From assembly GCA_017441825.1 (NCBI GenBank), contig JAFRVD010000037.1, positions 1 through 47,787 on the forward strand: a stretch of 47,787 bases of DNA, in the 5' to 3' direction. The number at the start of each line of letters is the position of its first letter. Position 1 is the first letter of the stretch. This document shows, one piece after another, positions 1 to 47,787 of this stretch. Under the pieces are notes generated by a model. It did not search any database. It saw nothing but the letters and a program-made list of their open reading frames with translations, and was not told the DNA's origin. Source of the DNA: Lachnospiraceae bacterium (lineage in GTDB: Bacteria; Bacillota; Clostridia; Lachnospirales; Lachnospiraceae). The position numbers were made by a program, and so were the translations under genes.

Positions 1-75
1 ATCTACGCTCACTCGACAAGGAAAGCGAAACGCTCCTCAGCCCGCCTGCTGGATAAGGTAGTAGGCGGCGACTGA
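1..75 (+). CDS. Tyrosine recombinase / integrase, C-terminal end only (5' cut by window)
   Basis: Frame 1 is open from the first base and ends with TGA at 73-75. It gives 24 residues beginning IYAHSTRKAKRSSARLL. The IYAHST start resembles the catalytic-tyrosine box of phage and Tn916-type integrases, where the active Tyr is followed by xH, and the basic, alanine-containing helix that follows is typical of their C-termini. Integrase genes often sit at the very end of an integrative element with the stop codon close to the attachment site, which fits the change to ordinary chromosomal genes at 276. Only a short piece is visible, so the family call rests on one motif. A chance open frame of this length cannot be excluded. 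Confidence 0.5.
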   Translation: MYAHSTRKAKRSSARLLDKVVGGD

Positions 76-136
76 TAAAAAGTTTCCCTTGTTTTGCCCC
101 ACAAGGGCAAAAACAAGGGAAAACGTAGCTTTTTAT
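75..136. repeat. Long imperfect inverted repeat (hairpin) after the integrase end
   Basis: Outer arms ATAAAAAG (75-82) and CTTTTTAT (129-136) flank inner arms at 83-99 and 105-122, which pair over about 17 bp with one bulge and a five-base loop. Six unpaired bases (123-128) separate inner and outer right arms. It begins at the integrase stop codon, so it may end that transcript, or it may belong to the element terminus. From 137 to 275 I see no gene, only a weak hairpin near 181-215 (ATCGG / CCGAT) that could serve the minus-strand gene ending at 276. Confidence 0.5.
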
Positions 137-275
137 GGCAGCAGACCTGCGGGAAATGCAGGAAAATCAATGGTTTTCAGAGAATCGGAAAGATAAATCC
201 CGATTTTGCGTTCCGCCATCCAATCTTCCTTCGTCATCAGACTACATCCGTAAGTGGATCTCTCTTATTTATTGA

Positions 276-1568
276 TCAAAGCGCAGTGCCGCCTTCGTCC
301 GAATAATGGTATTTCCGGAGCCTCCGCCCGGCCGCAAGGCACCAGACGATCCCCGCCACGCCCAGAATAAACATCATAAGCGCTGCACCGGCGCCTTTTC
401 CGCTCCCGAAAAGCACCGCGAGGAAGCCGCCCGAGCCGTAAGCGCTCATGAACGGTTCGCAGATCTGGTCCACCATGAACCCGCCCAGCGCAAGGCCGAT
501 GGGGATCGTAAAGAACTGCAGCGTATTCCTGCATGCGTAGACCCGTCCTTGCAGCTCGACGGGGATACTGTTCCGCATGATCACGTTCTGGTTCGCGCCC
601 ATCACGGGGACCAGGACCCACCCGATCACCTGGCCAATGCACCAAAGGACCGGGCTCCGCGAAAACGCCAGCAGGAAATTTTCCGTCCCAAGCGAAAACA
701 GCATGGTCAGGTAGATCACCCGCACACGGTCCCTGGGCTTCCGCATGACCGTCGCGAAGAGGCTCCCAAGCACCATGGCAATGCCGGAGCATGAGGTAAC
801 GACCCCGAGCACGGCGCTGCCGCGTCGCGGGATCACGAGCGCAGGAAGTACTGCGTCGAAGGCAGACGCGATCAGATTGACGCCGGACATGAACAGGATC
901 ACGTCCAGCACCAGCCGGTGCTCCTTCAGAAACTGCAGCCCTTCCTTCGCGAGCTTCAGCACCTTTTCTTCCTTTCCGGAAGCGTTCTTCACTTCAGGAA
1001 GCCGGATAAAGAGAAGCAGCGCAAGGAAGGCTACGGCAAACGTCGCCATGTCCACGCCGATGACCACGGGAAGCCCGGCCAGTCCGTAGAGGGCCGCCGC
1101 AAGAAGTGGGTTGCCGATGGCGATCACAGACCTCGAAAGCGACTGGTAGGCACTGATCTTCTGATAGTGCTCCCTGGGCACCACCAGCGTGTTCGCGACC
1201 TCGGAAGCGGGCTGCTGAACCGTATTCATCAGCCCGGAGAATGCATTGACGGCGTAAAGATGCCACACTGCCAGACTGTCCGTTTTATAAAGGATAAAGA
1301 CCAGGACGGTGGTCGCGGCCGCCAGGGCATCGCACACCAGCATGGTCTTCTTCTTGTCGTATTTGTCGGAGATCGCCCCCGCAAAGATGCTCATGAGTAC
1401 GTACGGGGCGTAGGTGCAGATGGTGAGCGCCGCCGTGCTGAGGGCCGAGCCTGTCTTTTCATAGAGCCACAGCGTCAGGGCGAAGCTGGTCATCGCGCTC
1501 CCGAGCTGTGAAAGGCTCTGGGTGCTCCAGAGGATATAGAAATCTTTTAAACCCTGATTCTTTTTCAT
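276..1568 (-). CDS. MFS transporter (drug/siderophore exporter type)
   Basis: A 430-residue integral membrane protein with about twelve hydrophobic segments. It starts MKKNQGLKDFYILWSTQSLS and carries a GAISDKYDKKK loop between helices 2 and 3, the classic MFS motif A position. Length and pattern fit the MFS_3 group (EntS or macrolide-efflux-like exporters), although the substrate cannot be read from sequence. I chose the ATG at 1566-1568 because it shares one base with the stop codon of the upstream iron-sulfur gene (TGATG). A longer open frame would run 84 bases into that gene. The two genes are therefore translationally coupled and probably share the promoter near 2338-2367. No dedicated regulator is adjacent. 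Confidence 0.85.
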   Translation of the reverse strand: MKKNQGLKDFYILWSTQSLSQLGSAMTSFALTLWLYEKTGSALSTAALTICTYAPYVLMSIFAGAISDKYDKKKTMLVCDALAAATTVLVFILYKTDSLAVWHLYAVNAFSGLMNTVQQPASEVANTLVVPREHYQKISAYQSLSRSVIAIGNPLLAAALYGLAGLPVVIGVDMATFAVAFLALLLFIRLPEVKNASGKEEKVLKLAKEGLQFLKEHRLVLDVILFMSGVNLIASAFDAVLPALVIPRRGSAVLGVVTSCSGIAMVLGSLFATVMRKPRDRVRVIYLTMLFSLGTENFLLAFSRSPVLWCIGQVIGWVLVPVMGANQNVIMRNSIPVELQGRVYACRNTLQFFTIPIGLALGGFMVDQICEPFMSAYGSGGFLAVLFGSGKGAGAALMMFILGVAGIVWCLAAGRRLRKYHYSDEGGTAL

Positions 1569-2275
1569 CAATATTCCGTATCTCCGGCTTCCGTGCCGGA
1601 CTCCCGCGCCGCTCCTTCCTCGAGCCGTCCGATGGGGCACACGGCAAGGCAAAGTCCGCAGGCGTTTTTACGGCCCAGCTTTTTGATAAACGCGCTTCTC
1701 ATTTTGTTGCATTTTTGATAATCGATCATCTCGGACCTGTCTGTCGTGAGCGTCCACAGGCAGTTTTTGATCGCCTTGACGGGGCAGATATCGACGCATT
1801 TCCGGCAGTCTTCGGGGCACCTGCTCTCCGTGATGGTCTCTCCGTAGGTGAAGACTTCGTCGATCAGGATCGCGGAAAGCCGGACGCGCGGGCCGTATCT
1901 TTCCGTAATGATCACGTCGTTTTTCCCGTACCAGCCGAGGCCCGCGTGCGCCGCCGCCGATTTAAAGGAGAACGGCGCAAGAAGCTCCGTCTCGTTTTTC
2001 TGTGCCACGGGCGGCACCCAGTATGCTGTCCCGGACTCCTGAAGGACCCCTTCGATCTCGGAAACGATCACCTCGAGCACGTCTCTCGCGCTTATGATCC
2101 CCCGGTCGAACCGCTCCTCCGTGTAGTCCTCCGGCGCGAGCTGCTCCCCGTAAGGGACAGCAAACACCAGCGCAGAGCGATACGACTCCGCGTGCGGGCT
2201 GTAGGAGATATCCGCAAATCCATAGATCACTTCCGGGTATCGTGAGAAGATCTCCCGGATCTTCTGTTCCAGCAT
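1568..2275 (-). CDS. QueG-like 4Fe-4S protein (epoxyqueuosine reductase-related ferredoxin)
   Basis: A 235-residue soluble protein. The C-terminal half has two ferredoxin cysteine sets, CPEDCRKCVDICP (about residues 152-164) and CGLCLAVCPIGR (about 210-221), in the arrangement of the double-cluster domain seen in QueG and reductive dehalogenases. The N-terminal part (YGFADISYSPHAESYRSALV) resembles the short QueG-like proteins of Clostridia. At 235 residues it lacks the N-terminal and C-terminal extensions of true QueG, so a role in queuosine synthesis should not be assumed; it may be an electron-transfer or corrinoid-reductase-like protein. It is coupled by TGATG to the MFS gene. The upstream ribosome site (GAGGCGG) is weak. 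Confidence 0.7.
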   Translation of the reverse strand: MLEQKIREIFSRYPEVIYGFADISYSPHAESYRSALVFAVPYGEQLAPEDYTEERFDRGIISARDVLEVIVSEIEGVLQESGTAYWVPPVAQKNETELLAPFSFKSAAAHAGLGWYGKNDVIITERYGPRVRLSAILIDEVFTYGETITESRCPEDCRKCVDICPVKAIKNCLWTLTTDRSEMIDYQKCNKMRSAFIKKLGRKNACGLCLAVCPIGRLEEGAARESGTEAGDTEY

Positions 2276-2290
2276 TGAACCGCCTCATAA

Positions 2291-2335
2291 AAACAAAAAT
2301 GCCGGGGTTCGAACCATCTTCCGTCCCCCGGCATT
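2291..2335 (-). terminator. Rho-independent terminator of the isomerase-transketolase-kinase operon
   Basis: Perfect 10-bp arms AATGCCGGGG (2298-2307) and CCCCGGCATT (2326-2335) are followed on the minus strand by TTTGTTT. It lies just past the kinase stop codon at 2344. Confidence 0.85.
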
Positions 2336-2337
2336 CT

Positions 2338-2367
2338 ATTATATCATATTTCAGTATGAACTGACAA
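2338..2367 (-). promoter_or_regulatory. Predicted sigma-A promoter of the QueG-like / MFS pair
   Basis: On the minus strand TTGTCA (2362-2367) and TATAAT (2338-2343) are 18 bases apart. Transcription would begin inside the terminator hairpin, so the hairpin would not form in this transcript and the downstream pair could be expressed separately from the sugar operon. Confidence 0.5.
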
Positions 2368-3819
2368 CGTTCTCCGGATGGCGTCCTTCCACAATGCCTG
2401 CTTCTCCACGCGTTTTTCGGGCGTCATCGCCGGCACGTACTGCTTCCGTTCACAGTTCGTAAAGACGGACGCGTCCATGATCCCCGCGTTCTTCCCTGCC
2501 ATGAAGGCCACGCCCAGCGCGGAAAATTCCTCCATATCCGGGACGGAAACGGCTGCGTCCGCGAGGTCCGCCTGGAACTGCATGAGATACGCGTTCCGGG
2601 TCGGGCCGCCGTCCACGCGAAGCTCCGTGATGGGAATTCCGCTGTCCTTTTCCATGGCATTAAGGACGTCCGTGATCTGGTACGCGATGCTCTCAAGCGC
2701 CGCTTTACATAGTTCGTTCTTTCCGGTCGTCCGGGTCATGCCGGTGATGGTCGCCTTCGCGTCATTCGACCAGTGCGGCGCGGAGAGACCGGTAAAGGCC
2801 GGCACCAGGACGGTGGTGTCTTCCGGGTTCGCGGCGCGCGCTGCGGGCTCCACTTCGGCGGGCGAGCTGATGAGCATGAGCTGGTCTTTGAGCCAGGTGA
2901 TCACTGCGCCGGTGTAGTTAATGTTGCCTTCCAGGCCATAGTTGATCTGCCCATCGGCGGCGTACGCGACGGAGGTCGCGAGGCCGCAGCTGCTTCGCTG
3001 AAATTCGGGGCCGATGTTCATCATGATGGACGAACCGGTGCCGTAGGTCGTCTTGACCATGCCCCGCTTATGGCAGCCCTGTGCGTACAGAGCAGCGTGT
3101 GAGTCGCCCATCATCGAAAGGACCGGCACGGGCTTAGTGAAGAGCCCGCCGAATGTCGTCCCGCCAAAGCAGGCGTCGCTCTGACAGATTTCAGGGAGTG
3201 CCGCTTCCGTGACTCCGAACGCCTGCAAAAGCTCCGGATCCCACGTACAGGTGTGAATGTTCATGAGCTCCGTCCGGGAAGCGTTGGAATAGTCCGTCTT
3301 AAAGGACCTGCCCTCAGTCAGCCTGTATAAAAGATAGGTGTCGATAGTGCCGAAAAGGAGCTTATTCGGCTCCTCGCCGCAGTTTTCCAAAAGCCAGCGG
3401 ATCTTCGCTGCGGGGAAGAACGGCGAAAACGGTATGCCCGTCTTCTCTTCCACAGTCTCCGCGAAGCCGGGGATCTCTTCGGACATTCTCGCGACGATGT
3501 CCTTCGCGCGAGAGCACTGCCACACGATCGCGTCCGCCGCGGGCGTTCCGTCTTTCCTAAAGGCTACCGTAGTCTCCCGCTGGTTGCTGATCCCCACGCC
3601 TTTGATCTCCTCTTCGGAGACACCGGCCGTTTCCATAAGCTCCCGCACGATCGCAAGCGTATTCTGATAGATCTCCTCCGGGTCGTGCGAGACCCAGCCG
3701 AGGTCGTTTATGATCTGCCGGTGCGCGCGGTCGCACCGCTTCACGATCCTTCCGCCCTCATCCACGAGGCAGGCCTTTGTCCCCTGTGTACTCTGGTCGA
3801 TTCCGATTATATAATTCAT
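2344..3819 (-). CDS. FGGY-family sugar kinase (candidate apulose kinase, AplK-like)
   Basis: A 491-residue kinase of the FGGY/glycerol kinase family: phosphate-1 loop GIDQSTQGTKACLVD at residues 5-19, a GISNQRET segment near 76, and a C-terminal RVDGGPTRNAYLMQ segment near 405-420 for nucleotide binding. FGGY kinases phosphorylate polyols and ketoses with ATP. The gene is last in an operon with a sugar isomerase and a two-subunit transketolase, and it overlaps the transketolase C-half gene by four bases. That set matches the D-apiose pathway (isomerase, apulose kinase, apulose-4-phosphate transketolase), so apulose is the favoured substrate by context. Other pentuloses or glycerol remain possible because FGGY specificity is hard to read by eye. 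Confidence 0.82.
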   Translation of the reverse strand: MNYIIGIDQSTQGTKACLVDEGGRIVKRCDRAHRQIINDLGWVSHDPEEIYQNTLAIVRELMETAGVSEEEIKGVGISNQRETTVAFRKDGTPAADAIVWQCSRAKDIVARMSEEIPGFAETVEEKTGIPFSPFFPAAKIRWLLENCGEEPNKLLFGTIDTYLLYRLTEGRSFKTDYSNASRTELMNIHTCTWDPELLQAFGVTEAALPEICQSDACFGGTTFGGLFTKPVPVLSMMGDSHAALYAQGCHKRGMVKTTYGTGSSIMMNIGPEFQRSSCGLATSVAYAADGQINYGLEGNINYTGAVITWLKDQLMLISSPAEVEPAARAANPEDTTVLVPAFTGLSAPHWSNDAKATITGMTRTTGKNELCKAALESIAYQITDVLNAMEKDSGIPITELRVDGGPTRNAYLMQFQADLADAAVSVPDMEEFSALGVAFMAGKNAGIMDASVFTNCERKQYVPAMTPEKRVEKQALWKDAIRRTLSVHTEI

Positions 3820-4748
3820 GCCAACAGCTCCTTCGCCGCCTTCACGATCCCTTCGCAGTTCAATCCGTAGTAATCAAACACTTCCTTTGAAACGCCCGTA
3901 ATGACCGGGGAATCCGGGAGCGCCAGAAGCTTCGCCTTCTTTGGGTCGTTTTCCACAAGGCACTGCGCGACCGAAGCGCCCAGCCCGCCGAACGGCGCGT
4001 GCTCCTCGATCGTAATGACCGCCTTTACGTTCTTCGCCTTTTCAAGAAGCGTCTTCGTGTCGAGCGGCTTCAGGCAGTACATGTCGAGCACGCACGCGCT
4101 GATGCCCTCTCTCGCAAGCGCTTCGCCGGCTTCCTTTGCCGGGAGCACCATCTCGCCGCATGCCACGATCAAAACGTCCGTCCCCTCGGAGATCACTGTC
4201 GCCTTGTCCATCTCAAAGGGCACGTTTCCTTCCGTATACACGTCCTCGACCGGGTTCCGGCCGACGCGGAGGTATGCGGGCTTCGTATCCTTGAGGAGCG
4301 CCTCCACGAGCTTGCCCGTCTGGTGGCGATCTGAGGGACAATAGACGCGCATGTTGGGGATGGCGGCCATCGCCGCGAAGTCCTGCGCGCTGTGATGGCT
4401 CATGCCGAGCGCGCCGTAGGAGACGCCGCCCGAGATGCCAATGAGCTTCACATTCGTGTTCGAATACGCCACGTCAACCTTGGCCTGCTCATAGGAGCGG
4501 GTCGAAAGGAAGCAGGCGGGGGACGCCGCCCACGGCTTCTTGCCGACCTTCGCAAGGCCTGCGGAAATGCTTACGAGGTCCTGCTCGGCAATGCCGGTCT
4601 CAACGGACTGCTCCGGGAAATTGTCAAAGAAGGGCGTCATGGACGCGGAGCCGCGGGAATCGCTGCAAAGGACCACGATGTCCTTGTCGTCCTTCGCATG
4701 CTCCATCAGTACTTCGCAGATCACCTGCCTGTTATGGATCTTGTTCAT
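3816..4748 (-). CDS. Transketolase, C-terminal subunit (AptB-like)
   Basis: A 310-residue protein with the transketolase pyrimidine-binding domain (about 1-165) and C-terminal domain (about 185-305). The conserved Glu that activates thiamine diphosphate is in ETGIAEQDLVSISAGLA at about residues 50-66. GGVSYGALGMSHHSAQD near 107-123 is the usual histidine-containing loop. It starts four bases inside the end of the N-terminal subunit gene and overlaps the kinase gene by four bases, so all three are co-translated. Split transketolases occur in pentose phosphate metabolism and in special sugar pathways. Pairing with an isomerase and FGGY kinase favours a dedicated ketose-phosphate substrate such as apulose 4-phosphate (inference). 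Confidence 0.88.
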   Translation of the reverse strand: MNKIHNRQVICEVLMEHAKDDKDIVVLCSDSRGSASMTPFFDNFPEQSVETGIAEQDLVSISAGLAKVGKKPWAASPACFLSTRSYEQAKVDVAYSNTNVKLIGISGGVSYGALGMSHHSAQDFAAMAAIPNMRVYCPSDRHQTGKLVEALLKDTKPAYLRVGRNPVEDVYTEGNVPFEMDKATVISEGTDVLIVACGEMVLPAKEAGEALAREGISACVLDMYCLKPLDTKTLLEKAKNVKAVITIEEHAPFGGLGASVAQCLVENDPKKAKLLALPDSPVITGVSKEVFDYYGLNCEGIVKAAKELLA

Positions 4749-5590
4749 GCCGTCACCTCCTCTGAAAGCTCCGCGATTTTAGCCGCAAGCTCTTTCTTCG
4801 CCATTGCGTATTCCTCCGCCGTCGGGACCTTGTGGTGCCAGCCGGCTTTGTTTTCCATGAAGGACACGCCCTTGCCCTTGGTGGTCTCCGCAATGATCAC
4901 GGTGGGCACGCCGTTGCTCTCCGTTTTCGCTTCCGCGAAGGCCTTGAGCAGCGCGTCGATATCGTTCCCCTCCGTCACGATCACGCGCCAGCCGAAAGCC
5001 GTAAAGCGCGCCGCGAGGTCATCGTGGTGCATGACGGTCTCCGTCGGGCCGGAGATCTGCAGGCGGTTCCTGTCCACAATAGCAGTCAGGTTGTCGAGCT
5101 TATAGTGCGCCGCCGCCATCGCGCCTTCCCAGACGGAGCCTTCAGCCAGCTCGCCGTCACCCATGAGGACGTACACACGGTTCGGCTTTCCATCCATCTG
5201 GAGGCCCTTCGCGATGCCAACGCTGACCGGAAGGCCGTGCCCCAGCGAGCCGGAGTTCATCTCGATGCCCGGGAGCTTATTGTTCGGGTGACCGATGTAC
5301 GGCGACCCGAATCTCGAGTAGCGGTTCATGACGTCATCGGCGTCTAAAAACCCGCGCTTGGTAAGCGCCGCGTAGTACATCTCTACAGAGTGGCCCTTGC
5401 TTAAGATAAAGTAGTCGCGGCCGGGGTCTTCGGGGTTCTTCGGATCCACGTTCAGCACGCCGAAATATAAAGCGGTCATGATCTCGGCTTCGGAAAAGTC
5501 CCCGCCCATGTGGCCGGTCTTCGCGCCGTAGATCAGGTCCAGCGTATAGTCACGGAGCTCGTAGGCTGTTTTCTTCAGATTCTCACTCAT
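4745..5590 (-). CDS. Transketolase, N-terminal (TPP-binding) subunit (AptA-like)
   Basis: A 281-residue thiamine-diphosphate-binding subunit. GHMGGDFSEAEIM near residue 28, SKGHSVEMYYAAL near 65, GSLGHGLPVSVGIAKGL near 110 and MGDGELAEGSVWEGAM near 139 (the GDG metal/TPP motif) are all in the expected order. I start at the ATG at 5588-5590 because GGGAG lies about six bases upstream. An in-frame GTG at 5608 would put the ribosome site inside the coding region. It is preceded closely by the isomerase gene (23 bases) and overlaps the C-subunit gene by four bases. Together the two subunits equal one full transketolase of roughly 590 residues. Confidence 0.88.
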   Translation of the reverse strand: MSENLKKTAYELRDYTLDLIYGAKTGHMGGDFSEAEIMTALYFGVLNVDPKNPEDPGRDYFILSKGHSVEMYYAALTKRGFLDADDVMNRYSRFGSPYIGHPNNKLPGIEMNSGSLGHGLPVSVGIAKGLQMDGKPNRVYVLMGDGELAEGSVWEGAMAAAHYKLDNLTAIVDRNRLQISGPTETVMHHDDLAARFTAFGWRVIVTEGNDIDALLKAFAEAKTESNGVPTVIIAETTKGKGVSFMENKAGWHHKVPTAEEYAMAKKELAAKIAELSEEVTA

Positions 5591-5613
5591 TTTTCTACTC
5601 CCTGTCACTTGAG

Positions 5614-7020
5614 TTACTTACCCGGCGCGTAGATCTGCCGTTCAACTTCCTCTTCCGAGCTGTCGTAAAGGTCCGGTTTGATGCCAAGGTACTTGCAGGC
5701 TTCGTAGAGCACCGGCACGACGTCGTCGTGAATGCCTACGCAGTGGTGGATGTAGGGACCGGTCACTACCTTGTACTCGAGCTTCGCGAGATCCTCGACC
5801 TCGACCCAGACGTAGGTGCCGCGGGTGTAGGGGCCGTCGATGCCCTTCGCATGCCCAAGAAGGAGCGAATATTCGCCTTCATCGCCGTCAAAGCGGCACA
5901 GAGTCATAGGGCCGTGCTTCGCCTCCGCCATGACGGAGCCGGTGTAGTCAAAGGCAACCGGGATATCGATGGTCGGCTTCTCCTTCGCGACACTGATCGG
6001 CCACGGGCCGCAGTGCTGCAGGAGCTCGCCGTTGTCATTGTCGGGATGGCGGACGGTCCAGTCCGCGAAGAACGTGCGGTTCCTGTCCATTCCGGCCGCT
6101 TCCATCATGACCGCGGAGATCGCGCCGTGGATGTCGGTCTCGCAGACCACCGGGATGCCCTCTTCATTGAGGAGCGAGTTGGCGGCGCAGGGCATGATGC
6201 CAATACCGTCCTGCAGCGCGTTCCAGCACTGGATCGCAACCGCGTTGCAGCCGTACTTCTTCACGAGGTGCGCCATCGCGACCTTCAGGGCGGCGATGTT
6301 CTCGAGCGCCATGGGGCTGCAGTTCACGCACATGTTGTCGTTGCAGTAAGTGACGACCTCGGAGACCTCCGCGCCTTCCTTCTTCGCCTTGTCCATTTCG
6401 GCGTAGAGCTCGGGAAGCGGGATCGGGGAAAGCTGGACGTTGAATTTTTCGAGGAGCTCGCCTTCGTTACACATGGTGGACCAGAAGTCGAACGGCCTCG
6501 GACCGATCTGGAGGATCCTGGTGTGCCGCATCACGTCGACCACATTGCAGACCGCAAGGAACTGCTTTACGCCCTTCTCGAATTCGGGGTCGTCCAGATT
6601 GCAGTTTGTGAGATAGGTAAAGGGAATGCGGAAACGCCTGAGGACCTTGCCGGTCGCGAACAGGCCGCACTGGGAGTCGCGGAGACGCATGCCGTTTTCA
6701 TCGGGGCGTTCGTCGCGGGGACCCCAGAGGAGCACCGGAAGGCCGAGCCGCTTTGCAAGCCGCGCGCAGACGTACTCTGTACCGAAGTTGCAGTGGGGCA
6801 GGAACAGGCCCTTTACGCCCGCCGCTTCAAACTTCTTCGCGATCGTTTCAACGTCGTTGTCGTCAAAGAGGAGACCTTCCTCGTTGATATCGTCGATATC
6901 CTCAAATTCAATGCCGAGCTCACGAAGCTTATTTCTCGTGTAGCCCGCGTATTCGACCGCCGCCGGGGCGGAGAAGATAGCGCGCCGGGTAGGCGCGAAG
7001 CCGAGTTTAACTGTTGCCAT
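5614..7020 (-). CDS. L-fucose/L-arabinose isomerase-family sugar isomerase
   Basis: A 468-residue protein of the L-fucose isomerase-like fold, which interconverts aldoses and ketoses with a divalent metal. The N-terminal half shows alternating Rossmann-like segments (GVKGLFLPHCNFGTEY near residue 69, LPVLLWGPRDER near 94). Candidate metal and substrate residues are in WNALQDG near 265 and CETDIHGA near 291-298. It is first in the operon with transketolase subunits and the FGGY kinase, so its ketose product presumably feeds the kinase. In characterised D-apiose loci the isomerase step is called ApsI; this would be a family member in that role by context only. GGAGG precedes the ATG. Its first 49 bases plus 14 bases upstream are copied exactly at 8235-8306. 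Confidence 0.82.
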   Translation of the reverse strand: MATVKLGFAPTRRAIFSAPAAVEYAGYTRNKLRELGIEFEDIDDINEEGLLFDDNDVETIAKKFEAAGVKGLFLPHCNFGTEYVCARLAKRLGLPVLLWGPRDERPDENGMRLRDSQCGLFATGKVLRRFRIPFTYLTNCNLDDPEFEKGVKQFLAVCNVVDVMRHTRILQIGPRPFDFWSTMCNEGELLEKFNVQLSPIPLPELYAEMDKAKKEGAEVSEVVTYCNDNMCVNCSPMALENIAALKVAMAHLVKKYGCNAVAIQCWNALQDGIGIMPCAANSLLNEEGIPVVCETDIHGAISAVMMEAAGMDRNRTFFADWTVRHPDNDNGELLQHCGPWPISVAKEKPTIDIPVAFDYTGSVMAEAKHGPMTLCRFDGDEGEYSLLLGHAKGIDGPYTRGTYVWVEVEDLAKLEYKVVTGPYIHHCVGIHDDVVPVLYEACKYLGIKPDLYDSSEEEVERQIYAPGK

Positions 7021-7034
7021 GTGGTTTCCTCCGT
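6963..7034. repeat. 72-bp direct repeat, copy 1 (5' end and ribosome site of the isomerase gene)
   Basis: Identical base for base to 8235-8306. It covers the first codons of the isomerase, its ATG and the GGAGG site. Identity stops abruptly at 7035 (A here, T in copy 2) and at 6962. Confidence 0.9.
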
Positions 7035-7129
7035 AATGATATATGCCTGTAAAGGCGAATCTCTGTTTGATGGTCTGGTTTCATTTTACTCTAAACCTGC
7101 ATGTTTGAACATTTCTTTTTTTCCGGAAT

Positions 7130-8134
7130 TTACTTATCCCATATCTTATTCAGAAAGTAGCAGAAATGCGCGCCGTTTCTCACAAGCTCCCGGTCAAACG
7201 GGCCGTTCGGGCCGAGCTTCCGCATATGGGCGAAGGCGAAATGTCCGTCGTTTAACGCGAGCTGTTCGCCGTACCCGGCCTCGATCATCTTCTCCTCGAA
7301 GCCCACACCCACAAACTTGGGCGCCCGGCGGGCGAACACGCGCTTTCCTTCAAGCTCCGAAATGCTCGAGATCCGGTCCGTGGTGTGCGGCTTATATAAT
7401 GCAACGCCTTCGTTCTCATGACCGTTCAGGATGTACTCCGCGATCTCGAGATACCGCTCGATGTAGGACGCGTCATGCATGTCGTTCCCGGCGGCCAGCC
7501 GGTCGTAATACGGCCGAAGCGCGTTCCAGCGCACCAGGTTCCGGTACGAATGCTCCACGGAGATCTGGCTGTCGAAGTAGTTGCCGTTCAGTTCATCGCC
7601 GCAGAAGAGGATCCTGGACTTCCGGTCCAGGAACTGAAGGGACCCCTTCGCGTGCTCGTCGAGCGCGATGACTTCGAGCGGCCTGCCCTTTAAATTAATG
7701 ATATCGCCGTCATGGAGAAACACGACCGGGTAATCCTCGGGAACATTGAGGTCCTCGAACTCCTTGAATTCGGAGCGAAGCCTGTAGGTATCCTCGGACA
7801 TGTACACACAGTCAAACTGGTACGCGTTCAGCGTGTGGTCGCCGTGAAAATGCGTGAGGAGCATCCGGTACAGCGGCTTTTCCGGGCAGAGGGACTGGCA
7901 AAAGTCGCGGATACTGCCCGCGCCGATGCCGGAATCGATACAGATAAGTTCATCGTCGCCCTCGAGCACATAGATGTGATCGCCGTCGGACAGGACCTGC
8001 CAGACGCCGTCTGCAAGCTGTGTCGCCTTGAAATAGGGCTCGCTCTGCGGGCGGATATCGCCGTCCGGAGCCTCTAAAAGAATATCCGAAAATTTACTGA
8101 AGTCCAAAGGACCCATGTTTTTACGCCAGTTCAT
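7130..8134 (-). CDS. MBL-fold metallo-hydrolase
   Basis: A 334-residue protein with the metallo-beta-lactamase fold. The metal motif HFHGDHTLN (about residues 93-101), an IDSG strand before it, and DEHAKGS (near 163) with FCGDEL (near 181) supply the usual His and Asp ligands. The family cleaves lactones, thioesters, phosphoesters or amides, and the substrate is unknown here. Because it lies in a sugar operon, a sugar lactone or acyl-sugar substrate is reasonable but unproven. It is preceded after 12 bases by the chimeric DUF1593 remnant, so it once followed a DUF1593 gene directly. The isomerase operon starts 109 bases downstream, so joint transcription is possible. The ribosome site AAGGAG lies about seven bases upstream. 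Confidence 0.8.
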   Translation of the reverse strand: MNWRKNMGPLDFSKFSDILLEAPDGDIRPQSEPYFKATQLADGVWQVLSDGDHIYVLEGDDELICIDSGIGAGSIRDFCQSLCPEKPLYRMLLTHFHGDHTLNAYQFDCVYMSEDTYRLRSEFKEFEDLNVPEDYPVVFLHDGDIINLKGRPLEVIALDEHAKGSLQFLDRKSRILFCGDELNGNYFDSQISVEHSYRNLVRWNALRPYYDRLAAGNDMHDASYIERYLEIAEYILNGHENEGVALYKPHTTDRISSISELEGKRVFARRAPKFVGVGFEEKMIEAGYGEQLALNDGHFAFAHMRKLGPNGPFDRELVRNGAHFCYFLNKIWDK

Positions 8135-8146
8135 GCGTGTTCTCCT

Positions 8147-8292
8147 TTATTTCACGGTGACGATCAGCTGGCCGTAGCCCGTCATCGGGTTTTCGTGCTC
8201 GTTCCGGGCCTCCAGGATCAGGTTGAAATAGTCTCCGGGGCGGAGAAGATAGCGCGCCGGGTAGGCGCGAAGCCGAGTTTAACTGTTGCCAT
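8147..8292 (-). pseudogene. Chimeric remnant: isomerase 5' end joined to a DUF1593 gene 3' end
   Basis: From ATG 8292 the minus strand repeats the isomerase start (MATVKLGFAPTRRAIFSAP) with perfect DNA identity to 8235. At CCGG 8235-8238 it switches to the last 86 bases of a DUF1593 gene, differing from 17861-17946 at about six positions. The join is out of frame: the isomerase frame stops after about 24 codons (ETIST*), while the DUF1593 frame continues to TAA at 8147-8149 (ending LIVTVK). This is a recombination scar, not a functional gene. The four shared bases at the junction suggest microhomology-mediated deletion. A misassembly joining repeats is the alternative. Confidence 0.85.
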
Positions 8293-8306
8293 GTGGTTTC
8301 CTCCGT
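8235..8306. repeat. 72-bp direct repeat, copy 2 (within the chimeric remnant)
   Basis: Exact copy of 6963-7034. The upstream sequence from 8307 on is unlike that at 7035, so this was either a second isomerase copy with its own promoter or a short copied tract. Confidence 0.9.
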
Positions 8307-8399
8307 TCTCTTTACATAAGTCTATCTTCAGGCATTACGCCTGTTCGTATCTATGATTTATTATAGGTAATTCTGTCAAAAATAGCATTGATTAATTCA

Positions 8400-8440
8400 G
8401 TTAATTTCACTTAATTTTTAACTTAATTTTGCGTAAATCG
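8400..8440. promoter_or_regulatory. Candidate LacI-type operator cluster upstream of the regulator gene
   Basis: Three TTAATTT half-sites follow one another (from 8401, 8411 and 8423). The last forms a partial inverted repeat, TAATTT (8424-8429), five bases, AAATcg (8435-8440), just before the -35 box at 8442. The same half-site occurs at both promoters around 16655-16717. On the minus strand a TTGACA (8374-8379) lies beside it and could begin a promoter toward the MBL gene, though no well-spaced -10 follows. Autoregulation is inferred. Confidence 0.5.
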
Positions 8441-8441
8441 C

Positions 8442-8470
8442 TTGCTTTTCCGCTCCGGCTTTGGTATAAG
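8442..8470 (+). promoter_or_regulatory. Predicted promoter of the LacI-family regulator
   Basis: TTGCTT (8442-8447) and TATAAG (8465-8470) are spaced by 17 bases, directly downstream of the operator cluster. Confidence 0.55.
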
Positions 8471-8530
8471 GAAAGTAGTGAGTACCTGTCAGTGTTAAAT
8501 AACTGCAGCCTGTCTTTCCGGAGGTCATTT

Positions 8531-9547
8531 ATGTCAATAACCGCTAAAGAACTGGCTAAGATCCTGAACATCTCAGAGGCCGCCGTTTCTATGGCGCTCA
8601 ATAACAAGCCCGGAGTCAGTACGGCCAGAAAGAAAGAGATCCTTGCCGCTGCCGAAAAATACGGCTATGATTTTACCCGCGTAAACCAGAAGCACAACCT
8701 TGCAGGGTCGGTCTACTTCGTTATATACAAAAAGCACGGGACCGTCGTCACGGACACCCCGTTCTTCTCGGAGCTTTCGGGCGGCGTGGAAAACGCCTGC
8801 CGCGAACGTAATCTGAAGCTTCGTACCCGCTACATATACGAGGACGAAGACACTCCGAAAGAAATCGATGCCCTGCGGTATTCGGACTGCATCGGGATGA
8901 TCCTACTCGGAACGGAAATGACCCGGGAAGATTTCAACGCCTTCGCGGATCTGCCCTTCCCGCTGATTCTCTTGGACGCCTCCTTCCAGAACATCAACCG
9001 TGATACGGTCATGATCGACAATATACAAGCGGCATATCTCGCGACCAGCTACCTGATCTCTCATATCCGGACCCAGCCCGGATATCTGCGTTCTTCCTAC
9101 AGCATTGCCAATTTCGAAGAGCGCGCGGACGGATTTTATAAAGCCATCCGGGAATCGGGCATGTCCAGCGGAAAATCGCTTGTGCACCGCCTTACGCCTT
9201 CCATCGAAGGCGCTTATGAAGACATGAGGGCTATCCTGCAGGAGGGTCAGGTACCCGCCCGCGGATATTTTGCCGACAATGACCTGATCGCGGTAGGCGC
9301 GATGCGCGCGATCCTTGCCGCGGGATACCGTATCCCGCAGGACGTCGCAGTTATTGGCTTTGACAACATGCCCATCGGGAACTATACTTCTCCGACACTT
9401 ACGACCGTCAACGTCCCGAAGGCTTATATGGGCGCAACCGCCGTAAAACGCCTTGAGTCCCTCTTTACCGCCAAAAACTTTGTCCCGGTGCGCATCCAGG
9501 TCAGCGTGGCGCTCGTGAAGCGGAATTCCGTCCATATCCGGCAATAA
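8531..9547 (+). CDS. LacI-family transcriptional regulator
   Basis: A 338-residue repressor. Residues 1-50 form the LacI helix-turn-helix (ITAKELAKILNISEAAVSMAL with KPGVSTARKKEIL following), and the rest is a periplasmic-binding-protein-like sensor ending with the usual VIGFDNMPIG and LTTVNVP strands. I start at ATG 8531 because GGAGGT (8518-8523) is well placed and the HTH begins at once; an upstream in-frame ATG at 8429 would add 34 unrelated residues. The effector is probably a sugar or sugar phosphate from the surrounding pathway. Repeats of TTAATTT at its own promoter and at 16655-16717 are its likely sites. It is convergent with the DUF1593 gene and shares a terminator with it. Confidence 0.92.
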   Translation: MSITAKELAKILNISEAAVSMALNNKPGVSTARKKEILAAAEKYGYDFTRVNQKHNLAGSVYFVIYKKHGTVVTDTPFFSELSGGVENACRERNLKLRTRYIYEDEDTPKEIDALRYSDCIGMILLGTEMTREDFNAFADLPFPLILLDASFQNINRDTVMIDNIQAAYLATSYLISHIRTQPGYLRSSYSIANFEERADGFYKAIRESGMSSGKSLVHRLTPSIEGAYEDMRAILQEGQVPARGYFADNDLIAVGAMRAILAAGYRIPQDVAVIGFDNMPIGNYTSPTLTTVNVPKAYMGATAVKRLESLFTAKNFVPVRIQVSVALVKRNSVHIRQ

Positions 9548-9569
9548 GAAAGTCCTTACTCTCTGTGTC

Positions 9570-9605
9570 AGACGGGGACAGGTTCATGAAGAACTGTCCC
9601 CGTCT
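9570..9605. terminator. Bidirectional terminator between convergent genes
   Basis: Arms at 9570-9585 and 9591-9605 (AGACGGGGACAG / CTGTCCCCGTCT plus TTC/GAA with one bulge) lie between the regulator stop and the DUF1593 stop. CTTCTT follows on the plus strand. Confidence 0.75.
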
Positions 9606-9620
9606 CTTCTTATGGCTTTT

Positions 9621-11120
9621 TTACTGCACTTTCACAATAACATGTTGGTACCGTACCAGCCTGAAGTGTCCGTCTGCCTGCGCCTTGACGATCAGATGGA
9701 ACTCGTCCCCCGGCTCCGCGTTCTTCGGAACTGTAAATTCCGCGCAGTCGCCGCAGGAAGAAACGCTGACGAAGACACTGCCCGGCGCGCTGACTTCCGG
9801 ATAGATCCGACAGATCACCATCACCTTCGCGTCCTGGTCCGCGGCTTCCGCCAACGGGTGAATGACTACTCTTTCCCCGGGTGCAGCCGAAAGGTTCACG
9901 CCCTCCTCGATAGAAAGCTTCGGCGCGTGCTCCGCGTCCTCATATTTCTTTGCCGCACACCAGCTGACTCTTGCCGCGAAATCCCGCTGGATATCGCAGA
10001 CGTAGGGCCACATGGATTCAAGCTCCGTCGTGTTTCCGTCCCGGTCGGTATAAGCGTCCATCGAAACGTCCCAGACGTTCAGCGGCTCGCCTTTACTGTT
10101 GAACTGGTTCTCTACGCGGTGATAGCGTCCCGCGATCCCGCCCCAGGCGAAGTTCTCGAGCGTACGGAAGCCCCAGCAGGGGAACAGCAGGAAGAAGGTC
10201 GGGGAGTCGCCCTCAGAGAGGAAGTCATAGGGCACCGGTTTCGGAAGGCCCATCTTCGCGCCGAACCATTCATCGGCGATCTGGGGATTCGATCCGAACT
10301 GGCCTCTCGGGCCCTCGCCTTCATAGACTTTTCCGTCGAGCCAGGTGCAGTAGCCCAAAGCCAGCGCGCTCTTCCCGTTCAGGATCTCACGCTTCATGAA
10401 GTCCGCCCGGAGCGTGTCCTTCGACTCGCCTTCCGGCATGACAAACCAGGGATAGGCATAGCTCCGCATCTGGAGCGTCTTCACGAACTGCATGTCGGGC
10501 CAGTTTTCGGCAATATAGCTGCGGTAGGTTGGATCCTGCTCTCCGCAGGCCGTGACCACAACTTTCTTCATGATCTTCTCACGAAGCGCATCCCATCCTT
10601 CTGTTCCTTCATACTCATTCTGGATATCAAGAAGCGCTCTCGCCAGCGTGTTCGTGCCGCCCCAGACCTGGACGTACAGGGTCCTGGGGTCATCGTCCAG
10701 GATTTTCTCCCGGATGAGCTCCGAGCCTTCTGTAGGCTCTTCCATCTCACCTTCATAGCCAATATTGCCGATCTTTGTAATAGACCGAAGGTAATCCGGC
10801 GTGGGATACCCTTCCGCATGCTTCACAAGATCCGGATAGTCTTTCTCATAGTCATCGATCTCATCCCACATCCACTGTGTTCCGGTCCAACGGTAAGACT
10901 GGTCGTAAGGGCCTGAGACCTCTCCTTCGAACTCAAATTCACTGCGGATCACGTTATCCTTAGTCGCGCCGGGCACGCCGATCCAGTGGAATTTGCTGGA
11001 GCTCTGCACAATGCCCTGAAGCTCGACCTCGTTCGCGTACAGCAGAAAGTGCCGGAGAGAGTTCTGGTCGTCCACCTCAGCGTCCTGGGTGATGATAGTA
11101 CGCAATTTCAGTTCGTTCAT
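9621..11120 (-). CDS. DUF1593 protein (nucleoside-hydrolase-like domain plus Ig-like domain)
   Basis: A 499-residue protein of the Sde182/DUF1593 type. The N-terminal domain begins LRTIITQDAEVDDQNSLRHF, where DAEVDD corresponds to the Asp-rich calcium site of nucleoside hydrolases, and LYANEVELQGIV follows as in the family. VQVWGGTNTLARAL near residue 151 is another family block. The last 90 or so residues look like a beta-sandwich. No signal peptide is visible, so it acts inside the cell. The biochemical activity of the family is poorly known; hydrolysis of a furanosyl glycoside is a reasonable guess. It follows the DUF4038 glycosidase gene by 53 bases, and an AGGAAAGGA site precedes the ATG. 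A paralogue is at 17855-19348. Confidence 0.8.
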   Translation of the reverse strand: MNELKLRTIITQDAEVDDQNSLRHFLLYANEVELQGIVQSSSKFHWIGVPGATKDNVIRSEFEFEGEVSGPYDQSYRWTGTQWMWDEIDDYEKDYPDLVKHAEGYPTPDYLRSITKIGNIGYEGEMEEPTEGSELIREKILDDDPRTLYVQVWGGTNTLARALLDIQNEYEGTEGWDALREKIMKKVVVTACGEQDPTYRSYIAENWPDMQFVKTLQMRSYAYPWFVMPEGESKDTLRADFMKREILNGKSALALGYCTWLDGKVYEGEGPRGQFGSNPQIADEWFGAKMGLPKPVPYDFLSEGDSPTFFLLFPCWGFRTLENFAWGGIAGRYHRVENQFNSKGEPLNVWDVSMDAYTDRDGNTTELESMWPYVCDIQRDFAARVSWCAAKKYEDAEHAPKLSIEEGVNLSAAPGERVVIHPLAEAADQDAKVMVICRIYPEVSAPGSVFVSVSSCGDCAEFTVPKNAEPGDEFHLIVKAQADGHFRLVRYQHVIVKVQ

Positions 11121-11173
11121 TTGCTTTTTCCTTTCCTGACAATGGAGTCCAGATAATCAGACTGCTGCCTTTA

Positions 11174-12682
11174 TTATGACACTCTCCGGAGTCGCACAGC
11201 CATGTACTCCTTACCGGGCAGGTCGATCCGGAAGTTTCCGCTGAATTCGCCGACCTTTGTCACCGTCATTTCCCAGGTATCGATCACTTCCGCTTCGTAG
11301 GTCTTATTCGGATTCGTGCGGTAGACCACATACTTCGGGCGGTTTAGCCCGTAGTAATAAAGGAAATAATCCTCTTCTTCATCGATCAGCCGCTCAGGAA
11401 CGACCACGCCTCTCGGGAAGGGACCGGTAAGCGGCATCAGGCCGTTTCCGGGAGTTTCTTCCAGGATCTTTTTCATGAAGCGAATCCTCTCAGGGCTTGT
11501 ACCCTTCAGTTCTCCGCCGTGGGACCACCAGATAATATCGTCCGGGTCCTCGTAGCATTCGCCGTGGCCTGGGTAGCAGCCGTGAATCATGGCTTCCCAG
11601 AAGCGGCGGGTCAGCTCTTCGCCGGAAATATTGCCGAAGTTTTCTGTCACGTCGCCCTCATACTGGATCTCGTCGAATACCACCGGCTTGCCGTAGCGGG
11701 TCCTGAGCTCCGCGCCAGATTCGACCGACCTCCCGGGGCCCATCTGCTGGAAGGACACATGGGTGACCCAGGGACGGCTGTGGTCATAGACGTAGCGGCA
11801 GTTGTGGATGGAACGCAGATGCTTATAGGGATCGTTTTTCACGATAAAATCGGCAATTCCTTCCCAGTCACGGATCGTTTTGGTCGGAAGGAGGTCGAAT
11901 TCATTCGCGAGAGACCACCAGACGTTGTGATAAGCCGAATAGCGCGCCAGCACATAGTTCAGGTAATAGAGGTCCTGTTCATGGCTCATGCACGAGAAGC
12001 CCCACCGGTCATAGGGATGGAACAGGATGATGTCCGCTTCGATCCCGAGTTTTCCGAGCTTTTCAATGCACCCTTCGATATGGCGGAAATGCTCCGGATT
12101 GAAGGTGTCAAAATCCCACTCGTTTCCGGGAAGTACACCGCGGTACTGGAAATAGTTGTCCACATTCACGTAAGAAGCGTCACAGGGCGTTCCGACATAG
12201 GGATAGGACCTGGGCTCCCTGAAATTGTGGCAGTAGTGCTTCGGGAAGATGCAGAAGCGGATCTTGTTGAAATAGCCTTTTTCAAGCTCAGCAAAGGTTT
12301 TTGCGATAATATCGTCGCTCATCAGGTTCCAGACGTAGCAGGTGGTGCCGACCGAATAATGCGGCGTTCCGTCATCATACGCAAAATGGAAATTATTCGC
12401 GACGCGGACCGGGCCATGATTATCAGGGTCAGCCGGGCCGACTTCATACGTATATTCAGCCGTTTCGCCAAAGCTCGTCTCTATCGTACAGCTGTATTCC
12501 CCCTCAAATGAAGGCATAAAACGCACTATATAGACTCCGCCGCCATCGTAAAAACCATTGACAGTGATTTTTTCCTGCGCTCCAGTAAACGTTCCGCGGA
12601 TCCACTGCTCACGGAACGGATTTCCTTCAGAAGGTCCCTGAATCATTATTTCTATTATATCATATTTTTTCGTAATGTTCAT
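11174..12682 (-). CDS. DUF5060/DUF4038/DUF5605 glycoside hydrolase (apiosidase-like class)
   Basis: A 502-residue protein. Residues 1-90 fit DUF5060, a beta domain (NPFREQW, GFYDGGGVYIVRF). The middle is a TIM-barrel of the DUF4038 class, the class that includes the GH140 apiosidases; WWSLANEFDLL supplies a likely acid/base Glu and PVVFDEIQYEG a likely nucleophile Glu. The C-terminal beta domain matches DUF5605. No signal peptide is seen, so it would hydrolyse imported oligosaccharides. I use ATG 12682 with GGGAG seven bases upstream; a start at 12721 would add 13 residues crossing the hairpin. It lies downstream of the importer-1 permeases. Whether it releases apiose or another sugar is not shown by sequence. 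Confidence 0.75.
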   Translation of the reverse strand: MNITKKYDIIEIMIQGPSEGNPFREQWIRGTFTGAQEKITVNGFYDGGGVYIVRFMPSFEGEYSCTIETSFGETAEYTYEVGPADPDNHGPVRVANNFHFAYDDGTPHYSVGTTCYVWNLMSDDIIAKTFAELEKGYFNKIRFCIFPKHYCHNFREPRSYPYVGTPCDASYVNVDNYFQYRGVLPGNEWDFDTFNPEHFRHIEGCIEKLGKLGIEADIILFHPYDRWGFSCMSHEQDLYYLNYVLARYSAYHNVWWSLANEFDLLPTKTIRDWEGIADFIVKNDPYKHLRSIHNCRYVYDHSRPWVTHVSFQQMGPGRSVESGAELRTRYGKPVVFDEIQYEGDVTENFGNISGEELTRRFWEAMIHGCYPGHGECYEDPDDIIWWSHGGELKGTSPERIRFMKKILEETPGNGLMPLTGPFPRGVVVPERLIDEEEDYFLYYYGLNRPKYVVYRTNPNKTYEAEVIDTWEMTVTKVGEFSGNFRIDLPGKEYMAVRLRRVS

Positions 12683-12712
12683 GTGAGTCTCCCAAAAAGT
12701 CTTTTTTCTAAA

Positions 12713-12745
12713 TGACCCCAAAACCTGTCAAAGGCTTCGGGGTCA
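12713..12745. terminator. Hairpin between the importer permease and glycosidase genes
   Basis: TGACCCC (12713-12719) pairs with GGGGTCA (12739-12745), with partial inner pairing. The minus-strand T-tract is poor (TTTAGAAAAAAG), so partial termination or mRNA processing between the importer and hydrolase genes is more likely than a full stop. Confidence 0.45.
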
Positions 12746-12758
12746 GTTTTTCTTTTCC

Positions 12759-13679
12759 TCAGCCTTTAACGCTTCCTAAAGTGATGCCGCTTACGAAGTA
12801 TTTCTGCAGGAACGGATAAACCATCAGGATCGGGATCGCGCCGATGACCATCTGGGCCGCTTTAAGAGATTTCTGGTTCATCTGAGCCAGACGAATACGC
12901 TCTTCCATCGTCAGGGACTGGAAATCAAAGTTGAAGATGATCGTCCGAAGGTAAGTCTGCAGCGGATATTTTTCCGACTGCATATAGATCATTCCGTCGA
13001 ACCAGGCGTTCCAGTTGTTGACACGAGTGAACAACGCGACAGTTGCAAGTACCGGTTTGGAAATCGGCACGAAAATCTGGAACAGCGTCCTGAGATGGCC
13101 TGCGCCGTCGATTCTGGCCGCATCCTCAAGGCCGTCCGGAATGTTCCGGAAGAAACTCAGAAGAAGCAGCATGTTGAAGACGTTTACGCAGGTCGGAAGA
13201 ACCAGCGCCCAGATCGAATTCTTCAGTCCGAGGCCTGTGACCAGGAGGTATGTAGGGATCATACCGCCGTTGAAAAGCATCGTGAGGAAGAAGAACCAGA
13301 CGTAGAACGTCCTCGCACGGAACACGAGATTGCTCTTGGAGAGCGGGTAGGCTGCAAGACACATTACGACCATGCTGATCGGAAGCGTCAGGCAGACACG
13401 GAGCACCGTGTAACCGAGAGATTTCCAGAAAGGCCCGCGCTCCAGCACGTATTTGAAAGCTTCCAGACTGAAATCGACCGGAAGGAAATACACGCTCTTG
13501 GCATTGACCGCGTCATTGGAACTGAAAGAAATACAGATCTCATACCAGAACGGGTACAGGCACAGAAGCCCAAGGAGGGTCAGGAAGATAATATTAAATA
13601 CATTGAAGGTTTTCGCCGCGGGAGATTTGATCTGCCTTGAAGAACCGACGCCGTCATCGTCACGCACTTTTCTTGCCAT
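12759..13679 (-). CDS. Sugar ABC transporter permease, LplC/MalG type (importer 1)
   Basis: A 306-residue membrane protein with six predicted helices. The EAA loop that contacts the ATPase reads EDAARIDGAGHLRTLFQIFVP near residue 200, and the C-terminus SGITLGSVKG is typical of LplC proteins. AAAGGAGGG precedes the ATG. It lies 17 bases after the partner permease and belongs to the CUT1-type importer with the lipoprotein at 14730. No ATPase gene is in the cluster, so a shared MsmK-like ATPase elsewhere must energise it. By context it imports an oligosaccharide for the DUF4038 and DUF1593 enzymes encoded next. Confidence 0.92.
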   Translation of the reverse strand: MARKVRDDDGVGSSRQIKSPAAKTFNVFNIIFLTLLGLLCLYPFWYEICISFSSNDAVNAKSVYFLPVDFSLEAFKYVLERGPFWKSLGYTVLRVCLTLPISMVVMCLAAYPLSKSNLVFRARTFYVWFFFLTMLFNGGMIPTYLLVTGLGLKNSIWALVLPTCVNVFNMLLLLSFFRNIPDGLEDAARIDGAGHLRTLFQIFVPISKPVLATVALFTRVNNWNAWFDGMIYMQSEKYPLQTYLRTIIFNFDFQSLTMEERIRLAQMNQKSLKAAQMVIGAIPILMVYPFLQKYFVSGITLGSVKG

Positions 13680-13696
13680 GATACTACCCTCCTTTC

Positions 13697-14620
13697 TCAG
13701 AATACCGTATAGTCAAACTTCTTCCAAGCGATCAGGTACGCGGAAGAAATCAGTACCAGCGATATGATGGATTTTAACAGGCCTACGGCTGTGGACGGAC
13801 CGAATTTGGCGCCTTGGAGACCCAGTCGGTATACGAGCGTATCGATAATATCGCCGGTGTCATACACCGCTGCGGAGTACAGGTTGAAGACCTGGTCAAA
13901 GCCGGCGTTTAAGATATTGCCCATGCTGAGGATCGTCAGCAGGATGATGATCGTAGACATTCCGGGAAGCGTGATGTGCCACACCTGCTTCCATCTGCCT
14001 GCGCCGTCGATTGAGGCGGCTTCATACAGGGACGGATCGATTCCCGTTATGGTCGCGAGATACACGATGCTGTTGTAGCCGAAGGATTTCCAGATATCGG
14101 TCACAACAAGCGTTCCCCTAAAGTATTTGTTGTCTCCAAGGAAATAGATCGGCTTCACACCGAACAGACCGAGGAAGCTGTTGACAACACCGTCCGTGGG
14201 AGACAGGATGTCGGTAAAGACACCTGCAAGAATGATCCAGGAGATGAAATGCGGGAAGTAGATCATCGTCTGGACGCTCTTTTTCACTCCCTTGGAGGAA
14301 CACTCATTCAGAAGAAGTGCTGTTGTGATTGCGGCTAACGTCCCGAAGATGATCTTCAGAACAGCGATGATCAGCGTATTTCCGAATACCCTCCAGATAG
14401 AAGGAAGTGTAAAGATGTAGGTGAAGTTTCCTAATCCGATCCATTTCTGACCGCCGAAAATACCTTTCGCGGCGTTAAAATTCTGGAAAGCGATGACAAG
14501 GCCGTACATCGGAATATACGCAAAGACGAGCACCAGGATCACTGCCGGCAAAAGCATCAGATGAAGCGGGATATTGCGTTTAAACTGTTTCCAGCCGCTT
14601 TTTTTTGATTTGTTCTTCAT
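13697..14620 (-). CDS. Sugar ABC transporter permease, LplB type (importer 1)
   Basis: A 307-residue membrane protein with six helices, the EAA loop YEAASIDGAGRWKQVWHITLP near residue 205, and an N-terminal MLLPAVILVLVFAYIPMYG segment typical of LplB. I use ATG 14620, about ten bases after AAAGGTGAG; an in-frame GTG at 14635 is possible but overlaps that site. It pairs with the LplC-type permease 17 bases downstream. A strong hairpin separates it from the more upstream binding-protein gene, as is common where the binding protein is made in excess. Confidence 0.92.
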   Translation of the reverse strand: MKNKSKKSGWKQFKRNIPLHLMLLPAVILVLVFAYIPMYGLVIAFQNFNAAKGIFGGQKWIGLGNFTYIFTLPSIWRVFGNTLIIAVLKIIFGTLAAITTALLLNECSSKGVKKSVQTMIYFPHFISWIILAGVFTDILSPTDGVVNSFLGLFGVKPIYFLGDNKYFRGTLVVTDIWKSFGYNSIVYLATITGIDPSLYEAASIDGAGRWKQVWHITLPGMSTIIILLTILSMGNILNAGFDQVFNLYSAAVYDTGDIIDTLVYRLGLQGAKFGPSTAVGLLKSIISLVLISSAYLIAWKKFDYTVF

Positions 14621-14649
14621 TTTCAAGCATCTCACCTTTCAGAAAAGAA

Positions 14650-14685
14650 TCTGCCGCATGCAGCACGCGGGCTGCATGCGGCAGA
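14650..14685 (-). terminator. Strong intercistronic hairpin between binding-protein and permease genes
   Basis: Perfect 15-bp arms (14650-14664 and 14671-14685) with a six-base loop are followed on the minus strand by ATTCTTTTCT. This fits a leaky terminator or 3' stabiliser that gives more lipoprotein than permease. Confidence 0.75.
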
Positions 14686-14729
14686 CAAGTCTGTTTTCCC
14701 TTTATCGATCGGTTCAGGAAGCTGGCCGA

Positions 14730-16511
14730 TTATTTCGTGAAGTCTGCATAGATCTCATTGTATTCTTCAGAGATCACTGCACCGCCTGCTTCGTTGAACT
14801 TTTGGACCATCTCGGCAAAGCCCTCATCCAGGTCGAGTTCGCCGGTAACGATCTTGATCTCATAGTTGTCCAGGATCTCAACAAGAGAGCCCCAGCGGTC
14901 GGTGTAGGTCTGTGTCGGAATGAAAAGGTATTCATTCCAAAGGATATTCTGCGGATAGGTCTCGTCTACGTAGCAGAAGCAGGAGTCGATCGGTCCAAAC
15001 ATGTACTGGTATGCGGAAAGGCCGGCCTTGATGTAGTTCCAGTAAGAGGTACCGGGCTCATAAAGCTTGGATTCGTCAACTTCCTGGGTCTCCTTATTGG
15101 TCGCCTTGGAAAGGATCCAGTAGGGGTCAAGGTCAACCGTCGCGGACAGAACATGGATTGGAGAAGCATTCCACTCGCCGGAGTTCAGATCGCAGGCGAA
15201 GAAGTTTGCGAAATCATTGTTTTCACCGAACAGCTTCTCAACATAAGCGTTCAGAGTCTGAATAACCGCTTCCGGATGCTCGCAGTTCGCGTTGATGCAG
15301 TACCAGCCGTCGTTCGTGTTGTTGCCGGGGATAATCACGGTATCGACCGTTCCCTTCGGCAGCGGGATCTCGATCCAGTCGGCTTCTCCTTCAGAGCCCA
15401 TCCCGTAGTTCTGGGTCTTGAAGCCGAAGTTCTGAAGCTGGAAGCCGTACCAGTGCGGGCCGTAGAACAGGCCGCACTTTTCAGTTGCAACATAGTTTGC
15501 AAGTGCGTCATAGGTGCCCATGGAGATGGACTCCTGAGGAATCAGGCCTTCCGCGTACATGTCGCGGAGCCATTCAAAGCCGCCTTTCATGTTATCCTGA
15601 ATTTCAGCATAAGCGATCGTGCCGTCTTCCTGCTTGTTCCACTGGTTTCTTCTGGAATTCTGCTGTCCACCGAATGCCCAGAAAACACCTTCCATTTCAG
15701 ACATGAAGTCTTTGCTGAAGCACAGTCCGATGTTGCCGTCAGCCAGCTCCTTGAAAGCCTTAGCGACTTCCTTGACCTCGTCCATGGTGGACGGAACGTC
15801 CATGCCGACCTTCTCCAGCCAGTCTCTGCGAATCCAGCAGTGGTTGTAGGTGTTGGTGGAAGGCATCTTGACGGGAAGCGCATAGAATTCGCCGTCCACA
15901 ATGCCGGTTCCGTAAATCGCAGTTCCTTCTTCTTCCATAATGCGTCCGAGTGTCTCATTGACGTTGTCCTGCCAAAGCTCGGTCAGCGGAAGGATCGCGC
16001 CTGCTTCTGCAAGCTGGCGAATCATATTCTGGTCCGATACATAGAAGACGTCGGCGAGAGCGCCCTCAGACATGGAAAGCGTCAACTTCTGGTTGTAGTC
16101 TGCGGAGTTTGATTCGCACCAGCCAAATACCCACTCGATGTTCATGTCGTCTCTGAAGTACTGGATCCAGCGGCCGTTTTCCACAGGCTCGCCGGCAGCT
16201 CTCATCGCCTCAAAGGTATCCGAGTCCAGGTCGTGGGTGTTGTTGACGGTCAACGTGATCGGCTCGTCATACTTCTTGAATTCACCGGCTTTGTACTTGT
16301 ACTCTTTCACGCCGTTCTGGTACAGATCGATCGCCGTCTGGTAATTGCCGCCGGCAGGCTCCGTTTCGCCGCCTTCTTCAGCTTCTGCTTCAGCTTCCTG
16401 AGCTTCCGCCTCTTTCGTTCCTTCGTCAGCAGTGCTTTCTCCGCTGCCCGAGCATGCTGCAAGGCTCAGTACCAACACTGCAGCCAGCAGAATTGCTAAA
16501 AGCTTCTTCAT
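14730..16511 (-). CDS. Sugar ABC transporter substrate-binding lipoprotein (importer 1)
   Basis: A 593-residue extracellular binding protein. The signal peptide MKKLLAILLAAVLVLSLAAC carries the lipobox LAAC with the modified Cys at residue 20. A low-complexity acidic linker (Glu/Ala-rich, about 22-52) follows, then a large two-lobed binding domain. The length is typical of the large LplA/LipO-like proteins that bind oligosaccharides for CUT1 importers. TTAAGGAGG precedes the ATG. It heads the importer-1 operon behind a promoter whose -35 box overlaps a TTAATTT/AAATTA operator, so it is probably repressed by the LacI protein at 8531. It is divergent from the nucleoside hydrolase gene. Confidence 0.92.
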   Translation of the reverse strand: MKKLLAILLAAVLVLSLAACSGSGESTADEGTKEAEAQEAEAEAEEGGETEPAGGNYQTAIDLYQNGVKEYKYKAGEFKKYDEPITLTVNNTHDLDSDTFEAMRAAGEPVENGRWIQYFRDDMNIEWVFGWCESNSADYNQKLTLSMSEGALADVFYVSDQNMIRQLAEAGAILPLTELWQDNVNETLGRIMEEEGTAIYGTGIVDGEFYALPVKMPSTNTYNHCWIRRDWLEKVGMDVPSTMDEVKEVAKAFKELADGNIGLCFSKDFMSEMEGVFWAFGGQQNSRRNQWNKQEDGTIAYAEIQDNMKGGFEWLRDMYAEGLIPQESISMGTYDALANYVATEKCGLFYGPHWYGFQLQNFGFKTQNYGMGSEGEADWIEIPLPKGTVDTVIIPGNNTNDGWYCINANCEHPEAVIQTLNAYVEKLFGENNDFANFFACDLNSGEWNASPIHVLSATVDLDPYWILSKATNKETQEVDESKLYEPGTSYWNYIKAGLSAYQYMFGPIDSCFCYVDETYPQNILWNEYLFIPTQTYTDRWGSLVEILDNYEIKIVTGELDLDEGFAEMVQKFNEAGGAVISEEYNEIYADFTK

Positions 16512-16635
16512 TCCTTTTTCCTCCTTAAATGGTTAATTGGTTTTTTGCCTGTTCACACTGTCGTTCTGATAGAAACTGCACAACTCCTGATCTTGAGGAG
16601 CAGTGTTTTTGTGCATTTCTCTGTTTGGTGGGTGT

Positions 16636-16665
16636 ATGATAGCATCCTCATAAACTTAATTTCAA
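16636..16665 (-). promoter_or_regulatory. Predicted promoter of the importer-1 operon
   Basis: On the minus strand TTGAAA (16660-16665) and TATCAT (16636-16641) are 18 bases apart. A leader of roughly 115 bases follows with a hairpin at 16574-16602 (CTCCT/AGGAG core). I see no riboswitch in it. The operator at 16655-16677 covers the -35 box. Confidence 0.55.
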
Positions 16666-16677
16666 CGTTAAATTAAG
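16655..16677. promoter_or_regulatory. Candidate operator 1 (inverted repeat)
   Basis: CTTAATTT and AAATTAAG form perfect 8-base arms around CAACGTT. It overlaps the -35 box of importer 1. The arms match those at 16701-16717 and the LacI promoter. Confidence 0.55.
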
Positions 16678-16700
16678 TTAAGCTTACTAAATGTGTCACT

Positions 16701-16717
16701 TAATTTCGACTAAATTA
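16701..16717. promoter_or_regulatory. Candidate operator 2 (inverted repeat)
   Basis: TAATTT (16701-16706), CGACT, AAATTA (16712-16717). It abuts the -35 box of the nucleoside hydrolase promoter, almost the same geometry as the site at 8424-8440. Confidence 0.55.
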
Positions 16718-16747
16718 TTGACAAACTGCGAATGACCTTAATAAGAT
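16718..16747 (+). promoter_or_regulatory. Predicted promoter of the nucleoside hydrolase gene
   Basis: A consensus TTGACA (16718-16723) is followed after 18 bases by TAAGAT (16742-16747). Confidence 0.6.
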
Positions 16748-16818
16748 GGGACTGCCTGAACACACTCCTGTCGTTGATCAGTGAATTAAGAGCATATCAA
16801 TTTATAAGGAGGTTTCCC

Positions 16819-17778
16819 ATGTTAAAAGAAAGACCTTTCCCGTTTCCGACAGATAAATCTATCCGCGTTATTATTGATACTGACTGCTATAACGAATGTG
16901 ACGATCAGTTCTGCGTCACACACGCACTGATGACCCCGAAATTCGATATCAAGGGGATCATCGCAGCACAGTTCGGGACCGTCCACCGTCGTTCCGGTAC
17001 GGAACAGGAAAGCTATGACGAAATCGCGAACCTGGTGCATCTCATGGGCCTTGACGGGACCGTCGATATTCTTCACGGACTTGATTCTGCGCTCACCGGC
17101 CGCGATGACCCTGCGTTCTGCAAAGGATCACAGCGTATTATTGATGAAGCGATGTCGGACGATCCGCGGCCTCTTTTTGTCGCAACTTTAGGCGCCGTAA
17201 CTAATGTGGCCGCTGCACTTTTGAAGGCACCTGAAATCAAAGACCGTATGACGGTAATCAGTATCCTCGGAGCTCCGTACCCTGCTGGCGGGTTCGAATT
17301 CAATCTGATGAATGACCCGGTTGCCGCCGATATTCTGATGACTTCCGGAGTGAAGCTCTGGCAGGTTCCGAGTTCGGTTTATGCAACGATGAAGGTCAGC
17401 TACTATGAGATGCTGAATAAGGTATATCCTTACGGAGAGATCGGAAAATATCTTGTGACCTACGCTGTGGAATTCGCGGGAAAAATGCAGAAAATGATCG
17501 CGGAACTGAAAGATTTGCTTCCGGCGCCTCCCGATATGTCTGAGGTTACGATCGGCGGCGAGCTCTGGTCGCTCGGGGACTCCCCGACTGTCGGTATCAT
17601 GATGAACCCGACGGTAGGCCGCTTCCATGATGAAAAAGCGCCGAGCCGCGTTCTTCCGGACGGGAGATATGAATTTGACGGAACAGAAACCGGTACGATC
17701 CGTGTATACGATGATATTGACAACCGGTTCATTGTCACAGATATGTTTGAAAAGCTGAAATATAACTTCGGGGAGTGA
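16819..17778 (+). CDS. Nucleoside hydrolase (IUNH-family)
   Basis: A 319-residue protein. VIIDTDCYNECDDQFCVTHAL (split here as IIDTDCYNECDD then QFCVTHAL, residues 15-34) is the calcium-binding Asp cluster of inosine-uridine hydrolases in the DTDxxNExDDQ form, and MNDPVAADILMTSG near 165 is the later active-site block. The family cleaves N-glycosidic bonds of ribonucleosides, but the DTDxxNE branch is little characterised and its presence with DUF1593 paralogues and an apiosidase-like enzyme hints at another furanoside. I use ATG 16819 with AAGGAGG upstream. It stands alone behind a strong promoter and an operator shared with the importer, and ends at a bidirectional terminator. Confidence 0.85.
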   Translation: MLKERPFPFPTDKSIRVIIDTDCYNECDDQFCVTHALMTPKFDIKGIIAAQFGTVHRRSGTEQESYDEIANLVHLMGLDGTVDILHGLDSALTGRDDPAFCKGSQRIIDEAMSDDPRPLFVATLGAVTNVAAALLKAPEIKDRMTVISILGAPYPAGGFEFNLMNDPVAADILMTSGVKLWQVPSSVYATMKVSYYEMLNKVYPYGEIGKYLVTYAVEFAGKMQKMIAELKDLLPAPPDMSEVTIGGELWSLGDSPTVGIMMNPTVGRFHDEKAPSRVLPDGRYEFDGTETGTIRVYDDIDNRFIVTDMFEKLKYNFGE

Positions 17779-17811
17779 CCGTCCCGGAAGCACGTATTGA
17801 AACAAAAAAGT

Positions 17812-17836
17812 GGGAGGCCCTGCAGCAGGGCCTCCC
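17812..17836. terminator. Bidirectional terminator between nucleoside hydrolase and DUF1593 genes
   Basis: Arms GGGAGGCCCTG (17812-17822) and CAGGGCCTCCC (17826-17836). On the minus strand CACTTTTTTG follows; on the plus strand GTTGTTT. Confidence 0.85.
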
Positions 17837-17854
17837 GTTGTTTACGTGTCGTTT

Positions 17855-19348
17855 TTACCTTACCGTGACGATCAGCTGGCCGTACCCGGTCATTGGGTTT
17901 TCATGCTCGTTCCGGGCCTCCAGGATCAGGTTGAAATAGTCTCCGGACTGAGCGTCCGAGGGGACGGTAAAGGTGAGAGTGAGGGAGTCATCGGCAGAAA
18001 GTGCTGTGTCAGCGTCAGCTCCGCCTTCATAAGAAGAGCCTTCTTTATACAGCCACCACTTTGCCGTATTAGGCCGCACGTCCGCAACAGATCCCCGTAC
18101 CGTCACAGTTTCTCCGGGCACTGCGCAGAGGTCGTATGCGGAAAGTTTCACGACAGGGTTATGGTTCGCTTCTGCATAGTCCTTGACGCACCAGTCCGCG
18201 CGGGCCGCAAAATCCTCGTGATAGGCCTTGAGGAACGGATTCTTTCTCGGTCCGCGCTTCCGCATCTCCGCCATCATCGCGGCCATGTCGCCACGCTGCA
18301 TCGTATCTACGCGGAGCACGCCCAGCATCGTCCCGTAGCGCCAGTCCTCCATACCGCGAAGGCCGAAGTTCGTGAACAGCGGGATGTAGGTACCGGAATC
18401 GCCTTCGCCTAAGATATCGTATTTCTCAAAGCGGAGCGGCTCCTGGCCCAGGAACCAGTCCAGCACCGGCAGGAGCCCGTACTGGTAGCGGTCGCATTCC
18501 CCGCGGAACACGGTCCCGTCCCCGTAAAGCGCGTATTTTGCCATGAGCGGGCCATGGTTTACCTTGAAGTGAGGATACATATAACCTGCCTGCATCATTG
18601 GCAGAACATCTTCCTGGCAGGTCTTCGCGGTCATAAAGGATGCGTAGCCGTAGTCGCCGCGGATGCAGCGGATACCCGGGAATTTGCCGGGGATATCCGC
18701 ATCCAGGAAGCTGTTGTCCTGTCCCTGGCCGCCAAAAACGCCCAGAATCGCAATCTTTTTCACGACCTTTCCGCAGACTGCGGGCCATTCGGGCTTGTCC
18801 GAATACTTTTCCCAGATCGAGAGCAGTGCCCGGACGATCGTATTCACGCCGCCCCAGGACTGGAGGTACAGCGTGTCCTCCCGGGCGTCCATAATGCACC
18901 GCTCAATAAGCCGCGAGCCTTCCGTTTCATAGCGTACGTCGCCTTCAAACCAGTAGTTCCCGTAGTAAACCTTCGAGAGAAGCTCCTCCGGCGCGGGGAA
19001 GCCTTCCGCATGCTGTGAAAGCTTCGGATAGACCGCAGCGTATTCGTTTTTGATGGTGTCCTCGATCCAGCCGGTCTCAAACGGCCGGAACAGCATCATA
19101 TCCTTCGCAGAAGGATCCGGCTCGCGGTCCGGCATGGGGCCGTCCGTCTCCTTCCGCCCGAGGCAGCAGTAATGCGGAGTCACCTCATTGAGCGTGTGGA
19201 TGCCGTCCCCGTTCCAGTGGAACTGGGACGACGTATAGACGATACCCTCAAGCTCCAGCTCGTTTAAGTAAAGGAACAGATGGATCAGCGAATTCATATC
19301 GTCGCATTCCATGTCCGTAGTCAGGATAGTGCGCGGTTTTTTGATCAT
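17855..19348 (-). CDS. DUF1593 protein, second paralogue (nucleoside-hydrolase-like)
   Basis: A 497-residue protein of the same design as the one at 9621: PRTILTTDMECDDMNSLIHL carries the Asp site (DMECDD), followed by YLNELELEGIV, LQSWGGVNTIVRALLS near residue 172, and a C-terminal beta-sandwich ending GYGQLIVTVR. No signal peptide is present. It lies 33 bases downstream of the esterase gene behind GGAGG and ends at the terminator at 17812. The last 86 bases are about 93 percent identical to the DUF1593 part of the scar at 8153-8238, so the lost gene was a close paralogue of this one rather than of the 9621 gene. The substrate is unknown; a furanosyl glycoside is inferred. Confidence 0.8.
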   Translation of the reverse strand: MIKKPRTILTTDMECDDMNSLIHLFLYLNELELEGIVYTSSQFHWNGDGIHTLNEVTPHYCCLGRKETDGPMPDREPDPSAKDMMLFRPFETGWIEDTIKNEYAAVYPKLSQHAEGFPAPEELLSKVYYGNYWFEGDVRYETEGSRLIERCIMDAREDTLYLQSWGGVNTIVRALLSIWEKYSDKPEWPAVCGKVVKKIAILGVFGGQGQDNSFLDADIPGKFPGIRCIRGDYGYASFMTAKTCQEDVLPMMQAGYMYPHFKVNHGPLMAKYALYGDGTVFRGECDRYQYGLLPVLDWFLGQEPLRFEKYDILGEGDSGTYIPLFTNFGLRGMEDWRYGTMLGVLRVDTMQRGDMAAMMAEMRKRGPRKNPFLKAYHEDFAARADWCVKDYAEANHNPVVKLSAYDLCAVPGETVTVRGSVADVRPNTAKWWLYKEGSSYEGGADADTALSADDSLTLTFTVPSDAQSGDYFNLILEARNEHENPMTGYGQLIVTVR

Positions 19349-19381
19349 TTTTTATTCCTCCGGTTTCGAATCAGTTGGCCT

Positions 19382-20659
19382 TCAGTGCAGCGCGAGCCAC
19401 TCAAGCAGTGAAACTTCCTTTCCCCCGTATATGACCTTCGACCCGTCATAGTCGAAGTCGCAGTCGTTGTTGAACACCGGGATCCAGGAGAAGTGCCCGA
19501 AGTATTCAAAGGGCTTCCCATCCACCGGGTCCGCCAGGCCGTGCAGGTCCTCGATCTTGTCCCAGTAGCTGAAATGGACGTCCGGATTGCCAAGTGCAAC
19601 CAATCTCTTGTATGTGGGCTCCGCGAACTCCGCGGGCGGGACCAGCGTGTCGGTCTTTGCCGCAACGAACCAGACCGGCAGGTTCCTGATTCCGGAAAGC
19701 TCCTCGTCGGAGATGCATTTGTCCGGCAGCGCCTCGCAGACCGGGAAGGCCGCCGCAAAGAAGTCCGGATAGTCCAGGATCATGCGAACAGTCATAAAGC
19801 CGCCGTTTGAGTCTCCGCCCACATACACGCGGTCCGGATCGATATCCGGATGGTTCGAAATGAATTCGTCGATGCAGGCCTTGAGCGCCGGACCGTATTT
19901 CGTCTTTCCGGTGAGCTCCATATTTCCGGTGCCGGCATCCAGCCAGAAGGTCTCCGTCTGGGGCGCCAGCACGTACGCACCGCCCGGGCTGAAGAATTTC
20001 TGGACTTCATGGCTCGAAAGCGCAGTCACTTTGTTGCCTGCGTAAGCGGCCACAACGTCCGTGCCGCCCTCTCCCGCACCGTGGAGCCAGATGATCAGGG
20101 GCTTCTCCCCCGGTCCCTGCGGTGCAAAATACCCATACCGGAGCGGACATTCCGCAAAAGACGATACACTGTTCACCCAGCCGTAGAGGTCCGGCATGTC
20201 GCACCTGACCTTCGTGTCGAACACAAGTCCCGTCACAACGTCCTTCTCGTCCTGGAACGGCTTCACCTGGGTGATCGTATGCGCCGTATGGATAAACGTG
20301 TTGAACGGACCGTCCTGCCCAAGCTCGGATGAGAGCCACTGGCCGGGGCCGTGCTTGATCGCAAGCGTCACTATATCCGATTCCGGAAGCCGGCTTCCCT
20401 GAAGGTCCGACGGATATGCGTCAGTCACCGTCAGGAACCCGCGGCTCTCCACCATGTCCTTGGGCACGTCCGGGTCGAACGAGCGGTATTTCTGCACCAT
20501 CAGCTGCTTCCCGTACTTGTCGAGCCGGCGCACATACACCGAAAACGTGTCTTTGTCCACTGCGCCGTCCTGCACCTTGCCGTCTAACGGCAGAATGATC
20601 TTTGTCGTATAGGGTCCGAAGTCTGTCACGCGGACCTCCGTCATATATGCTCTTGCCAT
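19382..20659 (-). CDS. Prolyl-oligopeptidase-like esterase with N-terminal Ig-like domain
   Basis: A 425-residue alpha/beta hydrolase. Residues 1-130 look like the esterase Ig-like N-terminal domain. The hydrolase part has an oxyanion-type LIIWLHGAGEGG near 190, the nucleophile elbow VYVGGDSNGGF near 283 (Ser in GDSNG), AAKTDTLVPP near 343 with the likely acid Asp, and a GHFSW His near 398. Without a signal peptide it is intracellular, and may remove acyl groups from imported glycosides. GGGAGG precedes the ATG. It has its own promoter at 20702-20730 and leads into the DUF1593 gene, so these two form an operon partly separated from the permeases upstream. Confidence 0.82.
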   Translation of the reverse strand: MARAYMTEVRVTDFGPYTTKIILPLDGKVQDGAVDKDTFSVYVRRLDKYGKQLMVQKYRSFDPDVPKDMVESRGFLTVTDAYPSDLQGSRLPESDIVTLAIKHGPGQWLSSELGQDGPFNTFIHTAHTITQVKPFQDEKDVVTGLVFDTKVRCDMPDLYGWVNSVSSFAECPLRYGYFAPQGPGEKPLIIWLHGAGEGGTDVVAAYAGNKVTALSSHEVQKFFSPGGAYVLAPQTETFWLDAGTGNMELTGKTKYGPALKACIDEFISNHPDIDPDRVYVGGDSNGGFMTVRMILDYPDFFAAAFPVCEALPDKCISDEELSGIRNLPVWFVAAKTDTLVPPAEFAEPTYKRLVALGNPDVHFSYWDKIEDLHGLADPVDGKPFEYFGHFSWIPVFNNDCDFDYDGSKVIYGGKEVSLLEWLALH

Positions 20660-20701
20660 GATCTGTTTCCTCCCGTGGTCTTCTGTTTATTTTCTGATCT
20701 T

Positions 20702-20730
20702 ATGATATAAAAATCCTACTCTGAATGCAA
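20702..20730 (-). promoter_or_regulatory. Predicted promoter of the esterase-DUF1593 operon
   Basis: On the minus strand TTGCAT (20725-20730) and TATCAT (20702-20707) are 17 bases apart, immediately after the hairpin at 20736. Confidence 0.55.
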
Positions 20731-20735
20731 GTGTC

Positions 20736-20791
20736 TCTGCGGGAAAACGCCGTCCGGAGAGCCCCCGGGCGGCGCTGTATTTCCCTGCAGA
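20736..20791 (-). terminator. Large two-part hairpin after the importer-2 permeases
   Basis: Outer arms TCTGC.GGGAAA / TTTCCCTGCAGA and a GC-rich inner stem (CGCCG.CCGG) lie directly after the permease stop codon at 20792. No T-run follows, so it may be a processing or stabilising structure, or a weak terminator ahead of the promoter at 20702-20730. Confidence 0.55.
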
Positions 20792-21691
20792 TCATCCCTT
20801 CACGCCGCCAAGGGTAATGCCCTTGACAAAGTTGTTCTGGATGAACGGATATACGATCACGATAGGCAGGATGCCCAGCGTAGCCATGGCCATACGGACA
20901 GTTACGGACGGGATCTCCGCGAGACCTTCGTTGACGTTCGACAGGTTGTTCGCGTTCTGCTGGAGCATCGTAATACTCTGCATCAGACGGTTTAAAAGGT
21001 TCTGGATCGTATAGAGGTCCGAACGCTTTACGAGGTAAATGAAGCCGTTGTTCCAGTCGTTCCAGTAGGCGATGCCCACGAACATGGCTATGGTCGCGAT
21101 GATCGGCTTGGAAAGCGGGATGGCCACCTTGATCATCGTAAAGAACTCGTTCGCGCCGTCAATATACGCGGCCTCCAGGATCTCATCCGGCACTGCCGTC
21201 TGGAAGTAGCTCTTCATGAGCAGCACGTTGAAGGCGTTCATCATGAGGCTCGGGATGATCAGCGAAAAGAAGGTGTCCTTCAAATGGAAGTTCTGCGTGT
21301 AGTTGATATAGGTCGGGACCAGGCCGGCGTTGAACAGCATGGTGAAAAACACGAGGAAGGTCAGCAGGCCGCGCGCGGGAAGGCCCTTTTTGCTGAGGCC
21401 GTATGCCAGGAGCGTTGTAATCACGAGCGAACACACCGTACCTGAAATGGTCACCAGGAACGACATGCCGTATGCCCTGAGGATCAGCGAACCGTTGCTC
21501 GTCAGCACCCAGATGTACGCGTACAGGCTCCACTCTTCCGGGAAGAAATTGTAGCCGTTTTTGACGATGGTCGCTTCGGACGTCAGGGAGGAGATCAGCA
21601 TCAGGATCATCGGTACAAGGGCCGTGATCGTCAGGATGACCATGATCGTATGACCGAAAATGTCGAAGGTTCTCTGTTCTTTTGTTCTCAT
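20792..21691 (-). CDS. Sugar ABC transporter permease, LplC type (importer 2)
   Basis: A 299-residue six-helix membrane protein with EAA loop LEAAYIDGANEFFTMIKVAIP near residue 194 and C-terminus KGITLGGVKG. It lies 11 bases downstream of the LplB-type permease gene; AGGCGG (with GGAGGCGGATC) precedes the ATG. Its partner binding protein is at 26199 on the other strand, beyond the two-component genes. It differs enough from the importer-1 permease to be an independent system rather than a recent copy. No ATPase gene accompanies it. Confidence 0.92.
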   Translation of the reverse strand: MRTKEQRTFDIFGHTIMVILTITALVPMILMLISSLTSEATIVKNGYNFFPEEWSLYAYIWVLTSNGSLILRAYGMSFLVTISGTVCSLVITTLLAYGLSKKGLPARGLLTFLVFFTMLFNAGLVPTYINYTQNFHLKDTFFSLIIPSLMMNAFNVLLMKSYFQTAVPDEILEAAYIDGANEFFTMIKVAIPLSKPIIATIAMFVGIAYWNDWNNGFIYLVKRSDLYTIQNLLNRLMQSITMLQQNANNLSNVNEGLAEIPSVTVRMAMATLGILPIVIVYPFIQNNFVKGITLGGVKG

Positions 21692-21702
21692 GATCCGCCT
21701 CC

Positions 21703-22656
21703 TTAGAATAATGCGCTCTCGCGGTCGACCTTACGGACGAGCAGGTTCGCGCCCAGGACAAGGATGAAGCCGACTACAGACTGGTACAGGCCCGCGGCGG
21801 AGGACTTCGCGATATCGCTCTGCTGCAGCAGCGCGCGGTATACGTACGTGTCGATGGTCTGCGTCACCGGGAACAGCTGGCCCTGGTTCATCGGAACCTG
21901 ATAGAAGAGGCCGAAATCCGAGTAGAAGATGCGTCCGATGGCCATCATCGTCAGCATGATGATGGTCGGCCTGAGCAGCGGGAGCGTGATCTTGGTGATC
22001 TGCTGCCACTTGGTCGCGCCGTCGATGGCCGCCGCCTCGTAGAAAGCCCTGTCAAAGCCGAGGAGCGTTGAAAGATAGACGATGCAGTTGTAGCCGACCG
22101 ACTTCCAGGCGCTCACAAAGACCAGGATGAACGGCCAGTACTTGGTCTCCGAATACCATAGGATGCTCTCCTTGCCCATCTTATTAATGATCTGGTTGTT
22201 GATAAAGCCGTTTTCCACGCTGAAGAAGGCGAAAACCAGATAGCCGATGATGACCGAGCTGATCAGGTTCGGCAGCAGGATCGCGCTCTGGTAGAACTTC
22301 TTGACCTTGCCCGAGATCTCGGAAAGGATGATCGCGACGGCAATAGCGAGCACGGTATTCACTATAATAAAGGTGATGTTGTAGAGGATCGTGTTCCTGG
22401 TGATCATGAACGCGTCCCTGGTCGCGAACAGATATTTGAAATTACTGAAGCCGATCCACGGGCTCTTGAAGATCCCCATCTTTGCGTTATATTTTTTGAA
22501 CGCAAGCACGAGTCCCGGCATCGGCATGTAGTTGTTGATGACAAGGTATGCAAGACCCGGAAGCATAAAAAGGTAGATCGGCAGGAAACGCCTGATCCTC
22601 TTTAAAAGCTTCTTGCCGCGTCCCTGCTCCGGAATGACTGCGACGGTTTTACTCAT
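21703..22656 (-). CDS. Sugar ABC transporter permease, LplB type (importer 2)
   Basis: A 317-residue membrane protein with a basic N-terminus (RGKKLLKRIRRF), YLFMLPGLAYLVINNYMPM as first helix region, and EAA loop YEAAAIDGATKWQQITKITLP near 214. AAGGAGTG precedes the ATG. The minus-strand promoter region has a good -10 (TATAAT at 22689-22694) but no good -35 at 17 bases, which fits activation by the divergently encoded AraC-type response regulator. Confidence 0.92.
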   Translation of the reverse strand: MSKTVAVIPEQGRGKKLLKRIRRFLPIYLFMLPGLAYLVINNYMPMPGLVLAFKKYNAKMGIFKSPWIGFSNFKYLFATRDAFMITRNTILYNITFIIVNTVLAIAVAIILSEISGKVKKFYQSAILLPNLISSVIIGYLVFAFFSVENGFINNQIINKMGKESILWYSETKYWPFILVFVSAWKSVGYNCIVYLSTLLGFDRAFYEAAAIDGATKWQQITKITLPLLRPTIIMLTMMAIGRIFYSDFGLFYQVPMNQGQLFPVTQTIDTYVYRALLQQSDIAKSSAAGLYQSVVGFILVLGANLLVRKVDRESALF

Positions 22657-22688
22657 ACGGATACACTCCTTTTCTTGATTGTACGGTC

Positions 22689-22694
22689 ATTATA
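22689..22694 (-). promoter_or_regulatory. Predicted -10 box of the importer-2 permease operon (activator type)
   Basis: TATAAT on the minus strand, with only TTTATG at the -35 position. Weak -35 boxes are usual for promoters that need an activator, here plausibly the response regulator at 24499. Confidence 0.4.
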
Positions 22695-22770
22695 AATTTC
22701 CGCAGAATCTTCATAAATGACAAATACAGGGATGGATTAACACGATTCCGAGTTCTTCTCCCGGGCCGTC

Positions 22771-22799
22771 TTGCTTTTTCCTGTTTTTCATCATATGAT
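22771..22799 (+). promoter_or_regulatory. Predicted promoter of the two-component genes
   Basis: TTGCTT (22771-22776) and TATGAT (22794-22799) are 17 bases apart, about 27 bases before the GTG start. Confidence 0.55.
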
Positions 22800-22825
22800 T
22801 TTCTCATGAAAGGAGGCATCCCATC

Positions 22826-24502
22826 GTGAAAAAGCCGCGTTCCATCCGTTATTCCTTCGCGTTTATCCTGATCGTCATGGCGGTCGTATTCACCATGATC
22901 ATCCTTTTTAATAACATCTATGCCACGAGGCTCCTCCGGAACCGTGTCTATGACAACACCCGGAACGCGGTCCGGCTCTACGCAGACCGCCTGGATACGA
23001 GCCTGGATTCCCTGGACAGCTGGCTCTTTTCCACGACCGGCAGCAATGCGGACCTTCAGACGCTCAACACCTACGATTACGACCAGACAGCCTGGCACCT
23101 CGCGCTTTACAGGCTTCAGCAGAATTACAACGCGGAGCTCCTGTCGAATTCTGCCGCCGCCATCTTTTCCTATTTTCCGAAAGAAGACTACTATATGATC
23201 AGCAATAACGGCATCCGGAACGCAGAGGCCAAGCAGCTGATCTCCGAAAACCTGGAGGAAGCCGCAAAAAGCCGCAGCTGGATCCTGGCCGCTTCCGGCA
23301 ATGAATACTACCTTCTCCGGATGATGAAAAACACCGGCATCACGAGCGGCGCGATGATCCGTCTCAAGGACTATCTGGAAATGGACCAGGGAGCGCAGCT
23401 CGTGATGGTCCGGGCGGACGGCACCGTCTATCCGTCTGCCGATCCGTCCGCTGCCCTTGAGATAGCGCCGGATCCTGCCGGCGGTTATGTGATCCAGAGC
23501 CTCCTCGGTGAAAATTCGTTTATCGTTTATTACCCGCTCCGGCACGGCGGCGGTTTTCTCGCGCAGGTCATCCCTGAGCGGGACGTGACCGCCCAGTCAA
23601 GATCACTCGGGATCGTGATCCTGGTCATCGGCGCCGTACTGTTCTTAAGCCTCCTCTTCTTAAGCTTCTTTCTGAACCGGTCCGTCATGCGGCCCTTGCG
23701 CACGCTTCAGCGCGGCATTAACGATTATAAGAACGGCAACATGGACGTCTATGTTTCCACCAGGAACGCACCGGAGGAATTCGCAGAAGTGTCCGATGCC
23801 TTTAATGAAGCGGTAGCGGATATCAGGGATCTCAGGATCGACAGCTATGAGCGGAAGCTCCAGGCGCAGAACCTGGAGATCCAGTACGTGAAGCAGCAGA
23901 TCACGCCGCATTTCATGATCAACTGCCTGAATACGGCGTACCAGCTCACGGAGACCGGCAGGATGGAGCTCGTCCGCGAGATGCTTCGCGCGCTCTCGAA
24001 CCATTTGCGCTATACCCTGAGCTCCGGCCAGACCGTGACGCTCAAGGATGAGATCTCCTTTGTGGAGAACTATATCGAGATCAGCGAGATCCGGTATCCG
24101 AACAGCATCGACTTCTCCATAGAGTGTGATCCTGCTCTGTACAGCGCGGCCGTAGTACCGCTGATGCTCCTGAATTTTGTGGAAAACACAATTAAATATG
24201 AGGTCCGTATCGGGAAAAAACTCGGGATCCATATCGGGATCTCCCGGGAAGGCGAACGTGTGAAGGCGCTTATTTACGACACCGGCGGAGGCTTCAGCGA
24301 GGAAGCGCTTGCCTATCTGCAGAACCTGAACCCCACGTCCTACTCAGATTCCACTCACATCGGCATCAGCAACGTGATCGTGCGGATGCATCACGTCTAT
24401 CCCGACGCCGTCTTTACTTTCCGGAACCGCGAGGACGCCGGCGCGGAGATCCTGATCGACTTTCCGTTTGTACCCTATCCGGGAGGGAGTGTGATCGTAT
24501 GA
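22826..24502 (+). CDS. YesM-type sensor histidine kinase
   Basis: A 558-residue membrane kinase. Helix 1 (about 8-30) and helix 2 (about 255-280) enclose an extracellular sensor region; a HAMP-like stretch (RSVMRPLRTLQRGINDY) follows. The phosphoacceptor block TPHFMINCLNTAY has His at about residue 362, and a GHKL ATPase domain with NFVENTIKYEV and IYDTGGGFSEEAL follows. The start is GTG at 22826 with AAAGGAGGC nine bases upstream. It overlaps the response regulator gene by four bases. YesM/YesN pairs usually sense extracellular sugars, often through the neighbouring binding protein, and switch on the adjacent importer, here importer 2. Confidence 0.92.
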   Translation: MKKPRSIRYSFAFILIVMAVVFTMIILFNNIYATRLLRNRVYDNTRNAVRLYADRLDTSLDSLDSWLFSTTGSNADLQTLNTYDYDQTAWHLALYRLQQNYNAELLSNSAAAIFSYFPKEDYYMISNNGIRNAEAKQLISENLEEAAKSRSWILAASGNEYYLLRMMKNTGITSGAMIRLKDYLEMDQGAQLVMVRADGTVYPSADPSAALEIAPDPAGGYVIQSLLGENSFIVYYPLRHGGGFLAQVIPERDVTAQSRSLGIVILVIGAVLFLSLLFLSFFLNRSVMRPLRTLQRGINDYKNGNMDVYVSTRNAPEEFAEVSDAFNEAVADIRDLRIDSYERKLQAQNLEIQYVKQQITPHFMINCLNTAYQLTETGRMELVREMLRALSNHLRYTLSSGQTVTLKDEISFVENYIEISEIRYPNSIDFSIECDPALYSAAVVPLMLLNFVENTIKYEVRIGKKLGIHIGISREGERVKALIYDTGGGFSEEALAYLQNLNPTSYSDSTHIGISNVIVRMHHVYPDAVFTFRNREDAGAEILIDFPFVPYPGGSVIV

Positions 24503-26070
24503 ACCTGCTGATCGTTGATGATGAATATTACAGCGTGGAAAGCATCCGCATGAAGGTGGAAGCGCATTTTACGGATTTTGAGGAGATCTTCTGTGCCTAC
24601 AGCATGGAAGAAGCACTTCAGATCATTGAAGAACAGGAGATCTCCGTCATGCTTTCAGACATCGAGATGCCGGGCGGCTCCGGTCTCGACCTCCTTGAAG
24701 AAATGCGCCGCCGCGGCAAAAATACAGTCTGCGTCTTCCTGACCGCATACGCCAAATTCGAGTATGCGAACCGCGCCATGCGCCTCTCCAGCATCGATTA
24801 TCTGCTGAAACCGGTAGCGGAAGAAGATCTGGTGCTTACACTCCGGAAAGCCATAGATGAATGGGAAGCGATCTCCTTAGCAGAAAAGGATACGCTTCTC
24901 GCGTCTTACTGGGAAAGCAGCGAAAACCATCTGATCGAAATGTTCTGGTATCAGTACCTGCATCATTTTTTATCAGACGACCTTTTCTCTGCAAAACAGG
25001 AGCTGAAGCGTCAGAATCTCCCGCTCTCGATCCTCGACAGCAATTACTACCTGCTGCTGGTCCGGTGCAGCAAGGTGGCGGAAGCGATTTTTGAAAGCGA
25101 ACTCTTTGACTTTACGGTTCGGAACATCCTCCGGGAGTATTTTTATCGTGAGGAAGAATACCGTATCATCATCCGGGACGGCAGCTTCTCCTTCCTCATG
25201 ATCCTTTCCGAAGAGATGCATACGCGGGAAGAGCTTGCGGCACGCGCGAGGGAAGCGCTCACGGATTTCGTGCCCCACTTCCCGAACCATTTCAGCTTTT
25301 ATATCTCCGCGACTTCCAAGGGGATCTCCGAGCTTCCGGCACAGTACGACCACCTCGTGGAAAGTGCGAAAAACGACCTGATCCTGACCAACCAGATTAT
25401 CGACCTTTCCATGAACAGTACCGCACATCCTTATGAGGAGCGGTCCTATCCGTTTGAAAAATGGGGCGATCTTCTATTAAAAAGAAAGACCGACGACGTC
25501 CTCTCCTCGGTCCAGATGGCCGTTGAAGGGATGAAACGCGACCCCTCCACCAGCAAAGAGGACGTCACGTCCTTCTTCTACCGGTTCCTCCAGATGCTGT
25601 ACAGCGCCATGGCACAGAACAAAGCCGCGCTGAGCCGGTTCAACGCGGAGCTCTCCCAGATGTCCGCCGATGAAGCCTGCACCTCTATCGAATCCCTCGA
25701 AAACTGGATCCGGATGGTAGTGCCGCTCTTCAACATGTGCATGTACAGTACGGACGACCAGGACGCGGTCGTCCGTGAAGTTCAGGCCTACATCCACAGC
25801 CATCTCTCAGAAAACATGACCCGGGAATCCCTGAGCAGCATGGTCTACCTGAACCCGGACTATCTCTCCTTCCGTTTCAAGAAGGTCACGGGTATGTCTC
25901 TTGCGAACTACATCATCCACGCGCGGATCCAGGAATCCATGCGCCTCCTCGGAAACCGGGAAATGAGTATCCGTGACATTGCGCTGGACTGCGGCTTCTC
26001 GAATCTGTCCTATTTTGCGAAGCAGTTCAAAAAAGAAACAGGCCTTACACCCAGAGATTTCCGGAAATAA
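24499..26070 (+). CDS. YesN-type response regulator with AraC DNA-binding domain
   Basis: A 523-residue regulator. The receiver domain (1-120) has the acidic pair DDE near residue 7, phosphorylated Asp54 in LSDIEMPGG, Thr in FLTAYAK, and Lys in YLLKPVAEEDL. A long middle region (about 130-410) of unknown type is typical of YesN proteins. The last 100 residues form two AraC helix-turn-helix units (LSSMVYLNPDYLSFRFKKVTG and IRDIALDCGFSNLSYFAKQFK). It is co-translated with the kinase. Likely targets are the binding-protein gene 129 bases downstream and the divergent permease operon. Confidence 0.93.
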   Translation: MNLLIVDDEYYSVESIRMKVEAHFTDFEEIFCAYSMEEALQIIEEQEISVMLSDIEMPGGSGLDLLEEMRRRGKNTVCVFLTAYAKFEYANRAMRLSSIDYLLKPVAEEDLVLTLRKAIDEWEAISLAEKDTLLASYWESSENHLIEMFWYQYLHHFLSDDLFSAKQELKRQNLPLSILDSNYYLLLVRCSKVAEAIFESELFDFTVRNILREYFYREEEYRIIIRDGSFSFLMILSEEMHTREELAARAREALTDFVPHFPNHFSFYISATSKGISELPAQYDHLVESAKNDLILTNQIIDLSMNSTAHPYEERSYPFEKWGDLLLKRKTDDVLSSVQMAVEGMKRDPSTSKEDVTSFFYRFLQMLYSAMAQNKAALSRFNAELSQMSADEACTSIESLENWIRMVVPLFNMCMYSTDDQDAVVREVQAYIHSHLSENMTRESLSSMVYLNPDYLSFRFKKVTGMSLANYIIHARIQESMRLLGNREMSIRDIALDCGFSNLSYFAKQFKKETGLTPRDFRK

Positions 26071-26198
26071 CAATCTCTGAATCGTGTTATTTGAGACCGG
26101 AATTTTGATTTTTTATCATTCCTGTTTGCTGTACGCTGTCACTGTAAAAAAATCACGGCAGCTAAAAGCGCCGTAATCAAAACAGGAGGGAACCTACC

Positions 26199-27743
26199 AT
26201 GATGAAGAAATTACTGGCTCTTCTTCTTGCAGCTCTCATGATCGTCGGCACGCTGGCTGCCTGCGGGAATACGGAAAGCGGCAGTGAAGGAACCAAAGCG
26301 GACACGGATACCCAGTCGGAAGAAAAGGACGAGGAACCGGCAGGGGAAGAAGCCGAGGCTGATACGGAAGCTCCTTCAGGCGACGTACAGCACCTGATCC
26401 TGACGCTTGTGAACTACAGCAATCAGTATCCGGACATCGATGCTGTGGCAGCGGCCATCAGTGAGATCACCCGCAAGACCATCGGCGTAGAAGTCGAGAT
26501 CCAGATGTCCGACTTCGCTTCCTATAAGCAGAATATTACGCTTGCGCTTTCCGGCGGTGAACAGCTCGACCTGATCTACTGCGGCCTGATCGGCTACAGC
26601 ACCATCGCACAGCAGGGATATCTCACCGATTTCAACGAGAACGACCTGCTTCAGACCTACGGCCAGGGCATTATCGACAAGGTCGGTATGGAAAATCTTG
26701 AGGCCTGTGCAGTGGGCGGCGTCATCTACGGCGCACCCAGTATCAATGACTGGGCTGTCGGCCACGGCTGCTATGCGGTTCGTGAAGACTTCCTTGCGGA
26801 AGCCGGCTATGAAGACGACGGCTCCGATATCAAGCATGTAACGCAGGAAGAAGTGGATGAATGGCTCGCAAAGATCCACGACCTCCATCCCGAAGTTGAG
26901 ACCTACCGTGCGACCGGCACCTTCTGCAGCCAGTTCCTGGACGTTGCCCAGATCGGCGACGACTGGTTCGGCGTACTCCTGGATTATGGTAAAGAGCCCG
27001 AGGTCGTAAACCTTTTCACCTCTGACACTTACCTTGAGAACATCATGATCTTCCGGAATTACTATCTGAACGGCTGGACCAGCAAGGACGCCGCAACAGA
27101 TACCACGTCAGTTACCACGCTCATGCAGAGCGATGCGCTGGCAGCATACAACACCGGCGGCAAGCCCGGCATCCGTGCTCAGGAGAGCCGTATCTCGAAG
27201 CCCGTCGTGATCTTCCAGACCAAGAAGGACCTCAAGAGAAACCTTTCCGGTTCCTGGGGCATTCCCTACACCGCTGTAGATCCTGCGGCTTCCATGAAGC
27301 TTCTCAACGAACTGTACACAAATCCCGAGATCGCAAACCTTCTGGCTTACGGTATTGAAGGACAGCACTACAATCTGGTCGACGGCCAGGTCGAGCTGGT
27401 GGAAAACCCCGGCTACACCACCCTCATCTGGGATCAGCCGAACGAGACCATCATCTACACCACTACGGCAAACGACCCCGACGTCTGGGAGCGCACGCTG
27501 GAGTTCAACGCAAACGCTGAAAGCTCTGTTGCCTCCGGCTTCACCTTCGACCCGACTCCTGTTGCAGATCAGATCTCTGCCTGCCAGAACGTGTACGAAG
27601 AATACCAGAAGAGCCTGGAATACGGCCTTGTCGATCCGGAACCGACCATCGAGGAGATGAACGACCGTCTGATCGCGACCGGCCTGCAGGACATCATCGA
27701 TGAAAAGCAGCGCCAGCTGGACGAGTGGCTTGCTAACAAATAA
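26199..27743 (+). CDS. Sugar ABC transporter substrate-binding lipoprotein (importer 2)
   Basis: A 514-residue secreted lipoprotein. The signal peptide MMKKLLALLLAALMIVGTLAAC has lipobox LAAC (Cys22), followed by an acidic, low-complexity linker to about residue 65 and then the binding domain. AGGAGGG precedes the ATG. It belongs with the two permeases on the other side of the two-component genes, which makes the cluster permeases - kinase/regulator - binding protein with control in the middle. No consensus promoter stands out in 26071-26198, which fits activator control. A terminator follows. Confidence 0.92.
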   Translation: MMKKLLALLLAALMIVGTLAACGNTESGSEGTKADTDTQSEEKDEEPAGEEAEADTEAPSGDVQHLILTLVNYSNQYPDIDAVAAAISEITRKTIGVEVEIQMSDFASYKQNITLALSGGEQLDLIYCGLIGYSTIAQQGYLTDFNENDLLQTYGQGIIDKVGMENLEACAVGGVIYGAPSINDWAVGHGCYAVREDFLAEAGYEDDGSDIKHVTQEEVDEWLAKIHDLHPEVETYRATGTFCSQFLDVAQIGDDWFGVLLDYGKEPEVVNLFTSDTYLENIMIFRNYYLNGWTSKDAATDTTSVTTLMQSDALAAYNTGGKPGIRAQESRISKPVVIFQTKKDLKRNLSGSWGIPYTAVDPAASMKLLNELYTNPEIANLLAYGIEGQHYNLVDGQVELVENPGYTTLIWDQPNETIIYTTTANDPDVWERTLEFNANAESSVASGFTFDPTPVADQISACQNVYEEYQKSLEYGLVDPEPTIEEMNDRLIATGLQDIIDEKQRQLDEWLANK

Positions 27744-27784
27744 TCTGACCGGTACTTTACGTACCGCAGCCATATACCCTTTCA

Positions 27785-27821
27785 GAGCCGGCAGGGATGA
27801 TTCCCTGCCGGTTCTCTTTTT
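27785..27821 (+). terminator. Rho-independent terminator of the binding-protein gene
   Basis: 13-base arms at 27785-27797 and 27802-27814 (core CCGGCAGGGA / TCCCTGCCGG) are followed by TCTTTTTA. Confidence 0.85.
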
Positions 27822-27855
27822 ACGGCAGGAGAAGCTCTATGGACCGCCCTGTCTG

Positions 27856-27884
27856 TTGTACATCCGCCTTCATCATGCTATACT
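27856..27884 (+). promoter_or_regulatory. Predicted promoter of the hydroxyacid dehydrogenase gene
   Basis: TTGTAC (27856-27861) and TATACT (27879-27884) are 17 bases apart. Confidence 0.6.
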
Positions 27885-27917
27885 GTTTTCAATTCCAAAA
27901 ACCAAAGGAGCACGTTT

Positions 27918-28898
27918 ATGGACCGTCGATTGTTTTTATGTGAGACCAGGCAGAACCTCCTGAACGCCTATACGGATGAGCAGCGCGCCGGGAGCCTTAT
28001 GCTCACGAATAAAGAATTTCTTGCAGGGCCTCCCCTTCCGAAGACCGAGGCCGTGTTCTCCAGTTGGGGAATGCCGGCGCTCACCGAAGAACAGATCGCA
28101 GAAAAGCTTCCGAACCTCCGCTATGTATTCTACGCCGCAGGCACCGTCCAGGCCTTTGCCCGGCCTTTCCTCGCGAAGGGCGTCCGCGTCTTTTCCGCCT
28201 GGGCCGCCAATGCCGTGCCGGTCGCGGAATTCACGCTGGCAGAGATCCTCCTCGCGAATAAAGGCTTTTTCCAGCTGGACCGCCGCTACCGTACGGAGGG
28301 CTTCCGGAATGCGGCCGCTTATGCGGACCATTTTGAAGGGAATTATCACAATAAGGTCGGTCTTTTGGGCGCAGGCATGGTGGGAAAGAAGGTGATCGAA
28401 AACCTGAAGCCGTACGATATTGCGATCGACGTCTTTGATCCCTTCCTCCCGGATGAAACCGCAGAGGCGCTGGGCGTCCGGAAGACGAGCCTCGAGGACA
28501 TCTTCGAAAACTGCCCGATCATCTCGAACCATCTCGCGAATAACAAAGAGACTGTGGGCATGCTGGACTATCGGCTGTTCTCGCTCATGTCCCCGTATGC
28601 GGTCTTCATCAACACCGGCCGGAACGCGCAGGTGGTGGTCCCGGACCTGATTCGCGCCATGAAAGAGGAACCCGGCCGTACCGCGCTTTTAGACGTCACG
28701 GATCCGGAGGAGCCGCTCCCCGCGGGGCATCCCCTGTGGTCCGTCCCGAACGTCGTGATCACGCCGCACCGCGCCGGGTCGCAGCGCAAAGAGATCCTGC
28801 GGATGGGCGCTTACATGATGGACGAATACCGGAGGGTTACGGAAGGCCGGGCGCCGCTCTATGAAGTGAGCATGGATATGCTCCGGACGATGGCCTGA
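27918..28898 (+). CDS. D-2-hydroxyacid dehydrogenase family protein
   Basis: A 326-residue NAD(P)-dependent oxidoreductase. The nucleotide-binding fold has LLGAGMVGKKV near residue 150 (GxGxxG) with an Asp about 20 residues later (DVFDPF). The catalytic set of the family is visible: Arg in INTGRNAQVV near 236, Glu in DPEEPLP near 263, and His in VITPHRAGS near 281. The family reduces 2-keto acids or oxidises hydroxyacids; this branch often appears in sugar loci with unknown sugar-acid substrates. AAAGGAG precedes the ATG. The DUF2264 gene follows after 85 bases without a terminator, so the two may be one transcript. Confidence 0.85.
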   Translation: MDRRLFLCETRQNLLNAYTDEQRAGSLMLTNKEFLAGPPLPKTEAVFSSWGMPALTEEQIAEKLPNLRYVFYAAGTVQAFARPFLAKGVRVFSAWAANAVPVAEFTLAEILLANKGFFQLDRRYRTEGFRNAAAYADHFEGNYHNKVGLLGAGMVGKKVIENLKPYDIAIDVFDPFLPDETAEALGVRKTSLEDIFENCPIISNHLANNKETVGMLDYRLFSLMSPYAVFINTGRNAQVVVPDLIRAMKEEPGRTALLDVTDPEEPLPAGHPLWSVPNVVITPHRAGSQRKEILRMGAYMMDEYRRVTEGRAPLYEVSMDMLRTMA

Positions 28899-28983
28899 GA
28901 AATGCTTCGGACGACAGCGCAGGAAAAGCTTCGAAGAGAGACCTTTTGAAAATGCGGAAAACTGACAGAAAAAGAGGGAAACA

Positions 28984-30117
28984 ATGACTGTACGAAATGA
29001 ATGGCTTCAGGCGATGATCACGATCACAAAGCCTGTGCTTCTCCATATGGCGGACGGGACGCTTAAGCAAGCAATGCCGCTTTACGGCAGCGACCTCTCG
29101 GGGAAAGAGCGCTGTACGTATCTGGAAGCGCTCGGAAGGACGGTCTGCGGGATCGCCCCGTGGCTCGAACTCGGGGGTTTATCCGGCGAAGAAAAAGTAC
29201 TTCAGGAGGAATTCCGGGAGCTTACCCGAAAGGCGATTATACGGGCCGTGGATCCGGAGGACCCGGCAGCCCTGAATTTTTCGGAGGATCACCAGCCTAT
29301 CGTCGATGCAGCCTTCCTCGCAGAAGGCATCCTCCGGGCGCCCAAGGAGCTCTGGGACCGTTTCTCCGCGGAGGAGCAGGCCATGATCTGCCGCGCCATG
29401 GAGGCGACCCGGACCCGCAAGCCCTACCCCTCCAACTGGCTCCTGTTCAGCGCCATGATCGAAGCGCTGCTGCACCATGCCGGCGTCTTCTGGGACCCGA
29501 TGCGCGTGGACTACGCGTTCCGCCAGCTCGATCAGTGGTACCTGGGCGACGGCGTCTACAGCGACGGCGCGCACTACGCCTGGGATTACTACAACAGCTT
29601 TGTGATCCATCCGATGCTCGTCGATCTCTCGAACGAATTCATCGGGACATCGCCGGACTGGGACGAAATGATCCCGGCGTTTAATAAGCGGGCCTCCCGG
29701 TATGCGGCGCACCTCGAGCGCATGATCATGCCTGACGGAAAATATCCCGTGATCGGCAGGTCCAGCGCCTACCGGCTGGGCGTCTTCCACGGGCTGGCCC
29801 AGTGTGCGCTTCTTCATATGCTTCCCAACGGCCTCTGTGAAGCCTCTGTCCGCTCTGCGATGACGGCGGCCCTCCGAAACATGCTGCAATATCCGATCAC
29901 AGATGAAAACGGGTGGCTCCGGATCGGCATCAGCGGGAACCAGCCCGGGATCGGCGAAGGATACATCTCTACCGGTTCACTGTACCTCATAAGCTTTTTC
30001 TTCCTGCCTCTCGGGCTTTCGGGGGAGTCAGGCTTCTGGACGGCTCCGGACGAGCCATTCACGCAGGAGAAGATCTGGAACGGCATGGACGTCGGCGCGG
30101 ACCATGCGTGTAATTAA
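28984..30117 (+). CDS. DUF2264 family protein
   Basis: A 377-residue protein whose N-terminal segments (GKERCTYLEALGRTVCGIAPWLE near residue 39; PYPSNWLLFSAMIEALLHHAG near 138, given in part; YSDGAHYAWDYYNSFVIHPML near 194, given in part) are characteristic of DUF2264, an (alpha/alpha)-barrel-like family near unsaturated glycuronyl hydrolases and lyases. No signal peptide is seen. Many family members are longer because of a C-terminal domain that is absent here. The enzymatic activity is unknown; a glycoside hydrolase or lyase acting on an oligosaccharide is likely from the fold and neighbours. GAGGG precedes the ATG. Confidence 0.75.
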   Translation: MTVRNEWLQAMITITKPVLLHMADGTLKQAMPLYGSDLSGKERCTYLEALGRTVCGIAPWLELGGLSGEEKVLQEEFRELTRKAIIRAVDPEDPAALNFSEDHQPIVDAAFLAEGILRAPKELWDRFSAEEQAMICRAMEATRTRKPYPSNWLLFSAMIEALLHHAGVFWDPMRVDYAFRQLDQWYLGDGVYSDGAHYAWDYYNSFVIHPMLVDLSNEFIGTSPDWDEMIPAFNKRASRYAAHLERMIMPDGKYPVIGRSSAYRLGVFHGLAQCALLHMLPNGLCEASVRSAMTAALRNMLQYPITDENGWLRIGISGNQPGIGEGYISTGSLYLISFFFLPLGLSGESGFWTAPDEPFTQEKIWNGMDVGADHACN

Positions 30118-30151
30118 ATAAAACTGAATCAACATAATCTGATAAAAACGG

Positions 30152-30180
30152 TTGCCCCGTTATCTCCGCTGTGATATAAT
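30152..30180 (+). promoter_or_regulatory. Predicted promoter of the diguanylate cyclase gene
   Basis: TTGCCC (30152-30157) and TATAAT (30175-30180) are 17 bases apart. Confidence 0.65.
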
Positions 30181-30222
30181 CAATTTTATGGTATTGATTT
30201 TTGTCAATTTGGAGAAGGGCAC

Positions 30223-31596
30223 ATGAAAAAGAAAGAAAAATCCAGAGTATGGGATATACCTGCAAACGCGATCATAACGCCCATAGAGATCCTGCTTGCG
30301 GTCCTGCTGTTATTTATCATCATACTCGTGTTTGAGGTCAACCGCTCCAGCAACGAACTGGCCGATCTCACGGAAAGGTCCGGCGTATACCAGAAAGAGG
30401 TCATGGATCTGAACGCGGACTCCAGTACGCTGGCTGAAACGTCTGTAAACTTTATTCAGTCGCCGGTCGATGGAGAAGGCTCGCCGATAGTCGGTCCGTT
30501 AAAGGCCTATGCGAAAGAGCTGGGCATGGGCCGGCTCGCGAAGGACATTGCGGAGCGTTTCCAAAGCTATGACGTGAGCGATGAGGTCAAAAGCAACATA
30601 AGTAACGCCGCAGGGATAGCAGAAACAATGCTGGAACTGCAGAATCACGCTCTCGCGCTCGTCCGTTCCGTCTACACGCTTCCGCCCATCCCGGAGCTCG
30701 ATATCATCCCGGACGTTCCGCTCACTGAAGAAGAACAGGCCATGTCGGAAGAAGCCCGTATAGGTCTCGCGAAAAGCCTGGTCCTGAATGGTGAGTTTTC
30801 CCAGATGAAATACCACATTGCCGAAAACGTGAACGCTTCCATCGGTATCCTTCAGCAATCCTTCTCTGAACGTTCAGCGGAAATCAAGCAGCACGTCGGC
30901 ATCCTGCGTTCCGGGCTTTGGGCCGTGATCATTGCGATCATCGTCATTCTGTTTTTCGGGACCACCCTGATTCGTCTGACGCTGGTCAACCCGCTAAGGA
31001 AGCATGCCGAAGAGATCGCCGCAGATCAGAACATGACCGAGAACAACGGTGTCCGCGAGATGCGGGTACTGGTCAACGCCTACAACGCGCTGCTGACCCG
31101 CCGCGCCAGGCTGGAAACCATCCTGCGCTCCGCCGCAGAGACAGACGCGCTGACCGGACTGCAGAACCGGTACAGCCTGGAGCAGAACATACTGGACTCC
31201 GGTGAAGACAGAAGCTCCATGGCGGTTATCGTGTTCGACGTGAACTTCCTGAAGGAGACCAATGACTCAAAAGGGCACCTGGCAGGAGACAGGCTGCTCT
31301 GTACTTCAGGCCGGTGTATCTGCGAATGCTTCGGCACGGAAGACGGAACCAACTGTTACCGTGTGGGCGGCGATGAATTCTTTGCCGTGCTCAGGGGCTG
31401 CACCGAAAAGGAAGTCAAGGCACGTCTTGCCCGCTTCAAAGAAGCGCTCTCCCGTGAAAACATCAGCATTGCAGTAGGCTACGCCTTTGCAGAGGAAGGC
31501 AGCGAAGACGCCTTCAATATGCTGACCCTCGAAGCGGACAGATACATGTACGAAAACAAGAAAGAGATCCATGCGGCTCACGGATACGCTTCCTGA
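30223..31596 (+). CDS. Membrane-bound diguanylate cyclase (GGDEF)
   Basis: A 457-residue protein with two transmembrane helices (about 15-38 and 229-252) flanking an extracellular, mostly helical sensor of about 190 residues. The cytoplasmic part carries DALTGLQNRYSLEQ near residue 308 and the intact active-site GGDEF at about 382-386 (RVGGDEFF), so it should make cyclic di-GMP from GTP. The usual inhibitory RxxD site before GGDEF is not present. Glu- and Asp-containing ends around the sensor hint at a four-helix sensor, but the ligand is unknown. It has its own promoter and ends at a bidirectional terminator, so it is a single-gene unit at the edge of the sugar region. Confidence 0.92.
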   Translation: MKKKEKSRVWDIPANAIITPIEILLAVLLLFIIILVFEVNRSSNELADLTERSGVYQKEVMDLNADSSTLAETSVNFIQSPVDGEGSPIVGPLKAYAKELGMGRLAKDIAERFQSYDVSDEVKSNISNAAGIAETMLELQNHALALVRSVYTLPPIPELDIIPDVPLTEEEQAMSEEARIGLAKSLVLNGEFSQMKYHIAENVNASIGILQQSFSERSAEIKQHVGILRSGLWAVIIAIIVILFFGTTLIRLTLVNPLRKHAEEIAADQNMTENNGVREMRVLVNAYNALLTRRARLETILRSAAETDALTGLQNRYSLEQNILDSGEDRSSMAVIVFDVNFLKETNDSKGHLAGDRLLCTSGRCICECFGTEDGTNCYRVGGDEFFAVLRGCTEKEVKARLARFKEALSRENISIAVGYAFAEEGSEDAFNMLTLEADRYMYENKKEIHAAHGYAS

Positions 31597-31621
31597 GGAA
31601 TTAACGGATCACTGCAGATAC

Positions 31622-31652
31622 AAAAAAGGGGAGCCCGAAGGCTCCCTTTTTT
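31622..31652. terminator. Bidirectional terminator between GGDEF and metallophosphoesterase genes
   Basis: A-run, GGGAGCC-CGAA-GGCTCCC, T-run. It serves both convergent genes. Confidence 0.9.
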
Positions 31653-31675
31653 CACGTCTGTCAGCTGCCGGACTG

Positions 31676-32422
31676 TCAGTCCAGCACCTTATACGGCTTC
31701 CAGCGCAGGAAATCGCCGGAAACAAGGCTGTACGTCCTCCCCCGGTATTCCCCGTGGATACTGTCATAGAACCGGCTCTCTCCGTGGCAGTGGGCATAGA
31801 TGACCTGCTCCGCGCCGTACTCTTCCGCCATGTCCGTGAAGCCGCTGCGCTTCTCCAGAATATTAGTGGGCGGGTAATGCAGGAACATAATGAACTTTTG
31901 ATACCCGTCCTTCTTCGCAAGCTCAAAGGATTTCCAAAGCCTCTCGAGCTCCCTCTCAACCAGCTTTTTCGCACGCTCCTCTTCACTTTCGTCCCAGCCT
32001 ACTATCCTTCCGCGGCCGTCCAGATAGTACGGACCTTCAAAAGTGAAGCCTTTCGTACCTACAAGCGCATAATCCTGATACGTCTCATAGCTGTCCTGCA
32101 GAAACGTAAGCCTCGGCCTGAAAAGCTCGTTCAGCTGCCCGGTCTTCTTCACGTCCCAGAACATGTCGTGGTTGCCGCGTGTCAGGATCTTCCTGCCCGG
32201 GAGCCCCTCAATATACTGAAGATCCAGCTCACATTCCGAAAGATTCTTTCCCCAGCTGTGGTCTCCCACAAGCACCAGGGTATCCTCATCCTTCACCGTA
32301 TTCCGGCAATTATTCTTCAGCTTCTCCTCATGGTTCTTCCACACCCTGCCGTGAAGCTGGCCCGGTGCCTTCAGGATGGACTGATAATGGAGATGGAGGT
32401 CACCGATGGCATACAGACTCAT
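31676..32422 (-). CDS. Calcineurin-type metallophosphoesterase
   Basis: A 248-residue phosphoesterase with the family's metal motifs in order: GDLHLH (residues 7-12), LVGDHSWG (51-58, where GD is followed by His rather than the commoner LxD), RGNHD (about 81), FLHYPP (about 181) and YAHCHG (about 211). Two metals would be bound at the active site. Length and motif spacing match small cytosolic phosphoesterases of unknown substrate. AAAGGAG lies ten bases before the ATG. It follows the kinase gene on the same strand after 48 bases and could be the last gene of that operon. Confidence 0.88.
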   Translation of the reverse strand: MSLYAIGDLHLHYQSILKAPGQLHGRVWKNHEEKLKNNCRNTVKDEDTLVLVGDHSWGKNLSECELDLQYIEGLPGRKILTRGNHDMFWDVKKTGQLNELFRPRLTFLQDSYETYQDYALVGTKGFTFEGPYYLDGRGRIVGWDESEEERAKKLVERELERLWKSFELAKKDGYQKFIMFLHYPPTNILEKRSGFTDMAEEYGAEQVIYAHCHGESRFYDSIHGEYRGRTYSLVSGDFLRWKPYKVLD

Positions 32423-32470
32423 AATAGCTTAACTCCTTTGTTTTCTCTCCCCCGGCCGGGTCGCGAAGTT

Positions 32471-33457
32471 TCACAGCGAACCCAGAACACGTCTGATCTC
32501 CGCTTCATTCTCATAAAGACACCGGATCCTGTTCACAGTATTTCTCGCTTCAGACTTTCCCATTTCCCTTTCTTTTTCATCGACGGCGTCTGAAAGCGCC
32601 CTGCCCAGATTGTATTCGAGCCACTCGAGCCATGTATAAGCCAGCCCGAACACCTTGGGGTAGTCCCTGAAGTCATTGTCGTACGCCTTAAGATACCCGT
32701 TGAAAAACGCCTTAACCAGTCCCGGGTCGAGTCTGCAGATCGTTATGCCGGACCACTGAAGCGAGAGCTGCAGGACGTGCGACACAGGATTTCCGTACTT
32801 CAGGCATTCGAGGTCGATCACGGCCGGCTGTCCGTTTTCCCACATGACGTTTTTCGGATCCATATCCTCGTCCGAAATACAGACGATATCCGGCAGGCGC
32901 TTTCTTGCCTTGTTCAGCTCTCTCTCAGCATACGGGAGCAGCTCTTCATTCTCTGAAAGAAGCGACCATAGGTCCGGGTCCGAAGCCTCAGCGTTCCGTA
33001 TATACTGTCCGAAATCGATGCGGCTTTCTTCTGTCTCGTCCTTCTCTCCGGTCTTTGGGGCAAGCGCATGCATCCTGCCGAGGATGTTCCCTGCAATAAA
33101 GCACTGCTCTCCGGTGATATGGTACCAGTCGGTCATACGTCCGTCATGCCAGTCAAAAATGTAGAAGAAATCCCCCTCATAATACTGCCTCTTCCTGCCC
33201 GTAAGCCGAAGTGCCGGGACGATCGGGATCCCGGCCCCTTCAATAATGCTTTCAAGCTTTTCCGCCTCATCATAATTTGAGATAGCGTCAGGCCTTTTCA
33301 TGATGAGCGGGTTCAGGTGCTTGACAGCGTATGCTTTCCCTCCGGCATAAACCTTGTACATCCTGTGCAGGAAGCCGCCGGAAACAGGCTCGACGGGCCG
33401 CTCCACGTTCCCGAGGCCGAGCTCTAAAAACATATTTCCGATCTTCTGCCCGATCAT
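32471..33457 (-). CDS. CotS/choline-kinase-like phosphotransferase (APH fold)
   Basis: A 328-residue protein with the aminoglycoside-phosphotransferase/kinase fold. An N-terminal lobe has AYAVKHLNP with the likely ATP-binding Lys near residue 44. The catalytic loop reads SDEDMDPKNVMW near 197 and the metal loop AVIDLECLKYGNP near 212. The loop has Asp-Pro-Lys-Asn where typical members have His-Pro-Gly-Asn, so it is an outlier but keeps the catalytic Asp and Asn. The substrate is unknown. It overlaps the alpha/beta hydrolase gene by four bases (ATGA) and belongs to the CoA-transferase operon. Confidence 0.8.
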   Translation of the reverse strand: MIGQKIGNMFLELGLGNVERPVEPVSGGFLHRMYKVYAGGKAYAVKHLNPLIMKRPDAISNYDEAEKLESIIEGAGIPIVPALRLTGRKRQYYEGDFFYIFDWHDGRMTDWYHITGEQCFIAGNILGRMHALAPKTGEKDETEESRIDFGQYIRNAEASDPDLWSLLSENEELLPYAERELNKARKRLPDIVCISDEDMDPKNVMWENGQPAVIDLECLKYGNPVSHVLQLSLQWSGITICRLDPGLVKAFFNGYLKAYDNDFRDYPKVFGLAYTWLEWLEYNLGRALSDAVDEKEREMGKSEARNTVNRIRCLYENEAEIRRVLGSL

Positions 33458-34281
33458 ACCGACCCTCCTGTCCGCGGGTCCAGGAAGCGCATGATGCGTT
33501 CCCTGTAATCCGGGGCAACGTCATAGGCGGCATGCCCGCAGCCCTCATAGAGAAACAGCTCGCAGTCAGGGCTACCTAAGAGGCGGGATGCGATCTCCTC
33601 CGAGGCTTCAGCGCCAAGTACCCGGTCGTCCCGGTCGCCGATGACCAGCACGGGGCAGGAGATCCCGGGAAGCTCGTCAAGGACGTTGTGTCCCTGAATA
33701 CCCTTCGCGAGAACGATAAAGCGCGAAAGCTCTTCATTCGTGACGGTCTTCGCCATATCAATAAATAAGTCCCGCAACGCTTCAAAGAGCGCCTTCGGAT
33801 ACAGTGCTTTTCCAATCGTTAAGCACAGTTCCTCTGTCCTCTTTTCCTCGGCCAGCCGGATCCATTCCGCTATTCCCTGGTACTGCTTCTCTGTAATACG
33901 GGCCGTCGTAGACCCGAGCACCAGCTTTTTCACAAGCTCCGGGTGGCCGATCGCGAGCTTCATGGCGGCCATGCCGCCCATCGACGCCCCGAAAAGGTTT
34001 ACCTCTTTCAGGCCGAGGGTCTCGAGCACTTCCGCAGTGTCCTCCGCCATTTCATTGATGGAGTAGGTCTCCGGAAGGTCCTTCCTCGGGTCGAACACAT
34101 AAATCGTATATTGCTCCGCCATGTCCTGATAGGCTGCCGCTACGGCATCCGCAGACTTCGTCACGCTCTTCAGGCTCAGGCCCGGCAGGATCACGAAGAC
34201 CTCCTGTCCTTCGCCAAAGCGGAAATATTCCATGGAGACCCGGCCGGTCTCCGCGGTTTCGATCCTGATGCTCTGTTTCAT
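33454..34281 (-). CDS. Alpha/beta hydrolase
   Basis: A 275-residue hydrolase with oxyanion-region VFVILPGLSLKS near residue 29, nucleophile elbow LFGASMGGMAA near 97 (Ser in GASMG), acid Asp in VIGDRDDRVLG near 214, and catalytic His in GCGHAAYDVAP near 247. The set is complete. It overlaps genes on both sides by four bases, so it is co-translated with the CoA-transferase and the kinase. Sequence does not show whether it is an esterase, thioesterase or C-C hydrolase. The partner CoA-transferase makes a small acyl thioester or ester plausible. Confidence 0.85.
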   Translation of the reverse strand: MKQSIRIETAETGRVSMEYFRFGEGQEVFVILPGLSLKSVTKSADAVAAAYQDMAEQYTIYVFDPRKDLPETYSINEMAEDTAEVLETLGLKEVNLFGASMGGMAAMKLAIGHPELVKKLVLGSTTARITEKQYQGIAEWIRLAEEKRTEELCLTIGKALYPKALFEALRDLFIDMAKTVTNEELSRFIVLAKGIQGHNVLDELPGISCPVLVIGDRDDRVLGAEASEEIASRLLGSPDCELFLYEGCGHAAYDVAPDYRERIMRFLDPRTGGSV

Positions 34282-35807
34282 CGTCCCACCTCATCGATCA
34301 CTTCAAACGGAAGCTTGTCGAGAATATCCTTCTGCTTGTCGATCCCGGGATACACTTCCACAAGCGCGAGCCCCTCCGGCCTCAGCGCAAACACGCACCG
34401 CTCCGTAATGTACAGCACGTTCTGGCCATTTTCGACCGCCTTCTGTCCAGAAAAACTGATGCCCCGTACGTTTTCCACGATCTTCGGAATCGACCCTTCC
34501 TTTTCGATCCGGACCTTCCCGTCCTCCTGAGAGACCGTAAGCCCCCTTGCGCTGAACGCCATGCAGAAGATCACGTTCTTCGTGGCCGCCGTGATGTTGC
34601 AGAACCCGCCGACCCCGGCATAGTAGTCCGCGCTCCTGTGCGCGTTCACGTTGCCGAACCGGTCCATCTCAAGCGCGCCCATAAAGCAGCGGTCCAGCCC
34701 GCCGCCGTCGTAAAAATCGAACTGCATGGACATATCGCTGATGGAGCCGGCTCCGATCATCGCGCCGAACTGCCGCCCGCCCGCAGGCAGGCCGCCCATG
34801 CCGCCGGACTCCACCGTAAGCGTCAGCTCGCGCAGGATCCCCTTCTCCGCCGCAAACTTCGCGGCCTTTTCCGGAATGCCGATGCCGATGTTGACAATGT
34901 CCCCCGGGCGCAGCTCGTCAGCCGCCCTCCGGCCGATGATGGACGACACGAGATCGTCACGCTCATAGCCGACCTTCGCGTTCTCCTCCTCCAGGCGGCT
35001 GTACCAGTACTCCATATGAGTGGACGGCACGTGGATATCGCCGGAAAGCGTGCCGAAGACTTCGTTGTTCTCATCCTGCGGGTAGACGACCACTGCGTCT
35101 ACCAGTGCCGCAGGGATCATGACGTCGCGCGGTCTGCGGAAATCGGACCGCAGCCTGTCCACCTGGACGATCACCTTTCCGTGATTCCTATGGGTCAGCT
35201 GCGCCAAAGACAGGGCGTCGATCGAGCAGTATTCATTTTCAAAGGACACATTGCCGTTCGCGTCCACGCTGGTCGCCTTGATGAGCGCAACGTCCGGCGC
35301 AGGCAGCCGGTATCGGAGATACTCCTCGCCTTCGATCTCCACAAGGCGGACGAGCGAGTCATCGTGAGAGATCGAATTCAGCGCGGGCCCTTCTACACGC
35401 GGGTCCACAAACAGCCCGAGCCCCAGCTTCGTATAATATGCATCGTGTCCGCCGGCCTGTGCCCGGATGGCGTGGGACATCGGTCCGAGCGGCACGTTGT
35501 ACGCCTCAAAGAGGTCCTGAAGCACGAGCTTCCGAACAATGGGCATCGTCCCGTAGTGGCTCGCGATGATCTTCCCGACCGCGCCTTCGCGGATATACTG
35601 CTCCGCGCCGCGGTCCGGGTCCAAAAGGCCAAAGCCGGACGATGATATGATCGTAAGGTTCTTCGGGTGCCCGGTCTCCCGGAACCGCTTCGTGATGGCG
35701 TCGTGCAGCTTCTCCGGATTTCCTATGGCGGCAAAGGAATTCAGTCCGATGACTGCGTTGTCCCCAATCAGCTTTACTGCTTCCACAGCGTCTAAAATTC
35801 TGAACAT
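34278..35807 (-). CDS. Acyl-CoA:carboxylate CoA-transferase (fused subunits, Pct/YdiF-like)
   Basis: A 509-residue protein with both halves of a family I CoA-transferase in one chain: the alpha half with GLNSFAAIGNPEKL near residue 20 and the beta half with the catalytic Glu in LTVESGGMGGLPAGG near 329. These enzymes move CoA between short-chain acyl-CoAs and acids by a glutamyl-CoA intermediate. The length fits propionate or acetoacetate CoA-transferases of anaerobes. GAAGGAG precedes the ATG. It is first in an operon with an alpha/beta hydrolase and a kinase-like protein, which is not a standard butyrate or propionate gene set, so the acid substrate is uncertain. Confidence 0.9.
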   Translation of the reverse strand: MFRILDAVEAVKLIGDNAVIGLNSFAAIGNPEKLHDAITKRFRETGHPKNLTIISSSGFGLLDPDRGAEQYIREGAVGKIIASHYGTMPIVRKLVLQDLFEAYNVPLGPMSHAIRAQAGGHDAYYTKLGLGLFVDPRVEGPALNSISHDDSLVRLVEIEGEEYLRYRLPAPDVALIKATSVDANGNVSFENEYCSIDALSLAQLTHRNHGKVIVQVDRLRSDFRRPRDVMIPAALVDAVVVYPQDENNEVFGTLSGDIHVPSTHMEYWYSRLEEENAKVGYERDDLVSSIIGRRAADELRPGDIVNIGIGIPEKAAKFAAEKGILRELTLTVESGGMGGLPAGGRQFGAMIGAGSISDMSMQFDFYDGGGLDRCFMGALEMDRFGNVNAHRSADYYAGVGGFCNITAATKNVIFCMAFSARGLTVSQEDGKVRIEKEGSIPKIVENVRGISFSGQKAVENGQNVLYITERCVFALRPEGLALVEVYPGIDKQKDILDKLPFEVIDEVGR

Positions 35808-36015
35808 GGCAGATACTCCTTCAGGTTTATTGCTCTCCCGGTCTCTCCCCGGTATTTTCTCTCTGCTGATATGATAAATTATCCGGAGAAGTATTTCAAT
35901 CCCTCAGAAATCCGAGGTATCGTATCTGAATCAGTTTTTTTGCCTGCCCCATTGACCAATTCACCCATTTTTGATACAATATTATCCAATTTATCAGTAT
36001 AAAGGAGGAACTATA

Positions 36016-36393
36016 ATGACCATTACAGGGTTTTGCCCGCTCATCGTCACGAGAAACCCGGAAGCGGTAATCAAGGTATTCGAAGCCCTCGGCTTTGAGA
36101 GACGTCATACGAAGACCGATATTGAAGGAGGCGCGAATACAACTTTCGCTATGAAGGATGCCAACGGCAACCGCATCAATATCGCAAGCTCGGAAACGAT
36201 CCCGCAGGATCTGACTTCCATCAGCATCAATGTGGACAACTTCCAGGAGGCGTATGATTTCCTGATCGCCCGCGGGTTTGTCAATCCCCGTGGAGACAAA
36301 GTCACCGATACCAGCTCTTCAAGAGCGACCATGCTGCTTGCACCGTCAGGCTTTCCTGTCACCATTTCGGAACACCTTAAGGACAGAGACTGA
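36016..36393 (+). CDS. VOC-superfamily (glyoxalase-fold) protein
   Basis: A 125-residue protein with one vicinal-oxygen-chelate repeat pair: PLIVTRNPEAVIKVFEALGF, about residues 9-28, followed by GGANTTFAMKDANGNRINI and a second half beginning LTSISINVDNFQEAYDFLI. Metal ligands are not obvious: the usual His near the start is not seen. I use ATG 36016 with AAAGGAGG eight bases upstream; an earlier in-frame ATG at 35971 lacks a site. It stands alone between the CoA-transferase gene and a convergent phosphatase gene and ends at a bidirectional terminator. Function unknown. Confidence 0.8.
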   Translation: MTITGFCPLIVTRNPEAVIKVFEALGFERRHTKTDIEGGANTTFAMKDANGNRINIASSETIPQDLTSISINVDNFQEAYDFLIARGFVNPRGDKVTDTSSSRATMLLAPSGFPVTISEHLKDRD

Positions 36394-36431
36394 GAATAAT
36401 TGAAACATGCGCCGCCGGGCGCGCAGTCAAA

Positions 36432-36465
36432 AAGGAGCAGATACCGACGTATCTGCTCCTTCTTT
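36432..36465. terminator. Bidirectional terminator between VOC and HAD genes
   Basis: 13-base perfect arms (36432-36444 and 36449-36461) with loop CGAC. TCTTT follows on the plus strand and TTTTTGA on the minus strand. Confidence 0.88.
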
Positions 36466-36501
36466 ATGATCCGGACCGGCGCCAATAATCTGTACGCCAC
36501 T

Positions 36502-37638
36502 TTACTCATCCGCAGGCGTCCGGTCCTCCGCATAGTCCGTGAGCCACTTAAATTCGCCTGTTTTGACCACGTTTTCGCCGTAGATGGTCTTCCAATCGTC
36601 CTTCATGGAAATCACGTTAAAGCCCATGTTTTCCCACTTCTCGCGGAGCTCCGGGCCCTTCGCGGAACTCCCGTAGTCGCGGACGTCATCATCGGCAATG
36701 AGTTGGAACACGGCGCTCCTGTACTGATTATTGTACAGGGCGTAGTTGTGCATGCTGACGTCGCCGGAGCTGTTGCCGAAGGAAAGCACCGGCTGCCTGC
36801 CGATCTCCTGGGCGATCTGCACGACCTTGTTCGTCTTGAGATCTTTGATGATGAGCTCATCCGTGCGGACCAGTGTGTCATCGCCGGTGAAGACGTATTC
36901 GATACCGTCCGTGTCGCCCTGGTCCCGGGCCTTGAGCGCAGTGTCCGAGCCGATGATGTTTTCGTAAGGAATGTCCATCACGCCTTCGATGAACGTGCGG
37001 ATGATGAAGCGGTCGCTGCCGGAGACGATAAAGCACTTGAAGCCGTTGTCCTGCAGGTACTCGAGCACTTCGATCATCGGCAGGTAGTAGCCCTCTCCGT
37101 AAGTCATGCCGGTAAAGCCGTCAGCTTCGTTGAGCAGGAACTTCGTGATAAAGTCCGCGTATTCGGTCAGCGTCATGCCGGAGAAAGCCCTGGCCTGGTG
37201 ATAAGAAAACTCATAGTCGTAATCCGCGGGAAAGGACTTGTCCAGCGCATGCTCGCGCGTCATGCGGCCGAACTCCAGCATTTCCGCGTCCGGCGAATAG
37301 GTCTCGTCCCGCAGGATGCGGTCCGCAAGGAGCATGACCTCGAGATAGGTCGGGAACAGCTCGCCAATGAGCGTCCCGTCCATGTCAAACGTGGCCACGC
37401 GGTCCTCCGGCGGAATGTAGTCCGGAGAAGACTCATCCGTCACCGCTTCCACGTACTCAATGAGCGCCGCAAGCGACGACGCGTCCGGCTCCCACAAAGA
37501 AAACAGCTCTTCATCCTCGGTCTCTTCCCGGGTCTCCGTCTCTGCCTCCTTCACTTCCACATAAAAGCAGCCCGTAAACGCAGTTAGCATGAGCACGGCA
37601 GCCAGGAACAACAATACCATCTTTTTCAGGTTTTTCAT
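36502..37638 (-). CDS. HAD-superfamily phosphatase lipoprotein
   Basis: A 378-residue protein exported by a lipoprotein signal (KKMVLLFLAAVLMLTAFTGC, Cys at residue 24). The HAD motifs are present: motif I TFDMDGTLIGE near residue 89 (both Asp), motif II FIVSGSDRF near 210, and a late motif SFGNSSGDVSM near 286 with Asp. It should therefore be an active Mg-dependent phosphatase outside the membrane. The Glu-rich linker after the Cys is typical of surface lipoproteins. Phosphoserine- or phosphocholine-phosphatase-like substrates are possible. GGAGGGAAGT precedes the ATG. It lies after the terminator of the rnf-nrf operon, on the same strand. Confidence 0.82.
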   Translation of the reverse strand: MKNLKKMVLLFLAAVLMLTAFTGCFYVEVKEAETETREETEDEELFSLWEPDASSLAALIEYVEAVTDESSPDYIPPEDRVATFDMDGTLIGELFPTYLEVMLLADRILRDETYSPDAEMLEFGRMTREHALDKSFPADYDYEFSYHQARAFSGMTLTEYADFITKFLLNEADGFTGMTYGEGYYLPMIEVLEYLQDNGFKCFIVSGSDRFIIRTFIEGVMDIPYENIIGSDTALKARDQGDTDGIEYVFTGDDTLVRTDELIIKDLKTNKVVQIAQEIGRQPVLSFGNSSGDVSMHNYALYNNQYRSAVFQLIADDDVRDYGSSAKGPELREKWENMGFNVISMKDDWKTIYGENVVKTGEFKWLTDYAEDRTPADE

Positions 37639-37710
37639 ACTACTTCCCTCCTGAATTCTCTTCTTTTACAAAGCAGCTTCCAGTCCATCCGAATGAGATG
37701 GAGCCCACTA

Positions 37711-37753
37711 TAACAGAAAAGATGCACCGCGTTTTGTTGATCCGCAGTGCATC
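37711..37753 (-). terminator. Terminator of the rnf-nrfA-ccs operon
   Basis: On the minus strand arms at 37743-37753 and 37721-37731 (GATGCAC.GCG / CGC.GTGCATC, one mismatch) are followed by TTTTCTGTTA. Between 37639 and 37805 I see no gene, only this hairpin. Confidence 0.8.
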
Positions 37754-37805
37754 CGGAATTTTATCCTGAAAGGCCATGGAACCCACCTTTTCATTTTAAA
37801 TTGTC

Positions 37806-38621
37806 TTATTTATAGCTGTGGACTCCTGGCAGGAACGTGTTCACCCCAATATAGGTAAAGATCACGCAGACAAAGCCCGCCACCGCGAAGATCGCAGCTA
37901 GCTTACCCTTCCAGTTCCTCCGAAGCCTTAAGTGCAGATAGACCGCGTAGATCAGCCACGTGACCAGCGACCAGGTCTCCTTCGGGTCCCAGGACCAGTA
38001 GCTTCCCCAGGCGCGTTCCGCCCAGATGGCGCCGGTCAGGATCGTGAGCGTCAGGAACAGGAGACCGAGACAGACGCTCCGGTAACTGATCAGGTCCAGC
38101 TTCTCCCGCGCAGGGATATGCGTGTCCCAGAAGCCTCCCTCCTTCGCCTTCTCCCGGAACAGGTAGATGAGCGACAGGACAAAGGAAACGCCGAACGAGC
38201 CGTAGGAAATGACGGCCGTAGAAACGTGGACTCCCAGCCAGTTGCTCTGGAGCGCCGGCATGAGCTCATGGATCTCCCTGCTCTGCATGGCGGCGTATCC
38301 GATGATGAGGAACGTCACCGGAGCCGAAAAAGCACCCAGCACGGGGAACCGGAACTTCACTATGAAGATCAGGCTGACCAGGCAGAGGCCCCAGGCGAAG
38401 CACGTGGCAAATTCGTACTGGTTGGTCATCGGCAGACGGCCTGCCGCAATTCCGCGGAGGACAAGCGCCGCCGTATGTATGAGAAGCCCCGCTGCCTGAA
38501 AGCCTCCTGCAGCCTTCGCGAGAGGCGTCTTTTTGAAGATCACAAAGAAGAAATAGAGCAGCATGGTGATGAGATAGATCACCATCACGGCAATGAACAG
38601 CACATTTTCAGCATTCGTCAT
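37806..38621 (-). CDS. ccsA: Cytochrome c haem lyase subunit CcsA
   Basis: A 271-residue membrane protein with about eight helices and the haem-binding WWD segment WGSYWSWDPKETWSLVTW near residue 213. Conserved histidines lie in GVHVSTAVISYG near 127 and AVYLHLR near 239. With its ResB/Ccs1 partner it carries haem out of the cell and attaches it to CXXCH motifs in system II cytochrome c maturation. It overlaps resB by four bases and is the last gene of the rnf-nrfA operon. Its client here is surely NrfA, the only multihaem protein in the window. No CcdA or ResA thioreduction gene is seen nearby. Confidence 0.9.
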   Translation of the reverse strand: MTNAENVLFIAVMVIYLITMLLYFFFVIFKKTPLAKAAGGFQAAGLLIHTAALVLRGIAAGRLPMTNQYEFATCFAWGLCLVSLIFIVKFRFPVLGAFSAPVTFLIIGYAAMQSREIHELMPALQSNWLGVHVSTAVISYGSFGVSFVLSLIYLFREKAKEGGFWDTHIPAREKLDLISYRSVCLGLLFLTLTILTGAIWAERAWGSYWSWDPKETWSLVTWLIYAVYLHLRLRRNWKGKLAAIFAVAGFVCVIFTYIGVNTFLPGVHSYK

Positions 38622-39952
38622 CTCTCTGTCTCCTTTTCCTGCTCAAGTACCGAATCCTGTTCCCGGGGCAGCGTTACCCCGGAGATCTTTTCAAACTGTT
38701 CGCGGAAGATCGGCGCCGATTTTCTGCACTCTCCCTTCACTGTCCACGTTCCATCCTCTTCCCGAAGCGCGGAAAGCCGCATAGGCTTAAGATATAGCGC
38801 AAGCACGAGACCGCAGAGGACGATGAGCCCGCCCAGAAGCGCAAGCCACGTGAACCGGTCTTTTTTGATTTGGATCAGCGTATAATTCTGCGGTTCTGAA
38901 AAGGTGATCACATAGTCGTCCACAGTGATCTGCTCCCCGGAAAGCAGCACGTTCATGCCCAGCATGTGTTCTTCTTCCGTAGCCGGGTCCAGATAATAAA
39001 GCGAATAGAGATACCCCGGATTCCTGATGCTCCCCGAAGCCGTTGCCGGCCCCTCGTCTGTCAGAACGTAGTCCGGATAGAATGCGTTGAACAGAACGAC
39101 AAGCTCCGGAAGGTCCAGAACAGGGAGGAATTCACCCGCGCAGAGCACCTCCTCCTGAAGAAACGACCCGCTCTTCGTGACAGTCACAGCGGCCGCCCAC
39201 CCGGTCGAATTCTGGTAGCACCGGTACCCGAGAAGCTCCGCGGGCCGGTTGACCTCGGCCGTTCCGCTCTCAGTAAGTCCCTTCGCCGTATCCGTAAGCG
39301 TCAGCTCCGCCGTATACTGCGAGACCGTGTCATCCTCACGAAGCTTCACGCGAAAATCGTCGATGGTCATCACAAGCCCCGTATCTCCCACGGGAAGCGA
39401 CTCACCCGTGACTCCGTACACCGTATATTCACGGTGCGTCATCTGCCCGAGCCCGAACCCGAGGATCAGAAGAAGCACGCCCAGATGGCAGACCCAGGCG
39501 CCCCAGATCCCCGCGCGGTGCCGGTCTCCGTAAAGGACAGCACGCCCGTCTTCATCCTTTTCCTCTTTGGGCGTGATCCCAAACCTTTCAAAGAACTGGT
39601 TCGGATCCGCAACGCCTTCCGCCGCCGCAGTCGGCTCCCCCAGGATTACCTTCCCGCCGGACCTCTTCGTCCTTTTTATAAGGCCCGGAAGGCGGATCAG
39701 GTTGCAGAGGATCAGGTTCCCGCAGAGGAACACCGAAAGCACAATGAACCACCAGCAGTGAAAGACGTCGTCCAGTCCAAGCGCTACAATGAGAGACGCT
39801 GTCCTCTCCGAATACGCCGAAGCATATTCCTGAAGCGTGAGTCCCTGCGGAATAAAGCTTCCTCCCGCACACGCCGCGGCCAGGATCACGAGCAGAATGA
39901 CTGCAAACTGCATGGAAGAAAGGAATCTCCATATTTTTTTCAAGGCCGCCAT
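38618..39952 (-). CDS. resB: Cytochrome c biogenesis protein ResB (Ccs1-like)
   Basis: A 444-residue membrane protein: helices near residues 12-34, 62-84, 145-165 and 395-415, with a large outward domain between helices 3 and 4 as in ResB/Ccs1. It binds haem with CcsA and presents apocytochrome. I use ATG 39952 with AAGGAG upstream; the open frame extends 64 codons further but into the hairpin and the nrfA end, with no family similarity. It follows nrfA by 85 bases. In Wolinella a special CcsBA (NrfI) is needed for the CXXCK haem of NrfA, and this pair may do the same. Confidence 0.88.
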   Translation of the reverse strand: MAALKKIWRFLSSMQFAVILLVILAAACAGGSFIPQGLTLQEYASAYSERTASLIVALGLDDVFHCWWFIVLSVFLCGNLILCNLIRLPGLIKRTKRSGGKVILGEPTAAAEGVADPNQFFERFGITPKEEKDEDGRAVLYGDRHRAGIWGAWVCHLGVLLLILGFGLGQMTHREYTVYGVTGESLPVGDTGLVMTIDDFRVKLREDDTVSQYTAELTLTDTAKGLTESGTAEVNRPAELLGYRCYQNSTGWAAAVTVTKSGSFLQEEVLCAGEFLPVLDLPELVVLFNAFYPDYVLTDEGPATASGSIRNPGYLYSLYYLDPATEEEHMLGMNVLLSGEQITVDDYVITFSEPQNYTLIQIKKDRFTWLALLGGLIVLCGLVLALYLKPMRLSALREEDGTWTVKGECRKSAPIFREQFEKISGVTLPREQDSVLEQEKETER

Positions 39953-39972
39953 CGAATTCTCCTTCTGCCAAA

Positions 39973-40004
39973 GTACCGGCAGAGACCAGAGTCTCTGCCG
40001 GTAC
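39973..40004. other. Perfect 14-bp intercistronic hairpin between nrfA and resB
   Basis: Arms 39973-39986 and 39991-40004 with a four-base loop. No T-run follows on either strand, so full termination is unlikely. It may protect the 3' end of the upstream transcript so that NrfA exceeds the haem lyase. Confidence 0.7.
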
Positions 40005-40037
40005 GCACGCTCCGTTCTCTCCCGGGAGCAGTATTGT

Positions 40038-41351
40038 TTACTCCTTGCCCAGTAATTCCATTCCTTCCGCGATTCTTTCCTCAGCAAGGTCCAGGCATCG
40101 GCCGGACAGCTCTGAGTTATGCGCACCTTCGGAGTTCTCAACATAGCAGAAGTCGAAGTACCACTGCGCTTCCCGGTAAAGCTTCCTTACCGCGTCCAGC
40201 TCTTCTCCCGACGCTGCGCCTTCGCTTACTGCCGCAGCCAGCGCGTCCTTGAAATCGGACAGCCGGTTTCCGACCTCCGTCTCCCGCGCCGTGATCTTGT
40301 CCTGAAGCCTGTGGACAAAGTCCGTCATGTCCGTATCCTCGTGGCACTCTGCGCACGTGAGGAGCAGGTTCGGATCATCCAGAGGGCTCGCCAGATAATG
40401 GCTGTGATAGACCGTTCCGTCCTCCGCCATCTCGATCGACATGTGGCAGTCCGCGCAGTTCATCCCTTCCGCCGCATGCCTGCCGTAAAGGAACGTCTCC
40501 ATCTCCGGATGCTGCGCCTTCAGCATATGAGCACCCGTGCTTTCCTGGACCCAGTCGTAGAAGCCAACCGTTCCGTCCGGCATGACCATGCTGTCGTAGT
40601 AAGCCAGGATCGCTTCCGGCGTCATGGCCTCCACGCTGTCGTAAGGCATCATGGTCTCCTTGTCCGAAGGCGTGAAATAGTATTCGATATGGCACTGGCC
40701 GCAGGAAAGCGTTGCCGCGTCGATGGTATCCGCGTTATCTCCAAGTGCCTTCAGCACATACGAATGAGTGATGGTGATCTTTCCCTGGTTCCCCGCGTCG
40801 TTTCCGTGACAGGTATAGCAGGAGACGCTCTCCTCCATTGCACTCATCACGTCGGCAAAATCCATTGTATAGGCGCTTACGCCCAGGTCGTTCACAAGCT
40901 TCGCGAAGTTGGGCGTCTTGCACGTGAGGCAGTTTGCCATCGGATGCGGACGCTCCGTCTTGGCAACGTCCTCCAGGCAGTACTCGTGCCCTCTAGCCGA
41001 GCCGTAGTCCTTGGCGAAGCCGTATCCCTCATAGACGTTGACCAGATAAGGATCCTGCTCAAGATAGCTCACTACCGTGTAATTGTTCGCGTTGTCCTTC
41101 ATGGTGGTGACGATCTCCGGATACGTCTCCTTCCAGTCGGCCGAATTCACGGTGCCGTCCTTGCTGGTAGCCTCCGGCGTCTCTGCTTCGATATACCTGA
41201 TATCCTCCCGTGTGAGCGGTCCGAGATCTCCCCGGTTCAGGAGGTGATACATAAGGTCCTTTCCGCCCAGGAATCCTGCCAGAAGCAGGACTGAGACCGC
41301 AATGATGAGGACCGATATGATCAGTTTGATGGTTTTGTTCTTCTTTTCCAT
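40038..41351 (-). CDS. nrfA: Ammonia-forming cytochrome c nitrite reductase NrfA
   Basis: A 437-residue pentahaem protein. The active-site haem motif is CLTCK (residues 141-145), with Lys as ligand, and four CXXCH motifs follow at 178, 217, 299 and 333. Active-site residues match known NrfA: Arg near 120, Tyr in CGQCHIEYYF near 225, and His in KAQHPEME near 281. It reduces nitrite to ammonia with six electrons outside the cytoplasmic membrane. A single N-terminal helix (9-29) without a clear cleavage site probably anchors it. The start lies eight bases after the rnfB stop with AGGTAGGG upstream, so it is in the rnf operon. No nrfH is present, leaving the electron donor open. Confidence 0.95.
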   Translation of the reverse strand: MEKKNKTIKLIISVLIIAVSVLLLAGFLGGKDLMYHLLNRGDLGPLTREDIRYIEAETPEATSKDGTVNSADWKETYPEIVTTMKDNANNYTVVSYLEQDPYLVNVYEGYGFAKDYGSARGHEYCLEDVAKTERPHPMANCLTCKTPNFAKLVNDLGVSAYTMDFADVMSAMEESVSCYTCHGNDAGNQGKITITHSYVLKALGDNADTIDAATLSCGQCHIEYYFTPSDKETMMPYDSVEAMTPEAILAYYDSMVMPDGTVGFYDWVQESTGAHMLKAQHPEMETFLYGRHAAEGMNCADCHMSIEMAEDGTVYHSHYLASPLDDPNLLLTCAECHEDTDMTDFVHRLQDKITARETEVGNRLSDFKDALAAAVSEGAASGEELDAVRKLYREAQWYFDFCYVENSEGAHNSELSGRCLDLAEERIAEGMELLGKE

Positions 41352-41359
41352 ACCCTACC

Positions 41360-42160
41360 TCACTTAAGCGGGGGCGTAATGACCTTGGCCGGACATTTTT
41401 CCACGCATTTTCCGCACTGAGTGCACAGCTCGTAGTTGACGTGAGCCAGGTTGTTTTCCACCGTGATGGCGCCGGCCTCGCACTGACGCGTGCAAAGCGT
41501 GCAGCCAATACAGCCTGCCGAACACACCTGCTTCACCTGCGGCCCGCGGTCCTTATTGGAACACTGCACCGCCACATGGTTTTTCTCCGGGATCAGCTCG
41601 ATGAGTCCGCGCGGGCAGGTCTTTACGCAAAGCCCGCAGGCCACGCAGCGCCGCGGATCGACCGAAGCTACGCCGTCCTTCACGCTGATGGCATGCTCCG
41701 GACACACCGCTTCGCAGCTTCCGAAGCCTAAGCATCCGTAATCACAGTCTGACGTACGGATTCCGTTGAGCGCCACACTTCTGCAGTCCCGGACGCCCAC
41801 GTAGTTCCCCTGGTTTTTCGTTACATTGCAGTCGCCTTTGCAACGGACGAACGCGACCTTCCGCTCCACCGTTCCGGCGTCGATGCCCATGATGGCCCCG
41901 ATCTTCTCCGCAACGGGGGTGCCGCCCACAGGACACCCGTTGGCAGGCGCCTCGCCCTTGGCGATGGCCGCCGCCATGGCATCGCAGCCGGCAAATCCGC
42001 AGGCACCGCAGTTGTTCCCCGGAAGTGCCTCCCGGACTGCGGTTTCCCGCTCATCTGTTTCCACATAAAACTTTTTATTGGTGAACACAAGTCCTGCGCC
42101 CACCGCGATCCCGATGGCGGTGATCACCGCCGTCGTGACCAGAATGATCGTGAGACCCAT
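41360..42160 (-). CDS. rnfB: Rnf complex subunit B (multi-cluster ferredoxin-type)
   Basis: A 266-residue protein with one N-terminal helix (3-26), the Fe-S domain NNCGACGFAGCDAM (Cys51, 54, 59 and then 76), and a chain of ferredoxin motifs up to the C-terminus (CVACGLCVKTCPRG, CIGCTLCTRQCEAG, CTQCGKCVEKCPAK). RnfB takes electrons from reduced ferredoxin and passes them into the complex. It is the last rnf gene, as in Clostridia, and runs straight into nrfA. Confidence 0.95.
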   Translation of the reverse strand: MGLTIILVTTAVITAIGIAVGAGLVFTNKKFYVETDERETAVREALPGNNCGACGFAGCDAMAAAIAKGEAPANGCPVGGTPVAEKIGAIMGIDAGTVERKVAFVRCKGDCNVTKNQGNYVGVRDCRSVALNGIRTSDCDYGCLGFGSCEAVCPEHAISVKDGVASVDPRRCVACGLCVKTCPRGLIELIPEKNHVAVQCSNKDRGPQVKQVCSAGCIGCTLCTRQCEAGAITVENNLAHVNYELCTQCGKCVEKCPAKVITPPLK

Positions 42161-42173
42161 ATGACCGCCCTCC

Positions 42174-42752
42174 TTAGAACATCAGGCTGGAGAAGCCCAT
42201 GAATGCGATGGACATGAGCGCCGCAGCTATCAGCACCACCGGCGCGCCGCGAAGAGGCGCCGGCAGGTCCGCTTCATTGATGCGGCTCCGGATCCCGGCT
42301 AACAGCACGATGGCGATGGTAAAGCCTACCGCCGTGCCTAAGCCTGCAGCCACGCTCTCGATAAAGTTGTACTCGTTCTGGACGTTCGTAAGCGCAACGC
42401 CAAGCACCGCGCAGTTGGTCGTAATGAGCGGCAGGAAGATGCCGAGTGCCTGATAAACGGCCGGGGCTTTCTTCTTTAAGAACATTTCCACGATCTGCAC
42501 GAGCGCCGCGATCACCAGGATGAAGACGATGGTCTTCATGAAATCGAGGCCGAGAGGCGCGAGCACATAGGTGTACAGAAGGCTCGCCACCGCGGACGCG
42601 ATGGTAATGACGAAGATCACCGCGCCGCCTAAGGATGCGGAAGCCTTCATCTGCTTCGATACGCCTAAGAATGAGCAGATCCCAAGGAACTGGTTCAAAA
42701 CCACGTTATTGACAAGGGCGGTGCCCACCATGATCAGAATGAGGCTCTTCAT
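42174..42752 (-). CDS. rnfA: Rnf complex subunit A
   Basis: A 192-residue protein with six helices. Cys26 (FLGICSFLG) and Cys114 (TTNCAVLG) are the conserved pair that, with the matching pair in RnfE, hold the intramembrane iron-sulfur cluster. The length equals the family norm. It overlaps rnfE by four bases and precedes rnfB by 13 bases. Confidence 0.95.
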   Translation of the reverse strand: MKSLILIMVGTALVNNVVLNQFLGICSFLGVSKQMKASASLGGAVIFVITIASAVASLLYTYVLAPLGLDFMKTIVFILVIAALVQIVEMFLKKKAPAVYQALGIFLPLITTNCAVLGVALTNVQNEYNFIESVAAGLGTAVGFTIAIVLLAGIRSRINEADLPAPLRGAPVVLIAAALMSIAFMGFSSLMF

Positions 42753-43435
42753 TCGGCAGCACCTCCTTCCCGTCTTTCACAGTTCATCGCGCACGCTCCG
42801 CATATACCGTCGCAGCCCACCTGCTCCACCAGCTTGCGCTGGCGCGTCTTGATGCCGATGGCGTTCATGATGACGATAAAGAGCGCGATCACGAGGAACG
42901 CTCCGGGCGGCTGCACGAAGATGCCGATCGGCTCGACCGACTCCGGCAGGACCCGAAGACCGAACGCCGTGCCGCTGCCTAACACCTCACGTACGAGGCC
43001 CGCCAGCGTAAGTGCAACGGTGAAGCCGAGCCCCATGCCGATCGCGTCAAAGACCGACAGGAGCGGCGTATGCTTGTTTGCGTAAGCCTCCGCTCTGCCT
43101 AAGATGATGCAGTTCACCACGATCAGCGGGATATAGATCCCAAGCGCTTCGTAGACCGAGGGAAGATACGCCTCGATGAGAAGCTCCGTCACCGTGACAA
43201 GCGACGCCACGATCACGATATATGCAGGCAGACGTACCTGGTTCGGGATCACTTTCCGAAGAAGCGAGATGACCAGGTTCGAAAGGATCAGCACCGCCAT
43301 CGTAGACAGGCCCATCCCGATACCGTTCATCGCGCGGGTGGAAACAGCGAGAGTCGGGCACATGCCCAGCATCAGGACCAGAGTGGGGTTTTCCTTGATC
43401 AGGCCGTTGTACAGCCGTTCGAGACATGCTTTCAT
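42749..43435 (-). CDS. rnfE: Rnf complex subunit E with Cys-rich C-terminal tail
   Basis: A 228-residue membrane protein homologous to RnfA. Cys26 (LGMCPTLAV) and Cys109 (VVNCIILGR) are the cluster ligands. After the last helix the tail reads GCDGICGACAMNCERR, a C-x3-C-x2-C-x3-C set that could bind an extra metal or cluster on the cytoplasmic side. It starts one base after the rnfD/G stop and overlaps rnfA by four bases. Confidence 0.93.
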   Translation of the reverse strand: MKACLERLYNGLIKENPTLVLMLGMCPTLAVSTRAMNGIGMGLSTMAVLILSNLVISLLRKVIPNQVRLPAYIVIVASLVTVTELLIEAYLPSVYEALGIYIPLIVVNCIILGRAEAYANKHTPLLSVFDAIGMGLGFTVALTLAGLVREVLGSGTAFGLRVLPESVEPIGIFVQPPGAFLVIALFIVIMNAIGIKTRQRKLVEQVGCDGICGACAMNCERREGGAAE

Positions 43436-43436
43436 A

Positions 43437-44993
43437 TTATTCCCCCCTTATCTGGCTCAGGAAATCGAGGCCGGCGTTCACTGCGTTGACAGACGCCTTG
43501 GAGGACCAGGTCGCGCCGGACACACCGTCGATCTCCGTCTCCTGAGACGCACCGCCGTCCTTCAGGAGAATAAACTTATCCACGTTCCGTCCGCTGAACT
43601 GATCCATGAACGCAGGCTCTCCGCAGAGAGAACCCTTGCCCGGCGTTTCGTTCAGCTCCGTATAGGTTATGCCGTTCACCGTGCCGTCCGGTTTGACGCC
43701 CAGTGAAAGCGTAATATCTCCTTCGTAGCCTTCCGAGGAAGTCACGGAGACCGCATAGCCCGCGATACTTCCATCGGCGGTTTTTCCGACCACGGCTTCG
43801 TTGATCTTCACCTTCCCGAAGGACGTTCCGTAGGTGCCTCCGCCAAGTGCCTCAACTTCCTTCGTCAGGAACTCAAATTCCTCCGCCTCCGGAATGACGA
43901 TCCGGTACGCTTCGGCTCTTGCCGCTTCCTTCTGCGCGTCGATGTTCGGCTTCGTGACCGTATACGCACCGGAAAGCGCGAGACCCGCAAGCAGTGTGAT
44001 GACCGTAAGCGCGATCACAGGCTTCGGGATCCTGAACGGCTGCCTGGTTCCCGCGCGCATCTCGATCTCACGCTTCCGGAACGCATACGGCTTCGGAACG
44101 ACGTAGGTGTCAATGAGCGGCGTAAACAGGTTGCCGATGATCACGCAGTAGCTGAACGAGTCCGCAGACGCGCCGAATACGCGGAGCAGACCGCCCAGAA
44201 TACCGATGAGAAGTCCGTACGTCAGCTGGCCCAGCCGGCTGACCGGGGACGTGACGTAATCTGTGGCCATAAAGAAGGCCGCCATGACCACGCCGCCGCC
44301 GCAGATATTCGCGGCAAGGTAGGCAGGATCAAAGCCCTGACCTCCAAAGAGTCCCATAAAGACCGTAAAGCCGATGAGCACGGAGAAGCAGATCTCTCCG
44401 TGGATGATATCGAAGGCCCAGAGCAGCAGGCCGCCCACCAGCATCGCGAGAACAGAGCTGCCGATGACGCCGTTGGTCGTCCCGAGGAACATCCGGGTCA
44501 CGTCCACAGCCTTGCCGCTAAGAAGCTCCGCGACCGGGGTCGCGCTGGTCACACCGTCCACCGTCGGGAACTTTGTCATCGTATTCCCGAAGGAGATCAG
44601 CAGGAAGCAGCGCGCAGCCAGCGCCGGGTTGATGAAATTCTTGCCAAGCCCGCCAAAGCAGCACTTAACGACGAGGATCGCAAAGATGCCGCCAATGATC
44701 GGAATGTAAAGCGGTACAGTGGGCGAAAGGCAAAGCGCGAGGAGAAGCCCCGTGACCAGTGCGCTTCCGTCCAGGAATGTATTCGGCCGGTGGCAGAGCT
44801 TGTCAAACAGAAGCTCCGTCAGGAAGCAGGCGAGCATGCAGACAAGGATGACCCAGAGCGCATGCAGGCCGTTCACGACCACGCCCACCACCGCCGTAGG
44901 CAGCAGCGCCAGAAGGACACAGCCCATAATAAAAGGTGTGGTCCAGCGGTCCCGGATATGCGGACCGGAGGAGAGATTCAGTGTATTGTTCAT
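43437..44993 (-). CDS. Rnf complex subunits D and G fused in one chain
   Basis: A 518-residue protein. Residues 1 to about 310 are RnfD: about nine helices and the flavin-attachment motif DGVTSATP (146-153, Thr152). A basic linker (FRKREIEMR) leads to a helix (about 328-350) and then the outward RnfG FMN-binding domain, whose flavin-attachment motif is SGATWSS (about 492-498). Both covalent FMN sites are therefore intact and both face outside. In most species rnfD and rnfG are separate neighbouring genes. The reading frame is continuous with no stop or restart where rnfG would begin. It overlaps rnfC by four bases. Confidence 0.92.
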   Translation of the reverse strand: MNNTLNLSSGPHIRDRWTTPFIMGCVLLALLPTAVVGVVVNGLHALWVILVCMLACFLTELLFDKLCHRPNTFLDGSALVTGLLLALCLSPTVPLYIPIIGGIFAILVVKCCFGGLGKNFINPALAARCFLLISFGNTMTKFPTVDGVTSATPVAELLSGKAVDVTRMFLGTTNGVIGSSVLAMLVGGLLLWAFDIIHGEICFSVLIGFTVFMGLFGGQGFDPAYLAANICGGGVVMAAFFMATDYVTSPVSRLGQLTYGLLIGILGGLLRVFGASADSFSYCVIIGNLFTPLIDTYVVPKPYAFRKREIEMRAGTRQPFRIPKPVIALTVITLLAGLALSGAYTVTKPNIDAQKEAARAEAYRIVIPEAEEFEFLTKEVEALGGGTYGTSFGKVKINEAVVGKTADGSIAGYAVSVTSSEGYEGDITLSLGVKPDGTVNGITYTELNETPGKGSLCGEPAFMDQFSGRNVDKFILLKDGGASQETEIDGVSGATWSSKASVNAVNAGLDFLSQIRGE

Positions 44994-46342
44994 TTCTTCC
45001 CTCCTGCCTGTGCCGCCCGTTTCCGGGCCATAATTTCTGCCTTGGCTGCCTTAAACGTCTCTGTGAGCGGCCGCTTGGCCGGACAGATGTAGGAACAGGA
45101 GCCGCAGGCTACGCACTCCAGTCCGTGCAGCTTGTTTTCATAGCGGTCGTACTCGCCGAATTCCACGGCGGAAGCCATCATCTGCGGCATCAGGCCGGTC
45201 GGGCAGACCGTAGTGCACCTTCCGCACCGCAGGCAGGCCGTCATCTCCTTCTCCGCCTTTTCGCTTCCGTCCTCGGTAAATAAAGTGAGGCCGTTGCTGG
45301 TCTTCTGGACCGGCACGTCCAGCGTGCTTAAGGCAAAGCCCATCATCGGGCCGCCCGTGAGCGCCTTTTTCAGAACCACGTTGTCCTTCAACCCGCCGCA
45401 CGCATTTAAAAGCTCGGAAAAGCTGGTGCCGTCCCGGACGATGAAGTTCCCGGGGTTCTTTACCGCTTCTCCGCTTACGGTAAGTACGTGCGTAAACAGC
45501 GGCTCGTTCCACTGGACCGCGCGTCCCACGGCGTAGAGCGTTCCGACGTTGCAGACCACGCAGCCCACGTCCGCGGGAAGATTGGCGATGGGATAATCCA
45601 CGCCGGCCACCACCTTGATCAGGCTGTGCTCACCGCCCTGCGGGTACTTTGTCTTCAGCGGAAGGACCTCCAGCCGGTCCTTGCCGGCAATGGCCTTCTG
45701 CATGGCCTCGATCGCCTCTGGCTTGTTCTTTTCAATACAGATCACGCCCTTCGCGTTCGGGAACAGCCGGAGCGTGATCTCCAGTCCCTCAACGATCCCA
45801 TCGGCGTTCTGCCGCATCAGCTGGTCGTTGCAGGTCAGATACGGCTCGCATTCCGCGCCGTTCGCGATCACAAAACGGATGGCCGAAGGATCCTTGGGCG
45901 CGAGCTTCACGTGCGTCGGGAATCCGGCGCCGCCCAGGCCCACGATCCCTGCGTTTTTGATCCTCGAAAGGATCTCCTCCGAGGTCAGGCCGTTTGTCTC
46001 AAGGCGTTTTCCAAGGCCCTCCACCGGCCGGTACTCGTGATCGTTCTCCACTACAATGCAGTCCGCCATCGCCCCGGACAGCGTGCGGCGTTTTTCAACC
46101 GCCTTCACCGTTCCGGAACAGGAGCAGTAAATGCCCGCAGAAACGAAGCCGTCCGGCTCCGCAATGCACTGCCCGACCAGGACAGGATCGTTCTTTTTGA
46201 CGATGGCCCGGGCAGGCTTGCCGATGTGCTGGGACAGCGGGAAGATAAGATCCCCTTCCGGATCAAAAATACGCAGCTGCGCGTCCCTGCTCAGACCCTT
46301 TTTGTCATCGGGGTGTACGCCGCCGCGAAATGTGACCTTCAT
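44990..46342 (-). CDS. rnfC: Rnf complex subunit C (NADH-binding side)
   Basis: A 450-residue soluble subunit. GIVGLGGAGFPTHVKL (residues 132-147) and NGAECEPYLTCNDQLM (161-176) are the flavin/NADH-binding blocks shared with Nqo1. Two 4Fe-4S sets follow: Cys370, 373, 376, 380 and Cys410, 413, 416, 420. The C-terminus ends with a basic tail. It opens the operon behind the promoter at 46396-46424; TGGAGGAAG precedes the ATG. In the standard complex it exchanges electrons with NAD. Confidence 0.95.
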   Translation of the reverse strand: MKVTFRGGVHPDDKKGLSRDAQLRIFDPEGDLIFPLSQHIGKPARAIVKKNDPVLVGQCIAEPDGFVSAGIYCSCSGTVKAVEKRRTLSGAMADCIVVENDHEYRPVEGLGKRLETNGLTSEEILSRIKNAGIVGLGGAGFPTHVKLAPKDPSAIRFVIANGAECEPYLTCNDQLMRQNADGIVEGLEITLRLFPNAKGVICIEKNKPEAIEAMQKAIAGKDRLEVLPLKTKYPQGGEHSLIKVVAGVDYPIANLPADVGCVVCNVGTLYAVGRAVQWNEPLFTHVLTVSGEAVKNPGNFIVRDGTSFSELLNACGGLKDNVVLKKALTGGPMMGFALSTLDVPVQKTSNGLTLFTEDGSEKAEKEMTACLRCGRCTTVCPTGLMPQMMASAVEFGEYDRYENKLHGLECVACGSCSYICPAKRPLTETFKAAKAEIMARKRAAQAGGKK

Positions 46343-46395
46343 ATATTAGCTTCCTCCAATAAAGATTCTCAAGCAGTAAAAGTCATGCCATTTCT

Positions 46396-46424
46396 ATTGT
46401 AGTACATGTTGCCTGATTTGTAAA
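46396..46424 (-). promoter_or_regulatory. Predicted promoter of the rnf-nrfA-ccs operon
   Basis: On the minus strand TTTACA (46419-46424) and TACAAT (46396-46401) are 17 bases apart, with a 50-base leader. I see no FNR-type or other clear regulator site. The rest of 46343-46515 shows no gene. Confidence 0.6.
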
Positions 46425-46515
46425 TCGATCTTCCTGAGAATCGTCCGTACTGTCTTCCCGAAAGATTCATCCGGGCGTTCCCAAGAGAATCATCCGGATC
46501 TCCAACCGCTCTGCG

Positions 46516-47040
46516 TCACGAATCATAGAAATGCTGTCCGTCCCCTGTCACAAGCCGCTCCGCCTTGGGATACTCAAAGATCGCGCGGTTTCCTTTGTTG
46601 GCTTCCAGATAGGCGGCGAACTCGGCGGCGTACCACTTCGCCATATCGAGGTTGTGCATCCGGTAGTAGCCGCAGTTTTCAGGAGCGGTGCCGGGCACCT
46701 CATTCGCATCCGCCACGGACTTGAACGCGTTCAGAATGAGTTCGTAGATTTCCTCTGCGGCACGGCTGCCCTTGAGGATCAGGTACAGGCCGGTCAGGCA
46801 GCCCATCGGCCCCCAGTAAATGACCTCGTCCTTCCAGTCCGGGTCGTTACGAAGGTACGTCGCGATGAGGTGCTCCAGCGAATGCATGGCCGCAACGTCA
46901 AGGACCGGCTCACGGTTCGGCCTCTTCAGCCGGATATCGTAGGTCGTGACGCTGTATTCGCCCAGACGGTCTACCCGGCTCGTGAAAATGCCGGGGACGA
47001 TGCGCATATGGTCAACTGAAAAGCTTTGAATGAGTTCCAT
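46516..47040 (-). CDS. luxS: S-ribosylhomocysteine lyase LuxS
   Basis: A 174-residue enzyme that cleaves S-ribosylhomocysteine to homocysteine and the AI-2 precursor. The metal motif HSLEH is at residues 53-57 and the catalytic Cys at about 81 in GPMGCLTG; a later CGYYRMHNLDMA segment supplies the third part of the site. I use ATG 47040 because AGGAGG is eight bases upstream, while an earlier in-frame start at 47088 adds 16 basic residues with no counterpart in the family. The upstream ABC gene ends 75 bases before it on the same strand. Confidence 0.95.
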   Translation of the reverse strand: MELIQSFSVDHMRIVPGIFTSRVDRLGEYSVTTYDIRLKRPNREPVLDVAAMHSLEHLIATYLRNDPDWKDEVIYWGPMGCLTGLYLILKGSRAAEEIYELILNAFKSVADANEVPGTAPENCGYYRMHNLDMAKWYAAEFAAYLEANKGNRAIFEYPKAERLVTGDGQHFYDS

Positions 47041-47115
47041 GAAAAGAATCCTCCTGTTTATATTTTTTATACCGCGGCGCCGTTTCATTCCGGGTGCTGC
47101 TCTGTTATCGCCCTG

Positions 47116-47787
47116 TCAGATCAGTACCGTCACAGTATTCTGAAGCTCCGCGTCGCTGTCATATCTGTACCGGATATCATGCACAGTCTGCTTCAGCATC
47201 GTATAGGACAGCCGGTTCCCGTCCTCGGACGGATCAAACCTTTCCCCGCCGTACGTTACGGTGACGATCGCCTTCTTTTCCTCGGCAGAATATTCCGAGA
47301 GGACGCGGATCGGGAAGACCCTGCCGTGCGGCAGCAGCATCTGCTGCACGACCTCTTCAATGGCAAGCCGGATCCGGTACTTGGTGCGCGCCGGGATATC
47401 GTTCTGCAGGCAGTAGCGGTCAAGCTCCGCGCCCGCCGCCTCAAAGTCGAATTCCGCGTCCCCGATCGTAAGCTCAAATACCCGGAGTTTACGGATAAAG
47501 CGTCTTGTCAGCTCCTTCTTGGGCGCGTCAAAGATCTCCTCGGGAGTCCCTTCCTCATAGATCCCGCCCTGGTCCATGTAGAATACCCGGTTGCAGATGG
47601 ATCTCGCGAAGCTCATCTCGTGGGTCACTATGATCATGGTTTTGCCCTTTCCGGCAAGGTCGCGGATGACGGCCTGGACTTCTCCTGTCATGGTCGGGTC
47701 CAGCGCGCTGGTCGGTTCGTCAAACAGGATCACGTCCGGGTCCATCGCGAGCGTCCTGGCGATGGCGACCCGCTGCTTCTGCCCGCC
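47116..47787 (-). CDS. ABC transporter ATPase (polar amino acid type) with C-terminal extension, 5' end outside window
   Basis: The visible part opens with GGQKQRVAIARTLA, the end of the ABC signature, then ILFDEPTSALDP (Walker B) and VTHEMSFA (switch His), as in GlnQ-type ATPases for amino acid import. The usual protein ends soon after EIFDAPKKELTRRFI; here about 130 more residues follow. They contain LAIEEVVQQML and a GGERFDPSEDGN segment that recall the N and G1 boxes of GHKL-type ATPases such as RsbW. The extension may be a regulatory domain. The beginning of the gene and its permease partners lie beyond 47787. Confidence 0.85.
   Translation of the reverse strand, partial: GGQKQRVAIARTLAMDPDVILFDEPTSALDPTMTGEVQAVIRDLAGKGKTMIIVTHEMSFARSICNRVFYMDQGGIYEEGTPEEIFDAPKKELTRRFIRKLRVFELTIGDAEFDFEAAGAELDRYCLQNDIPARTKYRIRLAIEEVVQQMLLPHGRVFPIRVLSEYSAEEKKAIVTVTYGGERFDPSEDGNRLSYTMLKQTVHDIRYRYDSDAELQNTVTVLI

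Follow-up and report, generated by a model that had tools for sequence, protein, structure and literature searches.

Rnf beside the nitrite reductase NrfA in gut bacteria without a detected quinone gene suggests extracellular nitrite reduction with electrons from an ion pump

The window analysed here is a stretch of 47,787 nucleotides from a Lachnospiraceae bacterium (contig JAFRVD010000037.1, assembly GCA_017441825.1). Eight genes lie on its minus strand in the order rnfC, rnfD-rnfG fusion, rnfE, rnfA, rnfB, nrfA, resB and ccsA (Table 1). Each product exceeds its Pfam gathering score, which bears out the original prediction of an Rnf complex, NrfA and a haem lyase at this place; as a refinement, the count of eight holds only because RnfD and RnfG form a single 518-residue protein. 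Neighbouring genes overlap by 4 bases (rnfC/rnfDG and rnfE/rnfA) or are separated by 1 (rnfDG-rnfE), 13 (rnfA-rnfB) and, as had been claimed for nrfA, 8 bases past rnfB (41352-41359). Where a promoter had been proposed (46396-46424), our consensus scan located a promoter-like site, one of seven in the region against 4.2 expected in shuffles. The terminator proposed at 37711-37753 was likewise recovered, as a folded stem (37754-37720); the first hairpin scan did not list it because its loop exceeds the length allowed in that scan. The operon is real.

Table 1. Features of the rnf-nrfA operon, with their coordinates in the window and the supporting matches.
Feature	Position	Strand	Evidence
rnfC, NADH/FMN subunit, two [4Fe-4S] motifs	44990..46342	-	TIGR01945 489.7 bits, cut-off 245.95
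rnfD-rnfG fusion, 518 residues	43437..44993	-	PF03116 residues 7-303; PF04205 residues 422-509
rnfE	42749..43435	-	TIGR01948 242.9 bits, cut-off 213.4
rnfA	42174..42752	-	TIGR01943 252.9 bits, cut-off 229.3
rnfB, membrane anchor, FeS domain, ferredoxin domains	41360..42160	-	TIGR01944 99.8 bits, cut-off 68.7; PF04060, Fer4
nrfA, pentahaem ammonia-forming nitrite reductase	40038..41351	-	PF02335 E 1.9e-76
resB, system II cytochrome c maturation	38618..39952	-	PF05140 E 1.1e-46; start from ribosome site
ccsA/ccsB-type haem lyase partner, system II	37806..38621	-	TIGR03144 264.3 bits, cut-off 187.6
hairpin nrfA-resB, 14-bp perfect, attenuator- or processing-like	39973..40004	-	region folds, z -4.61
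promoter-like site TTTACA-17-TACAAT before rnfC	46396..46424	-	consensus scan, 10/12 matches; predicted only
terminator hairpin, UUUUCU tail	37714..37754	-	fold -21.2 kcal/mol, z -3.15

All six subunit models (TIGR01943-01948) found matches, five of them (RnfC, RnfD, RnfE, RnfA and RnfB) past the curated NCBIfam cut-off, which the CcsB-type protein also passed. The RnfG part fell short (93.7 against 102 bits), yet its FMN_bind domain is over the Pfam gathering score. Unlike the separate RnfD and RnfG polypeptides of the Rnf complex (RnfABCDGE), the two are encoded here by one open reading frame, and the same fusion was seen in 62/62 readable non-chimeric relatives. The cofactor sites of Rnf are in place: both covalent-flavin motifs in the fusion (VTSATP near residue 149 for RnfD, SGAT near 492 for RnfG), cysteines in RnfA (26 and 114) and RnfE (26 and 109, plus a Cys-rich C-terminal tail), and Fe-S motifs in RnfB and RnfC, the latter with CLRCGRCTTVC, CVACGSCSYIC and GGAGFP. 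We did not accept the fusion as an adaptation to NrfA: three relatives (G002, G005 and G013) retain a fused Rnf in genomes where NrfA was not found, and therefore this Rnf works without NrfA.

The nrfA product carries one CX2CK and four CX2CH haem sites (CLTCK, CYTCH, CGQCH, CADCH and CAECH), and its N-terminus has a hydrophobic stretch in which no lipobox was seen. In alignments with NrfA structures (2vr0, 2j7a and 1oah), and in a further alignment of 30, Arg119, Lys144, Tyr223 and His280 are conserved; from the E. coli enzyme we take these to be the active-site arginine, the lysine haem ligand, and the tyrosine and histidine of the active site. The protein is well over the gathering score of PF02335 (258.3 against 24.1) and under the cut-offs of the NCBIfam NrfA equivalogs (NF008339, 221.6 bits against 595; TIGR03152, 182.3 against 692.5), so that it is a divergent member of the family. 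ResB gave no match in NCBIfam, and together with CcsA it forms the pair that defines system II cytochrome c maturation (PF05140 plus TIGR03144). Translation of resB most likely begins with the ATG at 39952, after AGAAGGAG, which would leave an 85-base gap between nrfA and resB.

The adjacency of rnfB and nrfA, proposed for checking in related genomes, proved to be widespread. Of the related loci that could be assessed, most of which carry a Clostridia label and some a Spirochaetes label, 70 of 76 have rnfB at most 4 kb upstream of nrfA, so the linkage is more than chance; in the other six no rnf gene adjoins nrfA, and for two of these the upstream sequence extends over about 3 kb or less. NrfA was present in seven genomes among 116 relatives, beside rnf in six, and in 12/295 genomes of an order-wide sample that partly shares records with the related loci, where all 11 full-length copies adjoin rnf genes. 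A sample of 80 NrfA loci drawn across the phylum and class contained 48 with an NrfH-like neighbour and not one flanked by two or more Rnf genes; the remaining 32 had neither kind of neighbour, so an NrfA with no adjoining NrfH is not unique to this operon. Two gene orders occur, rnf before nrfA and, in G103, G179 and G250, nrfA before rnf; in G033, NrfA and an unfused Rnf are encoded at separate places in the genome. Two candidates were discarded. An RnfB-like gene after ccsA (L262) is a NIR_SIR plus ferredoxin-domain protein, and a Ruminococcaceae UBA1236 locus (L086), at first sight an independent case in which an Rnf of the classical, unfused type had recruited nrfA, proved to be a chimera of the assembly: the final 1,329 bases of the locus are 99.7% identical to L071, and the join falls inside rnfB. 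This locus is excluded from the counts of linkage and fusion but remains a row in the NrfA tree.

The operon probably encodes a ferredoxin-driven Rnf with a membrane-anchored NrfA as its outward electron exit. Electrons of reduced ferredoxin would enter at RnfB, pass to the [2Fe2S] cluster of RnfA/E, the site of Na+ movement, and arrive at the outward-facing FMN of the RnfG domain. From there they could follow the route of other Rnf complexes back through RnfD and RnfC to NAD+, or alternatively move to the NrfA haems, which ResB and CcsA would attach, and nitrite would be reduced to ammonium without quinone or NrfH. The RnfG to NrfA step, the membrane anchor of NrfA and a Na+-exporting outlet without net charge are what we infer from the genes. 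By the mechanism of PMC11889175, each step with an exit at the outward flavin would send out one Na+ together with one electron, so that the NrfA branch would move no net charge. The original prediction of a nitrite sink tied to an ion-pumping complex thus keeps its tie, but by this published mechanism the sink would be poorly energy-conserving. Because Na+ would be exported without net charge, the branch would fit an electron valve or the detoxification of nitrite better than a high-yield respiration.

NrfHA is found in Desulfovibrio and epsilonproteobacteria and NrfA with NrfB in enterobacteria, NrfH or NrfB being the donor subunits. The enzyme described here shares with these systems the catalytic NrfA, the CX2CK haem and the same catalytic residues; in contrast to NrfHA, however, no NrfH (PF03264) was found in any of the 56 distinct genomes searched (57 entries, one present twice), all of them drafts and including both the window's own, 81.6% complete, and that of the chimeric locus (G161). 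A UbiA-type prenyltransferase is needed for quinones, and own quinone synthesis as a quinol source, looked for by this gene only (14/14 positive controls), was undetected in 55 genomes; the remaining one, the distant G103, has a UbiA match. The quinone-free chain first proposed, from ferredoxin through Rnf and its flavin to NrfA, was therefore not refuted by the genome tests, although the transfer itself is read from gene content and NapH-like proteins are widespread. These proteins (Fer4_5), a possible other transmembrane conduit, occur in 42/57 genomes and favour a different account, in which the genes are only co-expressed, Rnf is confined to the reaction between ferredoxin and NAD+, and the electrons of NrfA come from elsewhere, for instance from a NapH-like Fe-S membrane protein, from free flavins, from hydroquinones of the rumen fluid or from quinones that the cell scavenges. 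The persistence of fused Rnf in relatives without NrfA and the 32 NrfA loci with neither neighbour are in keeping with that account. We nevertheless consider it unlikely, given that 15/57 genomes, the window's own included, had no Fer4_5 match, that the gene shares a contig with nrfA only in G126, G132 and G156, at about 9 kb or more, and that the rnf linkage is so regular. A search for multihaem cytochromes with PF14522 returned two NrfA stretches and one weak 53-residue match in the window's genome and, in three Spirochaete genomes, weak hits to reading frames other than NrfA, 378 to 386 residues long, but this test for other such cytochromes is a weak one because 18 of the 57 NrfA-bearing genomes gave zero matches.

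Electrons for NrfA might instead come from NADH, entering at RnfC and passing through RnfD and RnfG with half of the usual path reversed. The window's RnfC is intact, Rnf is described as reversible (PMC11889175), and outward NAD(P)H-driven Nqr/Rnf-like systems have been proposed (PMC8238504, PMC11334425). This route seems to us highly improbable all the same, as the window's RnfB keeps its ferredoxin domains and the rnf-nrfA clusters of G103 and, as far as seen, G179 lack rnfC, which suggests that a linked NrfA is possible without the NADH subunit, an argument weakened by the short RnfB of both genomes, devoid of ferredoxin domains. A detached RnfC was looked for in G103, where the genome's single RnfC_N match belongs to PrdC, at 506 bits over a cut-off of 490, and stays below that of the RnfC model (194.7 against 245.95 bits); no rnfC was seen in the similar cluster of G179. 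In this lineage the complex seems to have been stripped of RnfC and of the RnfB ferredoxin domains, which might leave an outward-only Rnf-NrfA machine.

The linked NrfAs form a clade (SH-aLRT 98) whose members correspond to those of a concatenated Rnf clade (100/98), and together the trees point to old co-inheritance. G103, G179 and G250 (f19) fall among unfused Rnf in a tree of RnfD only, but the concatenated RnfD-RnfE-RnfA tree places them as the sister group of G033 and the fused clade combined (100/98), which still allows one old origin; an independent origin of their rnf-nrfA link is not claimed. The two trees disagree locally on the nearest relatives of the window, its NrfA being closest to that of a Lachnospiraceae locus (L010, 99) and its Rnf to those of two Spirochaete loci (L019 and L030, 82/94, concatenated tree). 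That nrfA merely hitchhiked beside a strong rnf promoter in a cassette without functional tie, for which the mixed affinities of the window and the high similarity of the cluster in Clostridia and Spirochaetes, suggesting horizontal transfer, could be cited, is most improbable in the face of two gene orders, a deep clade shared by both trees, and genomes without NrfH and, but for G103, without UbiA.

The ferredoxin-driven Rnf with NrfA as its outlet adds to an already known pairing of Rnf with multihaem cytochromes. In Methanosarcina acetivorans the rnf operon likewise includes the gene of a multihaem c-type cytochrome, MmcA, which receives electrons from Rnf (PMC11024163). MmcA, however, is a conduit with seven haems and kinship to the octahaem tetrathionate reductases (OTR) that leads to methanophenazine or soluble acceptors, and in the same paper is called absent from Bacteria using Rnf between ferredoxin and NAD; the cytochrome found here, an NrfA of family PF02335, has five haem sites and is a terminal reductase in its own right, in hosts without a detected quinone-type prenyltransferase. 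The rnfCDGEABF operon of Desulfovibrio gigas also holds a multihaem cytochrome c gene, from which a link of Rnf to the periplasmic cytochrome pool was hypothesised, but there the cytochrome is seen as a carrier (PMC4287179) beside quinone-linked complexes and a separate NrfHA, and not as the end enzyme. Closest in concept are RNF clusters with multi-flavinylated or cytochrome-bearing RnfG, for which excerpts of PMC8238504 propose a branched path, that is, a second, outward electron exit from RnfG; those are other clusters, their acceptors are left unnamed, and the excerpted text holds no word starting 'nrf'.

Rnf beside NrfA in many gut bacteria without a detected quinone gene suggests that extracellular nitrite is reduced with electrons of the pump. 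More tentatively, Rnf may be a branching respiratory hub in quinone-free gut bacteria, the outward flavin of its fused RnfDG feeding exported terminal reductases, namely NrfA and, among certain relatives, enzymes resembling FMN/FAD fumarate reductases, in a ferredoxin:nitrite respiration with Na+ export, the version of G103 and G179 being outward-only. At three loci (L042, L057 and L058) nrfA is preceded by a gene for a protein with FMN_bind and FAD_binding_2 domains, which gives the operon the look of a hub serving reductases that are exported. If the transfer to NrfA is true, respiration would here do without quinones, with a reductase outside the membrane drawing directly on a redox ion pump of an old type. 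This would account for how many rumen Clostridia and Spirochaetes without quinone synthesis could dispose of nitrite and low-potential electrons, which matters for nitrite toxicity and for the hydrogen and methane formed in ruminants. The operon also offers a clear test of outer-side electron release by bacterial Rnf, a debate now mostly based on Methanosarcina.

The strong hairpin between nrfA and resB (Table 1) was absent from the earlier description of the operon. Stems of at least 8 pairs follow nrfA at 43/69 loci, the window included, compared with 6/69 before nrfA, a control that is not like for like because that region is mostly coding, and with 105/1380 base shuffles.

The operon originally predicted is present on the reverse strand and comprises rnfC, a fused rnfDG, rnfE, rnfA, rnfB, nrfA, resB and ccsA, with nrfA starting eight bases past rnfB and with both a promoter-like site and a terminator present. 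A good ribosome site precedes the most likely resB start, and the operon is flanked by luxS upstream and a HAD-family phosphatase gene downstream. The window is contig 9 of 94 in a 2.6 Mb host genome (81.6% complete). Two Sde182-like cellulose-binding proteins encoded among sugar transport genes elsewhere in the window suggest a host that degrades plant fibre.

Positions of features in the window and in homologous loci (L-numbers)
Feature	Sequence	Position	Strand
rnfC to ccsA operon	window	37806-46342	-
RnfD family in RnfDG (single frame, 518 residues)	window	residues 7-303	
FMN-binding domain in RnfDG	window	residues 422-509	
resB start (most likely)	window	39952	
Promoter-like site	window	46424-46396	
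Terminator	window	37754-37714	
Stem between nrfA and resB	window	39973-40004	
RnfE tail C208, C212, C215, C219	window	42779-42814	
Sde182-like proteins	window	9621-11117, 17855-19345	-
Spirochaete rnfB-nrfA end of chimera	L086	8811-10139	
tat-like genes (by eye) and FMN/FAD protein between rnfB and nrfA	L042	5513-8982	
FMN/FAD protein between rnfB and nrfA	L057	3278-5428	
FMN/FAD protein between rnfB and nrfA	L058	6137-8308	
rnf cluster of genome G103	L122	12583-16099	
rnf cluster of genome G179	L152	2250-5975	
NrfA homologue of genome G033	L118	6048-7322	
Crp/Fnr-like protein (by eye)	L122	6734-7390	-
Crp/Fnr-like protein (by eye)	L152	11369-12013	+
Crp/Fnr-like protein (by eye)	L045	2892-3563	+

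NrfA is divergent (221.6 bits vs an NCBIfam cut-off of 595), with one CX2CK and four CX2CH haem sites. Alignments with solved NrfA enzymes and 29 relatives show that it retains Arg119, Lys144, Tyr223 and His280, which we take to correspond to the catalytic Arg, Lys, Tyr and His of E. coli NrfA. Its N terminus is a hydrophobic stretch from which a lipobox is absent; a cysteine occupies a lipobox-like position, as judged by eye, in NrfA of four relatives (L122, L262, L240 and L204). On the Rnf side, the flavin motifs of RnfD and RnfG are intact, as are the Fe-S motifs in both RnfB and RnfC and the two cysteines of RnfA with the corresponding pair in RnfE; the RnfG part scores 93.7 bits, under its model's 102-bit cut-off. 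The Cys-rich C-terminal tail of RnfE could be an extra Fe-S cluster site, and RnfE of G103 has cysteines at the tail too.

Scanning one genome per species gave 108 relatives, of which the best 80 loci (59 to 75% identity in the best segment) were kept. Record titles of these 80 denote MAGs or uncultured bacteria, many from ruminants, and the taxon labels are mostly Clostridia (Lachnospiraceae, Oscillospiraceae, Christensenella and others) with some Spirochaetes; L035 and L038 share one source genome. Within these best 80 of 108, 63 have rnfB no more than 300 bases upstream of nrfA and eight others have it at most 4 kb upstream, while six have no upstream rnfB and three are cut off. One locus, L086, was rejected as an assembly chimera in which Ruminococcaceae rnf is joined within rnfB to a Spirochaete rnfB-nrfA end; leaving it and the three cut loci out, 70 of 76 are linked. 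In the same best 80 of 108, the RnfD-RnfG fusion occurs in all 62 readable non-chimeric loci (17 were unreadable), and ResB follows nrfA in 71 of the 73 with enough sequence, CcsA in 56 of 59; neither was found downstream of the Rnf-linked nrfA of L021 and L051. L027, a MAG titled Erysipelothrix rhusiopathiae, has the same operon as rumen Clostridia, and its species label may be wrong.

Seven of 116 relatives bear NrfA, beside rnf in six (G000, G003, G006, G009, G012, G103) and apart from it in G033. In a sample from across the order, NrfA was found in 12 of 295 genomes, once as a fragment (G372), and the remaining 11 genes, partly the same records as the best 80, all adjoin rnf genes. Eight share the window's arrangement, with rnfB immediately preceding nrfA; the other three (G103, G179 and G250, family f19) show the order nrfA-resB-ccsA-(MutS-like)-rnf. 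The observation is confirmed, and the arrangement is widely conserved.

PF02335, the NrfA model, matched 96 of 398 genomes in a phylum sample and five of 391 in a class sample, the window's genome being in both. Among 80 contrast loci fetched from the stronger matches, the window's own left out and some contigs short, 48 had an NrfH-like neighbour (a same-strand frame no longer than 330 residues, lying within 600 bases and containing at least three CXXCH). None had two or more Rnf genes beside NrfA (L208 has a lone RnfC-like match), so the Rnf linkage is special to the window's lineage; 32 had neither neighbour, so NrfA lacking an adjoining NrfH is not.

No NrfH was found beyond the operon either: PF03264 was unmatched in all 57 genome handles, or 56 distinct genomes (G116 is G012; G161, source of the chimeric contig, is included), and among 14 controls it matched E. 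coli alone. In every quinone route known to us, UbiA carries out the prenyltransferase step, and its model, PF01040, matched all 14 controls and was unmatched in 55 of the 56 genomes, G103 having one; the many species searched make up for the incompleteness of individual drafts. A quinone-free route from Rnf to NrfA, as first proposed, is the best-supported reading and a fairly probable one, if putative. A NapH-like Fer4_5 protein is a possible alternative donor, for which the strongest evidence is Fer4_5 matches in 42 of 57 genomes; the window's genome, however, has none, and the match shares a contig with nrfA only in G126, G132 and G156, about 9 kb or more away. Uptake of quinone from the rumen is also possible. 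PF14522 (E up to 0.01) was a weak test for other multihaem cytochromes, matching 39 of 57 genomes at places that are nearly all NrfA itself and leaving 18 of these NrfA-bearing genomes unmatched. Outside NrfA, it matched a short frame in each of G000 (53 residues), G009 and G012 and, weakly, frames between 378 and 386 residues long in three Spirochaete genomes (G124, G154 and G155).

In A. woodii Rnf, according to PMC11889175, Na+ goes outward with the electron step from the [2Fe2S] of RnfA/E to the FMN of RnfG; RnfD and RnfC then carry the electron back inward. In the Rnf to NrfA route the electron would instead exit from RnfG to NrfA, having moved out with one Na+, so that no net charge would be moved, only a Na+ difference would be left, and NrfA would take protons from outside. 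For that reason this branch would be more an outlet for both electrons and nitrite than a major source of energy. The predicted tie to ion pumping would stand as Na+ export with the electron; the energy yield is probably lower than first thought. The portions seen of the open-licence PMC literature examined (PMC6479175, PMC12578642, PMC8238504, PMC11334425, PMC12174285, PMC11889175, PMC11024163, PMC6776011, PMC11323493, PMC4287179, PMC12918512, PMC10811737, PMC10434189, PMC5285517, PMC4595116) held no description of an rnf-nrfA operon; an earlier one may exist elsewhere.

The NrfA tree, built by a short search that gave long-branch warnings and based on 93 of 174 sequences, places 30 Rnf-linked rows, including the chimera's identical copy of L071, with five unlinked and three f19 rows in a single clade (SH-aLRT 98), and NrfA of G033 is the first branch in the main NrfA clade. 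In a concatenated RnfD-E-A tree (midpoint root) fused Rnf forms one clade (100/100), sister to the unfused Rnf of G033, with f19 next (100/98); by RnfD only, f19 falls among unfused Rnf. At the tips, the window's NrfA pairs with L010 and its Rnf with the Spirochaetes L019 and L030 (82/94). These trees, tip disagreement included, suggest a long co-inheritance of Rnf and NrfA that spanned two phyla and a change of gene order, alongside transfers and losses. NrfA was not found in G002, G005 and G013, which keep fused Rnf, and nrfA lies apart from rnf in some Lachnospiraceae. The NrfA homologue of G033, not adjoining rnf, has SAISH in place of SARGH, losing the catalytic Arg, and may have another substrate.

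Some clusters hold further genes. In L042, rnfB is followed by tatA/tatC-like genes (by eye), an FMN_bind plus FAD_binding_2 protein with a twin-arginine-like start, and nrfA; a similar protein lies between rnfB and nrfA in L057 and L058, and in G163 (L116) fused rnf is flanked by tat-like genes (by eye) and an FMN/FAD protein with a TAT_signal match. Exported fumarate-reductase-like respiratory enzymes with FMN_bind domains are known (PMC8238504). In G103 (genome 94% complete), the cluster stands in a row with nrfA-resB-ccsA and has rnfD, rnfG (356 residues), rnfE, rnfA and the gene for a 91-residue RnfB that stops past the first Fe-S domain; the genome's sole RnfC_N match is PrdC. G179 has the same short RnfB (about 91 residues), no rnfC seen within the cluster, and an RnfG with two FMN_bind stretches in which a pattern search found no canonical flavin motif; the second flavin-type motif of G103 RnfG is non-canonical (SFAT). 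G250 has rnfC in the cluster, its start alone visible as the contig ends inside the gene.

Perfect stems of at least eight pairs directly follow nrfA at 43 of 69 loci, vs 6 of 69 directly before it and 105 of 1380 shuffles, with a T-rich tail at 15 of the 69; the window's stem has 14 pairs without a strong T run. The recurrence of stems just after nrfA suggests that a strongly expressed rnf unit may end with nrfA, with resB-ccsA expressed lower. Proteins resembling Crp/Fnr regulators by eye are encoded upstream of the rnf-nrfA cluster at three loci.
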